DNA of 64,000 nucleotides, taken from positions 3,038,001 to 3,102,000 of the forward strand of contig NZ_CP066776.1 in assembly GCF_010681825.2 (NCBI RefSeq), read 5' to 3'. The notes beneath the pieces are model-generated. The model had not been told where the DNA came from. It saw only the letters and a list, made by a program, of their open reading frames with translations, and did not search any database. Positions 1 to 64,000 of this stretch are shown here, piece after piece. The first letter of the stretch is position 1. Each line of letters begins with the position of its first letter. The DNA is from Sulfuriroseicoccus oceanibius. GTDB lineage: Bacteria; Verrucomicrobiota; Verrucomicrobiia; Verrucomicrobiales; SLCJ01. The translations under genes and the position numbers were made by a program.

Positions 1-558
1 GGCGATGACCTCGCGTTCTTCAACCGCTTCGTCGAGAAGGGCCTGATCGAACGACTCGAGAAAGTCGCCAGCACCCCATTCGAACGCCTCAGCTACGAGG
101 AAGCGGTCAACCTGCTCATCAACTCCGGCCGTAAGTTCGACTACCCCGTCCACTTTGGTGCCAACCTTCAGGCCGAACACGAGCGCTTCCTCACCGAGGA
201 GCTGCTCAAACGTCCGGTCACGGTCTACAACTACCCGAAGGAGATCAAGCCGTTCTACATGCGTCTCAACGACGACAACCGCACCGTCACCGCGATGGAC
301 CTCCTGGTACCTGGCATCGGTGAGTTGATCGGAGGTAGCCAGCGTGAGGAGCGACTCGACCAACTGATCGCCAACCTCAAACACCACAACCTCTCACCAG
401 ATGAGTATTCGTGGTACACCGACCTGCGCAAATACGGCAGCGTGCCGCATGCCGGCTTCGGGCTCGGTTTCGAACGACTCCTCATGTTCCTCAGCGGCAT
501 CCAGAACATCCGCGACGTGATCCCATTCGCCCGCACACCGGGCAATGCCGGATTCTAA
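1..558 (+). CDS. asnS: Asparagine--tRNA ligase, C-terminal part (5' end outside window)
   Basis: Charges tRNA-Asn with asparagine in the cytoplasm. The 185 residues visible are the end of a class II aminoacyl-tRNA synthetase catalytic domain. [14 protein letters not shown] followed by the motif 3 segment [12 protein letters not shown] is typical of the AsnRS/AspRS subclass, and the final residues [16 protein letters not shown] are a usual AsnRS ending. AspRS is less likely because the C-terminal extensions of bacterial AspRS are missing. The gene is open at the left edge and closed by TAA. A strong intrinsic terminator follows 23 bases after the stop. Confidence 0.95.
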
Positions 559-581
559 CAGCGGACACCGCTCCAAATTCC

Positions 582-618
582 GGGCACCTGGTCGCGATCG
601 ACCTGGTGCCCTTTTTTT
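582..618 (+). terminator. Intrinsic terminator after asnS
   Basis: GGGCACC pairs with GGTGCCC and GGTCG with CGACC around a CGAT loop, with one T-T mismatch, followed directly by seven T. It separates asnS from the next plus-strand gene. Confidence 0.9.
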
Positions 619-766
619 GTTTGGATCGCCGGGATTTGAGCCCGATCCCCCATCGGAGCCCTTGATCATTTGTTCTCGTCCGCCGTTGCGCTATGTTACT
701 CGAATCCCCCGCCGGCCTCGCGTTTCGAGCGCACGGAGAACCCGGCAACTATCACCAGCTTCCATT

Positions 767-1807
767 GTGACAACTCAAACCCACGTCATTTGCCCCAACG
801 GAAAGGATCCGTATCAGGAGTTCGTCACCCGCAAGGAGCTCAACGAGCCCACGCTCCACGCTCCCATTAATTTCCACGCCTACGCGGCCGCCACCAAGGG
901 CTGCTTTGCCACTCACATCGGCGACCTAACCGGCAAGCAGGGCATCTTCATCGTCCTGCTGAGAGGGCGCCTCGTCAGCGCCCTGCGCACAATCAAGAAG
1001 CTCAAAAAGGAAGGCGCTACAGTCTGGGTGACGTGGAAAGAGACCGGCCGCCATCAGATCGCCAGATCCCTCACCCGCTTCGGAGCCGAGTCCCGTGCCC
1101 GCCGCTGTCTCGGGTTGGCCGACGCCGCTGTCACGCCCTCCGCTGCCGCGCGTGAGTTCTTCGCGCCGCTTTGTGAAAAGCTGGGCAAACCGATGATCTC
1201 ACTCCCCACGCCCTACCCAATGGACGTGATCGCATGGCGCAGCAATCTGCCGCTCGACCAACGCAACGGCATCTTCATCGGCACGCGCGAGTTCAACGTA
1301 CCAAGCCGCAACCACACAAAGGCACTGCAAATTGCCGCCAAAGCAGCTTCACGTAACCAGTGCCGTCTTTCAGTGATCAACCCGGACGGCCCGAAAGGCG
1401 CCGAGCGCATCCGCGCCACGGTGGCCGGACTCCCGGACGAGCACCTCCATATCATCGAAGGAAAACGCCCGTACCGCGACTACCTGCGCCTGATCGCCGC
1501 TCACCGGCTTGTGTTCCAACTCGACACCAGCGAAGTACCCGGCCAGGTCGCTGGAGACTGCCTCTTGACCAAAACCATGTGCATCGGCGGCAATGGCGAA
1601 GTGGAGACCATCGCCTTCCCCGAGACCTGTATCGACGGCATGAACGTCGGCGCCCGCGATTGGGACGCACTTCTCGACATCGCACTCACCAACGACGCGT
1701 TTGTAAACCGTCACGTCGCCATGTCACAGCAGCTGGGTGCCGCCGTGCTCTCGTTTACCGCCTACCGCAAAGAAATCGACCGCTTGACCAGCGAGCTGCC
1801 AGCCTAG
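767..1807 (+). CDS. Glycosyltransferase-like protein of unknown specificity
   Basis: About 346 residues, read from a GTG start at 767. The upstream part of the frame runs through the asnS terminator and is Arg/Pro-rich, so it is unlikely to be translated. No ATG is available early in the conserved-looking part. The protein has no signal peptide or membrane segment. Segments such as GIFIGTREFNVPSRNH and QLDTSEVPGQVAGDCLLTK look like the second Rossmann half of a GT-B glycosyltransferase, where the nucleotide-sugar donor binds, but I cannot see a diagnostic EX7E motif. It is a single gene between a terminator and the convergent ispH. The role is inferred from the overall pattern only; a conserved hypothetical protein is the alternative. 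Confidence 0.65.
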   Translation: MTTQTHVICPNGKDPYQEFVTRKELNEPTLHAPINFHAYAAATKGCFATHIGDLTGKQGIFIVLLRGRLVSALRTIKKLKKEGATVWVTWKETGRHQIARSLTRFGAESRARRCLGLADAAVTPSAAAREFFAPLCEKLGKPMISLPTPYPMDVIAWRSNLPLDQRNGIFIGTREFNVPSRNHTKALQIAAKAASRNQCRLSVINPDGPKGAERIRATVAGLPDEHLHIIEGKRPYRDYLRLIAAHRLVFQLDTSEVPGQVAGDCLLTKTMCIGGNGEVETIAFPETCIDGMNVGARDWDALLDIALTNDAFVNRHVAMSQQLGAAVLSFTAYRKEIDRLTSELPA

Positions 1808-1837
1808 CGGTCGTAATAAACTTTCTGTCGCCTGAGC

Positions 1838-3103
1838 CTACGCGCTGACGACTTGCTCTTTGCTGATACCGCGCAGTTCGAAGATCCGGACAATCGTATC
1901 CTCGATCAAATTGCTCGGGCAGGACGCACCAGCGGTGATTCCAATGGTCACCGGTTCATCAGACACAAACTTCGCCGAATAGCCCGTCGCGACCTGCTCC
2001 TCCTTGGCTTCCAAGTCGAAGTGGATCACCTCTTCCAGACTGCGCAAACACTCCGCCTTGCGGATGAAGAACGATGGCACCACTTCCTGCCCGATTTCCA
2101 CAAGGTGAGTGGTGTTTGAGCTGTTGTAACCGCCCACAACCAAAAGCAGGTCGAGCGGACGCTTGAGCAGATCGAAAAGCGAATCCTGACGCTCCTGCGT
2201 GGCTCCGCAAATGGTATCGAACACCTGGAAGTTCGTGGCGTCGCCGCCATCGCGATCGACAATCGCAGCGCGCAGGCGGTTCTGCACTTCCTCGGTTTCG
2301 GACTTAAGCATGGTGGTCTGGTTAGCCACACCGATCTGCTTCAAGTGTTCATCGGGATCGAAGCCATCGGAATACGAGCCCTCGAAGTACTTCATGAACT
2401 CATCGCGTTGTCCATTGCCGCGGATATAATCGCAGACCTTTTCGGTATCGGCCAATGTCAGCACCACGAGGTAATGACCGGTCTTGTCCGGCCCGAGTGC
2501 GCGGGATGCGGTGGCACGGGTTTCTTCATGTCCCGCTTTCCCGTGGATGATAGAGGTTACTCCGGCCTTGGCGTAGCCGCGGACCCGACGCCAGACGCTC
2601 ATCACGTCGCCACAGGTTGTGTCCACCACGATGACCCCCAACTCGTCAAGCTTCTCCATGAACGTCATCGGCGCACCGAACGCCGGCACAATCACCACGT
2701 CGTCTTCGGTCAAATCATCGTACTCCGCGGTGAGCTCGCGCCACTCGAGCGAGGTAATCCCCATCTCACGCAGCTGGCGGTTCACTTCCGGGTTATGAAT
2801 GATCTCACCGATCAAAAAGATCCGGTTTTCCGGGAACACACGGCGCGAAGCATACGCCAGGTCGATCGCGCGCTCGACGCCATAACAAAAGCCAAACTGC
2901 TGAGCCAGATAGACCGTCGTGTTGTCGATGCTGATCTGACCGCCCCGCGAGCGCACTTTCTCGACAATCGAGCTGCGGTAATGCTCAGCAACCTCTGCCT
3001 GCACCATCTCCATCACATCGGGGCGACGGACATTGACGCGCTTGCGTTTCTTGGGCTTCGGCTGGGGTTTTGGAGTGCTGGCTGATTCGTCCATGGCAAA
3101 CAT
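1838..3103 (-). CDS. ispH: 4-hydroxy-3-methylbut-2-enyl diphosphate reductase (IspH/LytB)
   Basis: Last step of the MEP isoprenoid pathway: reduces HMBPP to IPP and DMAPP with a 4Fe-4S cluster. The three cluster cysteines are visible in FGFCYGVERA (Cys73), VDTTCGDVMSVW and FDTICGATQERQ. At 421 residues it is longer than the approximately 310-residue E. coli enzyme. The extra length is a basic N-terminal tail (PKPQPKPKKRKR) of about 60 residues and insertions in the body, a long form that I associate with PVC and related phyla. ATG at 3103 or 3094 are both possible starts. It supplies isoprenoid for the undecaprenyl carrier used by MraY, encoded in the dcw cluster at the right end of the window. 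Confidence 0.95.
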   Translation of the reverse strand: MFAMDESASTPKPQPKPKKRKRVNVRRPDVMEMVQAEVAEHYRSSIVEKVRSRGGQISIDNTTVYLAQQFGFCYGVERAIDLAYASRRVFPENRIFLIGEIIHNPEVNRQLREMGITSLEWRELTAEYDDLTEDDVVIVPAFGAPMTFMEKLDELGVIVVDTTCGDVMSVWRRVRGYAKAGVTSIIHGKAGHEETRATASRALGPDKTGHYLVVLTLADTEKVCDYIRGNGQRDEFMKYFEGSYSDGFDPDEHLKQIGVANQTTMLKSETEEVQNRLRAAIVDRDGGDATNFQVFDTICGATQERQDSLFDLLKRPLDLLLVVGGYNSSNTTHLVEIGQEVVPSFFIRKAECLRSLEEVIHFDLEAKEEQVATGYSAKFVSDEPVTIGITAGASCPSNLIEDTIVRIFELRGISKEQVVSA

Positions 3104-3135
3104 TTACACCCTGTCTGGCGCTCGGCAAACAATTC

Positions 3136-3759
3136 TCACGACTGCGGAATCCGCGGTGCCGGACCGGATTCAAAAATCCGCCCCTTGTACAGGTGGAAGA
3201 TCGCATTCGTGTTCAAAATATGCGGCGGATATTCGGGATCATCGTAATCCTGCGGCCGCTTCAAGTTGCGCCCAATCGTTCGATCCTCCGGAAAGCTGTT
3301 GCGCACGATCACCGGTGTTCCCACCCGCACCAACTCGAAGAACTTAGGTGCCACATTCTGATGCAACCTCACACAGCCTGCAGAGCGCGGCACGGGGTGG
3401 ACCCAGCCCGCGTGAATGCCGTACGCCGGACTGTAAAACGAACACCAATAACCCATCGGATAGCCAGCTCCTGGGTTGCTGCGGCGGCGGCGGTATTTCT
3501 CTTTGCCTAAAATACGATGATTGCCCAGCGGCGTCGGTGTCTCGGGTTTGCCGATGGCCGCGGCGGTCACGAGCAATGCCTTGTCCCCTTCCACCACGTA
3601 GAGTGCTTGGTTTCTGATACTGATCTTAACCACCACATTCTGCGGATTGGTCGGACGGTAGGCCTTGGATTGGTAGGGAGCCCGCCCGCCGGTGGAGGCA
3701 CATGATGCCAAACCGGCGAGCATTGCCGCCCCAATGATCAGTCGCAGAATCAGTTTCAT
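3136..3759 (-). CDS. L,D-transpeptidase (YkuD domain) lipoprotein
   Basis: Probable periplasmic enzyme that makes 3-3 cross-links in peptidoglycan or attaches proteins to it. The start at 3759 (MKLILRL) leaves a clean signal peptide ending in the lipobox LASC, so the protein should be lipid-anchored; upstream ATGs at 3777 and 3768 are less likely. The YkuD signature is HAGWVHPVPRSAGCVRLH, with the catalytic Cys inside SAGCVR and the upstream His. Residues from about 45 on (NVVVKISIRNQALYVVEG) match the start of the family domain, and TPLGNHRI is the usual TPxG segment. It ends 32 bases before the ispH start, on the same strand. Confidence 0.88.
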   Translation of the reverse strand: MKLILRLIIGAAMLAGLASCASTGGRAPYQSKAYRPTNPQNVVVKISIRNQALYVVEGDKALLVTAAAIGKPETPTPLGNHRILGKEKYRRRRSNPGAGYPMGYWCSFYSPAYGIHAGWVHPVPRSAGCVRLHQNVAPKFFELVRVGTPVIVRNSFPEDRTIGRNLKRPQDYDDPEYPPHILNTNAIFHLYKGRIFESGPAPRIPQS

Positions 3760-3820
3760 CGGCGTCATTGATAACACAGCGGCAATTGGACAAAAGCCAC
3801 AAAAGCATCAATCCCCACAC

Positions 3821-4819
3821 TCAGGCATCGCTGGCGTCTTCGAAGAACGCTGCGGATCGCTCGGCAAACCCACGCATCGCCCGTGACCTCTCGGCCAATC
3901 GCTTACGCACCCGCGGGTACGGTGACAACCCACCCGCCGGCGCCGCGCACAACTCGGTGAGCAGCTTGACCAGGCCATGCACATCGGCAAACGACACCGC
4001 TTCCGGACCAATCTCATCGTCGCCGGCACAGTTGTGATAGTTCTCTAACGCGAGCGAGATCCCACCCGACTCGACGCCGAATGCCTGCATCGCCGTGGCT
4101 TCACACGCCCCGCCATCGAGCAGCGCGCGTTGCACGTCAATCTTATGCTCACCCGCCACCACCTCGAGCGCTGCCGTGATCTCATGGCTGAATACCGACA
4201 AGCGATCTCCCACACGCAGTACCGGACCTTTGCCTAACTCCACCCCGCCCCGCGGCGTACTTGTTTCCAAACTTACAAAACGCACCGACTTCGGCAGCGG
4301 CCACCGTTTGACCAACTCCACCGCGCCGAGAAACCCGACCTCTTCCGCACGCGTGAACACACCAAAAACATCCGCCTCCACTTCACGCTTCGCCAACTCC
4401 TTGAACGTCGCCAATATCGCCACACACCCGATCAAATCATCACAGGCCCGCGCCACCACCCGGTCACCGTCGAGCTCAAAATCCGTCACATCCCACACAG
4501 CAAACTCACCGTGCTCGATCTTGCGCGCGGCATTGCGGGTCACCGTTGATTCCGGCACCCCGCCGAGAAACTGCCACTCTCCCTTCTCGTTACGCACGAA
4601 CGCAGGATGGTCCATATGCGCGCCAAAGGCATAGCGGGCCCGCTTGTTGCCTCGCCGGTAACGCGCAATCACATTACCAAACGCATCAATCGTCCAACTG
4701 ACGTCGGGAATCGCCCGCAATTCCTTCAAAATCGCATCACGTACGTGGTACTCGTGGAAGGGTGCGGTAGGCTGGGAAAGGATCCGCTTGAGCAGCGACT
4801 GCAATTGACGTTTGTTCAT
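3821..4819 (-). CDS. M42-like metallopeptidase / aminopeptidase
   Basis: About 332 residues from ATG 4819 (MNKRQLQSLL); the frame stays open further upstream but that part overlaps the divergent acyltransferase start. Metal-binding landmarks of the M20/M28/M42 zinc peptidases are present in order: FGAHMDHPAF (His-x-Asp), CDDLIGCVA (bridging Asp), FTRAEEVGFLGA (catalytic Glu pair), VSLETSTPRGG and ENYHNC (last His). The C-terminal 40 residues are Arg/Ala-rich without known function. Substrate is unknown. The 74-base gap to the divergent acyltransferase gene likely holds both promoters. Confidence 0.8.
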   Translation of the reverse strand: MNKRQLQSLLKRILSQPTAPFHEYHVRDAILKELRAIPDVSWTIDAFGNVIARYRRGNKRARYAFGAHMDHPAFVRNEKGEWQFLGGVPESTVTRNAARKIEHGEFAVWDVTDFELDGDRVVARACDDLIGCVAILATFKELAKREVEADVFGVFTRAEEVGFLGAVELVKRWPLPKSVRFVSLETSTPRGGVELGKGPVLRVGDRLSVFSHEITAALEVVAGEHKIDVQRALLDGGACEATAMQAFGVESGGISLALENYHNCAGDDEIGPEAVSFADVHGLVKLLTELCAAPAGGLSPYPRVRKRLAERSRAMRGFAERSAAFFEDASDA

Positions 4820-4892
4820 GGGCACTGGTGCGATTGAAATTTGCTGCCAGTGCATATCACGGATTTTCCCACCGTACCATCTCCGCGTCCCC

Positions 4893-5891
4893 ATGAGCCA
4901 ACCATCCAACGCAGCCCCCCTCCCACCACAACCGTCGATGTGGAAACGCCTGCGCTACGTGATCGAGTGGCTCGCTGTGAAAACCGGCCAGGAAACCGTG
5001 GCAATGCTCGACCACCGCAGCATCCCAACGGTCGCCAATGCACTGGGGAGCATCGCCGCCCTCGTCGACCGCCGCGGACGCCACACCGCGCTGGAAAACC
5101 TGCGAGTCGTTTTCGGCGATCGCTTTTCAACAAAGGAACGAAACGCCATCGTCCGCGAAAGCTACAGTCAGTTCGCCCGCGCGTTCATCGACCTCTTCTG
5201 GTCGCACAACCTGAATTCCGACAACTTCCGCTGTTTCGCCACCTTCGAGCTCGAAGATGAAGAAGCCACGCTGGCCGCAGGCAAACAAGGCGCTGTCTGG
5301 CTCACCCCGCACTACAGCAATTTCGAATGGATGGCGCTGTGCTGGGCCTTCGTCGACGGGGATGAATTCACCATCATCGCCGAGGACTTCAAAAACGATC
5401 GGCTGACAGGGTTGTTCCGCAAGTTCCGCGAAGCCTCCGGCCACCGCGTGATCCCGCAGGAGCGCGCCATGATCCGCCTGCTCAAGGTGCTCAAGTCCGG
5501 GGGCAACACCGCATTCCTGCCCGACCTCAACGTACCCGCCGGCAACGCAGCCATCCCCGTCTCCTGCTTCGGCCTGAAAGTCTCCGCCACGCCACTGCAC
5601 GCCCTGCTCGCCGCACGCACCGGCGCCCCCGTGGTGCCCGGCATCTGCCTTCCAAACGCCGACGGCAGCTATCAGATGAAGGTTTTCAAACCCATCACCT
5701 TCGCCAAAGACACACCGCTCGAAGAAATCGCCCAACAATGCTGGGATATCTTCGAACCATGGATCAAGGAACGCCCCGCTCCATGGCTCTGGATGTACAA
5801 GCATTGGCGCTACCGCTCACGCACCAACCCGGACAACTACCCCGCCTACGCAAACTTCTCCAAGAAGTTCGACAAAATGGAAGCGCTGTAG
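4893..5891 (+). CDS. LpxL/HtrB-type lipid A acyltransferase
   Basis: 332 residues from ATG 4893 (MSQPSNAAPL), chosen because the frame upstream overlaps the divergent peptidase gene. The family catalytic pattern HX4E is seen in TPHYSNFEWMAL. The later FLPDLNVPAG and GLKVSATPLHALLAARTGAPVVPG correspond to the conserved binding-site blocks of LpxL/LpxM/PlsC-like transferases. The end PAPWLWMYKHWRYR matches the usual W-x-H-R-R-W type ending. It should add a secondary acyl chain to lipid A at the inner membrane, which fits a diderm envelope. No strong hydrophobic N-terminal anchor is seen, which is slightly unusual for LpxL. Confidence 0.85.
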   Translation: MSQPSNAAPLPPQPSMWKRLRYVIEWLAVKTGQETVAMLDHRSIPTVANALGSIAALVDRRGRHTALENLRVVFGDRFSTKERNAIVRESYSQFARAFIDLFWSHNLNSDNFRCFATFELEDEEATLAAGKQGAVWLTPHYSNFEWMALCWAFVDGDEFTIIAEDFKNDRLTGLFRKFREASGHRVIPQERAMIRLLKVLKSGGNTAFLPDLNVPAGNAAIPVSCFGLKVSATPLHALLAARTGAPVVPGICLPNADGSYQMKVFKPITFAKDTPLEEIAQQCWDIFEPWIKERPAPWLWMYKHWRYRSRTNPDNYPAYANFSKKFDKMEAL

Positions 5892-5932
5892 CCCTCCTGC
5901 GCGACGCTACAGCCCACAGCGGGGCTCAGCCA

Positions 5933-8233
5933 TCACTTCTGGATTCCGTAGCGCACGCGCAGGAAGTCCGCGGCCGGACGGTATTGCGGGTTAATCTGCA
6001 ACGCACGCTCGGCGGCACTGATCGCTTCGTTGGTCTTTTGCAGACGATAGTAAATCGTCGCCAACGCAAACGGATAATCCGGACTGTCCGGAGCCAGACG
6101 CTCGGCTTCTTTAAGGTGAGTCGCCGCCGTTTCGAGGTCGTTGGCTCCCGCGGCATGGAGGCCGTAGTTGTAATGATAGCGCGGGTTATCCGGCTCCAGC
6201 TCGACCGCCTTGAGGAAAGCTGCACCGGCTTTGTTTGCCTCCAGGGCTTCCGAATAACCGAGCCCGAGAAGGAATCTGAGATAGCCATTGTCCGGCTCCA
6301 CATCGGTGGCTTTCTCCAGCAGCTTGAGCGCCTCGGCGCCGCGTCCCAGTCGGCTCAGATAAACAGCCTTTGCCTGATAACCCGCCACGGATGACGGGTC
6401 CCACGCAATCACTTTGTCGTACCACTCCTCCGCTGCGGAGAACTCACCGCGCGACACCAGGATCTCCGCACGCCTCAGCGCACCGGTCGGCTGATCCGCA
6501 ACGTGATTCAGGTAGCTCATCAATTCTTTCATCAACGGGGAATCGTCCGGCAACGATTGAGTGAACGCCCAACCTGCTTCCATCCGCACGGAGCGCATCG
6601 GATCCTCGACCAGCTTGCGCACCACATCCAAAGCTCCCGCCGTGCGTGCCAATCGGGCACACGCCACCCTCACCAGGTAATCCTCGTCGTCCATCGCCGC
6701 CCGAACCCGCTCAAGCACGCGCTCGTCCCTCGCCCACGGTTCCATCAGTTCCAACAAGCTCGCGCGCCACAGCGGAATCTCCTCGCCATCATAGGCCACT
6801 AGCAGCTTTTCAATCGCCACAGGATCGCCATCATACGCAAGCTGCACCGCCCGCGTACGCTCACGCTCCGGTCGCTCCATCTTGTCGCCATACCATTTGT
6901 CCACCCACTCAATCGCCCAATCCACGGACTGATCATCGTGGCACTTGTTGCACGCATTCGGAATCCCGAGCTCTTTGGTCAACAACGGATCCGGTGAGTG
7001 AAACCCGTGATCGCGACGCGGGTCATTGCCCATGTACACCGTCGAGGGCATGTGACACTCCACACACATGTTCCCCGTGCTCCCGTCTTTATGGAACGAA
7101 TGCGCAGTCGGATTAATCACCGTCGCCCCATCCACGCCACCACCATGGCATTGCAAACAAAGCGCGTTGTTCTCGATTGGATACTTGATCGCCGCGGTGT
7201 GAGGGTCGTGGCAGTCCAGGCACCCCACCCCGGCGTGCCCCATTTTACTCATCTTCAAGGACGCCCATACGTAGTCCTCGTTCAAAATCTGGCCGTCCGC
7301 ATAATACAGTGTCGGATGGGTTGGCAAGGTCAGGTGGTAGTGATCTCCATACTTCTTGCCCGCTTTGAACTCATCATCAAATTCACCGCGACGCGAGTGA
7401 CACGATGCACAGGCATCCATCACCACATCCTCCTCACCCAGCATCGGGTCCATTCCTGGGCGGATCAAACATCCCGTGTCCGCCACAGGCGTCGTAGTAT
7501 AACCGCCGTGACATTGGGTGCAGCCGATGGACATCTCATCCCAGGTCGAATGGTAGGTATCCGTCGCTACATCATAGCCCTTGTGGAAATTGGTCATATG
7601 GCAGTAGGCGCAGTTGGCATTCCAATTCATGCCCCGCCCGAGCCAATGCCCCCACTCCCCCTCGCTACGGTCGTCCTGCGGCGTGGTATCGATCCAGGTC
7701 TTCGTCTCCGGAGCCCAGGCAGTGCGGGTGGTTTGCCACCGCCCTTTGTCCGACTGCGTGAGGTATTGGATCAGCGGAGTCTCGCCGATCGCCATGTCAA
7801 AGTGCCACGTTTTGCCATCCGGTCTCAGCGGTGAACTCACATCCGCCGACGGCCGCTCCCCGGCCTTCCACTGAAATTGCCACTTCTCTCCACCCGGCAC
7901 CTTGATCCCAGCCGCGGCAAATGCCTCGGCATCACGCTCCTTGCTCACCAATCGGTTCGCCAATGCATGATGCGAGTGCTTCCACTTCTCCGCATAGTCC
8001 TGATGGCACGCCAGACATTGATGGGAGATCGCACGCACCGGCTGACGCGACGCCCCAGCTTCCTTGGTATAAACCTGCTCGACCGCCAGTGGATGGCCCA
8101 CCGGCTTGACTTCCTGCCTCGCAGCCTTGCTTGCCTCCTGTGCCTCGCGCGTCCCGCAATATGCCAACACCAAAACCGAGGCCCCAATCGCCAACGGCTT
8201 CCACTTCAATTGCTGAATCCAACGCGCACTCAT
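5933..8233 (-). CDS. Octaheme c-type cytochrome with HEAT-like and TPR domains
   Basis: 766 residues from ATG 8233, two bases after the upstream gene's stop; a TTG at 8239 would instead overlap that gene by four bases. The N-terminus has a signal segment ending in VLAYCGT, so it could be a lipoprotein. Eight CXXCH haem sites follow: CLACH (about residue 72), CAYCH (207), CTQCH (237), CASCH (273), CLDCH (338), CLQCH (358), CVECH (389) and CNKCH (427). The spacing resembles the cytochrome c-554/NrfA-like multihaem families. Residues of about 450-600 are alternating Arg/Leu helices resembling HEAT repeats, and the last 170 contain TPR units ending EAISAAERALQINPQYRPAADF. It is probably an exported electron carrier or oxidoreductase with a protein-binding tail. 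The substrate is unknown. Confidence 0.85.
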   Translation of the reverse strand: MSARWIQQLKWKPLAIGASVLVLAYCGTREAQEASKAARQEVKPVGHPLAVEQVYTKEAGASRQPVRAISHQCLACHQDYAEKWKHSHHALANRLVSKERDAEAFAAAGIKVPGGEKWQFQWKAGERPSADVSSPLRPDGKTWHFDMAIGETPLIQYLTQSDKGRWQTTRTAWAPETKTWIDTTPQDDRSEGEWGHWLGRGMNWNANCAYCHMTNFHKGYDVATDTYHSTWDEMSIGCTQCHGGYTTTPVADTGCLIRPGMDPMLGEEDVVMDACASCHSRRGEFDDEFKAGKKYGDHYHLTLPTHPTLYYADGQILNEDYVWASLKMSKMGHAGVGCLDCHDPHTAAIKYPIENNALCLQCHGGGVDGATVINPTAHSFHKDGSTGNMCVECHMPSTVYMGNDPRRDHGFHSPDPLLTKELGIPNACNKCHDDQSVDWAIEWVDKWYGDKMERPERERTRAVQLAYDGDPVAIEKLLVAYDGEEIPLWRASLLELMEPWARDERVLERVRAAMDDEDYLVRVACARLARTAGALDVVRKLVEDPMRSVRMEAGWAFTQSLPDDSPLMKELMSYLNHVADQPTGALRRAEILVSRGEFSAAEEWYDKVIAWDPSSVAGYQAKAVYLSRLGRGAEALKLLEKATDVEPDNGYLRFLLGLGYSEALEANKAGAAFLKAVELEPDNPRYHYNYGLHAAGANDLETAATHLKEAERLAPDSPDYPFALATIYYRLQKTNEAISAAERALQINPQYRPAADFLRVRYGIQK

Positions 8234-8235
8234 TT

Positions 8236-8712
8236 TCAAAAATCTCGGTCCAGGGCAGGTCGCTTTTCGCTGGCAGGTCCATATGGCGTCCAGAACCCAT
8301 CCGGCACCACCTCCTCAAAACGCTCGTAGGAGGCATCCGGCACACCGGGCAGACTGCCAACCTCAAATAACCCGTACGCGTTACCCAGCGGATCGCGTCC
8401 CTCTTTCAGCATGCGCTTGAACTTTTTCCTGATCAGCGGACGCAAATCATCAAACTCCACCTCTTTACCAACCTGCCAGTTCTTCTCGTCTGCGCCCTCC
8501 AACAACGCCCGCTCGATCTCCTCCAACTCGGTCCGCGTCTGCTGCGCCTTTTTCATCATCGGCGCCCGCATTGCTCCCGTCACCAACACCACTCCAAATC
8601 CAAACACCAACCCCAGCAGCATCAACCACTCCAGAACCGTCACCCCCTGGCGACGACTCAGAACATTCCGCTTCGGAACCATCGCTAACGAACTTGTGGA
8701 CTGCTTCATCAT
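8236..8712 (-). CDS. Type II secretion-like pseudopilin
   Basis: 158 residues. The prepilin peptidase site is RRQG/VTVLEWLML, with Gly at -1 and Glu at +5, followed by a 20-residue hydrophobic helix; the leader of about 23 residues is long. The second half has DPLGNAYGLFE, close to the DPWGNPY block of GspG-type pseudopilins. It should be cleaved and methylated by PilD and assembled into a pseudopilus or minor pilin. It lies immediately upstream of the octaheme cytochrome gene, so the two are almost certainly co-transcribed. Confidence 0.8.
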   Translation of the reverse strand: MMKQSTSSLAMVPKRNVLSRRQGVTVLEWLMLLGLVFGFGVVLVTGAMRAPMMKKAQQTRTELEEIERALLEGADEKNWQVGKEVEFDDLRPLIRKKFKRMLKEGRDPLGNAYGLFEVGSLPGVPDASYERFEEVVPDGFWTPYGPASEKRPALDRDF

Positions 8713-8838
8713 CTCCGCACTTTTCTGGTCATCGCCGGCACCTACGCCCGGCGCGACATCAAACTAGCACTAGATGACAATTCACCGCCACAAGCAACCG
8801 CTGATCGAGTCGAATCTCGCGGCCCCTGCAATCCCGCA

Positions 8839-9591
8839 TCACCGCTGACGGCGGCGCATGATCCACGTAAACCCACCCAGTGCGAGCAATGCCTGCAACC
8901 CAGGCTCGGGAACTTGAGTCGCGGAGCCCGCGGCATTCAAACTCAAGAACGCCATCTGATCGGCGCTCAAAACCTCATCGAAAATCGCCACATCGTCGAT
9001 GTCCGCAGTGATCGCCCGCACGCCATCGCCCCAACGTGATCCGAGCTGGAACGATGTCATCGTCCCAGTCGAAAAGTTGTTAGTAGAACCCACGAACGCG
9101 CCATTCACATAGTAACTCAGCGTCGCACCATCGCCCACCACTCCCAGATGATGCCATCCGCTGCTCACATCTGTGGGCGACTGTACATTCACTCCGTCCG
9201 CTCCACCCACTCCCCACAACGCCGTGGTATTGCCTCCTGTATGCTCCAGAAATGCGATCCCATCGGCATTTCCAAACGAGAGATAATCGCGCCATGCGTC
9301 CGCATCCCCCTGCACATGCATGGAGATCGTGAAACTCGTCATCGTCACTCCCAACACATCGAAATCCGCATCCCAGAATTGAGATGCCCCTGCAAAAAAG
9401 CCTCCCCCACCGCCAAACCGCCCCGGCACTGCGGCCACGTCGGACGACTGATTCCAATCCATCACACCGGTTCCGGTGTTCTCGCCCATATCAAGTTCGT
9501 TATCGAATGTGAAGTAGGCCACCATCGCGGCGGACGCATGACTCATGGCAAACATAGCCACTACACTGGAGCTGAGAAGGATTCGCATCAT
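8839..9591 (-). CDS. LamG-domain protein with PEP-CTERM sorting signal (1)
   Basis: 250 residues from ATG 9591 (MMRILLSSS). Signal peptide to about residue 22 (SHASA/AMVAYFTFD), then one LamG/concanavalin-like lectin-glucanase domain recognisable from DGVNVQSP...GWHHLGVVGDGATLSYYVNG and ITADIDDVAIFDEVLSADQM. The C-terminus is a PEP-CTERM tail: VPEPGLQALLAL, a hydrophobic stretch and RRRQR. Such tails are sorted by exosortase/EpsH, which is not encoded in this window. It is a tandem paralogue of the next gene. Its upstream region has no clear copy of the TGTTAACG motif found before its neighbours; CCGGAACC-N14-AAGATA at 9628-9655 is a weak equivalent. Confidence 0.87.
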   Translation of the reverse strand: MMRILLSSSVVAMFAMSHASAAMVAYFTFDNELDMGENTGTGVMDWNQSSDVAAVPGRFGGGGGFFAGASQFWDADFDVLGVTMTSFTISMHVQGDADAWRDYLSFGNADGIAFLEHTGGNTTALWGVGGADGVNVQSPTDVSSGWHHLGVVGDGATLSYYVNGAFVGSTNNFSTGTMTSFQLGSRWGDGVRAITADIDDVAIFDEVLSADQMAFLSLNAAGSATQVPEPGLQALLALGGFTWIMRRRQR

Positions 9592-9627
9592 CACTGTGTC
9601 GTTGGGTTGTTTTGTGAAACGCACTCC

Positions 9628-9655
9628 TATCTTTTCGCGTCACCTCAGGTTCCGG
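9628..9655 (-). promoter_or_regulatory. Weak promoter candidate for LamG/PEP-CTERM gene 1
   Basis: CCGGAACC, 14 bases, AAGATA. It keeps the AAC core and the 14-base spacing of the four TGTTAACG promoters nearby but little else. It lies between the preceding terminator and the gene. It may be a diverged site, a site for another sigma factor, or chance. Confidence 0.25.
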
Positions 9656-9679
9656 ATGCAACAATCCCAATCAACAAAC

Positions 9680-9727
9680 AAAAAAAGGCCGCCGGAGAAC
9701 GGGTGATTCCACCCATCTCCGACGACC
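9680..9727 (-). terminator. Intrinsic terminator between the two LamG PEP-CTERM genes
   Basis: On the minus strand an imperfect hairpin of about 18 bp (GGTCGTCGGAGATGGGTG against CACCCGTTCTCCGGCGGCC, with G-U pairs and a bulge) is followed by seven T. It ends the transcript of the 9767-10558 gene, so the 8839-9591 gene needs its own promoter. Confidence 0.85.
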
Positions 9728-9766
9728 TCAACCAAACGGTCTTTACAATTTCAGAGTCGCTGAAGA

Positions 9767-10558
9767 CTACTTGCGGCGACGCAAAATCAGCGCCAATCCA
9801 CCAAGCCCCAGCAACGCGGCCGAACTAGGTTCAGGCACAGCAACAGCGGAGGCCGCTGCGTTTGTGCTCAAGAACAGCATTTCGCCATCCGTTAGTGTGT
9901 TATCGAAGATCGCGACATCATCGATCTCGGTCGTGATCGCTCTATCGCCATCACCAAAGCGTGACGCCAGCTGGAAAGCACTCATGGCACCCGTTCCCGA
10001 GTACGCAGCGCTCCCTCGATTCTGACCATCGATGTACAAGGTCAAGGTTCCACCACCAACGGTCAGGCCAAGATGGTGCCACGCTCCATCATCCACATCA
10101 AACGTACCAGCACCGGGAGAATAAGCGACCTGCCCTTCATTCACCCCACCAACGCTGCCAATGTTGTAGTTAGCAACCCCCTCTGCTCCGGTGCGTTCCA
10201 GAACAAACACAACGTTGTTGCCGGTCCCAATCGATACAAAGTCCTTCCAGGAATTCGCCTGACTCGACTTCACATGCATAGAGAGAGAGAAGCTCTCCAT
10301 ATTGGCTACCGAGAAGTCGCCATCCCAGGCACTTGAGCTCCCCGCGACAAAACTACCCGCGCCGGCTCCGAAGCGGCCCGCCGTTTGAGTAACTTCGCTA
10401 AAGTTGTTCCAAGCTGTCGCCACGGTGCCCGTATTGGCACCGAGATCTCCAGCGTCGTCGAACGTGAAGTTCGCGACCATCGCCGCCGAAGCCGACGACA
10501 CCGACAAGGCAAGAGCAGCAAACGCTCCTGCAGTTGTGCACAATTTGCGTGTAATCAT
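9767..10558 (-). CDS. LamG-domain protein with PEP-CTERM sorting signal (2)
   Basis: 263 residues from ATG 10558 (MITRKLCTTAG), chosen because a signal peptide follows at once (ALALSVSSASA/AMVANFTFDD). One LamG domain (DDGAWHHLGLTVGGGTLTLYIDG; ITTEIDDVAIFDNTLTDGEM) closely parallels the neighbouring gene over its whole length, showing tandem duplication. It ends with VPEPSSAALLGLGGLALILRRRK, a typical PEP-CTERM anchor (motif, helix, basic end). Probably cell-surface or exopolysaccharide associated; the ligand is unknown. It has its own TGTTAACG-N14-GAAATA promoter at 10621-10648, placed directly against the terminator of the preceding gene. Confidence 0.88.
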   Translation of the reverse strand: MITRKLCTTAGAFAALALSVSSASAAMVANFTFDDAGDLGANTGTVATAWNNFSEVTQTAGRFGAGAGSFVAGSSSAWDGDFSVANMESFSLSMHVKSSQANSWKDFVSIGTGNNVVFVLERTGAEGVANYNIGSVGGVNEGQVAYSPGAGTFDVDDGAWHHLGLTVGGGTLTLYIDGQNRGSAAYSGTGAMSAFQLASRFGDGDRAITTEIDDVAIFDNTLTDGEMLFLSTNAAASAVAVPEPSSAALLGLGGLALILRRRK

Positions 10559-10620
10559 TTTTTGTTTTCTTGTTAGTTTGCACGGAGACAACAGCTGGCG
10601 CCATCGACCCGCGCCCCCTC

Positions 10621-10648
10621 TATTTCGGCATCCCGTTCAGCGTTAACA
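10621..10648 (-). promoter_or_regulatory. ECF-type promoter motif, copy A (LamG/PEP-CTERM gene 2)
   Basis: On the minus strand TGTTAACG at 10648-10641, 14 bases, then GAAATA at 10626-10621. The start codon is 62 bases further on. The same two blocks at the same spacing occur before three other genes of this island. Confidence 0.75.
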
Positions 10649-10656
10649 GATTTCGC

Positions 10657-10696
10657 AAAAAAAGCCGCGTATCGGCATTCTCTCCCGATACGCGGC
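10657..10696 (-). terminator. Intrinsic terminator after the 10719-11321 gene
   Basis: A perfect 12-bp stem, GCCGCGTATCGG with CCGATACGCGGC, 9-base loop, followed by seven T on the minus strand. Only eight bases separate the T-run from the TGTTAACG box of the next gene. Confidence 0.95.
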
Positions 10697-10718
10697 ATTA
10701 GAATTAAGCTTCAGCCCG

Positions 10719-11321
10719 TCATTTCTTGCGGCGCATCACGAGCGCAGCGCCACCAAGAGCAAGCAATGCCGCCGCTCCTGGCTCAGGCACGGGATTAACC
10801 TGGAAACTGACACTATCCGTCTCCCCCCAGCCCCCGCCAACCGATCCAGGAAGCGACTGATCCTCGTGCTCGTAACGGAAAACCACAAACTTCCCGACAT
10901 CCGCCGCCGTCGCGGTGTACGCGGTCTGAACCAAATCAGCAGCAGTTGCAATCTGCGCGTCTCCTGCCACCCAAGTGCGGGTGCCCGCATCCGCACCATC
11001 CCACAAAATCACCTGCAACGAATAGGCGTAGGTATTGCCTGCGACTCCTGGTGCCCCGGCATACTTGATCACCGCAGCATCCATCAAAATCTCATCGCCC
11101 TCTGCCAGCGCCACTCCGTGGTGGTACTCCGCCGATCCCGTCTGCGCCCAGACTAGACTGCCGCCTCCGTTCAAGTTCAGACCATTGTTCACCGTCCAGC
11201 CCCCATCCGAGACCAGATCACCGCCGTAGTCAAAGTCATCACTGAACACAACCGCGGCATCAACGTTGCATGCAGCCGCGATCGAAAAAGCGGTCAAGAT
11301 AAGAGGAGTTCGAAGCTTCAT
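10719..11321 (-). CDS. PEP-CTERM secreted protein of unknown function
   Basis: 200 residues with an N-terminal signal peptide (to about NVDA/AVVFSDDFDY) and a C-terminal PEP-CTERM tail (VNPVPEPGAAALLAL, helix, MRRKK). The middle is a beta-rich region with DDFDYGGDLVSDGGW near the start, of the kind seen in jelly-roll domains, but I do not recognise a named family. It is transcribed alone: its own promoter motif lies at 11399-11427 and a perfect terminator at 10657-10696. It is exported and presumably sorted by exosortase like its neighbours. Confidence 0.85.
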   Translation of the reverse strand: MKLRTPLILTAFSIAAACNVDAAVVFSDDFDYGGDLVSDGGWTVNNGLNLNGGGSLVWAQTGSAEYHHGVALAEGDEILMDAAVIKYAGAPGVAGNTYAYSLQVILWDGADAGTRTWVAGDAQIATAADLVQTAYTATAADVGKFVVFRYEHEDQSLPGSVGGGWGETDSVSFQVNPVPEPGAAALLALGGAALVMRRKK

Positions 11322-11398
11322 AGAGGTTTGTATTTTGTTGGATCAAATGGCGAACTTCGCTTCAAACACGCGTTCGAAAAACGACCTCACCGCCCGCT

Positions 11399-11427
11399 TA
11401 TGTCCGCACCTCGGTTGAGCGTTAACA
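11399..11427 (-). promoter_or_regulatory. ECF-type promoter motif, copy B (PEP-CTERM gene)
   Basis: TGTTAACG at 11427-11420, 15 bases, GACATA at 11404-11399. Start codon 77 bases downstream. It has one extra spacer base and an A-to-C change relative to the other three copies. Confidence 0.65.
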
Positions 11428-11435
11428 ACAAATAC

Positions 11436-13010
11436 TCACTCAGTCTGCATTCGCGGGTCATTCTTCTCCATCAGCACACGAATCCCTTCCTCATCTAGAG
11501 CTCCATAGAAAAGGTAGACCTCGTCAATATCCCCGCGAAATACGATCGGCGGAGTGCCCGGCTGGTGAATACTCGATCCGATCGTCACAGGGGTAGAGTC
11601 AACGTCATGCGTTACGGTGTAGGTGTGCATCACCGACCCCTTCTTCTCTGCAGGAATGAACTCGCCCTGCTTTTCCCCATCGATATAAACGGTCACCAAC
11701 ATGCCTCCGGGGAAGTCCTGATTATCGATCGGCCGCGCCACACAGGCCACATGGTGCCACTCACCATCCGCCAAGTTCCTCCTGACAGGATAATACGATC
11801 CTCCACTGGTTACCAAATTGCCACCGTGTCCCATCGTCATTACCCACAATGAGTTCGAGCTGGAGGGGTCACCATCGTTCTGACACAAGCCCCAGCCAAT
11901 CAAACCACCAATATCCTTCCCGGTAGGCGTAGACGGTGCGATATCCGTACGAATCCAGCACGCCGTGGTGCGCGCCCGAGCCCCCTCAATACCGTTCAAC
12001 CGGGTTCGCAACTGCTGTCCCTTGGTGCCATCGAAGCGCACCGCATTGCCAAAACGTCCATCGACCAACTGCAGGCCTGTTCCCAGCCTCTCGGATCGCG
12101 CGTGAGCAAAATCCCCCCCCATGTGTACCCCTTCCGCGAGAAAACGCCCGTCCTCCACGCGATCAAAGCTCCAATGCACATACGGCAATGTATCCGGCAG
12201 CAGGCTCATGAATTGCCCCTCTTCGAACTCCGTAAGCACCCAGCCATCATCCCCTGAAACCACTGCCGCCTGCCCTTCCTCAAGCAAAACCTCGGAACTA
12301 CCCAAACTATCAGTCTCGCCCCGCACCACTCCATCCATCACGTGAATCTCAGTCGGCCTCCCGGGCACAACCGCCACGCCAAAGGTAGTTCCCAAATCGA
12401 CCGCACGGCAATCCGGAGCCTCAACCGAAAAACCTTCCGCCCCAACCGGCACATCGAACCACCCCAGCCCCTCCTGCAAGCGCACCTCACTCTCGGACAC
12501 AGCCTCAACCACCGCAGGACCTACCACCACGGAACGAACGCCACTAGGGAAGCTCAATTCCACCACCCCTTGATCCACTACCAGACTGGATCCGACTGTC
12601 AGCATTGGCCCCTCTCCAACATGCCCTGCTCCACCACTGTGCTCGAGATGGAAAACGGTCGAAGGAGCCACCTCCAGACCAATCGCCAACTGACGGCTCC
12701 GCTCACTTCGCATCATGTGAAGCGCCACTCCTCCCAACAACAGCACCACTGCAGCAGCCACAGCAGAAATCTTCAACGCACGCGCATGCTGATGGCGTAG
12801 CACCTCTTTCATCGAGACCACGCCCCCTCCCTGCCCCGCACCTGGTGCCGCATTCAATCCAATCAAACTATGGACATCGATGAAGTCGAGATAGGCCTCA
12901 CGCCACTCCGTCGACTCCCTCAACTTGTCCTCCAATTGAGCAAACTCCTCAGGCGACAACTCCCCTTCCACCATGCGGGAAAACCATTCATCGCGTTCCA
13001 TATCCATCAT
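11436..13010 (-). CDS. FecR-like anti-sigma/sigma-regulator protein with LamG domain
   Basis: 524 residues. The start is ATG 13010, whose ATGA overlaps the TGA stop of the sigma gene, indicating translational coupling. Residues 1-50 are an acidic helical region (DEWFSRMVEGELSPEEFAQL), as expected for sigma binding in the cytoplasm. One membrane helix lies near residues 80-100 (AVAAAVVLLLGGVALHMM). A FecR-like domain follows (VELSFPSGVRSVVVGPA, AVDLGTTFGVAVVPG, GWFDVPVGAEGFSVEAPD), then from about residue 285 a LamG domain (YVHWSFDRVEDGRF, GEWHHVACVARP, VFRGDIDEVYLFYGAL). Topology should be N-in, LamG-out. By analogy with FecI/FecR it controls the adjacent ECF factor; the signal is unknown. 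Confidence 0.85.
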   Translation of the reverse strand: MMDMERDEWFSRMVEGELSPEEFAQLEDKLRESTEWREAYLDFIDVHSLIGLNAAPGAGQGGGVVSMKEVLRHQHARALKISAVAAAVVLLLGGVALHMMRSERSRQLAIGLEVAPSTVFHLEHSGGAGHVGEGPMLTVGSSLVVDQGVVELSFPSGVRSVVVGPAVVEAVSESEVRLQEGLGWFDVPVGAEGFSVEAPDCRAVDLGTTFGVAVVPGRPTEIHVMDGVVRGETDSLGSSEVLLEEGQAAVVSGDDGWVLTEFEEGQFMSLLPDTLPYVHWSFDRVEDGRFLAEGVHMGGDFAHARSERLGTGLQLVDGRFGNAVRFDGTKGQQLRTRLNGIEGARARTTACWIRTDIAPSTPTGKDIGGLIGWGLCQNDGDPSSSNSLWVMTMGHGGNLVTSGGSYYPVRRNLADGEWHHVACVARPIDNQDFPGGMLVTVYIDGEKQGEFIPAEKKGSVMHTYTVTHDVDSTPVTIGSSIHQPGTPPIVFRGDIDEVYLFYGALDEEGIRVLMEKNDPRMQTE

Positions 13011-13546
13011 CCTGCTTGCCCCTCCATTTGTAACCTGTCTGACACACACTTGCGCAACATGGCACGCACCCGGTGCAGGGTCACGCGCAATACAGGCGCC
13101 GAACGCCCCGTCTCCGCCGCCAGCGACTCGATCGATTGAGCGCCACCATACCGGGTCATCAACAAATCACGGTTCCCAGGACTGACCTTCTCCAGGCATT
13201 GCGCCAACGCACCGCGCTTCGCCTCAAAGAGCGCAGACTGCCTTTCACCTGATCCATCCGCCAGCAACTCCACCACATCATCGCTGAAAACCAACCACCC
13301 CTCGCGCTTCATCCGCTTGCGATAATTCATCACCTTGTAGCGGGCGACCGTCGCCGCCCACGCTCCGAAGTTACTCCCGATTTCAAAGCTCTCCCGCTTC
13401 TCCCAAAGCACCACATTCACCTCCTGCAGCACATCGCGGACATCGGACACATTCGGCACCAACGCCAGAATCAACGAACGCAAAGCCTCCTGATGCCCCG
13501 TCAACAAGCGGACAAATTCCCTAGAGTGTTCAGTCGATGATTCCAT
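13007..13546 (-). CDS. ECF RNA polymerase sigma factor, Rhodopirellula/Verrucomicrobium family
   Basis: 179 residues. Region 2 is seen in RDVLQEVNVVLWEKRESFEIGSNFGAWAATVARYKVMNYRK (residues about 37-77), and region 4 in LLMTRYGGAQSIESLAAETGRSAPVLRVTLHRVRAML. The FxxWAxxIAR-like FGAWAATVARYKV and short linker fit the family named for Rhodopirellula/Verrucomicrobium. There is only one reasonable ATG, at 13546, and a promoter motif matching the neighbouring genes ends just 13 bases upstream, suggesting autoregulation and a very short leader. It overlaps the FecR-like gene by four bases. Confidence 0.92.
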   Translation of the reverse strand: MESSTEHSREFVRLLTGHQEALRSLILALVPNVSDVRDVLQEVNVVLWEKRESFEIGSNFGAWAATVARYKVMNYRKRMKREGWLVFSDDVVELLADGSGERQSALFEAKRGALAQCLEKVSPGNRDLLMTRYGGAQSIESLAAETGRSAPVLRVTLHRVRAMLRKCVSDRLQMEGQAG

Positions 13547-13559
13547 GTGTTGCCGCCCC

Positions 13560-13587
13560 TATTTCGACGCCTCTCAAACCGTTAACA
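13560..13587 (-). promoter_or_regulatory. ECF-type promoter motif, copy C (sigma factor gene)
   Basis: TGTTAACG at 13587-13580, 14 bases, GAAATA at 13565-13560. The ATG of the sigma gene lies 13 bases downstream, so a start site 6-7 bases after the -10 element would leave an almost leaderless mRNA. Confidence 0.75.
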
Positions 13588-13595
13588 AGAAAAAC

Positions 13596-13634
13596 AAAAA
13601 AAACATCCCGCCACCGGATCATACCGATGACGGG
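13596..13634 (-). terminator. Intrinsic terminator after the metalloprotease gene
   Basis: CCCGTCATCGG pairs with CCGGTGGCGGG (two G-U pairs) around a six-base loop, followed on the minus strand by an A and eight T. It lies immediately upstream of the sigma-gene promoter. Confidence 0.88.
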
Positions 13635-13658
13635 ACAACCTTCGACATAGGCTGAAGG

Positions 13659-16600
13659 TTACTCAAACACCAGGTATCCGATCTGCTCCGCACCATGACG
13701 ACGCTCACCATCACGGATCTGATCCTCATCCACCGCCATGGTAAGCGTAGACGAATTGATCGCACCGGCACCATAAAGCACCGCCCAGCCTCCATTATTA
13801 CCATCCATACCCGCCACACTCACGGCAGCTGCACTCGCGCTGGCCAATCCACTCAGGTTGTAGCTGTATCCTGGAGAGTCCCCAACCCCTTTGACGGAGT
13901 CAGCCCCCACCCCAGCCACCAGAGCCACGCCATCCAGGGAGCCGCTCCCACTCTCAACCACAATATAGCCAAGCACCTCATCAGCACGACCTGTGTTCAC
14001 ATCGTCTTCAGCTATCTGCTTACCTACATTCAGCACAGTGGCTGACGGATGACTCAAACGATCGCCCCCCATACAGAAGAATGTGGAGAAGTTTGAATCG
14101 TTCGCACTCATCACCTGCCCGACCACGACAGGCGAACTATAGCTATTGAGATAGGACCGCGACTCAGCAATCCAGCCAGGAGTGCGCCCTGCAGTAACCG
14201 TAGAGGTGAACTTGACCGCCTCCATGGTCACGCCATCGGAGGCCTGCGTATAGACCCCTTCCTCAACCGCGATCACCGACACGTCGACAGTCACTTCCCC
14301 AATCAGGCCATCGGCGCGGTCGATCTTCAGATCGAAGGTGCTACCACTGACATTCTGGATGCGGGTGACCACTGGTGGAGTCGCGGTGTCCGGATAAATC
14401 GGAGTCGCCACAATCACCGCCGAGTTATAGTTCTGGCCGAGGTCGACAGTCGTCCAACTCGTGCTACTGACCGCACTGACAGTGGTACGCACCAACTTCG
14501 GCGAGTTGCTCGCTTCGGTGGTGAACGATCCACTGCTGCCCCACACCGTACCCGCACTATTGCTGGCCTGCACGGTGAAGTAGTAGGTGGTGCCCGCGGT
14601 CAGACCACTAAGCGATGCGGTGTAGCCACCGGTCGCCTGGTTACCGTGGGCGGCACTGTTGGCCCAGTTACCAGCCACTTGGCCGCCATCGGTCTCACCG
14701 TAGTAAACCGTCACTGCCGGAGCGTCGCCACCGTCATCAGTGACGGAGTAAGCCACGTCCGCTGAGGTCTGGGTGATCGAACTGGCACTGCCGGTGGCAA
14801 TCACAGGCGCGGTCACTTCCACCACATCGGTCACATTCACCGTAACCGCCGCGGCATCGCTGAGCGATGGGGTTCCGTCATCGGTCACCGTCACAGTGAG
14901 CGCATAACTCGTGGTGGTTTCATAATCCAGGGGCGCAGCCGTGGTGATCTCACCAGTGCTGCTGTTGATGGCAAACTCACCACCGGCGTTGCCTGCGGTA
15001 ATGGCATAGCTCAAGGTATCACCAGCATCCGGATCGGAAGCCGAGACCGTTCCTACCGTGCTACCAATCACCACATCTTCAGCCACTGCGAAGGTCGCAT
15101 CGGAAGCAACTGGCACCTGGTTCACAGGGCCAGCTGGACGAACGGTTACCAACTTGAAGTTATCGAACTCGTTCCAGTTTCCACTGTTCACACGGAGTGC
15201 CAGCTCTTGACCAGCGTACTGTGACGCCACCGTATAGTCCAAGCGGATCGTGCCCCAGCTGCTCCAGCCGATTGGCTCCGTGGTTTCAGCCATCAGCTGA
15301 TAACTTCCACCGCTCTTTGCGAGCAACTGCACACTGCGCACATAGCTTCGTGAGCTGTCGTAAGTCAGAGTCAAAGCCTCCCCAGCGGTCAAGGTATATC
15401 CAAGATCCTGAGTCAGTTCAGAGCCCGTCCCCATATAAACAAACTGGGAACCATGGGAACCTCCTGCACCAACACCCAAACCGGCACCGGCAGCAGTAAG
15501 TGTCCAGCCCGTCGGCGCACCCGAAGTTGCCGGCCCATCTTCAAAGCTCCGGTTCGCGATAGGAACCAGCGCTTGCTCATTAGTCGTGAACTCCCAAACG
15601 TCGCCGGCAAGCGTCCCCGAAGAGGTCACCGAATCCACACGCCAGAAGTAGGTCGTGTTCGGATTGAGAATAGGGTCCGCGAGTGACGCGCTGGTCACCT
15701 GCCCCTGATACTCTGGCGAAGCCGTCGTCGCATTCTGCACCGCAACTTCATTGGTTCCGACATACACATCATAACCGGTGGCTGCCGCGTACGCATTCCA
15801 AGTCAAGTCCTGCGGAGACGTTCCATCGGCCGTATCAAATGGGCTCGGACGCGACGCCCCCTTGATCGACGTGATCTGGAAGTTATCGAACTGGTTCCAG
15901 TTGGCACTGATCATCCGCACGACCAATTCCTGTCCGGCGTACTGCGACTCAACAGCGTACTGCAACGTAATTCCGGTTGCCCATCCACCCCAGCCTGTCG
16001 CCTCGGTGGATTCCGCCATCAGCGTATAGCTCCCACCACTTTTGGCGAGCAGCTGAATGTTACGATCGTAGTTCCGATCACTATCATAGGTCAGGGTCAA
16101 CAACTCACCCTCGGTGAGAGTGTATCCCAAGTCCTGGGTCAATTCCGCCCCCGGGCCCATATACAAGAAATAGGAGCCATCCGAGCCACCTGCCCCAACA
16201 CCAATTCCCGACCCCGCAACCGTGTGTGACCACCCATTCGGCACTCCACCAGTTGTACCATCCTCGAAGCTGTGGTTCGCGATCACCACCTGAGGATCGC
16301 TATACTGAATCGTTACATCGATCACGACCACGCCGGTTGCTGTGTTACCAGCCGAGTCGGTGATCGTGTACTTGAAGTAGTCCGCGCCGAGATAAGCGCC
16401 TTGGGCGGTGTAAACGAGATCGTCTCCCTGGCGAGTTACCGTACCGCCTCTTGCCGACACACTGTCGAAGCTCGAAAGCACCAGAGACTGACCGTTGGCG
16501 TCGTGGTCATTATTAAGCACACTGACGCTGACCGAAGAGTCGACCCGCTGGACAAACGTCCCCACATCCAAGCTCGCGTACGGCGGCAATTCCACAGAAG

Positions 16601-17618
16601 AATACGTCCCCTCTGCATCCAGGATTCCCCCGGCCGAAATCTTACTGTTACGGTGATTGAGAATTCGGTAAACCTCGGGTCCGCTCATGCGACCGGTACC
16701 ATTGCCCCCCATGAAGCCAGTCCCCTCAGGAGAACCTCCAACATAGTGGCCGCAGTTCCAGTTGTGCCCCATCTCATGACGGAACACCACGTCAAACAAT
16801 CCAGAACTACCACTATCGTTTACCGAATAGCCGCTGGAGGTTCCTACCACCCCGACCCAAGCCAAGCCCCCTCCGACCTTACCCGGAGTCACGCCAGCCA
16901 CCAAGTCACTGTTCGAATCAGCATGATTGGCATTCCAATGAGTTCGCAGCGCACTGAGATAATCGCCTGCCCCAAAAGCTGTGTATGGATCCTGAGTCTG
17001 ATCGGTTCGAACAATCACGCGCCCGAGATACGGACGAAGCAATGCGTCGCGCATATACTGGGCACGAGTAACGCAGATATTATACTCGATTAGCTCAAAT
17101 GCCTTCGCCACGGAACTCCCTCCGGGACCGCTGTAGTAACCGTACTCAGCATCAATCCCCAAATCGAAACCGTAGGTAATCACCCCCGCCTGTCCCGCGC
17201 TCACACTAGGTGCCGACGGCACACTATAGGATGTAAAAGACTCCGGAGCATAACTTTCCGCTTGTGTTCCTACAACGGAACTCCCAAGCGTTCGCCAAGT
17301 CACCCCGCGATCGAAGAATACCGCTCCACGAAAGGTACCGTCGTCTTGCAGAACTCCACACGAAACCGCATCAGGATACTCGTCGACTGTCCCAAGGTAC
17401 GACCGCTCCGCCACGGGCGTGATCACATCGTATCCTCCTGAGGCATTCTGAGCCAGCAGCTCAAAGTTGGAACCTCGAAGATCCTCTCTCGTCAATCGAA
17501 GGGTGATCGTTTCGTCGTTCCGTGTCACCGATTGCACCATGCTCTCAGGAGCACCTGTCACCACATTTGCCATCGCAGCAAATGCCGCAACAGCCAACGT
17601 CATTATAGCTCTAATCAT
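13659..17618 (-). CDS. Secreted reprolysin-like zinc metalloprotease with Fn3, cadherin and repeat domains
   Basis: 1,319 residues, signal peptide to about residue 22. The catalytic zinc site is FRHEMGHNWNCGHYVGG (HExxHxxxxxH, His at about residue 281), a metzincin signature, with a candidate Met-turn region in GFMGGNGTGRMSG. Residues about 350-440 form a cadherin-like/Big domain (ARGGTVTRQGDDLVYTA). Then come two copies of a 150-residue module, each beginning NHSFEDG or NRSFEDG and ending WNQFDNF or WNEFDNF, separated by an Fn3-like domain. A cadherin repeat (EDVVIGSTVGTVSASDPDAG), an Fn3 domain and a 230-residue C-terminal domain follow. No PEP-CTERM tail is present, so it is probably released or held by another route. 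It carries an island-type promoter motif 172 bases upstream. Confidence 0.88.
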   Translation of the reverse strand: MIRAIMTLAVAAFAAMANVVTGAPESMVQSVTRNDETITLRLTREDLRGSNFELLAQNASGGYDVITPVAERSYLGTVDEYPDAVSCGVLQDDGTFRGAVFFDRGVTWRTLGSSVVGTQAESYAPESFTSYSVPSAPSVSAGQAGVITYGFDLGIDAEYGYYSGPGGSSVAKAFELIEYNICVTRAQYMRDALLRPYLGRVIVRTDQTQDPYTAFGAGDYLSALRTHWNANHADSNSDLVAGVTPGKVGGGLAWVGVVGTSSGYSVNDSGSSGLFDVVFRHEMGHNWNCGHYVGGSPEGTGFMGGNGTGRMSGPEVYRILNHRNSKISAGGILDAEGTYSSVELPPYASLDVGTFVQRVDSSVSVSVLNNDHDANGQSLVLSSFDSVSARGGTVTRQGDDLVYTAQGAYLGADYFKYTITDSAGNTATGVVVIDVTIQYSDPQVVIANHSFEDGTTGGVPNGWSHTVAGSGIGVGAGGSDGSYFLYMGPGAELTQDLGYTLTEGELLTLTYDSDRNYDRNIQLLAKSGGSYTLMAESTEATGWGGWATGITLQYAVESQYAGQELVVRMISANWNQFDNFQITSIKGASRPSPFDTADGTSPQDLTWNAYAAATGYDVYVGTNEVAVQNATTASPEYQGQVTSASLADPILNPNTTYFWRVDSVTSSGTLAGDVWEFTTNEQALVPIANRSFEDGPATSGAPTGWTLTAAGAGLGVGAGGSHGSQFVYMGTGSELTQDLGYTLTAGEALTLTYDSSRSYVRSVQLLAKSGGSYQLMAETTEPIGWSSWGTIRLDYTVASQYAGQELALRVNSGNWNEFDNFKLVTVRPAGPVNQVPVASDATFAVAEDVVIGSTVGTVSASDPDAGDTLSYAITAGNAGGEFAINSSTGEITTAAPLDYETTTSYALTVTVTDDGTPSLSDAAAVTVNVTDVVEVTAPVIATGSASSITQTSADVAYSVTDDGGDAPAVTVYYGETDGGQVAGNWANSAAHGNQATGGYTASLSGLTAGTTYYFTVQASNSAGTVWGSSGSFTTEASNSPKLVRTTVSAVSSTSWTTVDLGQNYNSAVIVATPIYPDTATPPVVTRIQNVSGSTFDLKIDRADGLIGEVTVDVSVIAVEEGVYTQASDGVTMEAVKFTSTVTAGRTPGWIAESRSYLNSYSSPVVVGQVMSANDSNFSTFFCMGGDRLSHPSATVLNVGKQIAEDDVNTGRADEVLGYIVVESGSGSLDGVALVAGVGADSVKGVGDSPGYSYNLSGLASASAAAVSVAGMDGNNGGWAVLYGAGAINSSTLTMAVDEDQIRDGERRHGAEQIGYLVFE

Positions 17619-17789
17619 TGTTATTCAGGGGTTGTTGTCCTGCCTTGGCAGCAATTGCCACCAAAGCCCCCCTCGACAAACGCGACTCAGCAGAAGCTCC
17701 ATCAACAGCGAGGGGGTGAGGCTTAGGAATGACCTCCGAACCGTCCACCCGCTGTTTAAGCAGAAGAAAGTAGAGCGGCTCTAAAGCAA

Positions 17790-17817
17790 TATTTCAAAAC
17801 CCCGTAATCCGTTAACA
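17790..17817 (-). promoter_or_regulatory. ECF-type promoter motif, copy D (metalloprotease gene)
   Basis: TGTTAACG at 17817-17810, 14 bases, GAAATA at 17795-17790. The start codon is 171 bases downstream, a long leader that contains no other obvious gene. Confidence 0.7.
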
Positions 17818-17854
17818 ATCAGGAACAAAAAAAACCACCACGTCAGAACAAAAC

Positions 17855-17892
17855 ACAAAAAAGCCCGTCTCCGCTAACTCGCAGAGACGGGC
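17855..17892 (-). terminator. Intrinsic terminator after folE2
   Basis: GCCCGTCTC pairs with GAGACGGGC around a 12-base loop; six T follow on the minus strand. Confidence 0.9.
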
Positions 17893-17910
17893 TCAAGATC
17901 AAATAACAAC

Positions 17911-18696
17911 TTACTCGCCGCGGGTCCACTCGACCTCTGCGAATGCGTTGTGGTTGTGGATCGACTCGAAGTTCTCCGCCTCAACGCGGAACCACTTGAT
18001 GTTCTCATCGCCCTGCGAGCGGACGGCGACATTACGCACGAGGTCTTCCACGAAAACCGGATTGTCATACGCGGTCTCGGTCACAGCCTTCTCGTCGGGA
18101 CGCTTGAGTGCTGCGTACAACTCACAGCTCGCCGACTGCTCGACCAAGCGGATCAAGTCCTCGATCCAAATCGGATCACCGAAACGGACGGAATACGTCA
18201 CGATACCACGCTGGTTGTGAGCACCACGCTCGCTGATCGCCTTGGAGCACGGGCAAAGGGTTGCCACAGGCACCGCCACGGTCAGCACAAAGTCCATTTC
18301 ATCTTTGGTCGCATCAATGGTGAAGGTCACCTCGTAGTCGACCATGCCTGGAGCACCGGTCACCGGTGCCTTCTTCTCCACGAAGTAAGCGAAGGAAAAC
18401 TCAACGTGCGCACGCTCGGCGTCCAAGCGGGTGAGCAGCTCATTGGGAATCGCACGCAGGTCGCGGACACTGAGCTCCGGCCCGTGTTGATTCAATGTCT
18501 CCACGAAGCGGCTCATGTGGGTGCCCTTATACTGGTGCGGCAAATCCACGGCCAACGAAACGGTTGCCACCGTGTGCTGCACAGCATCCTGCTTGTCGCG
18601 GATACGCACAGGGAAACGCAATGCACGCACGCCAACTCGCTTGATTGGCACGCCGCGGGGATCGATTTCGTTCTGGGTATCCTTCAATTCTTTCAT
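17911..18696 (-). CDS. folE2: GTP cyclohydrolase FolE2 (type IB)
   Basis: Converts GTP to 7,8-dihydroneopterin triphosphate, first step of folate (and possibly queuosine) synthesis. 261 residues, the usual FolE2 length. Diagnostic metal-site segment TLCPCSKAISERGAHNQRG, plus YKGTHMSRFVE near residue 57 and the closing HNHNAFAEVEW are all typical. FolE2 accepts metals other than zinc and often replaces FolE in zinc-poor conditions; no FolE is present in this window. It is a single-gene unit with its own terminator. Confidence 0.95.
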   Translation of the reverse strand: MKELKDTQNEIDPRGVPIKRVGVRALRFPVRIRDKQDAVQHTVATVSLAVDLPHQYKGTHMSRFVETLNQHGPELSVRDLRAIPNELLTRLDAERAHVEFSFAYFVEKKAPVTGAPGMVDYEVTFTIDATKDEMDFVLTVAVPVATLCPCSKAISERGAHNQRGIVTYSVRFGDPIWIEDLIRLVEQSASCELYAALKRPDEKAVTETAYDNPVFVEDLVRNVAVRSQGDENIKWFRVEAENFESIHNHNAFAEVEWTRGE

Positions 18697-18822
18697 GACT
18701 CCGGTGTCTGGCTGTTTAAAGCGAACTGATCCACCCTCATGCCCCGTACGTCAACCGCTGGAAGCCATCAATTGCCCTACTTTACGGGACTTGGAACGTC
18801 CGCCACGTCACCATGAAGGCAC

Positions 18823-18864
18823 AAAAAAATCCAGGCCCGCGGAGAATTCTCCACGAGCCTGGAT
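18823..18864 (-). terminator. Intrinsic terminator after rpmG-rpsR
   Basis: An 18-bp stem with G-U pairs (ATCCAGGCTCGTGGAGAA with TTCTCCGCGGGCCTGGAT) and almost no loop, followed by seven T on the minus strand. A further inverted repeat, ATTATTGAGC at 18931-18922 with GCTCAATAAT at 18880-18871, lies between the rpsR stop codon and this hairpin. Confidence 0.85.
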
Positions 18865-18930
18865 GGTAAGATTATTGAGCTCCCGTCGCTCGGCAACCGT
18901 TGGCACAGGGCCAAATCAGTTGCTCAATAA

Positions 18931-19170
18931 TTATGGAAGGAGATTGAGCGCGCGGGCACGCTTGATCTCACGGGTCACCTTGCGGTGCATCTTTGCAGAA
19001 ACCCCGGTCACACGACGAGGGAGGATCTTGCCGCTCTCGGTGGTGAACTTCTTAAGAATTTCGGTGTTCTTGGCCTCGATCAGTTCGACTGGAAGGTCGA
19101 TACGACGACGAGGCATGATCTTGTTGGCACGACGGAAATTTGCGCGGCGCTCTTTGGTCTTTGGTTCCAT
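18931..19170 (-). CDS. rpsR: 30S ribosomal protein bS18
   Basis: 79 residues. Core sequence [19 protein letters not shown] and [18 protein letters not shown] are the standard bS18 segments (usually YKDxxxLxxFxxExGKIxPRRxTGxxxKxQ). It lies 39 bases downstream of rpmG on the same strand, rather than in the usual rpsF-ssb-rpsR-rplI operon. Confidence 0.95.
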
Positions 19171-19209
19171 AGGAATCTAAATAGGTTCGATTTGCAGGTT
19201 CAGACGCAA

Positions 19210-19383
19210 TTAGCGCAACTCACGATGGAGTGTGCGGCGCTGGAGAGCCGGGTTGAATTTCACTTTCTCCAAACGACCAGGGGTCAGGAGGCTCTTCTTA
19301 TTACGCGTGGTTACGTATCGCGAAGGGGATTTCCCTTCAGGACGTGCTTCCGTGCATTCGAGAATGATAATATCGCGAGGCAT
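19210..19383 (-). CDS. rpmG: 50S ribosomal protein bL33
   Basis: 57 residues beginning [20 protein letters not shown] and continuing [19 protein letters not shown], then [16 protein letters not shown], which is bL33. Only one Cys (residue 10) is present, so this is the zinc-free (C-minus) form. Translated by hand because it is short. It is the first gene of a two-gene unit with rpsR. Confidence 0.95.
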
Positions 19384-19466
19384 ACAGGAATGGTGGTGTG
19401 TGATTAATTCGGTTGCACTCCGACCGATGATCGGATGCGACGGGTCGGCACCATAAGCGCAATTTC

Positions 19467-20048
19467 CTAGTCTTCAAGTATCCTCTCAAAAGTTTCTTGC
19501 GGAGCGGACCCTCCGTAGACCACACCACGCCCACCATTGCCATTGAGCGCACTCTCACGTTCCAGCTGGGACTGGCACTCCACGGTCAGCCGCGCAAAGG
19601 GAATCGCGACCAGCCGCTCCTCGGGAATCGCCTGCCCCGACATCTCACAAATCCCATAAACACCTCGCTCCAGTCGCCCGATCGCCTCGTCGATCTCATA
19701 CAACGAGTCCTGCTCCTGCGAGAGCATGTTGAGCGCAAAATCACGATCGTAAGCATCACTTCCCGCGTCCGCCTGGTGCTGGCCGAATGCCGAGCCTCCT
19801 TCGGTCGAGTTGCGCAGATTGTCGCGCTGCACTCCATTCATCGCATCCACCAACACATCGCGCAGGTCTGCCAGACGCTGGCGCTGCGCCTTGAGGAACG
19901 GCGCCTTGAATGGCGATTTCTGGGCAGCCCCATTCGTCTTGGTCGCCTTGTCAGCAGTGGTCTTCTTTTCCGAGGAAACCGCTACTTTCTTCTTCTTTGC
20001 CGCAGCCTTCTTGGCCACCGCCTTATCTTCTGGGTTTTTATTCGCCAT
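19467..20048 (-). CDS. DksA/TraR-family protein with degenerate zinc finger
   Basis: 193 residues from ATG 20048 ([10 protein letters not shown]); the open frame upstream lacks coding character. Residues 1-55 are Lys/Ala-rich ([10 protein letters not shown]), a tail often seen in PVC-group members. The body is a coiled coil ([35 protein letters not shown]) followed by the DksA C-terminal block [16 protein letters not shown] and [11 protein letters not shown]. Two of the four zinc cysteines are replaced (CxxS...CxxQ). It could bind in the RNA polymerase secondary channel and modulate transcription like DksA. It sits 83 bases upstream of rpmG on the same strand. Confidence 0.85.
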
Positions 20049-20210
20049 GATGTTTATGCGTAACAGCCAACCAACGAGCAACTTACGATGATCAGCCAGA
20101 GAGATTAATTCGCTCCTTCCGGAACGGCGGCAACTTTTAACGGTTGACCGTTCCCAGAGCAAGACGGAAATCGTCCGCCCCCAATACGCATCAGGATTCA
20201 TCAGGACCAC

Positions 20211-20300
20211 AAAAAATTTCGCTTATTTCGAACAGCGTCCAACTCGTCACAAAAAAGCGGCTCACAGGATCTCCCCGTGAGCCGCTCTGAAATAAGCGAA
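20211..20300 (-). terminator. Nested double terminator after transaldolase
   Basis: Inner hairpin: AGCGGCTCACGGGGAGATCC then TGTGAGCCGCT (20286-20257), followed by six T at 20256-20251. Outer arms TTCGCTTATTTC (20300-20289) and GAAATAAGCGAA (20229-20218) form a perfect 12-bp stem enclosing the inner hairpin and are followed by AAA-to-TTT and a six-base T-run of their own (20216-20211). Confidence 0.8.
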
Positions 20301-20320
20301 TGCTTCATGCGAGCCGGCAA

Positions 20321-21280
20321 TTAGCCAAGCATGCCGCGAATGATGCCTTCCAGCTTGATGATATCCGCCGAGAACTTGCGGATCCCTTCTGCAGTCTTCT
20401 CAGTCGCCATTGCATCGTCGTTGAACAGATAGCGGAAGCTCTTCTCATCGGTTGGAAGCTTCTCGATATCGGCGTCCTTGACGGCCTCTTTGTCCAACTT
20501 GAGCTCCACTGCGCCTTCGGTGCTCTGAAGTTCTTCGAGCAGGTTCGGGCTGATTGTGAGCAGGTCACATCCAGCCAGCGACAAAATCTGACCACTGTTA
20601 CGGAAGCTTGCGCCCATCACTTCGGTCTCGTAACCGAACTTCTTATAGTAAGTGAAGATTTCACGCACGCTGAGCACACCTGGGTCGTTGTCGCCCACGT
20701 ACTCTTCGCCGGTCTGCGCCTTGAACCAATCGTAGATGCGGCCCACGAATGGCGAGATGAGCTGAACCTTGGCTTCGGCACAAGCAGCTGCCTGGATCAG
20801 CGAGAACATCAAAGTCAGGTTGCAGCGGATCCCCTCTTTCTCAAGAATCTCAGCCGCGCGGATCCCTTCCCAGGTGGAAGCAATCTTGATCAGCACGCGA
20901 TCGCGGGACACGCCCTCTTTTTCGTAAAGCTCGATCAACTGACGCCCCTTGGCGACGGTCCCCTCGACATCAAACGAAAGACGCGCGTCGGTCTCGGTCG
21001 AAACGCGGCCCGGCACGATCTTCAAAATCTCAAGACCAAAGAGAATCAACACACGATCGATCACCGCATCGACCAAGGCATCGCCGGTGAGATCGGAATC
21101 TTTGAACTCTGCCACGGCCTGCTCCAGCAGGTGACGGTACTCAGGCTTTTCGGCTGCCTGGAGGATCAGCGACGGGTTGGTGGTCGCATCCTGCGGCTGG
21201 TACTCCTTCATCACGGCAAAGTCGCCGGTGTCGGCCACCACGGTGGTGAACTGCTTCAGTTGATCGAGTTGGTTGCTCAT
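20321..21280 (-). CDS. tal: Transaldolase (TalB type)
   Basis: Non-oxidative pentose phosphate pathway: transfers dihydroxyacetone from sedoheptulose 7-phosphate to glyceraldehyde 3-phosphate. 319 residues, matching E. coli TalB. Seen: [20 protein letters not shown] at the N-terminus, the [10 protein letters not shown] signature, and the Schiff-base lysine in [12 protein letters not shown]. The end contains the usual [11 protein letters not shown]. Single-gene unit with a nested terminator. Confidence 0.96.
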
Positions 21281-21355
21281 AGGTGGATCATTGGTAATGC
21301 GAAATTATCCAGTGGTCAATCAACCACCCGGTCACAATCCACACGCCCAGCAGAT

Positions 21356-21393
21356 AAAAACGCCCGCCCCCGGATTCACTCCGAGGACGGGCG
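21356..21393 (-). terminator. Intrinsic terminator after the copper receptor operon
   Basis: CGCCCGTCCTCGG pairs with CCGGGGGCGGGCG (with G-U pairs) around a seven-base loop; five T follow on the minus strand. Confidence 0.85.
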
Positions 21394-21417
21394 CTCACGA
21401 ACCCACTTTAACAGCGT

Positions 21418-23466
21418 CTAGAACCGCAAGGTCGCCCCGACATAGAGCGAACGACCGGCCGCCGGGAGCTTCTCCCCAACCGCCACATCGCTGCCCGCCA
21501 CCCGATTGACTCCGCTCAGGTGATTGGTGTAGCGCTCGTCGAGCAGGTTCTCTACACCTCCTTCAATCTTCAGGTTGTCACTCACCTCATGCTGCAAACG
21601 CAACGCGAGCGTGGCATGACCATCGCTAGGCAACTCCCCCTGCACCCCGGAGACGCGGTTTTGATCCGCGGCCCAGTCGCACGCGAGCACGGCTCGCGTG
21701 GCACCATAGGTGTACCCCAGCGCGACGGTTCCATTCCACGGAGCGAGGCGGTACAAATCATCGCCATCCGTCCTACCACGGGTGTAGCTCGTCAAAACCG
21801 ACGCATCCCAAGAGTCCGTCACCTGCCAGGCAAAATTGAGCTCAGCCCCAAACAGAGTCGCCGAATCAAGATTCTGGAACTGCAGCACGGCCAGCCCATT
21901 ACGATCCACCCGGCCAACCGGCTGTCCCTGGATGTAGTTTTCCACGTAGCGGAAAAATGGCGTCACCGCGAGATCAAGCGAATCTCCAGCATATGCCCAC
22001 GTCACCGCTGTCTCATACGTGGTTTCAGGATCCAGCTCCAAGTTCCCGAGGTACGTCCGCCCATCGGCACGGCCGGAGCTTGCGCTGATTGGTGTCCAGA
22101 TCGAACGCTCTACCAGAGACGGGGCACGGTTCTTGCGAGCCAAGCCCAGCTCGAGGCTCTGGCGATCGCTCAGCGAATACGCAAGCGAGCCCACGGCATC
22201 CACCAGCCAGTCACTACGCTCACGGTCCGCCGCGTTGAATGCCATTGCATCCGCCATCACCATTGGCCCGCCAAATCCGGCGACCACCGCGTCGGCATCC
22301 GTTGACACGTAGTCGGCCCGCAGCCCGACCACACTCGTCCACTTCTGCGACCATTGGTTCTCCCACTCAGCGTAGGCGCCCGCCCGGGCACGGGTGGCGT
22401 CGGCAAATGTGTCGCGACGCGCACCAGTCATCGGCCCACTGACCAGCACCTGGTCCGCATCAAGCTCGCTAGCCAGCAAATCCACGCCCCAGCGCCACGT
22501 CGAATCCCCACGATCCAACACAACGTCAGAACGCCAGCCCAGATCCTGACTCGAGGTCGGAGCCTCCATCGCCATCATCCCGACAGGACGCAGCGTGAAG
22601 TTGTCCATCAAGTGATCGACTCCATGCGCGAAGAGCCGGTTTTCCAAGCTTCCCCACGCCAGTTCCTCGAACTGATGAAGATCCACCGACCAGGAATCAT
22701 CCTCGATCATGTCCATCCCGAGTGCTGGTGTTCCCGCTTCCCGCGCTTGAGCGATCCCTCCGGAGATTGCCACAAATCCACCGCGAGTCGCCGCGGCGAG
22801 GCGCAACTCGTGATCCTGCGTTTCATAGCCAGTGGCTCGCACGCGACCACCAGGGAAATGCAAGTCACCGCCCTCGGCCGCATTCCCGCGATAATCAACC
22901 GCCAGCCTGGATGATGCCACCCCGGCCTGCAGCCCAACGAAGAACCCATCGTGATCACCACGCCAGCCGCCATTCACCACTCCACCAACCGCTACGGTCG
23001 CGTCCCCTTCCGCAAACTCAGGCTCGGCCCGCGAAACACTCACGAAGCCCCCCATGGCTTCCGCCCCCTCGCGCACCGGCACCAACCCAGCAAAATAGCG
23101 CACCACCGCATCCTCGGTCAGACGCGCATAGCGCAGCGGCGGGTCCATGTGGTTCGGGCACGCAGGAGTCAGCGTCGCACCATTCACCCGCACCCCGATC
23201 TGATCGCCAGTCAGGCCGCGCGTTTGCACGATTCCTGTCAGCGGACCATTTCCGACACGACTTGCCCCGGGCAGATAGCCAAGAACTTCACTCGCATCGC
23301 GAAAAGTCTCAGGCGCTGGCCCAGTGTAGCCAATCCACTGCGCCCACGGGGCATCACCCGATGCCCCCCGCACGCTAAGCGGTGGCAATTCGCCATTCAC
23401 TTCCTCCGCTCCTGCGGAAACCATGCTCCCCAGAAGGGCAGCCCAACCAATCGAAATTGCTTTCAT
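21418..23466 (-). CDS. TonB-dependent copper receptor, OprC-like
   Basis: Outer-membrane beta-barrel importer, 682 residues, signal peptide to about residue 20 and a closing aromatic residue (VGATLRF). The plug domain has SRVGNGPLTGIVQTRGLTG. In the P. aeruginosa copper importer OprC, copper is held by a CxxxM and an HxM pair. Here both are present: ACPNHMDPP (Cys103, Met107) and VDHLMDNF (His285, Met287). That supports copper rather than a siderophore or cobalamin as substrate. It is the last gene of a minus-strand group with two Cys-containing small proteins. Confidence 0.88.
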   Translation of the reverse strand: MKAISIGWAALLGSMVSAGAEEVNGELPPLSVRGASGDAPWAQWIGYTGPAPETFRDASEVLGYLPGASRVGNGPLTGIVQTRGLTGDQIGVRVNGATLTPACPNHMDPPLRYARLTEDAVVRYFAGLVPVREGAEAMGGFVSVSRAEPEFAEGDATVAVGGVVNGGWRGDHDGFFVGLQAGVASSRLAVDYRGNAAEGGDLHFPGGRVRATGYETQDHELRLAAATRGGFVAISGGIAQAREAGTPALGMDMIEDDSWSVDLHQFEELAWGSLENRLFAHGVDHLMDNFTLRPVGMMAMEAPTSSQDLGWRSDVVLDRGDSTWRWGVDLLASELDADQVLVSGPMTGARRDTFADATRARAGAYAEWENQWSQKWTSVVGLRADYVSTDADAVVAGFGGPMVMADAMAFNAADRERSDWLVDAVGSLAYSLSDRQSLELGLARKNRAPSLVERSIWTPISASSGRADGRTYLGNLELDPETTYETAVTWAYAGDSLDLAVTPFFRYVENYIQGQPVGRVDRNGLAVLQFQNLDSATLFGAELNFAWQVTDSWDASVLTSYTRGRTDGDDLYRLAPWNGTVALGYTYGATRAVLACDWAADQNRVSGVQGELPSDGHATLALRLQHEVSDNLKIEGGVENLLDERYTNHLSGVNRVAGSDVAVGEKLPAAGRSLYVGATLRF

Positions 23467-23481
23467 CTAAGTAAAATAAAT

Positions 23482-23670
23482 TCATGTGGCACCGGTGTGA
23501 CGGGCGGTCATCGCCACGCACCGGCAAATCAAGCGCGCCTGCTCATCAGCAAGCACGCGACCACGGAGCACCGACATCAGGCTCAAGCCGCAATTCATGC
23601 AGCGCCCCGCATTCATCAACCACCGGAGCAAATCACTCTCGTCCGGTCGTTTGGTACAATTAGAAGCCAT
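23482..23670 (-). CDS. Small cysteine-containing protein in copper operon
   Basis: 62 residues from ATG 23670 (MASNCTKRPD); a GTG two codons earlier is possible. It has no signal peptide. Two paired-Cys sites, GRCMNCGLSL and ICRCVAM, could bind a metal ion. It ends 15 bases before the TonB receptor start and begins inside the end of a possible 32-residue ORF. I do not recognise a family. Its place between a copper receptor and a DUF2946-like protein suggests copper handling, but this is inference. Confidence 0.6.
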   Translation of the reverse strand: MASNCTKRPDESDLLRWLMNAGRCMNCGLSLMSVLRGRVLADEQARLICRCVAMTARHTGAT

Positions 23671-23758
23671 CCCCACGCAGGCTGGTCATTACGCCAGCGC
23701 GTTCCCACCAGCGACACACGTCACCACGCGCCGCCAGGAGGTCAGTCCACAGCTTCAT
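23660..23758 (-). CDS. Possible 32-residue ORF in copper operon
   Basis: MKLWTDLLAARGDVCRWWER is followed by 12 more residues to TAA. It starts eight bases before the end of the DUF2946-like gene and its stop overlaps the start of the 62-residue Cys protein by 11 bases, a layout typical of coupled translation. The Cys/Trp-rich centre (DVCRWWER) looks designed. It is short enough to be chance, or it may be joined to the next frame by a frameshift. Confidence 0.35.
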   Translation of the reverse strand: MKLWTDLLAARGDVCRWWERAGVMTSLRGDGF

Positions 23759-23765
23759 GAATTAG

Positions 23766-24287
23766 TCAAACCCGAGCGAACCGCGGCGGCGGCACATCAG
23801 GGCGGCCGCGACCACATCCATCGCTCCACAGAGGTTCGACAAATGCGAGCCCCGCATCCTTGGCGGCCGGAACGACCACTGCGTCGTCATTCTGCACGAC
23901 GCGCCACAATGGCGGCTGCAACGCTTCGTCGCGACGGTTCTTCTGCGGCGTTTCCTCATCCTCCTTCTGGGCATCCGCAGCCGCATGACAGAAAGCACAG
24001 GGGCGAGTTCCATCAAAGGTCTCACGCACCCCTTGGACCACCCCGCCCTCAGCGGAGTAGCGCACCACCATGTTCACCCAGCCAACCTGCTGCAATAGCA
24101 ACGGAAGCCCCTGCGCATGCAGCGCAAGCACCACCGCCACGCAAAAACGCAGCACAATCAGCAATCTGTGAATCCCCCGGTCGATCGCGTACCATGCTAC
24201 CGATCGATGCCATCTCAAGCAAAATCCCCGCCGCCGCGTACGCGGAATCAGGGAATAAGCACCCCGCCTGAAGCCTCGGTTTTCCAA
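23766..24287 (-). CDS. DUF2946-like small membrane protein, copper-associated
   Basis: Up to 173 residues; the start is uncertain because the first 35 residues are Arg-rich and may not be translated (a TTG or GTG close to IHRLLIVLRF would give about 130). The hydrophobic helix LLIVLRFCVAVVLALHA is followed by a soluble region with TFDGTRPCAFCHAAADAQ, which matches the TFDG-x-x-PCxxC block I associate with DUF2946-type proteins found beside copper receptors. His- and Cys-bearing, it may bind copper in the periplasm. It is the first gene of the receptor operon. Confidence 0.6.
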   Translation of the reverse strand: MENRGFRRGAYSLIPRTRRRGFCLRWHRSVAWYAIDRGIHRLLIVLRFCVAVVLALHAQGLPLLLQQVGWVNMVVRYSAEGGVVQGVRETFDGTRPCAFCHAAADAQKEDEETPQKNRRDEALQPPLWRVVQNDDAVVVPAAKDAGLAFVEPLWSDGCGRGRPDVPPPRFARV

Positions 24288-24413
24288 TGCAACCTCGCCA
24301 GTCGGCTACAACCGGACGCGGGTTAGGGATTATCGCATCTTTCCCGCAAATCTGCTTGTGCCCCCCGCCATGCCTCGTAACGTACCCGATACTGGCACTG
24401 ACCACACCTGATC

Positions 24414-24965
24414 ATGGCTACTGAAATCATCGACTCCGGCACCGACCAGCTCACCCACGCGGCCTACGACTCCAAGGTTGAAGGAAACGTTATCTTCACC
24501 CGTTTGGATTCGGCCATCAACTGGATGCGCAAGAACTCGCTCTGGCCAATGCCTATGGGCCTCGCCTGCTGCGCGATCGAACTCATGGCCACCGGCGCCT
24601 CGCGCTTCGACATCTCCCGCTTCGGCGCCGAGGTGATGCGATTCTCGCCACGTCAGGCCGACGTCATGATCGTCGCCGGAACCGTCACGTACAAAATGGC
24701 GCTGGCTGTGAAGCGCATCTACGACCAGATGCCCGAGCCAAAGTGGGTCATCGCCATGGGTGCCTGCGCCTCATCCGGCGGCATGTACCGTTCGTACGCC
24801 ACCCTTCAGGGCATCGACCGCTTGATCCCGGTCGACGTTTACATCTCGGGTTGCCCACCACGCCCGGAAGCGCTGCTTGAAGGCCTCATGCGCCTGCAGA
24901 AGAAGATCGAAACCGAAGAGTCCTTCGTCGCTCAGAAGAAAGAGCTCCTCGACCAAATCGGCTAA
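24414..24965 (+). CDS. nuoB: NADH-quinone oxidoreductase subunit B
   Basis: Carries the N2 iron-sulfur cluster of respiratory complex I at the inner membrane's cytoplasmic face. 183 residues with all four cluster ligands: [10 protein letters not shown] (tandem Cys), [13 protein letters not shown] and [23 protein letters not shown] and [14 protein letters not shown] are diagnostic. The C-terminal extension ([17 protein letters not shown]) is short. No nuoA lies upstream: the preceding DNA codes on the other strand. Confidence 0.97.
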
Positions 24966-25004
24966 GCTTCCACCCGTCCACTCACCCTTTCCCGCATTCC
25001 TCCC

Positions 25005-25568
25005 ATGAACGCACCTCTTGCAGCAGAAAAGCTCCAGGCCAAGTTCGGCGAAGCCATCACCAAGGTTAACGAGTTCCGCGATGAGACCACCGTCTACGTG
25101 GACCGTGCGAAAATCGTCGAGATCTGCAAATCCTGCCGCGACGACCTCGGCTTCGACCACTTGGTCGATATCTGCAGCGTCGACAACATGGGCGAAGACC
25201 CGCGCTTCGAGGTGGTCTACCACCTTTACTCCTACGCGGACCTCTGCACTCTCCGCATCAAGGCCCCCGTCCCTGAGGACGACGCCACGATCGACTCCAT
25301 CACCAGCCTTTGGGATTCCGCCGACTGGCACGAACGCGAGACCTACGACATGATGGGGATCAAGTTCAACAACCACCCGGAACTGCGCCGCATCCTCATG
25401 TGGGACGGCTTCCCATTCCACCCGCTGCGCAAAGACTTCCCGCTCGCCGGCAAGCCAAGCGAAATGCCAGACGTCGCATTCTCCAATGCAGCCCCTCTCG
25501 AAGGCGGACCATTCGTCACCTGCAGCGGCGGCGATACCAAGAAGCGTGAACCACGCTCGCGTGCGTAA
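25005..25568 (+). CDS. nuoC: NADH-quinone oxidoreductase subunit C
   Basis: Peripheral-arm subunit of complex I, 187 residues. The family signature is clear: SADWHERETYDMMGIKF, NNHPELRRILMWDGF and HPLRKDFPL. It is separate from NuoD, not fused. It lies 39 bases after nuoB. An intrinsic terminator follows at once and nuoD is not the next gene, so nuoB-nuoC form a complete two-gene unit cut off from the rest of the complex. Confidence 0.96.
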   Translation: MNAPLAAEKLQAKFGEAITKVNEFRDETTVYVDRAKIVEICKSCRDDLGFDHLVDICSVDNMGEDPRFEVVYHLYSYADLCTLRIKAPVPEDDATIDSITSLWDSADWHERETYDMMGIKFNNHPELRRILMWDGFPFHPLRKDFPLAGKPSEMPDVAFSNAAPLEGGPFVTCSGGDTKKREPRSRA

Positions 25569-25574
25569 TCCTCA

Positions 25575-25609
25575 GGGCAACGGAACATCGTCCGTTGCCC
25601 ATTTTCTTT
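25575..25609 (+). terminator. Intrinsic terminator after nuoC
   Basis: GGGCAACGGA pairs perfectly with TCCGTTGCCC around a six-base loop; ATTTTCTTT follows. It ends only 17 bases before the next start codon. Confidence 0.85.
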
Positions 25610-25625
25610 CCCGTTTTTCCGAGCC

Positions 25626-26513
25626 ATGTCGTCCCACGGCTCAATACGACGCTTTGACTCGGCGGAACCTGCATTCTCCGCGGCCGCCCTTGTAGAGAAC
25701 AAAGCGCTCACCGACACGCGTATCAGCGTGGCCATTCCAACGCTCAACGAGGCCTCCACCATCGGCGGGATCGTCTCGACCATCGTTCGAGAACTGATGG
25801 AAGCCACCCCGCTCGTCGATGAGCTCCTCGTCGTCGATTCGGATTCCGATGACGACACCGCGAGCATTGCCACCGCAGCGGGTGCCCAAGTTCTCCAGGC
25901 CAGCGCGATACAACCAGCCACCCCGGCCGTCCGCGGCAAAGGCGAGAACTTATGGCGCGCCACTCTCGCCACCACTGGCGACATTGTCTGTTTTGTTGAC
26001 GGAGACCTGCGCGACTTCTCCCCCCACTTCATCACCGGCTTGATCGGACCGCTGCTGCAAGACACCTCGCTTCAGTTCGTCAAAGCCACCTACCACCGTC
26101 ATCTGGCCAGTCCATTCGGCGCAGGTGAAGGCGGACGATCGAACGCACTCTTCGCCCGCCCATTGCTCGCGCTCTTCCTCCCCGAACTGAGAGACCTCGA
26201 CCAACCGCTCGGCGGCGAATACGCATTCCGCCGTGATTTGCTGGAAGCACTGCCATTCGCCACCGACTACGGAGTGGAAATGGCGCACCTCGTCGATATC
26301 GTGGACCAGGTAGGTTCTGAGGGAATCGCCCAGTGCGACCTCGGCGAACGCCACCACCGCAACCGATCGCTCGACGACCTGGCTCAGATGAATGACACCA
26401 TCGGTAGAAGGTTCTTCACCCGCCTCGCAGCTACCGGCAGAATGGATCCTGCCACAGCTCCAATGGACACCGCCCCGTGGCGCCCACCTCCGGGTTCCAT
26501 TGCCTGCTGCTAA
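25626..26513 (+). CDS. gpgS: Glucosyl-3-phosphoglycerate synthase-like glycosyltransferase
   Basis: 295 residues. The GT-A (GT81-like) layout is visible: VAIPTLNEASTIGGIVSTI at the N-terminus, ELLVVDSDSDDDT for nucleotide binding, VRGKGENLWRA and the metal-binding CFVDGDLRDFSP. KGENLW and VDGD in this arrangement are typical of GpgS, which transfers glucose from a nucleotide sugar to 3-phosphoglycerate to make precursors of glucosylglycerate, a compatible solute. The dedicated phosphatase GpgP is not seen beside it. ManGP-type synthases are an alternative. It reads into the next glycosyltransferase gene after 12 bases. Confidence 0.8.
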   Translation: MSSHGSIRRFDSAEPAFSAAALVENKALTDTRISVAIPTLNEASTIGGIVSTIVRELMEATPLVDELLVVDSDSDDDTASIATAAGAQVLQASAIQPATPAVRGKGENLWRATLATTGDIVCFVDGDLRDFSPHFITGLIGPLLQDTSLQFVKATYHRHLASPFGAGEGGRSNALFARPLLALFLPELRDLDQPLGGEYAFRRDLLEALPFATDYGVEMAHLVDIVDQVGSEGIAQCDLGERHHRNRSLDDLAQMNDTIGRRFFTRLAATGRMDPATAPMDTAPWRPPPGSIACC

Positions 26514-26525
26514 CTGCCCGTCCTC

Positions 26526-27869
26526 ATGCATATCGTCATCGCCCATTACCACCTCAAGCCCGGCGGCGTGACATCTGTAATCCTCGCCCAGTCCCGCGAA
26601 CTCACCGAGGTCGGCCACCGGGTCACTATTGCAAGCAGTTGCCCGGCCACGGAAGTGAACCAGACGGCTCACACCACGGTTCCTGAGCTCGCCTATGCAG
26701 AGCCCTCAAGCGAATCCACAGCAGCCGGTGACACCATCGCACAAGGCCTACTCGCAGCCCGACCGGATCTCGTCCATTGGCACAACCCACTGCTAGGGAA
26801 AAACCCGGGCACTCTCGAAGCCATCGCCAAGATCCACCGCGCCGGTGTCCCACAGTTGCTTCATTGCCACGACTTCGCCGAAGACGCCCGTCCCGCCCTG
26901 CTCGCCGCACTTCGCGCAGTCCAGCCAGCCACGCTGCCCCTCGCCAACAACATTCATTTCGCCGCCCTGACAGAGCGCGACCGCGGGTGGCTCGCTCAGT
27001 GCGGCGTCCCATCCGCGCGCATCCACGTGGTGCCCAACCCACAAAGCGAGCATCCTCCTGCGCACCTAGTTTGCGAGCCGGAATTCTCGCCCCCGCACCT
27101 CGTGATGCCCGTCCGCGGCATCCGACGCAAGAACCTGGGCGAAGCCGTGCTTTGGGCCCGCGAGCTAAAGCCGCTCGGTGGCAAAGTCACGGTCACTCTT
27201 CCACCAACCTCGGAGGTGGACATCCCCGGCTACAACGCATGGCGCACATTCGCCAACGCCCACGCCATCCCATTCCACGCACCGCCAACCGGTGAGGTAA
27301 AGCCCCGCCCGATCGCCACGATTTTCAGCGAAGCCTCCGCCGTATTGTCGACTTCGGTTCAAGAAGGGCACGGCTTCGCACTGCACGAGCCGTGGCTCTA
27401 CCAACGTGCCGTCATTTCCCGCACACTGCCGAACGTTCCACCGATCGCCCCCGCCCTGAGCTACCACCGCATCCCAGTACCACGAGAGCTACTCGACCTC
27501 GACGCACTTCGAGTTGAAATCACACGCCGCACCGGCCCGCGTGCCGAGGCAATTTGGCAATACCATTACGCCGGCGAATCGATCGACTTCGCCCAGCTCC
27601 CGACAACTGCCCAACAATCACTTCTCGAAAACCCCGACTTCACGCCTGTATTCGAAACCGAATCCGGCGACCCCGTGACGGCACGCGAGCTCGTCCACCG
27701 CGCCCAACATACTGCTCCACCGTCACTCCCACCGAGGGATCGCTGCGCGCTACTCGACGCCTTGGAAAAATGCGCAGAGTCTCCAACGTCCGACCTTCAC
27801 TGGGCATCGAGCGCCCCGCTCGCGAACGACCTCTTGAAGCCCAAGCACTTCCGCATTCTCACCAGCTAA
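26526..27869 (+). CDS. GT-B glycosyltransferase (family 4-like)
   Basis: 447 residues, no membrane segment. Starts MHIVIAHYHLKPGGVTSVI, the glycine-rich acceptor-side loop of GT4 enzymes. The donor-site EX7E element is VQEGHGFALHEPWLYQ. LVHWHNPLLGKNPG and LLHCHDFAEDARP are also typical of the fold. The last 70 residues are less clear. It is co-transcribed with the gpgS-like gene, so it may extend or use a related glycerate glycoside, or a polysaccharide; the exact substrate cannot be read from sequence. Confidence 0.8.
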   Translation: MHIVIAHYHLKPGGVTSVILAQSRELTEVGHRVTIASSCPATEVNQTAHTTVPELAYAEPSSESTAAGDTIAQGLLAARPDLVHWHNPLLGKNPGTLEAIAKIHRAGVPQLLHCHDFAEDARPALLAALRAVQPATLPLANNIHFAALTERDRGWLAQCGVPSARIHVVPNPQSEHPPAHLVCEPEFSPPHLVMPVRGIRRKNLGEAVLWARELKPLGGKVTVTLPPTSEVDIPGYNAWRTFANAHAIPFHAPPTGEVKPRPIATIFSEASAVLSTSVQEGHGFALHEPWLYQRAVISRTLPNVPPIAPALSYHRIPVPRELLDLDALRVEITRRTGPRAEAIWQYHYAGESIDFAQLPTTAQQSLLENPDFTPVFETESGDPVTARELVHRAQHTAPPSLPPRDRCALLDALEKCAESPTSDLHWASSAPLANDLLKPKHFRILTS

Positions 27870-27931
27870 AAACGACTAAGCTCAGCAGCGTTCCGGCCTG
27901 GAAAAAAAGTGAAAAACCAGCGACAAATCAG

Positions 27932-27960
27932 TTGCACCAAATTCAAATCAGAGGTAATGG
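27932..27960 (+). promoter_or_regulatory. Promoter of tRNA-Lys copy 1
   Basis: TTGCAC, 17 bases, TAATGG. The equivalent bases before copy 2 are TTGCAC-N17-TAAATA, which supports the assignment as a sigma-70-type promoter. Confidence 0.6.
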
Positions 27961-28008
27961 GGACGCCCGCACCGCAAGCGGCGAAGCAATTCGCTCGCGA
28001 TGCAAAAT

Positions 28009-28080
28009 GCGCAGATAGCTCAGCGGTAGAGCAACCGGCTTTTAACCGGTTGGTCCTGGGTTCGAATCCCAGTCTGCGTA
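28009..28080 (+). tRNA. tRNA-Lys (anticodon TTT), copy 1
   Basis: 72 bases. Acceptor GCGCAGA/TCTGCGT, D arm GCTC-AGCGGTA-GAGC, anticodon stem ACCGG/CCGGT with loop CTTTTAA (anticodon TTT), T arm CTGGG-TTCGAAT-CCCAG, discriminator A. CCA is not encoded. It has its own promoter and terminator. Confidence 0.97.
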
Positions 28081-28097
28081 CTTCTCTTTCCTAAAAT

Positions 28098-28127
28098 CCA
28101 CGTCCTTCTTCGGACGTGGCTTTTTTT
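28098..28127 (+). terminator. Terminator of tRNA-Lys copy 1
   Basis: CCACGTCC pairs with GGACGTGG around a six-base loop; C and seven T follow. Confidence 0.92.
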
Positions 28128-28205
28128 GTTGCTCCTGAATCTGACAGTCTCAGGCAGCCCGAGGCATTTTGTCCAAATTCCCTCCCATTATCGTCCACAA
28201 ACCAG

Positions 28206-28234
28206 TTGCACGGACCAAAAATCGAGGGTAAATA
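28206..28234 (+). promoter_or_regulatory. Promoter of tRNA-Lys copy 2
   Basis: TTGCAC, 17 bases, TAAATA, 47 bases upstream of the tRNA. Confidence 0.65.
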
Positions 28235-28281
28235 GACGCCCGCACCGCATGAGGCGAAGCGATTCGCCCACGATGCAAAAT

Positions 28282-28353
28282 GCGCAGATAGCTCAGCGGT
28301 AGAGCAACCGGCTTTTAACCGGTTGGTCCTGGGTTCGAATCCCAGTCTGCGTA
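28282..28353 (+). tRNA. tRNA-Lys (anticodon TTT), copy 2
   Basis: Identical in all 72 bases to copy 1. No CCA encoded. Confidence 0.97.
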
Positions 28354-28369
28354 CTTCTCTTTCCTAAAA

Positions 28370-28398
28370 GCCACGTCTATCTCAGACGTGGCTTTTTT
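28370..28398 (+). terminator. Terminator of tRNA-Lys copy 2
   Basis: GCCACGTCT pairs with AGACGTGGC around a five-base loop, followed by six T. The stop codon of the convergent lipoprotein gene lies inside it, and the left flank has A-rich sequence, so the hairpin could also serve the minus strand. Confidence 0.88.
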
Positions 28399-28961
28399 CG
28401 TGTCTCCGCCGCGCCACGATCATTGGCCGGAACCAGAACGGTGCTCCCACGCTCCGCGTCGAACAGAAGGAAGTACTCAACCGGCACACTGGGATCAGGC
28501 GACGCCCGTCCGCGCCCCAGCGCACAACTCCACGGCACCAAGCGAGTCGGTGCCACAAGCACTTTGCCCACCACCCGCAGGTTCGCTCCAGTCAGTCCGC
28601 CCGCCCCATTTGAAACTAGGTACTCCAACCTGTCCTGCGGTGCGGGGATCTCGACCTGCACACCCGCCGGCACGTGGCAGCACACCCAATACTCAATGTC
28701 ATGCAGCCGCGCATAACGATCGATCGCATTGCGACCGGGGACCCGCGTGTCACCGAGCGGGAATTCTCCCAACTCATCTTTCTCGTAGCTGACCACACCA
28801 CCGCTCCGGTTGCGCCCAACCCACTCGGAATTCCTCCCCGCCCAGTTCAACACAGCATCCCCGACCGGCACCGCCCCGGAGGGCCCGCTCATCGTTCCAC
28901 AACTACAACACAAGAGCCCGATCAGGACATAGAGGCAAAAATGGTAACACCAACGCTCCAT
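28377..28961 (-). CDS. Lipoprotein of unknown function
   Basis: 194 residues from ATG 28961 (MERWCYHFCL). A signal segment ends in the Cys-rich lipobox LLCCSCGTMSG, with Cys at the probable acylation site. The rest is soluble; HDIEYWVCCHVPAGVQVEIP and GGLTGANLRVVGKVLVAP look like beta-structure. No family recognised. The last codons read through the tRNA-Lys terminator hairpin, giving the basic end RKKPRLR. Upstream sequence is a short intergenic gap to the dapL terminator. Confidence 0.7.
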   Translation of the reverse strand: MERWCYHFCLYVLIGLLCCSCGTMSGPSGAVPVGDAVLNWAGRNSEWVGRNRSGGVVSYEKDELGEFPLGDTRVPGRNAIDRYARLHDIEYWVCCHVPAGVQVEIPAPQDRLEYLVSNGAGGLTGANLRVVGKVLVAPTRLVPWSCALGRGRASPDPSVPVEYFLLFDAERGSTVLVPANDRGAAETRKKPRLR

Positions 28962-29040
28962 ACCCAATACATCGATCGGGCACTTTAAAACGTTAGATTA
29001 CACATCCCAGCCACGCATCTGCGCCTCCGCAACGAGCCAC

Positions 29041-29079
29041 AAAAAATCCGCCCGCTGCCAACCATGGGCAACGGGCGGA
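29041..29079 (-). terminator. Intrinsic terminator after dapL
   Basis: ATCCGCCCGTTGCC pairs with GGCAGCGGGCGGAT (with one G-U and one mismatch) across an ATGGTT-type loop; six T follow on the minus strand. Confidence 0.9.
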
Positions 29080-29105
29080 TCAGAATCATTCGCAAGCTGG
29101 TGGGA

Positions 29106-30341
29106 TTACCACTTCAACTCGGCGATGCGCTTGGCGACTTCTTCCACGTTCGCACGCGAGTTGAACGAAGAAATACGGAAGTAACCTTCACCTGCCGCAC
29201 CAAAGCCGGCACCTGGAGTCACCACCACGTTCGCTTCGTTGAGGAACTTGTCGAAGGCATCCCACGAACCGACGCCCTCTGGGCAGCCAACCCACACGTA
29301 TGGCGCGTTCTCACCACCGTAAACAGTCAGGCCGCATGCCTTGCAAGCGTCGCTGAGGATCTTGGCATTGCCCATGTAGTGCTCGATGAGAGCGGCCACC
29401 TCGGCCTTACCCGCTTCGCTGTAAAGCGCCTCGGCACCACGCTGAACCGGATAGGATGCGCCGTTGAACTTGGTGCTCATGCGGCGGTTCCAGAGGCCGT
29501 GAAGTGCCACCTCCTTACCGTCCTTGGTCTGGGCGGTGAGTTCTTTTGGCACGATGGTGAACCCGCAACGGACACCGGTGAAACCACCGTTCTTCGAGAA
29601 CGAGCGGAACTCGATCGCGCAGGTGCGGGCCCCTTCGATTTCGAAGATCGAACGTGGCACGCTGTCGTCCTGGATGAATGCCTCGTAAGCGGCATCGTAA
29701 AGCAGGATCGACCCGTTCTTGTTCGCGTAATCCACCCAAGCGGCAAGCTGCTCGCGGGTTGCGGTGGTACCGGTTGGGTTGTTCGGGTAGCAAAGGTAGA
29801 TGATGTCGACCTTCTCCTCAGGGATCGCTGGCACGAAGTCGTTCTCAGCGGTGCATGGCAGGTAGACCAGACCTTCGTATGAGCCGTCTTCACGTGCGTC
29901 GCCGGTGTTGCCAGCCATGACGTTGGTGTCGACGTAAACCGGGTACACAGGGTCGGTGATAGCGATGGTGTTTCCTTCGCCAAAGATCTCAAGAATGTTG
30001 CCGGTGTCGCACTTCGATCCGTCGGACACGAACACCTCATCATCAGCCACATTGAGACCGCGCTCGCGGTAGTCGCCGGCGATCGCTTCGCGGAGGAACG
30101 AATAACCCTGCTCTGGACCGTAACCACGGAAGGTGTCGCGGTTGCCCAAATCATCCACAGCCGACTTCATCGCCTCGCGCACAGCCAGTGGAAGCGCTTC
30201 GGTGACATCACCAATACCGCAGCGGATCAAGCGCTTGGCGGCTTCCGGGTTCTCCTCGCAGAACACACTCACACGACGCCCGATCTCCGGGAACAGATAT
30301 CCCGCCTTCAATTTCAAATAGTTCTCATTGACGTATGCCAT
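29106..30341 (-). CDS. dapL: LL-diaminopimelate aminotransferase
   Basis: Makes LL-2,6-diaminopimelate directly from tetrahydrodipicolinate, feeding lysine and peptidoglycan synthesis; this shortcut is characteristic of chlamydiae, verrucomicrobia, plants and some others. 411 residues, the family length. Starts [20 protein letters not shown], as in other DapL. The PLP lysine is in [18 protein letters not shown], and [10 protein letters not shown] and [11 protein letters not shown] are class I/II aminotransferase landmarks. Stands alone with its own terminator. Confidence 0.96.
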
Positions 30342-30707
30342 GCCTCAATGAAGAGCGGATGCGACAAGAGGCAAGCGACGAGTCACGAGAAAGTTCATGC
30401 TGGGAATACCAGGTGAACGGCTAAATCGGCGGAATGGCGGAGAGCTTTTTCGAGTGAGGCAAGGCGCGATCGGCGATGCTAGCGGGCTACCAGAGCGGAG
30501 AGCAACACGGCATCACTGAAAAAGATCCCGCCAAGATCACATCATCCAATCCTGATCCTACTTATTCACTCCCTATCGGTTCCGCCTAGGTAGCCGTTCA
30601 TCTGGTATGAATTCACCCAAAACGCCAATCACGCACGATTTGCCTTCTCAGCGAACACCTCATCACTAGGATTCTCCTAGCAGATTTAAGATCCGAAACC
30701 GACTCCC
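30342..30707 (+). other. Intergenic region between dapL and a DUF4139-like gene
   Basis: 366 bases without a gene. It must hold the divergent promoters and is largely filled by the nested inverted repeat at 30406-30608. No convincing additional ORF or RNA gene is seen. Confidence 0.6.
30406..30608. repeat. Nested inverted-repeat element
   Basis: Outer arms 30406-30434 and 30580-30608 match as an inverted repeat at 25 of 29 positions (ATACCAGRTGAACGGCTA then GGCGGAA). Inside, TGGCGGAGAGCTTTTTC then GAGTGA (30435-30457) pairs with TCACTGAAAAAG then ATCCCGCCA (30513-30533). The centre contains GGCAAGGCGCGA and GAGCAACACGGCA, a composition I associate with dispersed palindromic repeats. No transposase frame lies inside. 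Confidence 0.7.
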
Positions 30708-32486
30708 ATGATGCTCCGCCATACCCTCCCCGCTCTCGCCGCGCTACACGTGGCCACAGCCGCCACAGCCGCCACAGAATCCCCCGCTCTTCCGGTAAAG
30801 GAAGTCACGATCTTCAAAGACGGCCACAGCTTCGTCCTCCATCAGGGAGAGCTCGCGGTGAACGCCGACGGATCCGCCACACTCGATTACCTGCCATCAC
30901 CCATCCTCGGCACCTTCTGGCCCGCGTCCACCGACAAGCGCGCACAGCTCGTCTCGGTGACCGCCGCCAGCCACGAGATCAAAACCAAGCAGGACGCGGT
31001 GACACTTCGCCAGCTACTCGAAGCCAACATCGGCGACACCGTTCTTGTCCAAGAAAAGCCCATATCCCCCGCGGCAAACACCAGCCCGAACCCCTACAAG
31101 GCGACCATCCTCTCTCTGCCACAGCGTACGCCGGACACGCCGACTGCCCACCATTCAACCGATCCGTTCAATCCTCGCCCCTTCGTGCGCTCGGTTCAGC
31201 CAACTCCTGAGCCACCCGTAGAATCAGCCACCGACCTGGTGCTCCTGCAAACCGCCGCAGGGACAAAGGCGGTACAGATCAGCCGCATCGCCACAATCAC
31301 ATTTCCAAACGACCATCAATCCCTGATCGAAACACCCGAGTCCCGCCATCAGCTGACCTTCAACCTGAAATGGCAGGACGCCCCGCAGGAGACCGCCAAC
31401 CTAAGCATGGCCTACCTTCAACATGGCCTGAAGTGGACGCCGAGCTATCACATCACGCTCACCGACGACCACAAAGCGGTGGTTAAGTTGCAAGGAACCC
31501 TCACCAACGACTTGATCGATCTCAACGACGTCACCGCCAACCTCGTCGTCGGTGTACCGTCCTTCACCTTCAGTGGATCGCTCGACCCAATCTCACTCCA
31601 GCAGGACATCGCGAACCTACAGTTCACCCCAGGAACCCACACACCTCGCATTTTCTCCAACGCGATCCAGACCCAGGCAGTCGGCGGTATGTATCGCCAC
31701 AGCACAGCAATTCCCGATTCCCAGCCAGAGGTCACCAACGGTCGGAAAAACGAGGATCTCTTTGTCTTCACCGTCGAGCACGTGTCACTCAAGACGGGCC
31801 AGTGCATGGTGATTCCAATCGCCGAGTACACACTCGATTACCAGGACGTCTTCGCGCTCGACATTCCATTCAGCCCGCCAGCCCACATCCTGCCAAACCT
31901 CAACCAACAACAACAAACCGAACTGCTGCGCCTGTTGGCCAACCCCAAGGTCGAACACAAAATCCGGCTGAAGAACAACGGCCAACACCCACTCACCACG
32001 GCGCCGGCACTGATCGTCAAGAACGACCAAGTCCTCGCCCAGGGCATGATGACTTACGCTGCGGTCGGCGGCTCCTCCGACATCACGCTCACCCCGGCCA
32101 TCGATATTCACATCAAGTCCACCTCAAACGAGACCAAGCGTACGCCCAACGCCGTCCGCTGGAATGGCGACGACTTCACACGGATCGACTTGGAAGGGAA
32201 ATTGAGACTCACCAACCACAAAACCGATCCGGTCACCGTTGAAATCACACGCAACGTCCTCGGCAACCTCGACGAAGTCGGAAACGACGGCACCATCACG
32301 AAGGTCAATTTGTTCGAAGACGCCTCCTACCTCCCTAACGGATCCGCCCCACGCTGGTGGCACCATTATTCATGGCCATGGTGGTGGCACCACTTCAACA
32401 GCGTCAGCAAGGCAAAGTGGACAACGACACTTGATCCCGGTCAGTCCGTCGTTCACGATTACAGCTGGCACTATTTCTGGCGTTGA
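30708..32486 (+). CDS. Secreted DUF4139-like domain protein
   Basis: 592 residues with an N-terminal signal segment (MMLRHTLPALAALHVATAAT). KEVTIFKDGHSFVLHQGEL at residues 30-48 and AYLQHGLKWTPSYHITL at about 230-246, followed by VKLQGTLTNDLIDLNDVTAN, are the N- and C-terminal signatures of DUF4139 proteins, which are beta-rich and extracytoplasmic. The C-terminus is unusually His/Trp-rich (RWWHHYSWPWWWHHFNS), with eight Trp and five His in 17 residues, suggestive of metal binding. No enzyme activity can be assigned. The following lipase-like gene begins 22 bases later. Confidence 0.75.
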   Translation: MMLRHTLPALAALHVATAATAATESPALPVKEVTIFKDGHSFVLHQGELAVNADGSATLDYLPSPILGTFWPASTDKRAQLVSVTAASHEIKTKQDAVTLRQLLEANIGDTVLVQEKPISPAANTSPNPYKATILSLPQRTPDTPTAHHSTDPFNPRPFVRSVQPTPEPPVESATDLVLLQTAAGTKAVQISRIATITFPNDHQSLIETPESRHQLTFNLKWQDAPQETANLSMAYLQHGLKWTPSYHITLTDDHKAVVKLQGTLTNDLIDLNDVTANLVVGVPSFTFSGSLDPISLQQDIANLQFTPGTHTPRIFSNAIQTQAVGGMYRHSTAIPDSQPEVTNGRKNEDLFVFTVEHVSLKTGQCMVIPIAEYTLDYQDVFALDIPFSPPAHILPNLNQQQQTELLRLLANPKVEHKIRLKNNGQHPLTTAPALIVKNDQVLAQGMMTYAAVGGSSDITLTPAIDIHIKSTSNETKRTPNAVRWNGDDFTRIDLEGKLRLTNHKTDPVTVEITRNVLGNLDEVGNDGTITKVNLFEDASYLPNGSAPRWWHHYSWPWWWHHFNSVSKAKWTTTLDPGQSVVHDYSWHYFWR

Positions 32487-32507
32487 GCCAAACAGCCCGC
32501 CATCGTC

Positions 32508-33239
32508 ATGCCCCGCTCCGCACTCGTTCTTCTTCTCGTGATCCCGCTCGCCCAATGCACCACGCCCCGACCTGTCGCCGAACCCAACGGTGAAGTCGTT
32601 GTCTTGTTGCACGGTCTGGCTCGCACCTCGGGATCGATGAAGAAAATGGAGAAAGCGCTCCGTGCCGACGGCTACCAGACGATCAACCACGACTATCCAT
32701 CGACGAAAAACGAGCTACCGGAACTGGCCACCAATTCGCTCGCTCCCGTGCTTGAACGCGACGACGTCGCTCAGGCAAAGGCCATCCACTTTGTCACTCA
32801 CTCGATGGGCGGGATCCTCGTGCGGCAATATCTTGCCACCCACCCGAAACCTCCCAACCTCGGGCGCGTCGTAATGCTCGCCCCCCCCAACAACGGCAGC
32901 GAAATTGTCGACAAACTCGGTGCCCAGGGATGGTTCAAAGCCATCTTCGGGCCCGGCGGATGCTCGCTCAACACTGACCACAGCAACCCGCCGAAACAAC
33001 TTGGCCCCGTCGACTACCCGGTCGGCGTCATCGCCGGCGACCGCGTGCTCAATGTGATCACCACATTTATGGTCCCTGGTCCTGACGACGGCACGGTCTC
33101 TGTGGAAAGCAGCAAGCTCGATGGAATGCACGACCACCGCGTGGTTCACGCAGACCACACGTTCATCATGATGAAGCGTCAAACCATCGACCTCACCCGC
33201 AACTTCCTCAAGACGGGGTCGTTCGAAGGCATGGATTAG
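32508..33239 (+). CDS. Alpha/beta-hydrolase lipoprotein (lipase-like)
   Basis: 243 residues. Signal peptide with lipobox LAQC (Cys18-19), so it is membrane-anchored. The nucleophile elbow is FVTHSMGGILVRQY (Ser in HSMGG), the oxyanion-side motif is VVLLHGLARTS, and the catalytic His is in VVHADHTFIMM with an acidic residue in GPDDGTVSVES. The fold resembles PGAP1/lipase class acyl hydrolases of about 220 residues. It acts on esters or acyl chains outside the cytoplasm; the exact substrate is unknown. Convergent with the transglutaminase-like gene. Confidence 0.82.
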   Translation: MPRSALVLLLVIPLAQCTTPRPVAEPNGEVVVLLHGLARTSGSMKKMEKALRADGYQTINHDYPSTKNELPELATNSLAPVLERDDVAQAKAIHFVTHSMGGILVRQYLATHPKPPNLGRVVMLAPPNNGSEIVDKLGAQGWFKAIFGPGGCSLNTDHSNPPKQLGPVDYPVGVIAGDRVLNVITTFMVPGPDDGTVSVESSKLDGMHDHRVVHADHTFIMMKRQTIDLTRNFLKTGSFEGMD

Positions 33240-33246
33240 CAGCTGC

Positions 33247-34410
33247 TCACTCTTCCACACGCTTGATCGCCACGCGCTCGAAGCCGCGTTGCTCGGGTGC
33301 CTCGCCCCGAGCCAACACATCACCGCCTTCCTTTGCTCGCACCTCGAAGGCAGCGCCACGCTTCACCGGCACGGTCAAAAACTGGTTCATATCCGCCGTC
33401 GCACCTGGAGTCTCTCCGCTCGCGACCACCTCACCATCGACCACCACATACACCGCGACCGCTTCACGCTTTTCTCCATCGGTCAGGTCGATGCGCAGGT
33501 CACACAGCGTCGGGTCCTTGGGCTCTTTGCCGGCCAATTCCTGATAACGTGCGGTCAGCTTTACCGCCGCCACATCGCGCCGCGAAAGATCCCACACCAG
33601 CGGGAAATAATGCCCGGTGTGTTTCCACGACGACGCATACACCGCGTGGTACAAACTCGTGTCGTCCGCCATCGCCGCATCGGCGAGCAGCCACCCGTGG
33701 TCCACGCCCTTGGCATCCATGTAGTACTCGGTGAAGTGCCACTTCCCGGTCTCTGGATCATAGAACTCCACCCAGTTGTGGTTGCCCTGCTTAGTCGTCC
33801 ACGCCGGAGTTCCCGCCACCCGCGCCGGAATCCCTACCGAACGCAACGCGTCCACCAACAAAATCGACAACCCGGTGCAAGACGCCATCTTGATCTCCAT
33901 CGATTCAGACGGCGACTGGTCCGCCCGCTTGCGCTTTGTGTTGTAGTCCACCTCGACCGCGTCGCGCAGCTTCTGGTTCACCGTGATCATCGCATCGCGC
34001 AACGATGCGCTCTCCTCCACCATCGGCGCAAACTTGGCGTAAAACCCCGTGCGCCAGTCCTCACGCGATTCGCTCAAGCTCGCGTACGGCAGCACGTCAT
34101 TGAAAAAGATCTCCTGCGGCACCTGCTGCGCCCACTCGTGATCCTGCCGTGCCTGATACCCAAGCTTCACATTCGTGACCAACAAATCCGCATCGAGCGC
34201 ACTGAGATCCCTCTCCGGCATATAACGGATCAAAAAACGCATCCCCTCGGCCCGCTCATCATCAAATGCCGCCAGCGCCTCCTCCATCTCGGCTCGGTTC
34301 TCCCCAGCAAGCTCCAGAGCCTTCTCCAACGTCCGCTCGGCAGCCGCCGCAGACAGCACCACCACACAGGACACCACCAAAACCAAACTTTTCAAAAATC
34401 GCGCGTTCAT
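33247..34410 (-). CDS. Secreted transglutaminase-like protein
   Basis: 387 residues from ATG 34410 (MNARFLKS); earlier ATGs at 34425-34419 are possible. Signal peptide to about residue 24 (VVVLSAAAAE). The transglutaminase-like core Cys-His-Asp is in MASCTGLSILLVDALRSVG, GNHNWVEFYDPETGKWHF. The first 140 residues are helical and the last 100 (VYVVVDGEVVASGETPG) look like a beta domain. The proteins of this group are often proteases or amidases rather than true cross-linkers. Its end lies only eight bases from the lipase-like gene's end. Confidence 0.82.
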   Translation of the reverse strand: MNARFLKSLVLVVSCVVVLSAAAAERTLEKALELAGENRAEMEEALAAFDDERAEGMRFLIRYMPERDLSALDADLLVTNVKLGYQARQDHEWAQQVPQEIFFNDVLPYASLSESREDWRTGFYAKFAPMVEESASLRDAMITVNQKLRDAVEVDYNTKRKRADQSPSESMEIKMASCTGLSILLVDALRSVGIPARVAGTPAWTTKQGNHNWVEFYDPETGKWHFTEYYMDAKGVDHGWLLADAAMADDTSLYHAVYASSWKHTGHYFPLVWDLSRRDVAAVKLTARYQELAGKEPKDPTLCDLRIDLTDGEKREAVAVYVVVDGEVVASGETPGATADMNQFLTVPVKRGAAFEVRAKEGGDVLARGEAPEQRGFERVAIKRVEE

Positions 34411-34479
34411 CACATTCATCATCAATCAAAGGTCGTAACGGGATAAGCGCCACTGGCATACCATGCCCACGCCTGGCGC

Positions 34480-34520
34480 AAAAACAAAATCGGACGGCCC
34501 GCCTCAGCGAACCGTCCGAT
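34480..34520 (-). terminator. Intrinsic terminator after the 38-residue lipoprotein
   Basis: ATCGGACGG pairs with CCGTCCGAT around a 14-base loop; TTTGTTTT follows on the minus strand. Confidence 0.85.
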
Positions 34521-34575
34521 CCATTTCACATCACCGGCAGGAGCCCCCGCCGGCGGTCGTGTATTCAATCACCAA

Positions 34576-34692
34576 TTACTTGGCTGGAGCCACGATAGGA
34601 GCACCAATGGTCTCAGCCTGTGGCTGGCTCTGCTGGCAAGAAGCAAGAAGACCAACAACAGCAACAGCAGCGATAGCAAGAATAGCTTTCAT
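34576..34692 (-). CDS. 38-residue entericidin-like lipoprotein
   Basis: MKAILAIAAVAVVGLLASCQ is followed by QSQPQAETIGAPIVAPAK. A hydrophobic leader ends in the lipobox LLASC, leaving a 20-residue mature lipopeptide. It resembles the entericidin class of tiny bacterial lipoproteins in size and layout, not in detailed sequence. A TATATAAAG element lies just upstream of the ATG and the gene has a good terminator, so it is a separate unit. Low-complexity Ala/Val codons are mainly GCT/GTT, unlike the GCC/GTC of neighbours, as in a highly expressed gene. Confidence 0.8.
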   Translation of the reverse strand: MKAILAIAAVAVVGLLASCQQSQPQAETIGAPIVAPAK

Positions 34693-35047
34693 ATCTTTAT
34701 ATAGTATTTTGATTATTAATCAGTTAGCGCGCCTAAACGCGACCCAGAGACTTAGCAAAGCCCCAGTAGGACACCTTGCGGAAATCCCCCGCAGATGTCC
34801 ACTCAATCGTTTCCAAGCGCTACTGAAAAGTACGGATACACGAAACAAATCGACACATTTTTTCATCAATCTTCCCATACCTTCAGCGAGCCACCGGACA
34901 CCGCTACCCGGCACGGGATCTGCCGATCCGCACCCTCCAACGCCCCGACGCACGTAACCTCTTTTGCCGCCCGATGTCACCCTCCCGCGTCCCTACCGTC
35001 GTGCTAGCACTCCTCCTCTCCTAAAGCCACCCACCACCGCCCGCTCC
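34693..35047 (+). other. Intergenic region between small lipoprotein and purine permease
   Basis: 355 bases without a convincing gene. It holds the divergent promoters and a hairpin-rich segment at 34764-34825 (see next entry). Confidence 0.6.
34764..34825 (-). ncRNA. Possible structured leader of the 38-residue lipoprotein gene
   Basis: Read on the minus strand, CAGTA (outer) pairs with TACTG, GGACA with TGTCC and TGCGG with CCGCA in nested order, enclosing GGGATTT; a 20-base single-stranded segment lies on the 5' side between the first two stems. It could be a UTR structure or chance. No known riboswitch was recognised. Confidence 0.3.
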
Positions 35048-36331
35048 ATGTTCAAGCTGAGAGAAAACAAAACCAATGTCCGAACGGAGGTCATCGGAGG
35101 ATGCACCACCTTCCTGACGATGGCTTACATCATTTTCATCAACCCGCTGATCATGAGCGACGCCGGCATGGACAAGCCGGCACTCATCACCGCCACCTGC
35201 CTGGCGGCAAGCCTGAGCACACTGGTCGTTGCACTGTGGGCCAACGTCCCCTTTGCCATGGCCCCGGGGATGGGACTGAATGCATTCTTCACCTACACAC
35301 TGGTGATGGGCCAGGGCCTCAACTGGCAAACCGCACTGGGCGTGGTCTTCATCTCAGGTGTCGTATTTCTCGTCCTCACCCTGGCAGGAATCCGGGAAAA
35401 AATCGTGGCCGCCATCCCACTTTCACTACGCATTGCCACCGCTGCCGGCATCGGACTCTTCATCACCTTCATCGGACTCAAGAACCTCGGCCTCGTGGCC
35501 CAGCATCCCGCAACCTTCGTCTCCATCGGAGAACTGACACGGCCGGTACTCATCGGCCTCGGAGCTCTCTTTTTGATCACCATCCTCGAGATCCGCAAAG
35601 TGAAGGGCTCGATCCTGATCGGCATCTTCGGTGCCACCTTGACCGGCATCCTCACCGGTGACGTTCATCTCAACGGCGTGTTCTCAGCACCACCGAGCAT
35701 CAAGCCGCTACTGTTCCAACTCGACATCATGGGTGCGCTTCAATGGGGACTCGCCGGCGCGATCTTCTCGTTCATGTTCGTCGACCTCTTCGACTCCATC
35801 GGCACCATTGTCGCGTGCTCCTACGAAGCGGGCCATGTCGAACCCGACGGCACCATCAAGCGCATCGACCGCGTACTCGAAGCCGACGCCATGGCCACCG
35901 TGGCAGGCTCGCTGATTGGCACTAGTACCACCACCACCTACATCGAATCCGCCTCAGGCATCGCCGACGGAGCACGCACGGGACTTGCCTCGGTGGTCAC
36001 CGGTTGCCTGTTTCTTTCCGGACTCTTCTTTGCTCCACTCATCGGAGCCGTTCCAGCATTTGCCACGGCGCCGGCACTCATCATCGTCGGCGCCTTCATG
36101 TTCAGGAACGTGAAACAGATCGACTTCAAAGATCTGAAGACCGCAGTCCCCGCGTTCCTGACGATGATCCTCATGCCGCTGACCTTCAGCGTCTCCACCG
36201 GACTCACCGTGGGCTTCCTATCCTACGTCTTGATCGCCGTTTCCTGCGGCGAGCTCAAACGAATCTCATCGGTTATGTGGGTCGTAGGCGTTCTCTCCGC
36301 CATTAACCTCTTGGTCAGTACGACCAACTGA
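35048..36331 (+). CDS. NCS2-family purine permease (AzgA/PbuG type)
   Basis: 427 residues from ATG 35048 (MFKLRENKTN); the frame is open 28 codons further upstream without homology. About 13 hydrophobic segments. AzgA-type signatures: VRTEVIGGCTTFLTMAYIIF, NVPFAMAPGMGLNAFFTYT, DLFDSIGTIVACSYEAG and GTSTTTTYIESASGIADGAR. It should import hypoxanthine, guanine or adenine across the inner membrane with protons. The nearby hpt gene would salvage the imported bases. Confidence 0.93.
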   Translation: MFKLRENKTNVRTEVIGGCTTFLTMAYIIFINPLIMSDAGMDKPALITATCLAASLSTLVVALWANVPFAMAPGMGLNAFFTYTLVMGQGLNWQTALGVVFISGVVFLVLTLAGIREKIVAAIPLSLRIATAAGIGLFITFIGLKNLGLVAQHPATFVSIGELTRPVLIGLGALFLITILEIRKVKGSILIGIFGATLTGILTGDVHLNGVFSAPPSIKPLLFQLDIMGALQWGLAGAIFSFMFVDLFDSIGTIVACSYEAGHVEPDGTIKRIDRVLEADAMATVAGSLIGTSTTTTYIESASGIADGARTGLASVVTGCLFLSGLFFAPLIGAVPAFATAPALIIVGAFMFRNVKQIDFKDLKTAVPAFLTMILMPLTFSVSTGLTVGFLSYVLIAVSCGELKRISSVMWVVGVLSAINLLVSTTN

Positions 36332-36349
36332 CACCACAAGTCCGCCGCA

Positions 36350-36667
36350 TCAGCGCTTCATCTTCGCCACCCAGTGTGGTCGACGTTTGCGGATGACATC
36401 TTCCATGTGGGCGCGCAGGTTCTTCTCGATCCAGAAAAACCCGGCCTCCAAACCCTCGGCGGCGTATGCCCGGCCGATTTCAGCTTCCACCGCTGTCGGG
36501 TTCCCCACCCGTGAAAGGAAATGGTTGGAGCTCATCAGATTCATCAGCTCCCCGTCCATCTCACCAAACTCACGGAGGATCCACTCCCGGGTATAGAGAG
36601 CCAACACGGCATCTCCGGTCCACGCTTGTTCGCGCAGAACGCGCTGGCTGTCTTTGTCTTTAGGCAT
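36350..36667 (-). CDS. Small RNase III-like (Mini-III related) protein
   Basis: 105 residues from ATG 36667 (MPKDKDSQRVL). REQAWTGDAVLALYTREWIL resembles the LAYIGDAVYELYVR helix that carries the catalytic acidic residue in Mini-III ribonucleases, and MNLMSSNHFLSRVGNPTAVEAEIGRAY fits the second half of such a domain. There is no dsRNA-binding domain. Whether it is an active nuclease is uncertain; the alternative is a family of catalytically altered relatives. Convergent with the permease gene and 19 bases from its end. Confidence 0.6.
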   Translation of the reverse strand: MPKDKDSQRVLREQAWTGDAVLALYTREWILREFGEMDGELMNLMSSNHFLSRVGNPTAVEAEIGRAYAAEGLEAGFFWIEKNLRAHMEDVIRKRRPHWVAKMKR

Positions 36668-36777
36668 CTTCAGATTGTGTCTGGATTGTTCAGGAACCGC
36701 ACGAGCCACCAGAGTCGGCGCTAGCGCCACCGAACGGCTCCAAACCGCCGAATCCACCTACCTACCGTCTTCCGGCG

Positions 36778-37320
36778 TCAGGCGTCCGCGTGGGTTGGAT
36801 CCAGCACCCCGATAAAGGGCAAGTTCCGGTACCGCTCCTGATAGTCCAATCCATAGCCCACGACAAACTCGTCCGCCATTTCGAATCCGACATACTCAAC
36901 ATCCACCTCATCGGCACGCTTCTTATCCTTTGCCAACATCACCGCACAGCTCACCGCCGTCGCCCCCATCTCCTCCAGCAATTTGCGCTTCACCGCCGCC
37001 AACGTCCGCCCCGTATCGAGGATATCGTCGATCAACAACACATGACGCCCCTCAACATCCGGCAACGCCCCCTCCCCGAAACTCACCTCACCACTGCTCT
37101 CGGTGCCGCCGTAATAACTGCGCACCGAAAGTGAATCAATCGTCAGCGGGATCTGAACCCGCCGCAGCAAATCCGCCGTAAAAATAATCCCGCCGTGCAG
37201 GATCACCACGGCACTCACCTTTTCGCCCCGCAGGTCTTCGGTGATCATCGCCCCCAACTCGTCCAAGCGGGCCCGGATGTCCGCTTCGGAAAACAACACC
37301 TTCTCAATAGCACCATGCAT
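36778..37320 (-). CDS. hpt: Hypoxanthine (guanine) phosphoribosyltransferase
   Basis: 180 residues from ATG 37320 (MHGAIEKVLF); the frame upstream runs into the divergent rarA region and lacks homology. The PRPP-binding loop is VLLIDDILDTGRTL (VLIVDDIxDTGxTL). AVVILHGGIIFTADLLR and YVGFEMADEFVVGYGLDY are the usual HPRT blocks. It salvages hypoxanthine and guanine to IMP and GMP, fitting the purine permease two genes away. Confidence 0.94.
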   Translation of the reverse strand: MHGAIEKVLFSEADIRARLDELGAMITEDLRGEKVSAVVILHGGIIFTADLLRRVQIPLTIDSLSVRSYYGGTESSGEVSFGEGALPDVEGRHVLLIDDILDTGRTLAAVKRKLLEEMGATAVSCAVMLAKDKKRADEVDVEYVGFEMADEFVVGYGLDYQERYRNLPFIGVLDPTHADA

Positions 37321-37429
37321 AATGGTCAGTGTAAGGGCAGCGGCCCACCAAGAGCAAGCACGCCAACACTCCAGCGAAAGCCCCCCTTCCAGATTTCCAC
37401 TTTCATCCCCGAGGCATCGCGGGTTATCT

Positions 37430-38815
37430 ATGCCAACTGTGGCTGATCTCTTTCCATCCGATCCCGATACCGACGCCCCGACACCAACCCGCGAGGCTCC
37501 GTCTGCATCGCAACCGCTGGCTGCCCGCATGCGCCCGCGCACGCTCGACGAGTACGCCGGCCAGCGCCACATTCTGGGAGAAAGCAAACTGCTGCGGCGA
37601 GCGGTCGAGGCAGACCGCTTCTCTTCGTTGATCTTCTACGGCCCTCCGGGCGTGGGCAAAACCACACTTGCCCACCTCATCGCCACCCGTACCGCTTCGC
37701 GCTTCGTCAACCTCTCCGGAGTGGAAAGCAATGTCGCCCAACTGCGCGCCGCCATTGAAGAAGCCTCGGTACGCCAGAAGCTCCACAACAAAACCACGGT
37801 GCTTTTTGTCGATGAAATCCACCGCTTCAACAAAAGCCAGCAGGACGTGCTGCTGCCGCACATCGAACGGGGCACGATCCGCTTCATCGGAGCCACGACT
37901 CACAATCCATTCTTCTACGTCAACAGCCCGCTGGTTTCGCGCTCGATGCTCTTTGAACTCGAGCCGCTTTCGGTTGCCGACTTGGAATGGCTGATCGACC
38001 AAGCGCTCAGCGATGCAGAACGCGGCTACGGCAACGAGCGCATCACCATTGCGGACGACGCCCGCACCCACATCGCCAGCCAAGCCGACGGCGACGCACG
38101 CAAATGCCTCACCGCACTTGAGCTCGCCGTGCTCACCAGCGACTCCATGCGCGACGACGACGGCGCACTCCAGATCACCATGGAAATTGCCCAGGAGTCG
38201 GTGCAGCGCAAAGCGATCGTCTACGACGGCGATGGCGACGCCCACTACGACACCATCAGCGCGTTCATCAAATCCATCCGCGGATCGGATCCGGATGCCG
38301 CTATTTACTGGCTCGCCAAAATGCTCGTCGCCGGAGAAGACCCGCGCTTCATCGCACGCCGGCTCGTCATCGCCGCCAGCGAAGACATCGGCATGGCCGA
38401 CTCCAATGGCCTGCGCGTCGCGATGTCCACGTTCGACGCGGTCGAGAAGATCGGGATGCCCGAAGCACGCATCAACCTCGCCCACGCCACCGTCTACCTC
38501 GCCACCGCCCCCAAATCCAACCGCGCCTACGCCGCCATCAACGCAGCAATGAGCGATGTCAAAAAGGGCGCAACCCTCGCGGTGCCTCCCCACTTGCGCA
38601 CGAAGACCCGCAAGAAAATCGCCCAACAGACCGGCCACCTCGACGACAAAGCCACCCAGTACCTTTACAGCCACGACAGCGAGGAAGGCTACATCCCGCA
38701 AGCCTACCTTCCCGAAGGCAAGCGTTACTACGAACCCACGGAAAACGGATTGGAGAAACGCGTGAAGGAACGCCTCGACTACTGGCGCTCGCTGTTTGAC
38801 GCCTCACAAAAATAG
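37430..38815 (+). CDS. rarA: Replication-associated recombination protein A (RarA/MgsA)
   Basis: AAA+ ATPase of the clamp-loader-like family, 461 residues from ATG 37430 (MPTVADLFPS), that acts at stalled replication forks. Walker A is YGPPGVGKTTLAHLIA, Walker B VLFVDEIHRFNKSQQD, sensor 1 FIGATTHNPFF. PLAARMRPRTLDEYAGQRHIL and the C-terminal MLVAGEDPRFIARRLV, YLPEGKRYYEPTENG are diagnostic of RarA rather than RuvB or DnaX. Divergent from hpt, with a 109-base gap between start codons. Confidence 0.95.
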   Translation: MPTVADLFPSDPDTDAPTPTREAPSASQPLAARMRPRTLDEYAGQRHILGESKLLRRAVEADRFSSLIFYGPPGVGKTTLAHLIATRTASRFVNLSGVESNVAQLRAAIEEASVRQKLHNKTTVLFVDEIHRFNKSQQDVLLPHIERGTIRFIGATTHNPFFYVNSPLVSRSMLFELEPLSVADLEWLIDQALSDAERGYGNERITIADDARTHIASQADGDARKCLTALELAVLTSDSMRDDDGALQITMEIAQESVQRKAIVYDGDGDAHYDTISAFIKSIRGSDPDAAIYWLAKMLVAGEDPRFIARRLVIAASEDIGMADSNGLRVAMSTFDAVEKIGMPEARINLAHATVYLATAPKSNRAYAAINAAMSDVKKGATLAVPPHLRTKTRKKIAQQTGHLDDKATQYLYSHDSEEGYIPQAYLPEGKRYYEPTENGLEKRVKERLDYWRSLFDASQK

Positions 38816-38864
38816 TCACCTCCACCGTTCGGCAACGTAACCCTCAGGAACCCTGCCGATTACC

Positions 38865-39224
38865 ATGAACGATCCCAGCGTAGACGAAATCATCATCAAG
38901 ATGATGCATCAGGAGCGCTCGGAGAACGAGATCATGGAGGCACTTCGAGAGGCCGGATTGATCGATCGTTTCAACGCCTACGATATTCATCTGAAGATCG
39001 CCGACTACCGCCGCGCCAGCGACATCATCCCCCCGAAGCCCAGCATCCTGTCGCGGATCATGACACGCGCGTTCGGACTCGTCGCCCTCGCCGTTGGGAT
39101 CCTTTTTCTGGCCTGGGGGCTCGGAGTCATCGGCGACCCGGTAGTCCGCCCACTCTTCGCCATCTTCGGGGGCGGCGCACTCGTGCTCGCCGGCACGAAG
39201 CTCACATTTGGCTCGCCGGACTGA
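38865..39224 (+). CDS. Small protein with C-terminal membrane helices
   Basis: 119 residues. The first 55 are helical and charged (IIIKMMHQERSENEIMEALREAG), similar in style to UBA/helix-turn-helix-like bundles. The rest has two predicted membrane segments, AFGLVALAVGILFLAWGLGVI and LFAIFGGGALVLAGT, joined by a short loop. No family recognised. It follows rarA after 49 bases and shares the bidirectional terminator with the convergent LysM gene. Confidence 0.7.
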   Translation: MNDPSVDEIIIKMMHQERSENEIMEALREAGLIDRFNAYDIHLKIADYRRASDIIPPKPSILSRIMTRAFGLVALAVGILFLAWGLGVIGDPVVRPLFAIFGGGALVLAGTKLTFGSPD

Positions 39225-39260
39225 TCGGCACACCCGCCAACGCTCCAATCCTCGATACAC

Positions 39261-39295
39261 AAACGGCCGCACCGAGACTCTCGATGCGGCCGTTT
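39261..39295. terminator. Bidirectional terminator hairpin
   Basis: AAACGGCCGCA pairs perfectly with TGCGGCCGTTT around a 13-base loop, between convergent genes. The T-runs are only three long on each side. Confidence 0.75.
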
Positions 39296-39320
39296 GGCGA
39301 ATGAACTCTCAAGCTTCCGT

Positions 39321-39923
39321 TTAAGGAATCTGCAAGCTCTGACCGATGCGCAGAGTGTCGCTGCTCAGGCCATTGGCGCTCTTCAGCTTCGACACGGTCA
39401 CACCATACTTGCGGCTGATGCCCCACAGGGTTTCACCCGAGCGCACCGTGTGCACCGATCCGCTGCTGGAAGAAACCACGGCACCACTGCCCGAGGACAC
39501 ACCAGGAATCTTCAATGTCTGACCGATCTGAATGTTGCTGCCGCTGATGCCGTTGGCTCGCTGAATAGCCCCCACACTCACACCGAACTTGCGGCTGATC
39601 TTCCAAAGGCTGTCACCACGCACCACGGTGTACGAAGTAGACTGGGCTGGTGGCGAATAGCTTGGTGGTGTGGCCGGCGGGCTGTAACCACCGCCATCGT
39701 TCGAAGCAAGATCCGTGGTTGGCTGGTAGGTCCCACCCGATGCACCATCGGTGCCCCAACCGGCAGCGTCGCTAGCTGCGTCGTCGATGTAGTTACCGTT
39801 CTCATCAAACGGGTACACGATATCGCCGTCTGCCACATCGTTGCCACTACCGGTCCCTTGGCAGGAAACCATCACCATCGCGGCGGAAACCGCACCAACT
39901 GTCATCAAAATAGGGTTCTTCAT
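39321..39923 (-). CDS. Lipoprotein with two LysM domains
   Basis: 200 residues from ATG 39923 (MKNPILMTVG). Signal segment ends in VMVSCQGTGSG, a plausible lipobox (VSC). A low-complexity Asp/Gly/Ser/Pro region (to about residue 105) precedes two LysM repeats, YTVVRGDSLWKISRKFGVSV and HTVRSGETLWGISRKYGVTV, joined by a Ser/Gly linker. It should bind peptidoglycan or chitin-like glycans from the periplasmic side. No catalytic domain is present. Confidence 0.87.
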   Translation of the reverse strand: MKNPILMTVGAVSAAMVMVSCQGTGSGNDVADGDIVYPFDENGNYIDDAASDAAGWGTDGASGGTYQPTTDLASNDGGGYSPPATPPSYSPPAQSTSYTVVRGDSLWKISRKFGVSVGAIQRANGISGSNIQIGQTLKIPGVSSGSGAVVSSSSGSVHTVRSGETLWGISRKYGVTVSKLKSANGLSSDTLRIGQSLQIP

Positions 39924-40304
39924 GATTCGATTCGGGGAATGAAGGGTCGCGGATGAGATGCCACATGCTCCTCCACTTGTAAATGCCAAACCCCGGAACG
40001 GTTTGTCACAACGCGGATTAGCAGGCAAACGCCCTCGTCAGCGCCTCATAACGCCAGTCACAACGCCATCCTTTTATCCCAATGGCACAATTTTCTTTTC
40101 TCCATCATCCCGCCCCAATATCTTGTGCCCCGGCGGCCCGAGCCAGCCCATCATCAGCTCGCTCCAGAGACCGCACACAGAACGTCGATCAACGCCGGAC
40201 ACCACACGCCCGCGGGCCCAACCCCGTGATAGTCAAGGCTCTGCCTAACCTCGTAAAATCGACGTCATTTTTCTTACGGAAAAGTATTGCCGCAAACACG
40301 AGAG

Positions 40305-40318
40305 CACAATATGTTGTG
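40305..40318 (+). promoter_or_regulatory. NrdR-box-like site
   Basis: CACAATATGTTGTG matches the NrdR consensus (acaCwAtATaTwGtgt) and is nearly palindromic. It lies 213 bases before the nrdB ATG. NrdR boxes normally come in pairs about 31 bases apart; I see no clear second one. Confidence 0.6.
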
Positions 40319-40399
40319 GTCGCTCTCGACGAAAAAGCCCAAGATACGGCGTTTTTGACGAATTATTGAGTTTCCTCTCAAATCGAGCGCGAGCCCCGT

Positions 40400-40414
40400 G
40401 TAAACAACGTTTAC
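40400..40414 (+). promoter_or_regulatory. Palindrome GTAAAC-AAC-GTTTAC upstream of nrdB
   Basis: A perfect 6-3-6 inverted repeat 116 bases before the start codon. It is the size of an operator for a dimeric regulator; the regulator is unknown. Confidence 0.4.
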
Positions 40415-40530
40415 CGGCTCATTTCAGCGGCCCTGGCGCGATGCCACGCCCATCCCATTGCGGTCTAACTTCTTGCGTGGAAGCCCTACTGGACCGACTC
40501 TCTCCATCCCCAAAAATCACTCTGATCCAG

Positions 40531-41625
40531 ATGTCCAACACGACCACCATTACCATTGGGAACCGCACGTTTGTCCTCGACCGCGACAAGGCGGAAGAAG
40601 CCTACCGCCAGAAGCTCGTCATCAACGGCAAGGAGACCATGTTCTTCAACATCCTGCCGCTGAAGTACCAGTGGGCCTACGATCTCTACAAGACGATGAA
40701 GGCAAACCACTGGGAGCCAGAGGACATCCCGATGCAAAAGGACATCGAGCAGTGGCGCGACACCACCGCGGTCAACGACATCGACCGTTGGATCATCAAG
40801 ATGGGTATCGGCTATTTCTCCGCAGCCGAAGGCATCGTCGGCGACAACATCCTCCACGTCGTGCGTGAAGTGGTCACCGCTCCCGAGCTCAAGCTCGTGC
40901 TCGGCCGCCATGCCCACGAGGAAAACATCCACGCAGACTCACTCGTCTACATGCTCTCCTCACTCGGCATCAACCCACACGAGTGCGAGGCCATGTTCGA
41001 GGACGTCGAGACCATCAAGGCAAAGAACAATTTCGTGGTCAGCAACTCGCGCGCCCTGCGCCGCGACATCGACCTCACCCTGACCGAGAACAAGCAGGCG
41101 CTGGCGAAAAACATCTTCATGTTCGGCCAGATCATGGAAGGCACCCAGTTCTATGGCCTGTTCGGCATGATCCTTTCGCTCTACCGCCAGGGCAAGTTCC
41201 CGGGCATTGGCCAGATGTTCCGCTACACGCTGCGTGACGAGTCCAACCACATCGAAGTCTTCCGCAACTTGTTGATGGATCTCGTCGATGAGAACCCGGA
41301 TGTGTGGACCGAAGAGTTCAAAGAAGACCTCCGCGCCACCATGAAGGAAGGCATCGAGATCGAGAAAGCTTTCATCCGCGACTGCCTGCCGGTGGACTCC
41401 CTTGGCCTGACCCTGGACGAGTTCCTCACCTACATCGACTACATCGGCGACCGCCGACTCGAGAGCTGCGGCCTCAAGCCACTCAACGAGAACAAGCTCG
41501 AGAACCCACTGCCATGGCTGGCGGAGATGATGGACATCAAGAAGGAGACCAACTTCTTCGAAGGTCGCGTCACCGAATACCGCAAGGCCTCGTCGCTCGA
41601 CACCGTCGACGACGACGAACTTTAA
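40531..41625 (+). CDS. nrdB: Ribonucleotide reductase beta subunit, class Ic-like (Leu at radical site)
   Basis: 364 residues from ATG 40531 (MSNTTTITIG). With NrdA it reduces ribonucleotides. Metal ligands by alignment to E. coli: Glu100 (FSAAEGIVGDN), Glu131 and His134 (ENIHADSL), Glu203 (IMEGTQF), Glu237 and His240 (RDESNHIEVF). In E. coli the radical Tyr sits four residues after the His; here that residue is Leu138. The first ligand is Glu instead of Asp. Both changes are those of the class Ic Mn/Fe enzymes of chlamydia-like type, which use a Mn(IV)Fe(III) cofactor rather than a Tyr radical. nrdA follows after a strong hairpin. Confidence 0.93.
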   Translation: MSNTTTITIGNRTFVLDRDKAEEAYRQKLVINGKETMFFNILPLKYQWAYDLYKTMKANHWEPEDIPMQKDIEQWRDTTAVNDIDRWIIKMGIGYFSAAEGIVGDNILHVVREVVTAPELKLVLGRHAHEENIHADSLVYMLSSLGINPHECEAMFEDVETIKAKNNFVVSNSRALRRDIDLTLTENKQALAKNIFMFGQIMEGTQFYGLFGMILSLYRQGKFPGIGQMFRYTLRDESNHIEVFRNLLMDLVDENPDVWTEEFKEDLRATMKEGIEIEKAFIRDCLPVDSLGLTLDEFLTYIDYIGDRRLESCGLKPLNENKLENPLPWLAEMMDIKKETNFFEGRVTEYRKASSLDTVDDDEL

Positions 41626-41658
41626 TCCGGGCACACAACCCAACCTCGTTTTCTTTCC

Positions 41659-41690
41659 GCGGCGGGATGCTCCGTGCATCCCGCCGCACT
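41659..41690 (+). terminator. Intercistronic hairpin between nrdB and nrdA
   Basis: GCGGCGGGATGC pairs perfectly with GCATCCCGCCGC around a five-base loop; ACTTTTG follows. It may act as a partial terminator or mRNA stabiliser, setting unequal nrdB and nrdA levels. Confidence 0.7.
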
Positions 41691-41727
41691 TTTGCCAACA
41701 AAACAACCCCCACCCTCTCACTGAATC

Positions 41728-44700
41728 ATGATCCGCCGTAAACCGACTCTCCACGAATCCTTAGAAGAGGACATCGCTCTTAAACGCCTCGTTTCCACCC
41801 CGACCGACCAAAAGCCAGGCTTCGCTTGGCGCGACGCTCTCGGCCAACAGAAAGTGGAATCGCTGCCTGACATCAAAATCACCCGCGGCGGGATGGAGTC
41901 TGAGTTCAAACTGGCGGACGTGGCCGACACCATCGGTAACGCTCTCACCGACCTCTTGCTCTCGCGCAAGGAAGAGGACATCTACAACGAAGAGAACCGT
42001 GACTTTGTCGCCAACGTGGCCCACTCGGTGGCACGCCGCCTGATCGACCAGGTCCGCGACGGCCGCTCGCTGCGCCTGTCGGAGAACGACCTTTACCTTC
42101 TGATCGAGAAAGCCTTGATCGAGAACGACGCCCACGACATCGCCAAGAGCCTGGTCTTCCGCCGCTCGGTGGAGCGCGGTGACGAAATCGAACTCGCCGG
42201 CAACAGCGACCAACCACCGGTCACCGTGCGACTCATCCGCCGCAACGGCAACGTCGTGCCATGGAACCCTGCCAAGATCGAAGCAGCGGTCCGTAAATCG
42301 TTCCTCTCACTCAAATTCGACGCCGACGGCGCCACTGAAGTTGCCCAAGCCGTCACCGAGCGCGTGCGCAACCTCGACCAGGCATTCGTCCACATCGAAG
42401 ACGTCCAGGACATGGTGCAGGAAGAACTCATGCGCCACGGTCACTTCAAAGTCGCCGAGTCCTACATCCTTTACCGCGCACACCGCTCGGAGCTGCGCGA
42501 GCGCGAGACCGAAGCGTCCGCCAACACCGACGAGCAGGAAAGCATGATCGTCGTCCGCACGTCGGACGGCCAGAGCATCTTCTGGGACGGCAGCGACCTG
42601 CGCGCCCGTATTCAGTTCGCCTCGATCGGACTCGACCTCTGCTACGACGAACTGCGCATCGAACGCGAACTGCGCCGCTCGCTCTCCGCTGAAATCACCC
42701 GCGAGAACCTCGACAAAACCATCATCCTCAACGCCAAGTCGTTGATGGAGCGCGACGCGGACTTCGCCAAGTTCGCCGGCCGCATCCTGCTCTCGTACAT
42801 CTACGAAGAAGTGCTCGGGTGGGACATCGTGCGCGACGGCGTGGCTGGCCTCAAGGACGCCCACAAGCTCGCCTTCAAGGCCTACGTCAACCACGGCATC
42901 AAGATCAAGCGCCTCAGCGAGAAGCTCCTCGAGTACGACCTCGACAAACTCTCCGACGCCCTCGACCCAAGCGCTGACCTGGACTTCGACTACCTCGGAA
43001 TTCAGACACTCTACGACCGTTACCTCATCGTCGACAAAACCGGTGCCAAGCCGCGTCGCCTTGAGACACCTCAGTTCTTCTGGATGCGTGTCTCTATGGG
43101 GCTCTTCGGCGAAGAGCCAACCGACAAAGAAGACTGGGCGATCAAACTTTACTCGCTCTACAAGGGCCGCCGCTTCTGCTCGTCGACCCCTACGCTCTTC
43201 AACTCGGGCACCAACCACAGCCAGCTCTCGAGCTGCTACCTCTACAAGGTCGACGACTCGATCGAGTCGATCATGATCCGCGGCATCTCGGAGAACGCCT
43301 TCCTCTCGAAGTGGGCAGGCGGACTCGGTGGCTCGTGGACCGCTGTGCGCGGCACCGGCGGCTACATCCAAGGCACCAACGGCGAAAGCCAGGGCGTCAT
43401 CCCATTCCTAAAGCTCCACAACGACCAGCTCGTTGCGGTCAACCAGGGCGGAAAACGCCGCGGCTCCGGCTGCGCCTACCTCGAAACCTGGCACAACGAT
43501 ATCGAGGACTTCCTCGAACTGCGCAAAAACACCGGTGACGACCGCCGTCGTTGCCACGACATGAACACCGCCAACTGGATCCCGGACTTGTTCATGCAGC
43601 GCATGGAAGCCCGCCAGAACTGGACGCTCTTCCGCGCGAACGAAACTCCAGACCTCCACGACCTCTACGGCCAGGCATTCGCCCTGCGCTACGAGGAATA
43701 CGAGGCAGCCGCTGAGCGCGGTGAAATCTGGAGCAAGCAGATCCCGGCGATCGACCTGTGGAAGGCGATGCTCAAGATGCTCTTCGAGACCGGCCACCCA
43801 TGGATCACATTCAAGGATGCGTGCAACGTGCGCAGCCCACAGGACCACGCCGGTGTCATCCACTCGTCCAACCTTTGCACCGAGATCACTCTCAACACAT
43901 CGGACGAAGAAACCGCTGTGTGTAACCTCGGCTCGGTCGTGCTCGACTCGCACATCCGCGAAGACGGCAGCCTCGACCACGAGATGCTCAAGGAGACCAT
44001 CGACATCGCAGTCCGCGCCCTGGACAACGTGATCGACATCAACTTCTACCCAACCGAAGCAGCACGCACATCGAACACACGCCACCGCCCGATCGGCCTC
44101 GGCGTGATGGGCCTGCAGAACGCTCTGTTCAAGCGCAACATCTCGTTCGCCTCGGATGAAGCCATCGAGTTCAACGACGAGTTCATGGAAGCTATCGCTT
44201 ACTACGCCTACAACGCGTCGAGCAACCTGGCTGGCGAGCGCGGCACCTACTCGTCCTACAAGGGCAGCAAGTGGTCCCGCGGCATGCTCCCACAAGACAC
44301 CATCGACCTCCTCGCCCAAGAGCGCGGCGAAGAAATCGACATCCCTCGTGGCGGCAAGATGGACTGGTCGTTCGTCCGCGAAAACATCGCCAAGAACGGC
44401 ATGCGCAACTCAAACGTGATGGCCATCGCCCCAACCGCGACCATCTCGAACATCATGGGCACCACCCCATGCATCGAGCCGAACTACAAGAACCTCTACG
44501 TGAAGTCGAACCTGTCCGGTGACTTCATCGTCCTCAACCGCGCCCTGGTCCGCGACCTCAAGGCCCGCGACCTCTGGAACGATGAAATGATCGACCAGCT
44601 CAAGTACTTCGATGGCGACCTTGATAACATCGACAGCATCCCTGCCGACCTGAAGCAGAAGTACTCGACCGTCTTCTCGATCGAATACAAGTACTTCATC

Positions 44701-44997
44701 GACGCCGCGGCCCGCCGTCAAAAGTGGATCGACCAGGCTCAGAGTGTGAACCTCTTCATCGGATCACCAGACCTCAAGATCCTCTCGCACATGTACCGCT
44801 CGGCATGGCGCAAGGGCCTCAAGACCACCTACTACCTCCGCTCACTCGGTGCCTCGAACATCGAAAAAGCCAGCGGCAACGCTGCCAAGGAGATCAAAGG
44901 GGTCATGGGCGGCAAGAAAGAGTACAGCGAAGCTGAAAAGCAAGCCTGCTCGATCGACGCCATGATCAACGGCGGCACCTGCGAAGCCTGCCAGTAA
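41728..44997 (+). CDS. nrdA: Ribonucleotide reductase alpha subunit with three ATP-cone domains
   Basis: 1,089 residues, much longer than the 761 of E. coli NrdA. Three ATP-cone-like regulatory domains come first: residues about 49-147, 166-254 (VRLIRRNGNVVPWNPAKIEA) and 274-363 (RTSDGQSIFWDGSDL); the last lies where E. coli has its single cone. The catalytic barrel follows, with LSSCYLYKVDDS (Cys near 502), NLCTEITLN (near 717) and AVCNLGS (near 732) as the active-site cysteines, and a C-terminal redox pair GGTCEACQ. ATP cones sense dATP/ATP for overall activity. Triple-cone alpha subunits are known from Chlamydia. Codon use is strongly biased to C-ending codons, suggesting high expression. 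Confidence 0.95.
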   Translation: MIRRKPTLHESLEEDIALKRLVSTPTDQKPGFAWRDALGQQKVESLPDIKITRGGMESEFKLADVADTIGNALTDLLLSRKEEDIYNEENRDFVANVAHSVARRLIDQVRDGRSLRLSENDLYLLIEKALIENDAHDIAKSLVFRRSVERGDEIELAGNSDQPPVTVRLIRRNGNVVPWNPAKIEAAVRKSFLSLKFDADGATEVAQAVTERVRNLDQAFVHIEDVQDMVQEELMRHGHFKVAESYILYRAHRSELRERETEASANTDEQESMIVVRTSDGQSIFWDGSDLRARIQFASIGLDLCYDELRIERELRRSLSAEITRENLDKTIILNAKSLMERDADFAKFAGRILLSYIYEEVLGWDIVRDGVAGLKDAHKLAFKAYVNHGIKIKRLSEKLLEYDLDKLSDALDPSADLDFDYLGIQTLYDRYLIVDKTGAKPRRLETPQFFWMRVSMGLFGEEPTDKEDWAIKLYSLYKGRRFCSSTPTLFNSGTNHSQLSSCYLYKVDDSIESIMIRGISENAFLSKWAGGLGGSWTAVRGTGGYIQGTNGESQGVIPFLKLHNDQLVAVNQGGKRRGSGCAYLETWHNDIEDFLELRKNTGDDRRRCHDMNTANWIPDLFMQRMEARQNWTLFRANETPDLHDLYGQAFALRYEEYEAAAERGEIWSKQIPAIDLWKAMLKMLFETGHPWITFKDACNVRSPQDHAGVIHSSNLCTEITLNTSDEETAVCNLGSVVLDSHIREDGSLDHEMLKETIDIAVRALDNVIDINFYPTEAARTSNTRHRPIGLGVMGLQNALFKRNISFASDEAIEFNDEFMEAIAYYAYNASSNLAGERGTYSSYKGSKWSRGMLPQDTIDLLAQERGEEIDIPRGGKMDWSFVRENIAKNGMRNSNVMAIAPTATISNIMGTTPCIEPNYKNLYVKSNLSGDFIVLNRALVRDLKARDLWNDEMIDQLKYFDGDLDNIDSIPADLKQKYSTVFSIEYKYFIDAAARRQKWIDQAQSVNLFIGSPDLKILSHMYRSAWRKGLKTTYYLRSLGASNIEKASGNAAKEIKGVMGGKKEYSEAEKQACSIDAMINGGTCEACQ

Positions 44998-45026
44998 GCG
45001 CCCGCGCTGATTCCTAAACCAAACCA

Positions 45027-45069
45027 CAAGCCCGTCGGACCACCTCGTCCGGCGGGCTTGTTTCGTTTT
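45027..45069 (+). terminator. Intrinsic terminator after nrdA
   Basis: CAAGCCCGTCGGAC pairs with GTCCGGCGGGCTTG around a six-base loop; TTTCGTTTT follows. Confidence 0.88.
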
Positions 45070-45137
45070 CACCCCACACCAGCCGCAGATACATCCTCGA
45101 CAGGCGATCCGGGATTTATCTTTGGCCCCTAGCTTCT

Positions 45138-45203
45138 CGCTGAAGGCGAGCCTCATAGCAGCCTGGGGTCAGCGAGCCTCAGGCGAGCGCCACCCCAGGT
45201 AAA
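45138..45203 (+). repeat. Palindromic dispersed repeat, copy 1
   Basis: 66 bases containing CCTGGGGT...ACCCCAGG as outer stem and GCCTCAGGC as inner hairpin. Copy 2 at 47716-47781, inverted, has matching changes on both sides of the stem (CCTAGGGT...ACCCTAGG). Confidence 0.8.
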
Positions 45204-45304
45204 TCGGTCTAATTGATCCGGCCGAGCCAGTGACGTAAGCAAGGAGGCAAGCGATCCCGATGGCCGCCGGACAACACGCCGCCGCACCTTATGCTCCCCC
45301 CCCG

Positions 45305-46270
45305 CTACCGGACCAACTCATCCACCAACGCCTGCCATCCAGCGCGTTCGCTCGCGCGCGAAAAGAACGACTGACGCCGCACCGAGGCGTCGTGCAGTTC
45401 ATCCACGAACGAGGCATCCTCAACCGCCCGCCGCAGCAACGCTGCGAGTTGATCCACGTCTCCGGGAGAAAAAAGCCCGGGATGCCCGTCCCCGAGCTGG
45501 CCCCGGTTGGGCTCGATCGACGATGCGACTACCGGCACACCACAAACGATCGCTTCGGCGATGGCGTTGGCGCCGCCTTCCACCCGCGATGTGTTCAAAA
45601 ACAGATCACCGTTACCCATCGCTTGCAGCACGTCCCTCTGCGGCAGCTCGCCATGCCAATGATAGCGAGGTTCCCGCTCGGCATGCTCGACAGCAGTGGC
45701 GCCGTAGTCCTCGGCCCGTGAATCACCATAATGGTGCACCTCGAGCTGCGGGAGGTCCGCCAATCGGCCCAGCGCCCCGACCACCAAAAACGGATCCTTG
45801 GTCGCCCGCAGGTGGCTGACCTGCGACACCACAAAGCGCCCGTCATCGGTTGGACGCGTCCGCTCCGGCACAGCGACCTCCACACTCTTAGGCACGACAC
45901 GAGCCATCGCACGCAGCTCCTCCGGCAGAGACTCCAGCGAGCTTTCCTGATAGACCACGAGCCGGTCGACCCGCCGCAGGGCATCCCATTCCCCGCTCTG
46001 AGGCAGGTCACGGTAAAGGTCCGTCCCCGTAAGCAGAATTGCGGTCTTGCCGCCTTCGCACTTTTTGAGGAACCCATCAATCGCGGCTCGGCTGCGCACC
46101 GCATGCAACGCCAAATGCACATCGGCGCATTGCCATTCATCAATCGTACCTGCGGTAACCCGATACCCGAGTTCGGTCATCACACCGATGATCCGTCTGG
46201 CCGACACGGCATTCCCCTTGGTCGAGTCCAATGGATATGGGCAGGTGATATGAATGTGTGGCACTGGCAT
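45305..46270 (-). CDS. SenB-like selenosugar synthase / TIGR04348-family glycosyltransferase
   Basis: 321 residues from ATG 46270 (MPVPHIHITCPYP). VHLALHAVRSRAAIDGF, ILLTGTDLYRDLPQSGEW and RLVVYQESSLESLPEE match the pattern of the TIGR04348/SenB family as I know it; SenB makes a selenosugar from selenophosphate and UDP-sugar in selenoneine synthesis. The GT-B donor half has NTSRVEGGANAIAEAIVCG (EX7E). SenA (EgtB-like) and SelD are not in the window, so the function could differ. It starts 27 bases from the divergent flavoprotein gene. Confidence 0.75.
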   Translation of the reverse strand: MPVPHIHITCPYPLDSTKGNAVSARRIIGVMTELGYRVTAGTIDEWQCADVHLALHAVRSRAAIDGFLKKCEGGKTAILLTGTDLYRDLPQSGEWDALRRVDRLVVYQESSLESLPEELRAMARVVPKSVEVAVPERTRPTDDGRFVVSQVSHLRATKDPFLVVGALGRLADLPQLEVHHYGDSRAEDYGATAVEHAEREPRYHWHGELPQRDVLQAMGNGDLFLNTSRVEGGANAIAEAIVCGVPVVASSIEPNRGQLGDGHPGLFSPGDVDQLAALLRRAVEDASFVDELHDASVRRQSFFSRASERAGWQALVDELVR

Positions 46271-46297
46271 TCGGCGATTCTCGTGACATGGTAGCGC

Positions 46298-47542
46298 ATG
46301 AGCACTGAGCTGTCGCAATATGATTTGATCGTGATCGGAGGAGGCGCTGCCGGAATTTTCGGCGCGATCACAGCTGCCGAATCCATGTTCGGCGGTGGCC
46401 GTGTGCTCGTGCTCGAGAAGTCGTCGAAGTTCCTCGGTAAAGTGAAAATCTCCGGTGGCGGACGCTGCAATGTCACTCACGATTGCCACGACCCGAAGGA
46501 ACTCGCCACCCGCTACCCGCGCGGCAGCAAGTCGTTGATCGGCTCGTTCCACCGCTTCGGCCCGAGCGACACCATCGAATGGTTCGCCAGCCGTGGCGTC
46601 GAGCTAAAGGTGGAATCCGACGGCCGCATGTTCCCCACCACCGACAGCTCACAAACCGTCATCGACTGCCTGATGCAGGCCATCGACGATGCCGGAGTGG
46701 AACACAAAACCGGTGCCGCAGTCACCAGCGTCGAGCGCACCGACGACGGGTTCTGCGTCGAACTCAAATCCGGCGAGTCACTCTCGACGAGGAACGTACT
46801 CGTCGCTACCGGCGGCACCCGCTCGAGCGACGGCGGTCGCATTGCCGAATCCCTCGGCCACACCTTGGCGCCGCCCGTTCCTTCCTTGTTCACCTTTCAC
46901 ATCGAATCCCCGCTGATCGATGGTCTCCAAGGGCTGTCCGTTGATCCCGTCGCCACCGCGGCAGTGGGCACCAAACTCAGCGCTACGGGCCCGCTTTTGA
47001 TCACACACTGGGGCATGAGCGGCCCCGCCATCCTCAAGCTCTCGGCCTGGGGCGCGCGCGAACTCTCCGATCAGGACTATCAATTCACGCTCGAAGTGAA
47101 CTGGCTGCCAGGCGCTGATGCGGCAGCGGTTTTCTCTGGTCTGCGCCAATCCGCCGGCAAACGCAGTGTCACCGGACGCTCGCCATTTGCCGCCATCCCA
47201 AAACGACTGTGGGAACGCTTCACCGCCGAAGCCGGAATCGCCGCCGACACCACGTGGTCGCGCCTGTCGAAAGACCAAGCCTCCACGTTAGTGGAGAGCC
47301 TCCACCGCTGCCGCTTCGAAGTCACCGGCAAGAGCCTCAACAAAGACGAGTTCGTCACCTGCGGTGGCGTCCTCCTCAAGGAAGTGCAGCTCAAAACCAT
47401 GGAATCAAAAGTCACACCCGGCCTCTACTTCGCCGGCGAAGTGCTCGACGTCGATGGCATCACCGGCGGCTTCAACTTCCAACACGCCTGGACCACCGGC
47501 TTCCTCGCCGGCAACGCCATCGCCACCCGCTGCGGGTATTGA
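46298..47542 (+). CDS. HI0933-type FAD-dependent flavoprotein (BaiN/YhiN family)
   Basis: 414 residues. Rossmann FAD motif DLIVIGGGAAGIFGAITAAE near the N-terminus; GKVKISGGGRCNVTH is the family signature; the C-terminal CGGVLLKEVQLKTMESK and GLYFAGEVLDVDGITGGFN are the usual FAD-closing blocks. These proteins are oxidoreductases or dehydrogenases of poorly known substrate; some act on bile acids, and others are linked to tRNA or cell-wall metabolism. It lies divergent to the SenB-like gene. Confidence 0.9.
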   Translation: MSTELSQYDLIVIGGGAAGIFGAITAAESMFGGGRVLVLEKSSKFLGKVKISGGGRCNVTHDCHDPKELATRYPRGSKSLIGSFHRFGPSDTIEWFASRGVELKVESDGRMFPTTDSSQTVIDCLMQAIDDAGVEHKTGAAVTSVERTDDGFCVELKSGESLSTRNVLVATGGTRSSDGGRIAESLGHTLAPPVPSLFTFHIESPLIDGLQGLSVDPVATAAVGTKLSATGPLLITHWGMSGPAILKLSAWGARELSDQDYQFTLEVNWLPGADAAAVFSGLRQSAGKRSVTGRSPFAAIPKRLWERFTAEAGIAADTTWSRLSKDQASTLVESLHRCRFEVTGKSLNKDEFVTCGGVLLKEVQLKTMESKVTPGLYFAGEVLDVDGITGGFNFQHAWTTGFLAGNAIATRCGY

Positions 47543-47973
47543 TGCGCCTGTAGCCATTGATCCGCCCCCCTCTCGGGCAGACACGATACAACCGCGAAGT
47601 CCAGGACTACTCGAATGGCACTAACTTAGGGTACCTGTTCGTGTCGGGAGCGGCCATCGGGGAGGGTGCTGCGCCTTGGCGGTATCGCACGCTCGGCCGG
47701 GGATTGGTGGGCGTGTTTACCTAGGGTGGCGCTCGCCTGAGGCTCGCTGACCCTAGGCTGTTATGAGACACGCTTTCAGCGCGGAATTGACGCCGCTGAG
47801 GCTGTGGTTAGCGCCATTCATGACTACTCCCCGCCACACGCACAGCCACCGGACCGCCGTTCTCCAGTACGGCCCCCAAACCCGCCGAGCGCAGCGAGCA
47901 ATACCTCGCCCGCCCTCGCGCCTCCAATCTTCGAGTCTTTGCGTAAGACCAAAGCGACCAACGCAATGGCTCA
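47543..47973 (+). other. Gap between flavoprotein and antiporter genes
   Basis: 431 bases. It holds palindromic repeat copy 2 at 47716-47781. Nothing else recognisable; small open frames here overlap the antiporter or lack coding signs. Confidence 0.6.
47716..47781 (-). repeat. Palindromic dispersed repeat, copy 2 (inverted)
   Basis: Reverse complement of copy 1 at about 59 of 66 positions. The differences in the stem are paired: G-to-A on one arm, C-to-T on the other. The two copies face each other across the SenB-like and flavoprotein genes. Confidence 0.8.
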
Positions 47974-49755
47974 CTAATCTTCCGTTCCCGTGCGGTAGCG
48001 GATCAGTCGGCCTTCGTCCATCACGATATCCTCGCTCACGCCGAGCTCCCGCAGAGAACGCCGGACCACTCGCATGGCCGACTCGGTCTCGTCGTGGACG
48101 ATTCCCTCCTCGCCCATCGATCGCAGCATCGCCACGTCGCTGGCGAAGCGCGCACGGCAAAGAATCGCGATATGTGGGTTCAACTCACGGGCACGATGCA
48201 CCGCCACCCGGCTCACTTCGATCGCAGGGAAGGTCAACACCAACATCCGCGCGCGATCAATTCCGGCCAATGCCAAGGTGTCAGGTTGTGCCACATCGGC
48301 AAACAATGCCAAGCGCCCAAGTTTCTTGAGATCCATCACAGTTTCCGCGTTGAGTTCGATGATCAGCCGCGGCACACCAACCCGCTCCAAGGCTTCATCG
48401 AGCTGACGCCCGACGGGGCCGTAGCCGCAGATGATCACGTGGTCTTTGATCTCGTCCAGCGTGTGCCCGTGCTCGTGCACCTTGGCTCGGCTTGAATCAC
48501 CAAACAAATCGCGCGCCTCCATCCAGCGGGCGATTCCGGGCCAGAAGCGCATCCAGATCGGCACGCTCGCCATCGTCAACGCAGTGGTGACGAGGAAGAA
48601 CTGCTGCTCGGAGGCACCCAACCCCCCAAGATTCAGGATCTGGTTCACCAGCACCAGCGAGAACTCACCAATACTCGACAAACCAATCGCCGCCTGCACG
48701 GTCGGCCGGATCGGAAACCCGAGAATCCGCCCAACCCCCACGACAACAAGGAACTTCACCAACAGGATCACCAGCCCCCAGCCGACATACACGTACCAGT
48801 TCTCCAGCAGCATCTCGACGTCGATCATCATTCCCACCGACACGAAAAACAGCGTCAGGAACAAATCCTTGAAGGGCAACACATCCGCCAAAATCCGGTG
48901 ACTGTAGACCGATCCACTCACAACCAACCCCGCGACAAACGCGCCCATCGCCAGGCTCAAGTCCATCAAATAGCCCACTGTCGCCACCCCCACACACAGT
49001 GCCACCACCGTCAGAGTGAAAAGCTCACGACTGCGCACCGCGCTCACCAGCTTCAGCGCCGGCGGCACGACAAACATCGTCATCACCCAGCCAAAGCCGA
49101 GGAAGACCACCGCCTTGATCGCCGCCCACAACAACTCAATCGAAAGTGCCTCACGAGCACCTCCATCCCCACCCGACAACAACGCCGGCAACATCACAAT
49201 AACCACCACCACCAGAATGTCCTGATAGATCGCGATCCCGATCGTCAGCTTCGCGCCCTTGGTATTGAGCTGGCCGCTGTCTTGGAAAATCTTCAACCCC
49301 AACGCCGTCGATGACAGCGCGATCATGAACCCGATCAATGCCGATGGGATCAACGGATACCCCATCAACAACGCCACACCCATCGCCAACAGGTTCACGC
49401 TTGCCACCTGCACCGCGCCCCCTAGCAACGCCACGCGCTTCAACCGCCGGATCTCGTTGAACGAAAACTCGATCCCCAGTGTGAACATCAACAACACCAC
49501 GCCGATCTCCGCCAGGGAGTCGATGATCGGCCCCGCATCGTTATAGCCGGACGCAGCCAGCACCCCGCTGTTGGCGATTACCAACCCCACCAGGAAATAG
49601 CCGGTCAGCAACGATTGGCGGAAGCGGTGGAACAACAACGCCACCACCACCGCAAAACAAAGCACCAGCGCCAACACGCCAAACACAGGTGCGACATGGC
49701 TCGCACCCGCTGCTATCACATCTGGATGATCAAAAATCACATGGTCATCATGCAC
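47974..49755 (-). CDS. CPA2 cation:proton antiporter with TrkA-N domain (Kef/YbaL type)
   Basis: 593 residues. GTG at 49755 was chosen because GGGAGGG lies just upstream; the frame is open to a TTG at 49830. About twelve membrane segments of the CPA2 fold, including ALSSTALGLKIFQDSG and GIAIYQDILVVVVIV with the conserved Asp, end near residue 395. A Rossmann TrkA-N domain follows: HVIICGYGPVGRQLDEALER and IIELNAETVMDLKK. Potassium (or sodium)/proton exchange at the inner membrane, gated by nucleotide or redox state, is the likely role. Divergent from the phospholipase-D lipoprotein. Confidence 0.9.
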   Translation of the reverse strand: MHDDHVIFDHPDVIAAGASHVAPVFGVLALVLCFAVVVALLFHRFRQSLLTGYFLVGLVIANSGVLAASGYNDAGPIIDSLAEIGVVLLMFTLGIEFSFNEIRRLKRVALLGGAVQVASVNLLAMGVALLMGYPLIPSALIGFMIALSSTALGLKIFQDSGQLNTKGAKLTIGIAIYQDILVVVVIVMLPALLSGGDGGAREALSIELLWAAIKAVVFLGFGWVMTMFVVPPALKLVSAVRSRELFTLTVVALCVGVATVGYLMDLSLAMGAFVAGLVVSGSVYSHRILADVLPFKDLFLTLFFVSVGMMIDVEMLLENWYVYVGWGLVILLVKFLVVVGVGRILGFPIRPTVQAAIGLSSIGEFSLVLVNQILNLGGLGASEQQFFLVTTALTMASVPIWMRFWPGIARWMEARDLFGDSSRAKVHEHGHTLDEIKDHVIICGYGPVGRQLDEALERVGVPRLIIELNAETVMDLKKLGRLALFADVAQPDTLALAGIDRARMLVLTFPAIEVSRVAVHRARELNPHIAILCRARFASDVAMLRSMGEEGIVHDETESAMRVVRRSLRELGVSEDIVMDEGRLIRYRTGTED

Positions 49756-49881
49756 GATTCCCTCCCGCGTTGCCAACGTGATGGCGCAACTTTTTCTGCT
49801 TCCTTGGGGCAAGAATCCCCCTAACCTCAAAAAGCTCCCTCGTTCTCCATCCCTCTGAAGCTTCCATTTTCACCACCTGTC

Positions 49882-51441
49882 ATGACCCGATCCGCCCGGT
49901 TTCTCCCGCTCGCACTCTCTGCGGTTCTGTTACTATTCACCACCGGCTGTCACACGCTGAAGCCAGTCGGCGATCAGCCGCAGGTCGAAGCCCTCGCCCC
50001 AGCGACATCCGGCGAACTGGCACGCCTCACCAAGGCATTCTCAAGCCGCACCGCGGGCCGATCAAATGCATCGGGCTTCCACCTCATCACCAACAACCGC
50101 GAAGCCCTGATGTGGCGGCTTGCGCTGATCGACGAAGCGACCACGTCGATCGACGCCCAGTATTTCATTTGGCAAAAAGACGAGGCGGGACGCCTGATGA
50201 TGGGCCACATGCTCTCCGCCGCCGAGCGCGGCGTCCGCATCCGCATCCTCGTAGATGACATGGGCATCGCCGGCAGCGACAAGAACATCGCCCGTCTGTG
50301 CCAGCATCCGAACATCGACATCAAGTTGTTCAACCCCGGCAAGGTTCGGTCCGGAAAGCTCGTCCCAACCCTCGAGTTTCTCCTCTACCTCAAGGAGCTC
50401 AACCGCCGCATGCACAACAAAGCTCTGATTGTCGACGGCCACGCCGCCATCATCGGCGGCCGCAATGTCGGCAACAGCTACTTCGGGTTGAACAAAAAGT
50501 ATAACTTCAGCGATCTTGATGTGCTCACCTGCGGAGCGGTTGTCCCCCAAATCTCCGATGCCTTCGACGAGTTCTGGAACAGCGACCCTACCTACCCAGG
50601 GAAACTCCTCGCAGATGACATCTCCGACGCCCATCTAGACGAACTCTTTGCCGCCTTCCGCAGCGACCTGGAGAAAGACCGCGACACCGTGGCCGCAGCC
50701 GGGCTTCCCATTGCCACCGCCGACTGGCGTCCCGCATTCACCCAACTCCCCGCTCGACTCCACATCGGCGAAGCCTCGATCCTCCAGGACGAACCCGTCC
50801 TCCACCGAGGCGAACAACGACGCCTCCTCGACACCCTCAACCGTTTGGCGGATCAAAACGAATCCGAGCTGCTGATCGTCTCCCCCTATCTCATCCCGCG
50901 CGGCACGTTCCTCCCTACCCTCAAGCGCATGAGTGACAACGGCGTCTCGGTTCACATTCTCACCGGATCGCTGGGCTCGAACAACCACACCATCGTTCAC
51001 AGCCACTACAAGAAGTACCGCAAGCCCATCCTGGAGACCGGAGCCGAGCTGCATGAGTTCCACCACCATCCCGGCGAGGATGTCCGAGCACAAGCCGACA
51101 TGCCGCAGATCCGGGCAAAGTTCATCTCACTTCACAACAAAGTCCTCGTCGGTGACCGACGCCAGTGTTTCATCGGATCGCTCAACCTGGATCCCCGAGC
51201 AATGGAGATTAACACGGAAAACGGACTACTCATCCACTCCCCATCGCTCGGCGCCGAGCTGGCCGACTACATCCACTCCCTCAGCTCTCCTGAAAATGCC
51301 TGGCAGGTCCAATTCAATGCCCGGGGCAAGCTGATCTGGACCTCATCCCACGGCGAGCAAAAGCACCAGCCCGCCCGCACATTCATCCAGCGCATCAGCG
51401 ACGCCTTCCTGCACCTGCTGCCAGTCGAAGACCAAGTGTAG
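49882..51441 (+). CDS. Phospholipase D-like lipoprotein (cardiolipin synthase C type)
   Basis: 519 residues with a signal peptide and lipobox FTTGCHTL. Two HKD motifs: HNKALIVDGHAAIIGGRN with NSYFG, and HNKVLVGDRRQCFIGSLN with DPRAMEINTENG. IDAQYFIWQKDEAGRLM near residue 90 and LLIVSPYLIPRGTFLP are typical of ClsC/YmdC-like enzymes, which make cardiolipin from phosphatidylglycerol and phosphatidylethanolamine. Being lipid-anchored and exported, it could instead be a phospholipase. Confidence 0.9.
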   Translation: MTRSARFLPLALSAVLLLFTTGCHTLKPVGDQPQVEALAPATSGELARLTKAFSSRTAGRSNASGFHLITNNREALMWRLALIDEATTSIDAQYFIWQKDEAGRLMMGHMLSAAERGVRIRILVDDMGIAGSDKNIARLCQHPNIDIKLFNPGKVRSGKLVPTLEFLLYLKELNRRMHNKALIVDGHAAIIGGRNVGNSYFGLNKKYNFSDLDVLTCGAVVPQISDAFDEFWNSDPTYPGKLLADDISDAHLDELFAAFRSDLEKDRDTVAAAGLPIATADWRPAFTQLPARLHIGEASILQDEPVLHRGEQRRLLDTLNRLADQNESELLIVSPYLIPRGTFLPTLKRMSDNGVSVHILTGSLGSNNHTIVHSHYKKYRKPILETGAELHEFHHHPGEDVRAQADMPQIRAKFISLHNKVLVGDRRQCFIGSLNLDPRAMEINTENGLLIHSPSLGAELADYIHSLSSPENAWQVQFNARGKLIWTSSHGEQKHQPARTFIQRISDAFLHLLPVEDQV

Positions 51442-51482
51442 AAGCCAAGTCGGGCTGCACCCTCACGAACCCGGGATTCCCT

Positions 51483-52484
51483 ATGAGAAAACCTGCCGCC
51501 ACCTTATTGTTGGGCCTCGCTCTACTCACTGGATGCACCGTCAACGAAGGTGTCACCCCGTTGATGGTTGCTTCGAAACAAGGCAATCTAGATGAAGTAA
51601 GTGCTTTGTTGGCATCGGGCTCCCAAGTAAATCAATCCTCAACGTTTGGGTGGACGCCTTTGATGTTCGCCGCGAACGAGGGGCACATTGACACCGTGTC
51701 CGCACTGCTGAACAAGGGAGCAGATCCCAATGTCTCGAGTAGTGAAGTTCCGTCCCGCTTCGAAACGGTTTCTGGGTACCCGCCTTCGAATGCACTCGCT
51801 GAAGCTGTAGCCGGCGGCCATTTTGATGTGGCCTACCTTCTAATCGAGCGAGGTGCCAAAATCGATCCGCTCTCTGTTGCTAAAGCCGGTGGTACTGGAG
51901 AGATCAATCTTCTTGCTCATATGAAGAGCAAGGGGGCTGACTTCAACCTCTATTCGAACAACGAGTTCTGGCCAACGGCACTCTGCTGCAGCTGTAAAAA
52001 AGGCCATCTTGATGCCGTCCGCTGGCTGTGTCACAACGGAGCCAAAATCAATACAGTCCAAGGTCACTCACTTCCCTTAAAATCTGCAATCAGAGGGCTC
52101 CATCCGGAGATCGTTGCCTATCTTCTGCAAAATGGTGCCGATCCGAACATCCCGACCGGCAACCCTGAATATCACCACAACTTCGCTTTAGGAGACGCTG
52201 TGATGGAATCCCCTTCCACCGCCGAAGAGAGCCGACGGCTCTTACGGATCATCCGGCTTTTACTGGACCACGGAGCCGATGTACACCGCAGGGACAACGG
52301 GAACGATTCGATCCTCGACCGGAAACTCGTTCAGCGTGAGAACGGGCGTAAGTACGACGCAAAGCATCCTACAGCAGATCAGCCACCAAAAGTTCAAGAA
52401 CGGCGCCGGATATCTAACCAGCATGACGACAGGGTCATCTCAATGCTAAGTGCGCATTTGTCGAAGAACTCAGGAAAACCGTAG
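51483..52484 (+). CDS. Ankyrin-repeat lipoprotein
   Basis: 333 residues, signal peptide with lipobox LLTGC. Ankyrin repeats: GVTPLMVASKQGNLDEVSAL, GWTPLMFAANEGHIDTVSAL, KSAIRGLHPEIVAYLLQNGA and further degenerate ones, a total of about six. NGADPN and KGADPN loops are typical. No enzyme domain. GC content and codon choice here (TTT, GTT, AAA, TTG more often) are lower than in neighbouring genes, which suggests either acquisition or relaxed selection. It follows the phospholipase-D gene after 41 bases. Confidence 0.88.
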   Translation: MRKPAATLLLGLALLTGCTVNEGVTPLMVASKQGNLDEVSALLASGSQVNQSSTFGWTPLMFAANEGHIDTVSALLNKGADPNVSSSEVPSRFETVSGYPPSNALAEAVAGGHFDVAYLLIERGAKIDPLSVAKAGGTGEINLLAHMKSKGADFNLYSNNEFWPTALCCSCKKGHLDAVRWLCHNGAKINTVQGHSLPLKSAIRGLHPEIVAYLLQNGADPNIPTGNPEYHHNFALGDAVMESPSTAEESRRLLRIIRLLLDHGADVHRRDNGNDSILDRKLVQRENGRKYDAKHPTADQPPKVQERRRISNQHDDRVISMLSAHLSKNSGKP

Positions 52485-52548
52485 ATGGTCCGGCGCACTC
52501 CGCCATTCGGCGACACACATCAGCCGGGCATCTCGTTCACGCTCCAAC

Positions 52549-53748
52549 CTACACACGGGGCGTGACCCTTTTGCGGCGGACGGTCACTTTCTTCGGATCG
52601 GGCTCTGTGGGGTCGATACCCTGGCGGTAGATGTTGATCAGAATTCCTACCGCCATCAGCGTGCACAGCATGCTCGATCCACCGTAACTCACGAAGGGCA
52701 GAGGCAAGCCTGTGTTCGGCAGCGTCGCGGTGGTCACGCCGATGTTGAGAGCGGCTTCGATTGCGATCAGCGCGGCAATGCCTGAGCCCAAAAGCATACC
52801 AAAGCGGTCAGGTGCGTTCATCGCGATGGCAAAGGCAGCCACAGTGAAGAGAACAAACATAAAGACAACCGACAGCGTACCAATCGCGCCGAGTTCCTCG
52901 CCAATCATCGGGAAAATGAAGTCGGTATGGGCATACGGCATGTAGAACATCTTCTCGCGGCCATTACCCAAGCCGAGCCCCCACACCCCGCCGGAGCCAA
53001 GTGCTAGCAACGCCCGCCATTGCTGCAGTCCCTCATCTGCCTTGAAGGCTTCCAGATCCGCGATTGCCAGGAAGCGGCGTGCTCGGTTGGGGATCATGAT
53101 CACCATGGCCGCCAAGGCCCCGGCGCCCGCCACAAACACACTGCTAAGCCAGAACCAGTTGCTACCCGCGATAAACAACATCGCCAACACCACCGCAAAC
53201 AAAGTTGCCGCCGAACCGAGGTCCTTTTCGAACAAGATCAACAACGCGGGAACCGCAGCCAACACACCGGGGTAGACAAAACCTGGGAGAAACTTCTTCT
53301 CCAATGGCTTGGCATTCTTCATCAAGTTGCCATTCATCTCGGCCAGCCGGTCGAAGTAGAACGCAACGGCTATAATCGTCACTACCTTGCCCAACTCGGA
53401 CGGCTGGAAGCGCAGCCATGACAGTCCGACGAGCCCCGCATCGATCCAGCGCCTTTCACCGTTGATCTCTCTTCCGATCCCCGGCACATAGCACAGCGCC
53501 AGCAACACACAGGTTCCGATGAAGATCGGCCAGAACCACCTCTTCAGTTGGTGGTAGTCGATCATCGCCATCACAACACAGACGCCGATGCCCAACCCCA
53601 GCCACATGCCCTGCTGGCGCAGCCCTTTGTAGTTCTGAGCCATGCCGTCTGTGGCATACGCGCTGGTACTCGCGAGCATCACGAGCCCGATCGAGATCAG
53701 AATCACCATCGCGAAGATGAGCAGGTACAGACTGTACTTCCGGTTCAT
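52549..53748 (-). CDS. ftsW: Peptidoglycan glycosyltransferase FtsW
   Basis: SEDS-family polymerase of septal peptidoglycan, 399 residues with about ten membrane segments. LRFQPSELGKVVTIIAVAFY, DLGSAATLF, MPYAHTDFIFPMIGEELG and LPFVSYGGSSMLCTL are the family signatures. The long C-terminal basic tail (KKVTVRRKRVTPRV) is cytoplasmic. It is the last dcw gene visible and ends facing the ankyrin gene; murG, murC, ftsQ, ftsA and ftsZ are not next to it. Confidence 0.94.
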   Translation of the reverse strand: MNRKYSLYLLIFAMVILISIGLVMLASTSAYATDGMAQNYKGLRQQGMWLGLGIGVCVVMAMIDYHQLKRWFWPIFIGTCVLLALCYVPGIGREINGERRWIDAGLVGLSWLRFQPSELGKVVTIIAVAFYFDRLAEMNGNLMKNAKPLEKKFLPGFVYPGVLAAVPALLILFEKDLGSAATLFAVVLAMLFIAGSNWFWLSSVFVAGAGALAAMVIMIPNRARRFLAIADLEAFKADEGLQQWRALLALGSGGVWGLGLGNGREKMFYMPYAHTDFIFPMIGEELGAIGTLSVVFMFVLFTVAAFAIAMNAPDRFGMLLGSGIAALIAIEAALNIGVTTATLPNTGLPLPFVSYGGSSMLCTLMAVGILINIYRQGIDPTEPDPKKVTVRRKRVTPRV

Positions 53749-53830
53749 CCCAAGAGATCAATAAATGCGCAGCCGATGGTCGACGTCACCATACGGACCA
53801 GAGCCCGCACCACCGAGTGAAAATACAAGA

Positions 53831-53859
53831 TGCGCGGAGTGCTAAAATCACTCCGCGCA
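53831..53859 (-). terminator. Hairpin between the LysM gene and ftsW
   Basis: TGCGCGGAGTG pairs perfectly with CACTCCGCGCA around a seven-base loop. Only a weak T-rich tract (TCTTGTATTTT) follows on the minus strand, so it may attenuate rather than stop transcription into ftsW. Confidence 0.65.
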
Positions 53860-53869
53860 CCGGGTTCGA

Positions 53870-54694
53870 TTAACTTTGCGGGATCTTAATCACCGCTCCG
53901 GCACGCAGGAATCGGGCATCCTTGATCCCATTGGCCTTCATGATCTGATCCGGAGTCACGCCATAGCGCTGGGAGATGGCCCAGAGGGTTTCTCCCTTGC
54001 TGACAGTGTGGCTTTTGGTCGCGTTCGACTTGGAGGCGACCGCTTGCGGACGACGACTCACCGGTTTTGGTCGGCGCACTTCGACCTGACGCTCCGGCTG
54101 GCTGACCGCAGCAGGTTTCTCTTCGGCAACCACCGGCTTGGTCACAGGTGCCTCTTTGGGCGACACCGCACGGATCTCGCGGCGTGGAATCATCAACTGA
54201 GCCCCCCGTTGCAACGGCTGGTCAATCCCGATGCCATTGAGCTCGCGGATCGCCGCTACCGATACGGAATACTCCTGGGCAATAGAATCAAGCGTCTCGT
54301 AAGGACGCACGCTGTGCGGAATGTGATCAACCGAACGCGGAGCTGGAGCGGGCACTGTTTCAACCTGCGACGCAGCCCCGGACGAAGCTGATGAACTTCC
54401 AGATTGAACCTGCTCTTTCGCGTCCACCACGACGGCGCCTTCGCCTTCGACAGCTCCACCATAGCGTTTGAACACCATCACCCCTGTGACCAACGCCACG
54501 TGCAGGGCAAGGATTACGAAGAAGGCCGTGGACAACTTGATGCTAGGCACATCACTGCCCCAGTCATGTTCTTCGGTCGCGGTAGCGGACAACCGATGGG
54601 TCTTCTTCGTTTTGGCTTCGAGTTTCAGCAAGCCTGTCTCACGGCCGCGCCGGGCCGGTGCTTTACGCGTTCTCTGAGTGTAGGTTCGGCTCAT
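53870..54694 (-). CDS. Membrane-anchored LysM protein inside the dcw cluster
   Basis: 274 residues from ATG 54694 (MSRTYTQRTR); the longer open frame overlaps murD. A basic cytoplasmic N-terminus (RKAPARRGRETG) is followed by one membrane helix (LSTAFFVILALHVALVTGVMV, about 52-72), a Ser/Ala linker and two LysM modules: HSVRPYETLDSIAQEYSVSV and HTVSKGETLWAISQRYGVTP. Topology should place the LysM modules in the periplasm. Position between murD and ftsW suggests a role in septal wall synthesis, for example guiding FtsW/FtsI; this is inference. Confidence 0.85.
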   Translation of the reverse strand: MSRTYTQRTRKAPARRGRETGLLKLEAKTKKTHRLSATATEEHDWGSDVPSIKLSTAFFVILALHVALVTGVMVFKRYGGAVEGEGAVVVDAKEQVQSGSSSASSGAASQVETVPAPAPRSVDHIPHSVRPYETLDSIAQEYSVSVAAIRELNGIGIDQPLQRGAQLMIPRREIRAVSPKEAPVTKPVVAEEKPAAVSQPERQVEVRRPKPVSRRPQAVASKSNATKSHTVSKGETLWAISQRYGVTPDQIMKANGIKDARFLRAGAVIKIPQS

Positions 54695-54711
54695 GGGTGT
54701 TGTGGGGGTGA

Positions 54712-56112
54712 TTAGTTGATGGAGACGGCGGCGTTGCCACCGTTGGAACTGCCGATAGCAGCAGCACGGTTGAGGACCACGCGACGGAATGCTTCGCCCC
54801 GCTCCTCGTAGTTGGAGAACATGTCGAATGAGGATGTGCCTGGTGAAAACAGGACCAGCCCTTGATCGCCAGCCATTTGCGATGCCTCGGCAACGGCCTC
54901 GTCGAGACTTTGCGCGGTCACCACCGGCACGTCGTCTTGCCAAATGCGGGCCAGTTCGTCGCGGATCTCACCGATCGCCACCACGCCACGTGCACGGTTA
55001 TGGACCAAAGGCTTGAGCACACTGAAATCGAGTCCCTTCTGCTTTCCTCCGGCGATCAACACAACCTTGGACGCCTCGGCGTGCAGAGCGGCATCGAGCG
55101 AGTGGATATTAGTGGACTTGGAATCGTTGACGTAGGTGATGCCATCGATGGTCGCCACCACTTCAAAGCGGTGTGGGTGACCGGTGAATGACATCATCGC
55201 CTCGAAGCAATGCGCTTCGTCCAGCCCAAGTGCCAGGCACGCCCCCAAGGCTGCCGCCGCATTGGCGTAGTTGTGGCGTCCGCGCACATTCCAATCGTTC
55301 ACGTTAGCCGCCTTGCGCCCGCGGATCGCGAGCGTCCCCTCAGCGTCGACGGTGATGTCGGCATCCGTTGCGTGGCCAGGAGTGACTGTGAACGAAGTGA
55401 GCGCGAGATCCCGCAGCGGCAAGTCATCGGCTTCGGAGACCGGTGCCACGACTGGATCGCCGTCGCCCAGGTTTTCAAAGATGCGCTCCTTGGCGAGCCG
55501 GTAGTCCTCGAGCGACATGTAGCGGTCGAGATGATCCGGGGCAAAGTTAACCCAAACCACCACGTCCGGACGGAAATCGATAATCGTCTCCAGTTGGAAC
55601 GACGAAAGCTCCAACGCCACCAACTGAACATCCGGATGATCGAGCACCACCTCAGCCAGAGGCAGACCGATGTTTCCCGCTTCCACGGCGACCAGGCCAT
55701 TCGCACGCGCCATGGCACCGACCATCGAGGTCGTCGTGGTTTTGCCGTTGGTTCCGGTGATGCCCACTACTTTGACGTGCGGAGGCAAGAAGCGCCAGGC
55801 GAGCTCGATTTCGCCCATCACCAGCGATGCGCGAGATGCCACTTTCATGCCCCATCCTTTGTCGAGACGGATGCCAGGGCTCGTCACCAGCAATGCGTGA
55901 TCGACATCGTAATTTTCCGCAGCGTCGCCGGTTACCAGCGTGCAATTGGCGGGCAACTGATCAGCGGCGCGCTTCTCAATTGCAGCCGCCTGGTCACCGC
56001 TCGCGGTGTCAAGAACCACCACGGACGCGCCACGGGACGCAGCAAGGCGGGCAGCAGCAAAGCCACTACGCCCGGCCCCGAGCACGACGACATCTTGGTT
56101 TTCAAGGTTCAT
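54712..56112 (-). CDS. murD: UDP-N-acetylmuramoyl-L-alanine--D-glutamate ligase (MurD)
   Basis: Adds D-glutamate in peptidoglycan precursor synthesis. 466 residues. Rossmann start VVVLGAGRSGFAAARLA, the ATP-binding P-loop VVGITGTNGKTTTTSMVG, LELSSFQLETI and the C-terminal FTGHPHRFEVVATIDGITYVNDSKSTN are MurD hallmarks. Ends 17 bases before the LysM gene and starts 30 bases after mraY. Confidence 0.96.
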   Translation of the reverse strand: MNLENQDVVVLGAGRSGFAAARLAASRGASVVVLDTASGDQAAAIEKRAADQLPANCTLVTGDAAENYDVDHALLVTSPGIRLDKGWGMKVASRASLVMGEIELAWRFLPPHVKVVGITGTNGKTTTTSMVGAMARANGLVAVEAGNIGLPLAEVVLDHPDVQLVALELSSFQLETIIDFRPDVVVWVNFAPDHLDRYMSLEDYRLAKERIFENLGDGDPVVAPVSEADDLPLRDLALTSFTVTPGHATDADITVDAEGTLAIRGRKAANVNDWNVRGRHNYANAAAALGACLALGLDEAHCFEAMMSFTGHPHRFEVVATIDGITYVNDSKSTNIHSLDAALHAEASKVVLIAGGKQKGLDFSVLKPLVHNRARGVVAIGEIRDELARIWQDDVPVVTAQSLDEAVAEASQMAGDQGLVLFSPGTSSFDMFSNYEERGEAFRRVVLNRAAAIGSSNGGNAAVSIN

Positions 56113-56142
56113 AATAAAATTGATCAGGAAACGGTGGAGGAA

Positions 56143-57243
56143 TTATCGGATCTTGAGAGTGGCGATGCCGATCACAGCGAGAATAGCCGAAAGCACCCAG
56201 AAGCGGGTGATCACTTGGTTCTCGTGCCAGCCCTTGAGTTCGAAATGGTGGTGGATAGGAGCCATGCGGAAGATGCGCTTGCCGGTGAGCTTGAACGAAC
56301 CCACCTGCAGAATCACGGACACCGCCTCCAGCACGAACACCCCGCCAATTACCACGAGCAAAAACTCCTGACGGCAGACAATCGCGATCGTGCCCAAAAT
56401 CCCGCCAATCGCCAACGACCCGGTGTCGCCCATAAAGACACGCGCCGGGTGTGCGTTGAACCACAAAAAGCCCGCAGCAGAGCCAACCAGAGCGGAACAG
56501 AAAATCGCCACTTCTCCCAGTCCCGGGTGCGTCGGAATCAACAAGTGCTTGGCAATGGGCGCGGTGGCACTGATGTACGCCAGCAACCCGAATGTCGACA
56601 CACTGGTGATGGTGCACCCCGCTGCCAACCCGTCCAAGCCGTCGGTCAGGTTCACCGCATTGGAGGCGCCCACAATTACAATCGCGAAGAATGGAATCGC
56701 CAGCCACCCCATGTCGGCGAGCACCGGCTCATCGAAAAACGGCACGTGCAACGCACGGATGAACTCACCCGTTGCTGGAGAAAACGCGAGGAAGCCCCCC
56801 ACCACGGCAGCGGAAAGCACCTGGCCAAGCAACTTGGCTCGTGCGCTCAGCCCTTCGGATTTGCGCCGCTTCACCTTGAGGTAGTCATCGGAAAAGCCCA
56901 ACGCCCCGGTCGTCACGGTCACCACAATCAGCGCTTGGATAAACGGATTGTCGAGCCGGCACCACAACGCCGCCGACAACAACAAAGTCCCAATGATCAA
57001 CACCCCGCCCATAGTCGGCGTGCCCGCCTTACCACCGTGAAGCTCGTGCAACTTATGCACTTCCTCGGCGGTGCGGATGGGCTGGCCCACCTTCATCGAA
57101 ATCAGCTTGCGGATCACCCGCTCGCCCACCAAAAGGCTCAACAAAAAGCAGGTAAGAAACGCCATCGAGGCGCGGAACGAAATCGATTCAAAGACCCGCA
57201 TCGGGCCGAAGTAGTCATCAAGTTGGTGGAGGAAATACAGCAT
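56143..57243 (-). CDS. mraY: Phospho-N-acetylmuramoyl-pentapeptide transferase (MraY)
   Basis: Transfers phospho-MurNAc-pentapeptide to undecaprenyl phosphate, forming lipid I at the inner membrane. 366 residues, ten membrane helices. GGKAGTPTMGGVLIIGTLL, DDYLKVKRR, NAVNLTDGLDGLAAG and FMGDTGSLAIGGILG are the catalytic signatures. MAPIHHHFELKGWHENQV is the conserved C-terminal His loop. Spacing to murF is 15 bases. Confidence 0.97.
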   Translation of the reverse strand: MLYFLHQLDDYFGPMRVFESISFRASMAFLTCFLLSLLVGERVIRKLISMKVGQPIRTAEEVHKLHELHGGKAGTPTMGGVLIIGTLLLSAALWCRLDNPFIQALIVVTVTTGALGFSDDYLKVKRRKSEGLSARAKLLGQVLSAAVVGGFLAFSPATGEFIRALHVPFFDEPVLADMGWLAIPFFAIVIVGASNAVNLTDGLDGLAAGCTITSVSTFGLLAYISATAPIAKHLLIPTHPGLGEVAIFCSALVGSAAGFLWFNAHPARVFMGDTGSLAIGGILGTIAIVCRQEFLLVVIGGVFVLEAVSVILQVGSFKLTGKRIFRMAPIHHHFELKGWHENQVITRFWVLSAILAVIGIATLKIR

Positions 57244-57258
57244 TGGATAAGGTTCTAA

Positions 57259-58632
57259 CTAGGCTCTGATTGGCTCGATCAATGCCTCCATGCGGCTGGA
57301 ACGGCTGCCCTTGACCAGCACGACATCGCCCGGCTGGTAGGCAAACGCCCGCAGAGCATCAGCCGCGGCGTCGATGGAGGGGAAAAATTCAACGGGGAAG
57401 GCAGCGCCCGAGGCTGCCTCGACAATCTTTTGCGCGCCGTCACCGACAACCACCAGGCCGTCGAGATCCAGCGATGCGGCGTGTGCTCCCACCGATTGGT
57501 GGCCACTATCGGAAAACTCACCGAGCTCGCCCATCGCACCGAGAGCGGCAAAGCGCCGTTTGGCGCCCGGCCAAGTTGCCAGCACATCCAGCGCGGCGAT
57601 CATGGAGTCTGGGTTCGCATTGTACGAGTCGTCGATCACGACCACGCCGTCAGCGTCATCCGCCCCCAAGCGCCCACTGGTCAACGCTACGGACTCGATG
57701 CCCGCAACCACTTCATCCATGGTCAATCCACAAGTAAAGCCTACCGCAGCGGCAAGCACTGCGTTGCCCACCATGTGACGCCCGGGAATCGGCATCGACA
57801 CACTGCGCCGCTCGCCATCAGGTGACACCAGGTCAAACTCGGTTCGCGCGCCCAGTGGCTTCAAGTTCTCTGCCCGCACGTCGCCACGGTCGATGCCTGC
57901 ACGCACCACCTGACCGTCACAGCGGAAGGCGAGCGTATCGGCAAAATCATCGTTGGCGTTGATGACCGCCACTCCGTCGCCATCCAATGCGGTCACCAGC
58001 TCGCCCTTTTCTTCGGCAATCGCCTCGCGCGACCCGAGAAACTCGATGTGAGCGACGCCGATGTTCGTCACCACGGAGATATCCGGTGCGGCAATTTTTG
58101 CCAACGGAGCAATCTCGCCAGCATGGTTCATTCCGATTTCGAGCACCGCGTGGCTCTCGCGTCCGGAAAGTCCGAGGATGCTCGCTGGCAGTCCGATGTG
58201 GTTGTTGAAGTTTCCGCGTGTCGCACCGACGACGAAACGTTCTCCGAGCACCGAGCGGATCAAATCCTTGGTGCTGGTCTTGCCGTTACTCCCCGTCACG
58301 GCGATCACTGTAGGGTTGAGCAGCTTTCGGTAGCCGGCCGCCCAGCGGTGCAATGCCTCCAACGTATCATCGACCAAAACCGCCGCGGCTCCGGCCTCGG
58401 AGATCTCATCGACCACATCATCACGCGAAACCAAACACGCCACCGCCCCACGACCGAGTGCGGTCGAGATGAAGTCGTGACCGTCACGCTCCGCCACCAA
58501 TGCGACAAACACATCGCCCGGCTCACAGGTGCGCGAGTCGAAACTCAGGCCACGACAGATCGTCTCCTTGTCACCGCATGCCAATCGGCCGCCGCTCAAG
58601 GTCACAATCTCATCTACTGGGGTTAGTTTCAT
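57259..58632 (-). CDS. murF: UDP-MurNAc-tripeptide--D-Ala-D-Ala ligase (MurF)
   Basis: 457 residues. ATP site VIAVTGSNGKTSTKDLI, MNHAGEIAPLAKIAAPDISVVTNIGVAHIEFLGS and DDSYNANPDSMIAAL are MurF-specific. The end VVLVKGSRSSRMEALIE is the usual KGSR motif. It completes the UDP-MurNAc-pentapeptide that MraY uses. The gene lies 40 bases after murE. Confidence 0.96.
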   Translation of the reverse strand: MKLTPVDEIVTLSGGRLACGDKETICRGLSFDSRTCEPGDVFVALVAERDGHDFISTALGRGAVACLVSRDDVVDEISEAGAAAVLVDDTLEALHRWAAGYRKLLNPTVIAVTGSNGKTSTKDLIRSVLGERFVVGATRGNFNNHIGLPASILGLSGRESHAVLEIGMNHAGEIAPLAKIAAPDISVVTNIGVAHIEFLGSREAIAEEKGELVTALDGDGVAVINANDDFADTLAFRCDGQVVRAGIDRGDVRAENLKPLGARTEFDLVSPDGERRSVSMPIPGRHMVGNAVLAAAVGFTCGLTMDEVVAGIESVALTSGRLGADDADGVVVIDDSYNANPDSMIAALDVLATWPGAKRRFAALGAMGELGEFSDSGHQSVGAHAASLDLDGLVVVGDGAQKIVEAASGAAFPVEFFPSIDAAADALRAFAYQPGDVVLVKGSRSSRMEALIEPIRA

Positions 58633-58672
58633 CGGTTTCTGCTTGGGAGTGAGGGTTCAGGATGGACGCGAA

Positions 58673-60148
58673 CTACTCGCGCAAACGATCAGCAGCGAGC
58701 ACTTCGGCACGATCCGAGAATGGGAACCGCTCGCCTTTCACCTCTTGGTAGGTCTCGTGACCTTTTCCTGCAATCAACACGATGTCGTTCGGCTTGGCGG
58801 CAGCTACTGCGGTCTTAATGGCTTCGCGACGGTCCACGATCTTCTTAAAGTTCGCCTGCACCACACCGCGAGCCATCTCGTCGATTATCACTTCCGGCTC
58901 CTCGCTGCGTGGGTTGTCAGAGGTGAGCAACACAATGTCACTCCACTGGCTGGCGGCCCGCGCCATCATTGGCCGCTTCATCCGGTCGCGATCCCCGCCA
59001 CAACCGACCACGGTGATCAATCGACCAGGGTTCAAACCTTTAAGCGTGGACAGCACATTCTCGAGCGCATCCGGCGTGTGGGCGTAATCGACGAACACAC
59101 GGTATGGGCGGTTATCCAACACACTCTCCAATCGACCCGACACCTGAGGCACGCTCGCCAAGGCTGAGATCGCCTCACGGAAGTTCATGCCCATGCTGTC
59201 CGCCGCAGCCAGCGCGGCCAGGCAGTTGTAAACATTGAATCGCCCGATCAATGGGGTGCGGACCAAGTACTCGCGCCCCTTGGCTTTCATCTTGAACGAC
59301 GTGCCGCGCATACCGAGGTCCGCGCTCGTCGCACGGAAATCCGCCGTTGCACTGAAGCCGAAGGTCACCACGGTCACTTCATCTTCCAACGCACGTGCCA
59401 TCTTCTGGCCGTGTACATCGTCCACGTTGATCACCATCACCGGCTTCTTGCTGCCACGCTGGCGCGCCATATGCGTTCCAAGTGACAACTTCGCGCGATA
59501 GTAATCATCCATCGTCTTATGGAAGTCGAGATGGTCGCGGGTCAGGTTCATGAAGACCCCCACGTCAAACTCCACCTTGCCCACACGGTGCTGGACCAAC
59601 GCGTGAGACGATACTTCCATCGCAGCCCCACGGCAGCCATTGTCGACCATACGCGAGAGCAATCCGTGAACGTCAGACGACTCGGGCGTCGTCCGTTCGC
59701 CGGCTGCCATCCCGGTGCCATCGTCCGCCCCAAGGGTGCCGATCAACCCGGCGCGATGCCAGGCATTGGCCATCACGTGCTTGCACACGAAGGCCGTGGT
59801 CGTCTTGCCGTTGGTGCCGGTAATACCTACCACGCGCAAATGCTTCGATGGATTGTCGTAATAGGCGGCCGCAACATCAGCCAATGCCTTGCGCCCGTCT
59901 TTCACTTGGACTCCGGCCACCGCCGAGTCACCGGTTTCCACCACGCCTTCGGCAACGATGGCCACCGCGCCTGCCTTTACCGCAGCCGGAATGAAGTCAC
60001 GGCCATCCACTGTCGCCCCCTGCATGGCAACAAACACAAACCCAGGTTCGACCTGGCGCGAATCATAGGTCACCCCCTTGATCTCGGGATCACCCGCAAG
60101 CGTGGCGTCCACGTAATCAATTTGTTGGAGAAGTTCTGACAGTTTCAT
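58673..60148 (-). CDS. murE: UDP-MurNAc-L-Ala-D-Glu--2,6-diaminopimelate ligase (MurE)
   Basis: 491 residues. ATP site VVGITGTNGKTTTAFV, and VSSHALVQHRVGKVEFDVG, FVDYAHTPDALENVL are MurE landmarks. The diaminopimelate-specificity motif DNPR is present (LLTSDNPRSEEPEVI), which points to meso-DAP rather than lysine as the substrate, consistent with dapL in this window. It sits between ftsI and murF. Confidence 0.96.
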   Translation of the reverse strand: MKLSELLQQIDYVDATLAGDPEIKGVTYDSRQVEPGFVFVAMQGATVDGRDFIPAAVKAGAVAIVAEGVVETGDSAVAGVQVKDGRKALADVAAAYYDNPSKHLRVVGITGTNGKTTTAFVCKHVMANAWHRAGLIGTLGADDGTGMAAGERTTPESSDVHGLLSRMVDNGCRGAAMEVSSHALVQHRVGKVEFDVGVFMNLTRDHLDFHKTMDDYYRAKLSLGTHMARQRGSKKPVMVINVDDVHGQKMARALEDEVTVVTFGFSATADFRATSADLGMRGTSFKMKAKGREYLVRTPLIGRFNVYNCLAALAAADSMGMNFREAISALASVPQVSGRLESVLDNRPYRVFVDYAHTPDALENVLSTLKGLNPGRLITVVGCGGDRDRMKRPMMARAASQWSDIVLLTSDNPRSEEPEVIIDEMARGVVQANFKKIVDRREAIKTAVAAAKPNDIVLIAGKGHETYQEVKGERFPFSDRAEVLAADRLRE

Positions 60149-60188
60149 AAGACATTAATGAGGTAAAATTCGTTGGATTGGGAATGAC

Positions 60189-62030
60189 TCAGCGGGTCGC
60201 AACCCCTGCGGGCACCTGGCCATCCACCGGAAGCGTCGGCGGCACATCACAATAAGTCAGCACCCTCTGCATGATACGGGCAAATACGGGCGCGGCGACC
60301 GTGCCTCCATACGCTGGAATATCATCCCGGGGGCGCGGATTGTCTGCGACGACGATGCAGACCATGCGCGGATCTTCCGCCGGAGCAAACCCGCAGAACG
60401 ATGTTATATAGCGTTTATCATAATAGCGACCGGTCTCCATGTTGAGCTTCTTGGTCGTCCCGGTTTTGCCTGCCACGTTGTAGCCCGGAATCGCCGCACG
60501 CTTCGCCGTCCCTTTCTTGGTCACCACGGTCTGCAAGATCGCCCGCATCTGGGATGCCGTGCGCTCGGAAATGACCCGCTCGATCACCTGCGGCTTGGTC
60601 TGCCGGATCACTTCGCCATCCGCATCGATGTAAGAGTCAATCAAGCGCGGGCGCATCAGGTTGCCTCCATTGGCCACCGCCGCGTAGGCCATCGCCACCT
60701 GCAACGGCGTGGTCGCCACCGCATAGCCATAGGACAATCGCGAAAAGTCGATCAAGTTGCCCGTCTTACGCACCGAGCCCGATGCCTCCGCACTGAGTTC
60801 AATCCCCGTGCTGCGCCCGAAGCCGAACTTATCGACGTAATCGTAGAATCGATTCATGCCCAACATCGACGCCACCTTGTAAGTGCCGATGTTGCTCGAT
60901 TTCATCATCACCTCGGAAACCGTCAAATCTCCGTAGGGATGGTGGTCTCTTATTCTCAGCTTTCCGCTGCGGTAATACCCATGATGGCAAAAGATCGACG
61001 TCCGCGGGGTGACCACCTTCTCATTCAACGCACCAGCAATCGCCAGCAACTTGAACGTCGAGCCAGGCTCGTACACATCCGTCAGCACGTTGTTCTTACG
61101 CTCACCTTCGCGTGTGTTCGGGTCGAAGCCCGGCGTGGTCGCCATCGCGACCACATCCCCGCTGAACGGCTCGATCAACACCGCCATGAAACGATCGGCG
61201 CGGAACTCCTCCTGTGCACGCTGCAACTCCTCTTCAACAATCACCTGCAGCGAAAGATCCACGGTCAACTTCACGCTTTCACCCTTTACCGCGTCCTTGG
61301 TCTCACCGCGGTACTCGGCAATTTCATTGCCACGCCGATCCACTTGAATATAGCGGTAGCCCTCTTCGCCGGAAAGCACCTCGTCGCACGTCCGCTCGAT
61401 CCCCTCCTGCCCTTTGAGCTCGTGGTTCACATAACCGAGCACGTGGCAGAGTGATTTGCCGGACGGGTAATAGCGCTCCTCACCATTCTCCATGCGGATC
61501 CCGGTGATACTCTGTTCCCTCAAAAGCTGCTTCAGATCATCGGCCTGCGCTTTGTTCAGCGACCTGGCGATCACCACCTCACGACGCTTGTCGAAACGCA
61601 GCATCCCCCGCAACTCGGATTCTTCCATCCCCAACGACGGAGCCAAAGTGCGCGCCACATGGTCCAGATACTCGGGAAACAAGACATCCACCGCCTCGTC
61701 GCGGGTGCCATACTCCTCAATCACCGCATCGCGATCCATTCCCTTGGCTTTCGCGACACCACTCACCATCACGCGGTAATCCGACAGTTGATACCAGTCG
61801 GCCACCACTTTGCGCACCGGTCGGTTGTACACCAACTGATGGTCATTGCGGTCGTAAATCACACCGCGCTCGGTCGGCACGATGACCTTGCGCTCATAGT
61901 CCTTCTCCGCAATCTCGGACCAGTGCTCGTGCTGGAAAACCTGAACGAACAGAAGACGCGTCGACAACCCACTCAGTGCCAATACCAGCACCAAAGTCAG
62001 GAAGACCGCACGCTTCTTCAGATCATTCAT
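60189..62030 (-). CDS. ftsI: Peptidoglycan D,D-transpeptidase FtsI (PBP3)
   Basis: Septal cross-linking enzyme, 613 residues. Membrane anchor near residues 8-26 (AVFLTLVLVLALSGLSTRL), PBP dimerisation region with RGVIYDRNDHQL, then the transpeptidase domain: SxxK in VYEPGSTFKLLA, SxN in MMKSSNIGTYKVA, KTGT in VAGKTGTTKK. Two PASTA domains are absent. Four cysteines outside the active site are unusual for a periplasmic enzyme. It is preceded by the ftsL-like gene. Confidence 0.95.
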   Translation of the reverse strand: MNDLKKRAVFLTLVLVLALSGLSTRLLFVQVFQHEHWSEIAEKDYERKVIVPTERGVIYDRNDHQLVYNRPVRKVVADWYQLSDYRVMVSGVAKAKGMDRDAVIEEYGTRDEAVDVLFPEYLDHVARTLAPSLGMEESELRGMLRFDKRREVVIARSLNKAQADDLKQLLREQSITGIRMENGEERYYPSGKSLCHVLGYVNHELKGQEGIERTCDEVLSGEEGYRYIQVDRRGNEIAEYRGETKDAVKGESVKLTVDLSLQVIVEEELQRAQEEFRADRFMAVLIEPFSGDVVAMATTPGFDPNTREGERKNNVLTDVYEPGSTFKLLAIAGALNEKVVTPRTSIFCHHGYYRSGKLRIRDHHPYGDLTVSEVMMKSSNIGTYKVASMLGMNRFYDYVDKFGFGRSTGIELSAEASGSVRKTGNLIDFSRLSYGYAVATTPLQVAMAYAAVANGGNLMRPRLIDSYIDADGEVIRQTKPQVIERVISERTASQMRAILQTVVTKKGTAKRAAIPGYNVAGKTGTTKKLNMETGRYYDKRYITSFCGFAPAEDPRMVCIVVADNPRPRDDIPAYGGTVAAPVFARIMQRVLTYCDVPPTLPVDGQVPAGVATR

Positions 62031-62076
62031 TCGCTATAATTCCAGTCGGATTGTTCGATCCATCACGAGCGACAGA

Positions 62077-62463
62077 CTACGGCAGGTTCAAATCCACAGT
62101 CGACGCCAAGCCCGTCGGGTTGGTGCGCAATGCCGGGTTGGTCGGCACTTGGTCGATGTAAAGTACGTCGCCGGCTGGGATCTCGACCAACATCGAGTTC
62201 ATCGAAGCCAATCGTTGCTGCAACGCGGAGTGGCTGAGCATTGCAGCCTGCTGGACTCGCTGGTCTTGAATCTCTTGGCGCAAGTTCTTCATCTCTTCCT
62301 CCAACTTGGAGATTTCCGCCTGACGGTCGGTCTCGCGGGTATCAAAAACCACGGAAGAGACAAACGTCGCCAGCGCGATCAACGCGATGAAGACGAGAAA
62401 GAAGATGCCCGAAAGACCTACTTCGTTGCGGTAGGCGTTTTTAGTAGAACGTCTGGTAGCCAT
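62077..62463 (-). CDS. ftsL: FtsL-like cell division protein
   Basis: 128 residues: a short basic N-terminus, one membrane helix (SGIFFLVFIALIALATFVSS, about residues 18-37) and a coiled coil (ISKLEEEMKNLRQEIQDQRV). Sequence similarity within FtsL families is weak; the call rests on the size, topology and position between rsmH and ftsI. The proline-rich C-terminal 30 residues are unlike E. coli FtsL. Confidence 0.75.
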   Translation of the reverse strand: MATRRSTKNAYRNEVGLSGIFFLVFIALIALATFVSSVVFDTRETDRQAEISKLEEEMKNLRQEIQDQRVQQAAMLSHSALQQRLASMNSMLVEIPAGDVLYIDQVPTNPALRTNPTGLASTVDLNLP

Positions 62464-62508
62464 GAGGGGATCAGAGGTGAGGGATTGATAATGATTGAAA
62501 AGAGGGAA

Positions 62509-63633
62509 TTACTTGCGGGGCAGACGCTCGGCAACACGCACCTTGGCGCTACGCGAGCGTGGGTTGACGCGAATTTCTTCGTCGGTTGGAAGGAGCGGCT
62601 TGCGCTTTACCAAGCGGTAGGCGTAGTCCGGGTTCGGGCGCGGCTCGGGCCAGCTCTCATGGTCGAGCATTTCCTGCGAACGTTTGCGGAAGTCGAGCTT
62701 CACCATCCGGTCCTCAAGCGAGTGGAATGTAATGATGGCCAGGCGCCCGCCGTCGCCAAGCATGCGGGGCAGTGCATCCAGCGTCTGCTCGAGCACACTC
62801 ATCTCATGGTTCACTGCAATGCGCAGCGCTTGGAAAACCCGCGTCGCCGGATGCTTCGGCCCACGCTTCGGCACCACGCGCTCGATCAAATCAGCCAACT
62901 CCAAGGTCGTCTGGAAGGGATGAAGTGAGCGGTACGAGACGATCTCACGAGCGATCTTGCGCGAGAACTTCTCCTCGCCGTACTGGAAGAAAATACGCGC
63001 CAGCTCCTCTGCCTCCCATGTGTTCACCAAATCGGCTGCAGTTTGCATCGTCGGATCGTTGGCATCCATGCGCATGTCCAACGGCCCCTCACGCATGAAC
63101 GAAAAGCCACGCTCGGGAGCATCCAGCTGGCGCGAACTCACCCCAAGGTCGATCAACACGCCATCCAAATGCTCGACCCCACGCAAGGTCAACTCGCGCT
63201 CGATCCCACAAAAGTTGGAGTGCACCGGAATGAACCGACTACCAAACCGGGCCAAGCGCTCGGACGCAAATTGAATCGCCTCGAGATCCTGGTCGAAACC
63301 ATACACCGTCGCCCCTGCTTCCAATAACCGCTCGGTGTGACCTCCGCCACCCAAGGTCAGATCAGCAATCACCTTTCCCTCGGCCGGCTGAAGCGCGGCG
63401 ATACACTCGTCAGGCATCACCGGCGCATGATAATCCCCCATCGGCGTGATGTCGCCCGCATCCGAAGACTCGCTGGCCACGGCGGTCGGATCGGCAGCCC
63501 AACTGCGACCACGCCCCGCTCCCACGGCACTCCAAAAATTCATCACGGACTGAGGCAGAACCTCTCCCATCGACGGCACACGAAGCCGCATCGTATGACT
63601 GGAGAGCCGGACGCTGTTGGCAATAGTACCCAT
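62509..63633 (-). CDS. rsmH: 16S rRNA (cytosine(1402)-N(4))-methyltransferase RsmH (MraW)
   Basis: Methylates C1402 in the ribosomal decoding centre. DYHAPVMPDECIAAL is the normal N-terminus and begins at residue 66; methyltransferase motif I is VIADLTLGGGGHTERLL; GVLIDLGVSSRQLDAPERGF and AIITFHSLEDRMVK are diagnostic. Residues 1-64 from ATG 63633 have no counterpart in other RsmH; ATG 63441 (MGDYHAPVM) would give the standard 310-residue protein. I list the longer frame because no Shine-Dalgarno sequence settles the choice. There are about 130 bases to mraZ. Confidence 0.93.
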   Translation of the reverse strand: MGTIANSVRLSSHTMRLRVPSMGEVLPQSVMNFWSAVGAGRGRSWAADPTAVASESSDAGDITPMGDYHAPVMPDECIAALQPAEGKVIADLTLGGGGHTERLLEAGATVYGFDQDLEAIQFASERLARFGSRFIPVHSNFCGIERELTLRGVEHLDGVLIDLGVSSRQLDAPERGFSFMREGPLDMRMDANDPTMQTAADLVNTWEAEELARIFFQYGEEKFSRKIAREIVSYRSLHPFQTTLELADLIERVVPKRGPKHPATRVFQALRIAVNHEMSVLEQTLDALPRMLGDGGRLAIITFHSLEDRMVKLDFRKRSQEMLDHESWPEPRPNPDYAYRLVKRKPLLPTDEEIRVNPRSRSAKVRVAERLPRK

Positions 63634-63764
63634 TTGATATCTGTGTTTGAGGTTGTGAGGAAGTGAATGGTGAGGAGAAAAGGATCCCCGCCCCTAACCG
63701 CGATCGGGGACGCAGCCAGGACGGGCTCAAGCAAGAGCCTGGGGGGATTTGAAAATGTAAAAGA

Positions 63765-64000
63765 TCAGATTCCAAGGGAGTCGGCCATGGCATCGAACGA
63801 AGCGGATTCGTCCTCAACCAACTTGGTCCAGTTGGCCGCATTCCAAACCTCGATGCGCGCTCCCACTCCGAGAAGCACCACGTCGCGGTCGTCGCCTAAC
63901 ACGCCAACCATCCCCTGCGGCAAAAGAACCCGACCTGACTTGTCGATCGGGCACTCCTTCGCCATGGCGAAAAACATGCGTCGGAAACGCTGCGCTTCCT
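63765..64000 (-). CDS. mraZ: Transcriptional regulator MraZ, C-terminal part (5' end outside window)
   Basis: Open at the right edge. The frame reads EAQRFRRMFFAMAKECPIDK, then SGRVLLPQGMVGVLG and LLGVGARIEVWNAANW, which is the second SpoVT-AbrB-like half of MraZ. It is the first gene of the dcw cluster in most bacteria and can repress the cluster by binding repeats upstream, which lie outside the window. Confidence 0.93.
   Translation of the reverse strand, partial: EAQRFRRMFFAMAKECPIDKSGRVLLPQGMVGVLGDDRDVVLLGVGARIEVWNAANWTKLVEDESASFDAMADSLGI

Follow-up and report, generated by a model that had tools for sequence, protein, structure and literature searches.

A predicted ECF sigma factor regulon in Sulfuriroseicoccus oceanibius with a local dialect of a family-wide promoter

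Promoter predictions for ECF sigma factors, made group by group, have reportedly been published by Casas-Pastor (in 2021) and by Todor (in 2020). The -35 element of ECF promoters is usually of the AAC type and most ECF operons are autoregulated; the classical FecI systems are cited as not following this rule (PMC8103513). For autoregulated ECF sigma factors, a residue-to-base code is already in print, as far as can be judged from the summary of Todor et al. (2020) in PMC8103513. The PEP-CTERM genes of floc-forming bacteria depend on RpoN, or sigma-54 (PMC9850573). The sigma factors of the family TIGR02989 (Sig-70_gvs1; the Rhodopirellula/Verrucomicrobium family) are numerous in Planctomycetota and Verrucomicrobiota. 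This family is little studied, and we found no paper on the targets or mode of action of its members from these two phyla in the literature searched.

Here, we analyzed a window of 64,000 nucleotides from Sulfuriroseicoccus oceanibius in which a TIGR02989 sigma gene lies among four copies of a bipartite, promoter-like element. This sigma factor resembles its TIGR02989 relatives in profile membership and in the place and form of its self-promoter. It differs from them by a -10 of GAMATA rather than GRCATTT, by Arg rather than Lys in the recognition helix, and by at least three further local target promoters. With FecI/FecR-type systems it shares an ECF sigma gene that is directly followed by the gene of a membrane FecR-like regulator. 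Here, however, the regulator ends in LamG, the sigma gene appears to be autoregulated and no TonB receptor could be recognised in the island (none of the genes profiled at 8839-17618 encodes a TonB-dependent receptor). The AAC core, a sigma-specific -10 and a base preference that tracks region 4.2 residues are also traits of the autoregulated ECF sigma factors of Todor et al. (2020), to the extent that these are summarised in PMC8103513, whereas the code described below was derived for a branch of PVC bacteria. Finally, PEP-CTERM proteins are under an alternative sigma factor in the RpoN case too (PMC9850573), but sigma-54 and another promoter type operate there, whereas here the ECF sigma factor is encoded beside its candidate targets.

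The four sites and the genes that they precede

The original prediction described four minus-strand copies of TGTTAACG-N14/15-GAMATA, each preceded by a pyrimidine. Coordinates, strand, spacers (14, 15, 14 and 14 nt) and -10 sequences (GAAATA, GACATA, GAAATA and GAAATA) were all exact, and C or T was found before TGTTAACG at all four copies. The spacers are unrelated, as had been noted, except for a vague CTSAAC start common to two of them, and the flanks are unrelated as well. Dinucleotide-preserving shuffles gave an expectation of 0 copies against the 4 in the window.

The genome consists of a single contig of 3,496,488 bp. A search of it with the pattern TGTTAACN{14,17}GAMATA returned exactly four matches, the window sites, and the backwards control returned none. 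When 384 genomes were drawn from the class, 7 matches turned up in the 383 genomes other than that of S. oceanibius, fewer than for the backwards control (11); this puts the background at ≈ 0.02-0.03 per genome. Given so low a background in the class, and with no copy elsewhere in the genome, four copies within 7.2 kb are far beyond chance. A genome scan had been named beforehand as a possible refutation of the prediction. Its outcome spoke in favor: the four matches are all intergenic, on the same strand as the next gene and 41-199 nt upstream of its start codon.

Profile searches and coordinates confirmed the four downstream genes that had been named, namely an ECF sigma gene, a metalloprotease gene, a LamG/PEP-CTERM gene and a second PEP-CTERM gene. 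The promoter of the sigma/anti-sigma operon (TGTTAACG-N14-GAAATA; 13560-13587, minus strand) has the same position as in relatives. It ends 13 nt upstream of the sigma ATG (13546), and a very short leader is thus predicted for the sigma mRNA. The copy at 17790-17817 (minus strand; TGTTAACG-N14-GAAATA) lies 199 nt before the start codon of a gene (13659-17618, minus strand) for a secreted reprolysin-like metalloprotease of 1319 aa with Big_9, cadherin and fn3 domains (Reprolysin_5 E 9.5e-8; Cadherin E 5.6e-22). The copy with the longer spacer (TGTTAACG-N15-GACATA; 11399-11427, minus strand) stands 106 nt before the start codon of a gene for a PEP-CTERM surface protein of 200 aa (10719-11321, minus strand; TIGR02595 24.2 bits, PF07589 22.9 bits). 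The fourth (TGTTAACG-N14-GAAATA; 10621-10648, minus strand) lies ≈ 90 nt upstream of the probable ATG, at about 10558, of a gene for a LamG-domain PEP-CTERM surface protein (9767-10591, minus strand; TIGR02595 27.2 bits, Laminin_G_3 E 2.4e-15). Both proteins pass the TIGR02595 and PF07589 cut-offs; their signal peptides were judged by eye. Terminator-like hairpins on the minus strand lie just upstream of the sigma promoter (13604-13637, assigned to the metalloprotease gene) and upstream of the metalloprotease promoter (17861-17894, assigned to the preceding gene).

The sigma factor (13007-13546, minus strand; 179 aa) has the recognition helix L-R154-V-T-L and is a full member of TIGR02989 (158.9 bits; curated cut-off 124.55). 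It also scored 66.3 bits with the sigma70-ECF profile TIGR02937 (cut-off 42.9) and 42.1 bits with Sigma70_r2 of Pfam (cut-off 24), and its score with Sigma70_r4_2, 20.3 bits, is just under the cut-off of 25.7. As in ECF (group IV) sigma factors, sigma2 and sigma4 domains only are present, joined by a short linker. We found no relative of this protein in the viral collection searched and no close ortholog in a same-genus genome, where the best identity was 37-43%.

The next gene (11436-13049, minus strand; LamG_3 E 3.5e-8) has a probable start at 13010 that overlaps the sigma stop codon (ATGA), and the two genes form one operon. Its product comprises a short N-terminal helical part, one membrane segment, a FecR-like part and a C-terminal LamG domain. 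We call it FecR-like only, since its FecR score of 20.2 bits is under the Pfam cut-off of 24. In two sister islands, the paralogs encoded at this position exceed the cut-off (32.0 and 26.9 bits), and others come close; 3 of 4 such proteins also match LamG. The protein is likely to be the anti-sigma factor of the adjacent sigma factor.

The self-promoter of related sigma genes

To compare the element with relatives, we assembled 79 related sigma loci from other genomes together with paralogs from the S. oceanibius genome and its family, which left 87 non-redundant genes. A de novo search for a two-block motif in the 110 nt upstream of each yielded (T)GTTAACCTT-N12-GACATTT, that is, GTTAACC(TT)-N12-GACATTT, which, by the fitted model, is carried by 79% of the 87 upstream regions. 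Its log-likelihood was 359, compared with 85-98 for three Markov-shuffled sets. The -35 starts mostly 34-50 nt upstream of the ATG, and the set spans other genera as well as Planctomycetota. When the sigma promoter of the window was aligned with the family motif, the -35 core and the spacing were the same and the -10 (GAAATA) differed.

A held-out set of 75 further non-redundant sigma genes was divided by recognition helix. Of the 33 with a K/R-[VATIMNS] helix, 12 reached a score of at least 6, as against none of 33 reverse complements; among the 42 TIGR02989-like sigma genes with another helix, none did so (control, 1 of 42). This difference (12/33 versus 0/42) indicates that the promoter belongs to one branch of the TIGR02989 family. 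Throughout the K/R-V-x branch, the -35 has this GTTAAC core and the spacing is the same; what sets the sigma factor of the window apart is only its -10, GAMATA in place of GRCATTT. Hence, the proposal of an 'unreported promoter class' is not supported as worded: core and spacing are family-wide, and an AAC -35 is a general rule for ECF sigma factors (PMC8103513). What is established is that an ordinary ECF promoter of the 'AAC' kind is shared across the family and that the window has a local dialect of it. Since the AAC -35, autoregulation and a residue-to-base code have been published, the last as summarised in PMC8103513, the idea and the mechanism are already known. In the literature searched, which did not include the key ECF classification papers, we found no description of the promoter of the window or of ECF-controlled PEP-CTERM islands in these phyla.

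The comparison with relatives, which had been suggested as a check, lends strong support to the regulon reading, and the self-promoter recurs. Extra copies within ≈ 8 kb of the relatives' sigma genes are not enriched (14, against 17 in the control), and the local multi-gene island is thus not a family-wide rule. In most relatives the predicted -10 ends ≈ 7-19 nt upstream of the sigma ATG (median 17), and a Shine-Dalgarno-like stretch was seen in only 7 of 59 sigma genes. With so short a gap and so few Shine-Dalgarno sequences, many such sigma mRNAs are expected to have no leader or almost none. Two of the loci, L085 and L087 (Akkermansiaceae MAG), are near-identical and carry records labelled with different phyla; that of L085, filed as Deltaproteobacteria, is probably mislabelled. 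A divergent gene pair there (sigma and, in L087, a PEP-CTERM gene) carries the promoters CACGTAT and CGCGTCTAT, which are related.

The recognition helix of region 4.2 has the form L-[K/R]-X1-X2-L, and its residues covary with the promoter: at position 7 of the -35 element (-35:7), C accompanies Lys and G accompanies Arg, and a Val at X1 pairs with GTTAAC and an Ala with NTAAAC. Promoter sites were read with the tested columns blanked. In counts that are inflated by kinship of the sequences, Lys occurred with C in 42 of 45 cases of the first set and Arg with G in 10 of 14 and with C in 0 of 14 (p = 5e-11); the held-out set gave 9 of 9 and 3 of 3 for the two favored pairs. Val went with TA (31/31 in the first set, 7/7 held out) and Ala with AA (20/20 and 4/4). 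An unbiased scan of 28 promoter positions against 179 sigma positions, about 5,000 pairs, placed -35:7 with R154 at the top (10.6 sd), then -35:3 with V155 (6.9 sd) and with R159, and T156 was close behind. The best partner of -10:3 was K71 (4.5 sd), which lies in the region 2.3-2.4 stretch.

On a tree from which the helix triplet had been left out, K/R changes four times, twice on well-supported branches, mostly in concordance with the base, and V/A changes once, on one well-supported branch. With so few switches, a test by independent pairs does not reach significance for the covariation. A clean case of convergence is L129 (Planctomycetota), in which an Arg sigma factor within a Lys clade has G at -35:7 and keeps the -10 of that clade, GGCATTT.

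Sister islands in the same genome

A paralogous sigma factor at C1:799816, 51% identical to that of the window, has its own promoter, GGTTAACG-N14-TCCATTG. Searching the genome with GTTAACGN{14,15}TCCATK gave five matches, all at C1:799745-804955 (5.2 kb; L147:9745-14955), and one control match. These promoters (GTTAACG-N14-TCCATK) precede the paralogous sigma gene, three PEP-CTERM genes and a gene for a GH29 fucosidase that is secreted and carries F5/8 type C domains. The -35 is thus the same in both islands and the -10 of the second, TCCATK, is private. A sixth related site, GTTAACG-N14-TCCATA, lies beyond the fucosidase gene (L147:18208, plus strand; C1:808208), ≈ 315 nt upstream of a membrane protein gene that resembles a phosphatase-type regulator; it may be a chance occurrence or a further target.

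Three more sigma and FecR/LamG pairs occur within ≈ 18 kb at C1:1155862-1174700 (L144, L145), interleaved with PEP-CTERM genes, two sulfatase genes and a gene for a raffinose-synthase-like protein. Their self-promoters are TGTTCACG, TGATAACG and TGATCACG. Paralogous sigma genes are placed at C1:1155909, C1:1164773 and C1:1171899. The form GWTMACGTTT-N11-13-GACGTS had three matches in the genome and none in the control; two lie upstream of further sigma paralogs and one upstream of a PEP-CTERM gene. Sulfatases are encoded in this region as well.

The sister islands replicate the design seen in the window, which argues for sigma-specific -10 dialects. Across five sigma factors of this genome, the X1-X2 residues of the helix go with the promoter sequence as follows: VT with (T/G)GTTAACG, VA with TGATAACG, TT with TGTTCACG and TA with TGATCACG. 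Because each combination occurs once or twice, we offer a two-residue helix code as a hypothesis. We give even chances to the wider proposal that the genome holds parallel, insulated modules of ECF sigma factor, FecR/LamG protein and promoter, each with a private dialect that can be predicted from two or three helix residues (the LR-X1-X2-L code) and each with its own island of PEP-CTERM and secreted-hydrolase genes (metalloprotease, fucosidase or sulfatases). Parallel modules within a single genome also offer a natural setting in which to test what keeps sigma paralogs from crosstalk.

Proposed working and alternatives

The original prediction held that the sigma factor controls its own gene and a small local set of surface-protein genes. 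The genome scan, the family self-promoter, the covariation and the second island all support this. Very probably, the ECF sigma factor 13007-13546 recognises the four sites as -35/-10 promoters, and these drive its own operon, the metalloprotease gene and at least two PEP-CTERM genes. That the system is real, and that it was read largely correctly in functional terms, is well supported.

Since TGTTAACG includes the perfect palindrome GTTAAC and all sites lie upstream of genes, the core could be taken for an operator to which a transcription factor binds as a dimer, and the -10-like part for a piece of housekeeping-type promoters. This is highly improbable: relatives keep position and spacing while the palindrome is broken in step with the sigma helix (NTAAACC, GTTAACC, GATCACG), the second half of the element is fixed at 14-15 nt and is itself conserved, a sigma-70 scan gives no housekeeping promoter at the sites, and -35:7 covaries with a sigma residue. 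The last point bears equally on the possibility that the sites serve another sigma factor and lie near 13007-13546 incidentally. Several close TIGR02989 paralogs are encoded in the genome, some with a similar -35, and crosstalk among them is plausible. However, the exact GAMATA form is confined to the surroundings of this sigma gene, the C1:799816 paralog (51%) and a third pair are flanked by their own TCCATK and GACGTS forms, respectively, and the self-promoter covaries with the sigma helix; we consider service to another sigma factor highly improbable, too.

It is scarcely credible that the copies arose as a side effect of recent duplication, or of some repeat or terminator element, and do not form a selected promoter set. 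Terminator-like hairpins with T-runs do lie just upstream of at least two copies, and the two LamG genes are paralogs. Both boxes and their spacing are nevertheless kept while spacers and flanks differ, with no alignable flanks seen; the four downstream genes come from different families; and the element occupies the same place upstream of sigma genes in other genera and in Planctomycetota.

In the preferred reading, recognition of the four sites by the adjacent sigma factor, we infer that the sigma factor binds, in which sense regulation runs, that the FecR/LamG protein acts as anti-sigma factor, and any signal. The FecR/LamG protein, translated from the sigma operon, would hold the sigma factor at the membrane and release it when the outer LamG part meets a ligand or partner. 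R154, V155 and T156 of the region 4.2 helix would then contact TGTTAACG, and region 2 the GAMATA -10. The sigma factor would transcribe its own operon, in positive feedback, together with the gene for the secreted metalloprotease and two or more genes for PEP-CTERM surface proteins; every unit has a promoter to itself. Sequence and position of the promoter fit an autoregulated ECF system of the AAC type, in which autoregulation itself is a prediction. The shared promoter and helix code should allow TIGR02989 regulons to be predicted from sequence. Judging by the islands, these sigma factors may take part in the control of surface and polymer-degrading proteins.

A paralog of the LamG gene (8839-9624, minus strand; Laminin_G_3 E 5e-15) has a PEP-CTERM-like end that does not reach the PEP-CTERM cut-off, and no site with fewer than 5 mismatches lies upstream of it. 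It may be silent, read through or otherwise controlled, and its membership of the regulon is uncertain. The gene lies in the same gene row and is preceded by a terminator-like hairpin. Allowing two mismatches, a scan of the whole genome gave 26 matches against 31 in the backwards control; with no excess, distant members of the regulon cannot be claimed. One-mismatch copies occur at C1:680880 (L005; -10 GCAATA) and C1:3192577 (L006; -10 GGAATA); they may or may not belong to the regulon. The former lies 99 nt upstream of a gene whose product has a membrane segment at its N-terminus.

What the first reader, a model, noticed from the sequence alone, without database searches (positions are those of the whole stretch)
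40531..41625. Ribonucleotide reductase beta subunit has Leu in place of the radical tyrosine
ENIHADSL puts Leu138 exactly four residues after metal ligand His134, where E. coli has Tyr122. The first metal ligand is Glu100, as in the chlamydial enzyme, not Asp. All other ligands are intact. Known class Ic enzymes (Chlamydia trachomatis, with Phe) use a Mn(IV)/Fe(III) cofactor. Leu is a rarer variant, so this is a candidate non-chlamydial Mn/Fe enzyme with a different residue.
Basis: partly seen in the sequence, partly recalled or inferred. Interest (0 to 1): 0.6.

Follow-up and report, generated by a model that had tools for sequence, protein, structure and literature searches.

The report
Tyrosine-free ribonucleotide reductase with leucine
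The gene makes the radical-generating half of a DNA-building enzyme that lacks the usual tyrosine and almost certainly uses its metal pair directly; the leucine found instead is already known in such enzymes, but here it marks a whole bacterial lineage with no tested member that I found, some of whose relatives pair or fuse the enzyme with a metal-less twin.

Summary
Window 40531-41625 encodes a 364-residue NrdB. Leu138 aligns with Phe127 of Chlamydia trachomatis NrdB, Glu100 with Glu89, and Tyr140 with Tyr129. All six metal ligands and the electron-relay residues are kept. nrdA follows, and no other class I or II reductase was found in the genome; it also has one class III enzyme. The predicted structure is nearest chlamydial NrdB (Z 41).

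Leu is neither an oddity nor new. Papers already give Phe, Leu or Val as the mark of subclass Ic. It is fixed in this lineage: 60 of 60 genomes with Leu-type NrdB, out of 288 of the phylum. The lineage is one clade (100/100). Whether it lost Tyr together with the Phe-type or separately is unresolved. The metals cannot be tested here. Neighbours of the ligands differ from those of Phe-type enzymes, so Mn/Fe is likely but not shown.

Beyond the window, 12 relatives carry, beside a Leu-type NrdB, a second NrdB that has lost 3-5 of six ligands. In five others both kinds are fused in one chain.

The parts
40531..41625 (+). nrdB, beta subunit of class I ribonucleotide reductase, Leu-type (364 aa)
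   Evidence: only PF00268 match of the genome
40828..40830 (+). codon of Glu100, first metal ligand (= Ct Glu89)
   Evidence: alignment; invariant in the Leu-type relatives read
40921..40932 (+). codons of Glu131 to His134, metal ligands of the ExxH motif (= Ct Glu120, His123)
40942..40944 (+). codon CTC of Leu138 at the radical-tyrosine position (= Ct Phe127)
40948..40950 (+). codon of Tyr140 (= Ct Tyr129), not the radical position
41137..41139 (+). codon of Glu203, metal ligand (= Ct Glu193)
41224..41250 (+). codons of Tyr232, Asp236, Glu237 and His240 (relay Tyr222/Asp226 and ligands Glu227/His230 of Ct)
40711..40713 (+). codon of Trp61 (= Ct Trp51), relay residue
41578..41580 (+). codon of Tyr350 (= Ct Tyr338), C-terminal relay residue to NrdA
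41728..44997 (+). nrdA, alpha subunit, 1089 aa, ATP-cone at residues 170-254; catalytic Cys503, Cys717, Cys732, Tyr1035/Tyr1036, Cys1085/Cys1088
   Evidence: Pfam PF03477, PF00317, PF02867; NF005544 over cut-off; motif positions; residue roles recalled from E. coli NrdA
45026..45061 (+). terminator-like hairpin after nrdA (15-pair stem), probable end of the nrdBA unit
   Evidence: pattern scan only

Best explanation
This is the beta subunit of the cell's only identified class I, oxygen-dependent ribonucleotide reductase, of the tyrosine-free (class Ic) way of working. Shown: all six dimetal ligands, the relay residues and the NrdA partner are there, and the radical position holds Leu. Inferred: O2 oxidises the dimetal pair bound by Glu100, Glu131, His134, Glu203, Glu237 and His240. 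The oxidised pair, most likely Mn(IV)/Fe(III) as in Chlamydia, itself takes the place of the tyrosyl radical. On each turnover it draws an electron through Trp61/Asp236 and Tyr350, then Tyr1035/1036 of NrdA, to make the thiyl radical at Cys717. Leu138 only fills the hole of the lost ring. It marks a large clade, mainly Verrucomicrobiota, with its own set of residues around the metal site.
For: Position and ligands. Family: NF005550 316.9 bits against a cut-off of 309; Ct NrdB is the best PDB relative (2e-75; the class Ib and Id chains I recognise score 1e-13 or weaker); AlphaFold model pLDDT 83.9 matches Ct NrdB at Z 41, next family (Aquifex) 36.8, class Id 32-33. Necessity: one PF00268, one PF02867 and one NRDD match in the 3.5 Mb single-contig genome, so a dead NrdB would leave only the class III enzyme. 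No NrdI. Conservation of Leu and Glu in 60 of 60 genomes. In an alignment of 58 rows Glu always goes with Phe, Leu or Ile and Asp always with Tyr (E/F 24, E/L 18, E/I 1, D/Y 15). Print: subclass Ic by Phe, Leu or Val.
Against: The metals were not measured, and nothing here distinguishes Mn/Fe from Fe/Fe or Mn/Mn. 39 columns separate the Leu clade from the Phe-type, many next to ligands (A98, G101, N132, D136, T205, Q206, T233, I241, E242), and at 27 of them Phe-type and Tyr-type agree against the Leu clade; so transfer of the chlamydial cofactor is an extrapolation at 37% identity. One shared loss of Tyr is not secured. The one metal-import family tried, Nramp, was not found in the genome, which is weak. 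A distant row (L029, 22% identity) breaks the Glu/non-Tyr rule.
Confidence: 0.65

Rival explanations
1. The Leu clade is tyrosine-free but uses another metal pair (Mn/Mn, as in class Id, or Fe/Fe) as oxidant; the pocket was remodelled for it.
For: Clade-specific residues beside all four ligand-bearing segments, where Phe-type and Tyr-type relatives mostly agree with each other (27 of 39 columns); long stem branch of the clade (about 2.4 changes per column).
Against: Glu first ligand and Ct-like relay set; far closer to Ct NrdB than to class Id by sequence and fold; class Id keeps the Tyr (passages).
Confidence: 0.27
2. Another tyrosine, such as Tyr140, carries a stable radical, so the enzyme is in effect class Ia.
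For: Tyr140 lies two residues on from Leu138 and is nearly invariant in A2.
Against: Tyr140 aligns with Ct Tyr129, which the Phe-type also has; in the Leu-type relative G078 it is His (L175). Of the other tyrosines near the ligands, Tyr208 is Phe in G067 and G087 (L205, L210).
Confidence: 0.05
3. It is an R2-like ligand-binding oxidase, not a reductase subunit.
For: R2lox models score weakly (NF006200 51.6 bits).
Against: R2lox scores lie far below their cut-offs; nrdA is next door, the C-terminal Tyr350 and the acidic tail are present, and no other NrdB was found in the genome.
Confidence: 0.02
4. Sequencing error or pseudogene at the radical codon.
For: None found.
Against: Leu in 60 of 60 Leu-type genomes of the phylum sample; open frame of full length.
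Confidence: 0.01

Closest known systems
Class Ic ribonucleotide reductase beta subunit of Chlamydia trachomatis (R2c/NrdB; 1syy, 4d8f, 4m1i)
   Same: Glu first ligand, all six ligands, non-Tyr at the radical position, relay Trp51/Tyr222/Asp226/Tyr338, fold (Z 41); partner NrdA aligns along nearly all of NF009029 (that this model is the chlamydial one is recalled)
   Different: Leu for Phe; 37% identity; separate clade; other residues beside the ligands (Thr87 to Ala, Ser90 to Gly, His125 to Asp, Tyr189 to Gly, Ile195 to Thr, Phe196 to Gln)
NrdBz group of RNRdb, subclass Ic part (NrdBzc), as defined in PMC6370689
   Same: The paper's criterion of Phe, Leu or Val at the Tyr site is met
   Different: Whether the Leu sequences behind that criterion are from this clade was not seen
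R2 of Saccharopolyspora erythraea (6y2n)
   Same: Non-chlamydial Phe-type relative, 37% identity
   Different: Phe instead of Leu
Yeast Rnr2/Rnr4 heterodimer (1jk0), compared with the ligand-less NrdB twins of relatives only
   Same: An intact beta beside a homologous chain without metal ligands (yeast side recalled; 1jk0 is titled Y2Y4 heterodimer)
   Different: Bacterial, tandem or fused in one chain, tyrosine-free active chain; heterodimer not shown

Membership tests
Class Ic RNR beta (R2c) | Tyr of the radical site replaced by Phe, Leu or Val | tested here: met
   Leu138 on Ct Phe127; criterion from PMC6370689 passages
Class Ic RNR beta (R2c) | Glu instead of Asp as first metal ligand, other five ligands kept | tested here: met
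Class Ic RNR beta (R2c) | Belongs to the same protein family as Ct NrdB and has an NrdA partner | tested here: met
   NF005550 over cut-off, nrdA adjacent; PDB 2e-75; Z 41
Class Ic RNR beta (R2c) | Relay residues Trp51, Tyr222, Asp226 and Tyr338 (Ct numbers) | tested here: met
   Trp61, Tyr232, Asp236, Tyr350; roles recalled
Class Ic RNR beta (R2c) | Common origin of all tyrosine-free members | tested here: inconclusive
   one search puts the Leu clade outside the Phe plus Tyr types; inside the tyrosine-free set (97/87); the same at 61/81; AU p 0.114 for the outside placement
Class Ic RNR beta (R2c) | Mn(IV)/Fe(III) cofactor, no tyrosyl radical | not testable with these tools
   needs metal analysis and EPR
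Class Ia RNR beta | Tyr at the radical position | tested here: not met
   Leu138
Class Ib RNR | NrdI flavodoxin in the genome | tested here: not met
   no PF07972 match in the own genome, 3 of 14 control genomes ring; NrdF models below cut-off
Class Id RNR beta | Tyr kept at the radical position though not oxidised | tested here: not met
   Leu138; feature from PMC6370689 and PMC8463856 passages
Class Ie RNR beta | Metal-binding carboxylates missing | tested here: not met
   all six ligands present; feature
R2-like ligand-binding oxidase | Score over the curated R2lox cut-off | tested here: not met
   NF006200 51.6 bits against 194

The most novel reading that the evidence does not exclude
The Leu-type clade is an uncharacterised, metal-only branch of class I reductases with a remodelled cofactor pocket. 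In several of its lineages one of the two cofactor sites of the beta dimer has been given up: an intact Leu-type beta works as a heterodimer with a dedicated, ligand-less twin, in tandem genes or in one fused chain. That would be a bacterial counterpart of yeast Rnr2/Rnr4 and a natural one-cofactor beta pair. The window's own enzyme would be the two-site homodimer type.
Probability: 0.5. Interest if true: 0.75.

Novelty: new member of a known kind. Interest (0 to 1): 0.42.

Why it matters
Among class Ic enzymes only the chlamydial one is well studied (inferred from the papers read). A Leu-type enzyme from harmless, partly cultured bacteria, with only 37% identity and other neighbours around the metals, would show which residues really fix the Mn/Fe choice. 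The relatives with a ligand-less twin, above all the fused ones, would make half-of-sites reactivity directly testable: a beta pair with exactly one cofactor by construction.

Tried and rejected
Rejected: an insertion or intron in the radical region of L027; it is a run of N in the assembly.

Rejected: the first tree as proof of an independent origin of Leu. It held very long branches; trees without them moved the clade, and the AU test decided nothing. Rows left out of the 58-row trees: all second-copy paralogues, L143, L176, L029, L185, L188-L192 and most redundant E/L rows; L181 was dropped earlier for a stop in the frame.

Led nowhere: an NrdR-box-like site (40306-40317) is not above chance for the window (7 matches, 13 of 100 shuffles reach 7). 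Nramp as a sign of manganese use: absent. VIA-align: families not listed there are not excluded. Class O reductases were named in PMC9531940 (passages) as having Phe or Leu here; membership was not tested. PMC2795772 has no passage on class Ic, so the criterion cited to Lundin 2009 was seen only second-hand. Hogbom 2004 and 2010 were not read (cited through others). PMC4390871 (passages) names only Phe for subclass Ic. PMC11883743 (passages) gave nothing on the residue. A phage search found only relatives under 60% identity in all 2175 records; none was read further.

In one search the L250 row was out of frame; its 7 of 28 beta pairs are not used. dS is saturated for most pairs, so only pN and pS are quoted.

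Full report
WHAT IS THERE. Window 40531-41625 (+) encodes a 364-residue NrdB, followed after 102 bases by nrdA (41728-44997, 1089 aa) and a terminator-like hairpin (pattern only). The genome (one contig, 3.5 Mb) has one NrdB (PF00268), one NrdA-type barrel (PF02867, which also covers class II) and one class III NrdD, and no NrdI. So this pair is the only class I or II reductase found, and it must work if the cell makes deoxyribonucleotides in air. NrdA keeps its catalytic cysteines and the tyrosine pair (Cys503, Cys717, Cys732, Tyr1035/1036, Cys1085/1088; roles recalled from E. coli).

THE RADICAL SITE. Against C. trachomatis NrdB, Leu138 sits on Phe127, Glu100 on Glu89, the other ligands on Glu120, His123, Glu193, Glu227 and His230, the relay Trp61/Tyr232/Asp236/Tyr350 on Trp51/Tyr222/Asp226/Tyr338, and Tyr140 on Tyr129. 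The AlphaFold model (pLDDT 83.9, residues 338-364 poor) has Ct NrdB as nearest solved structure in Foldseek (E 3e-21) and VIA-align (Z 41.2, 2.8 A over 326 residues; next family 36.8; class Id 32-33). The S. erythraea R2 (6y2n) is tied with Ct (Z 40.6).

HOW COMMON IS LEU. In a sample of 288 genomes of the phylum, 90 had an NrdB match. Sorted by identity to the window: 60 are 49-100% (window included), 11 about 40%, 19 lower. Residues were read for all 60 of the first (all Glu/Leu), 8 of 11 of the second (all Glu/Phe) and 9 of 19 of the third (all Asp/Tyr). Of 80 named loci, 64 are Leu-type, 15 Glu/Phe and 1 Asp/Tyr. Leu-type genes also occur in Roseithermus (Rhodothermota), Solirubrobacter (Actinomycetota) and Fimbriimonadaceae (L090, L089, L047), which suggests horizontal transfer. 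No solved structure comes closer than about 37% identity.

ONE LOSS OR TWO. The Leu clade is one clade (100/100). In 58 aligned rows Glu at the first ligand always goes with a non-Tyr radical residue and Asp always with Tyr; among all 228 rows one distant row, L029, has Glu and Tyr. A first, quick tree put the Leu clade outside a group holding both Phe- and Tyr-types. Without the longest branches it joins the Phe-types (97/87); with the two trait columns removed this falls to 61/81, and the outside placement is not rejected (p 0.114). I leave it open. What is clear is that 39 columns separate Leu- from Phe-type, and at 27 of them Phe- and Tyr-type agree against Leu (counted by eye from its list), several beside the ligands.

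MECHANISM. The best reading is the class Ic way: the oxidised dimetal pair replaces the tyrosyl radical. Shown: residues, partner, conservation. Inferred: oxygen activation, Mn/Fe identity, electron route. Mn/Fe is the likeliest pair because Glu, the relay set and the fold are those of the chlamydial enzyme, for which PMC8463856 (passages) describes Mn(IV)/Fe(III) with Mn in site 1; but the altered pocket leaves room for another pair.

WHAT IS IN PRINT. Leu at this place is documented: subclass Ic by Phe, Leu or Val (PMC6370689, passages); Leu, Ile and Val in R2c (PMC3824934, passages); class O with Phe or Leu 'much like class Ic' (PMC9531940, passages). A search for Verrucomicrobiota with NrdB and manganese listed no paper on this clade's enzyme among the 15 shown of 40. 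So the window's feature is a new member of a known kind.

BEYOND THE WINDOW. Twelve genomes carry a second, ligand-poor NrdB beside a Leu-type one: Persicirhabdus sediminis (L087, taken to be the same as G381 from the 100% match), eight genomes of genus code g183, G482, G477 (the Tous-C2TDCM MAG, L097) and G034 (fragmentary, with N). In the 11 read in full, 3 to 5 of the six ligands are replaced, while the partner keeps all six plus Leu138 in 11 of 11 (the L097 partner is cut at residue 293). In the six of these loci in which nrdA was found (L087, L266, L267, L268, L271, L272) it follows the pair; L097 shows none in the stretch held, and L236-L239 were not searched for it. Among eight g183 twins pN is 0.06-0.22 and pS 0.63-0.86 in 28 pairs, so the twin is kept by selection. 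Both chains end in the same acidic tail. In five genomes (G402, G360, G351, G467, G382) a single frame of 765-825 codons, stop to stop, holds an intact Leu-type domain followed by a ligand-poor one, with the acidic tail only at the end. These genomes have a separate Leu-type-like NrdB match as well, beside nrdA in the two loci where I looked (L242, L246); the fused genes are not beside nrdA in the stretches held. One fused chain was modelled: pLDDT 79.1, pTM 0.80, two NrdB-like halves by secondary structure; no fold search was run on it. A third kind, in G143 and G231, keeps all six ligands and Leu but has lost the Tyr140 and Tyr232 equivalents; the order there is nrdB, nrdB2, nrdA. The quick tree joins the twins in one clade (SH-aLRT 97, long branches). 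The window's genome has no twin. Searches for such twins in print turned up a short nrdB without active site in 'Ca. Liberibacter asiaticus', for which a heterodimer was speculated (PMC5154197, passages), and eukaryotic cases. That a twin and a Leu-type beta form a working heterodimer is inference.

VERDICT. Observation confirmed; interpretation partly supported; the residue itself is known. Interest lies in the untested clade and in its twins.

Noticed in passing
L087:1379-2440 and 2489-3574 (Persicirhabdus sediminis); L266, L267, L268, L271, L272, L236-L239; L097:1344-2408; L030/L216 (G034): A second NrdB with 3-5 of six metal ligands replaced lies beside a Leu-type nrdB, under purifying selection in g183; possible bacterial analogue of yeast Rnr4.
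   Followed up: yes
L262:1738-4029, L261:1664-3955, L263:2072-4363, L264:682-2919 (= L096), L265:1515-3764: Single frames that fuse an intact Leu-type NrdB to a ligand-less NrdB domain, in five genomes that also have a separate NrdB match.
   Followed up: partly
L173:2065-3129 and L174:996-2075: Genus g40: nrdB, nrdB2, nrdA; nrdB2 keeps all six ligands and Leu but has His for Tyr140 and Asn for Tyr232.
   Followed up: partly
L218 (viral contig) and L220, L229: Viral NrdB with Glu/Ile or Glu/Phe at first ligand and radical site, among mostly Asp/Tyr viral relatives.
   Followed up: partly
L090, L089, L047, L050, L091, L076, L073: Leu-type NrdB in records named Rhodothermota, Actinomycetota, Armatimonadota, Bacteroidota and Planctomycetota; probable horizontal transfer, though several are MAGs and may be misbinned.
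   Followed up: no
Genus code g3: Many small Akkermansia-like genomes have no NrdB match at all, and others an Asp/Tyr type (L028, L186).
   Followed up: no
window 40306-40317: Near-palindrome resembling an NrdR box about 215 bases before nrdB; not above chance.
   Followed up: partly
G239:C60 and G239:C71 (L117, L193): Two full Leu-type nrdB copies in one genome.
   Followed up: no
L264 (G467:C115) 5431-6339: Near the fused NrdB lies a gene that looks like a Mn/Zn ABC-transporter binding protein (judged by eye).
   Followed up: no
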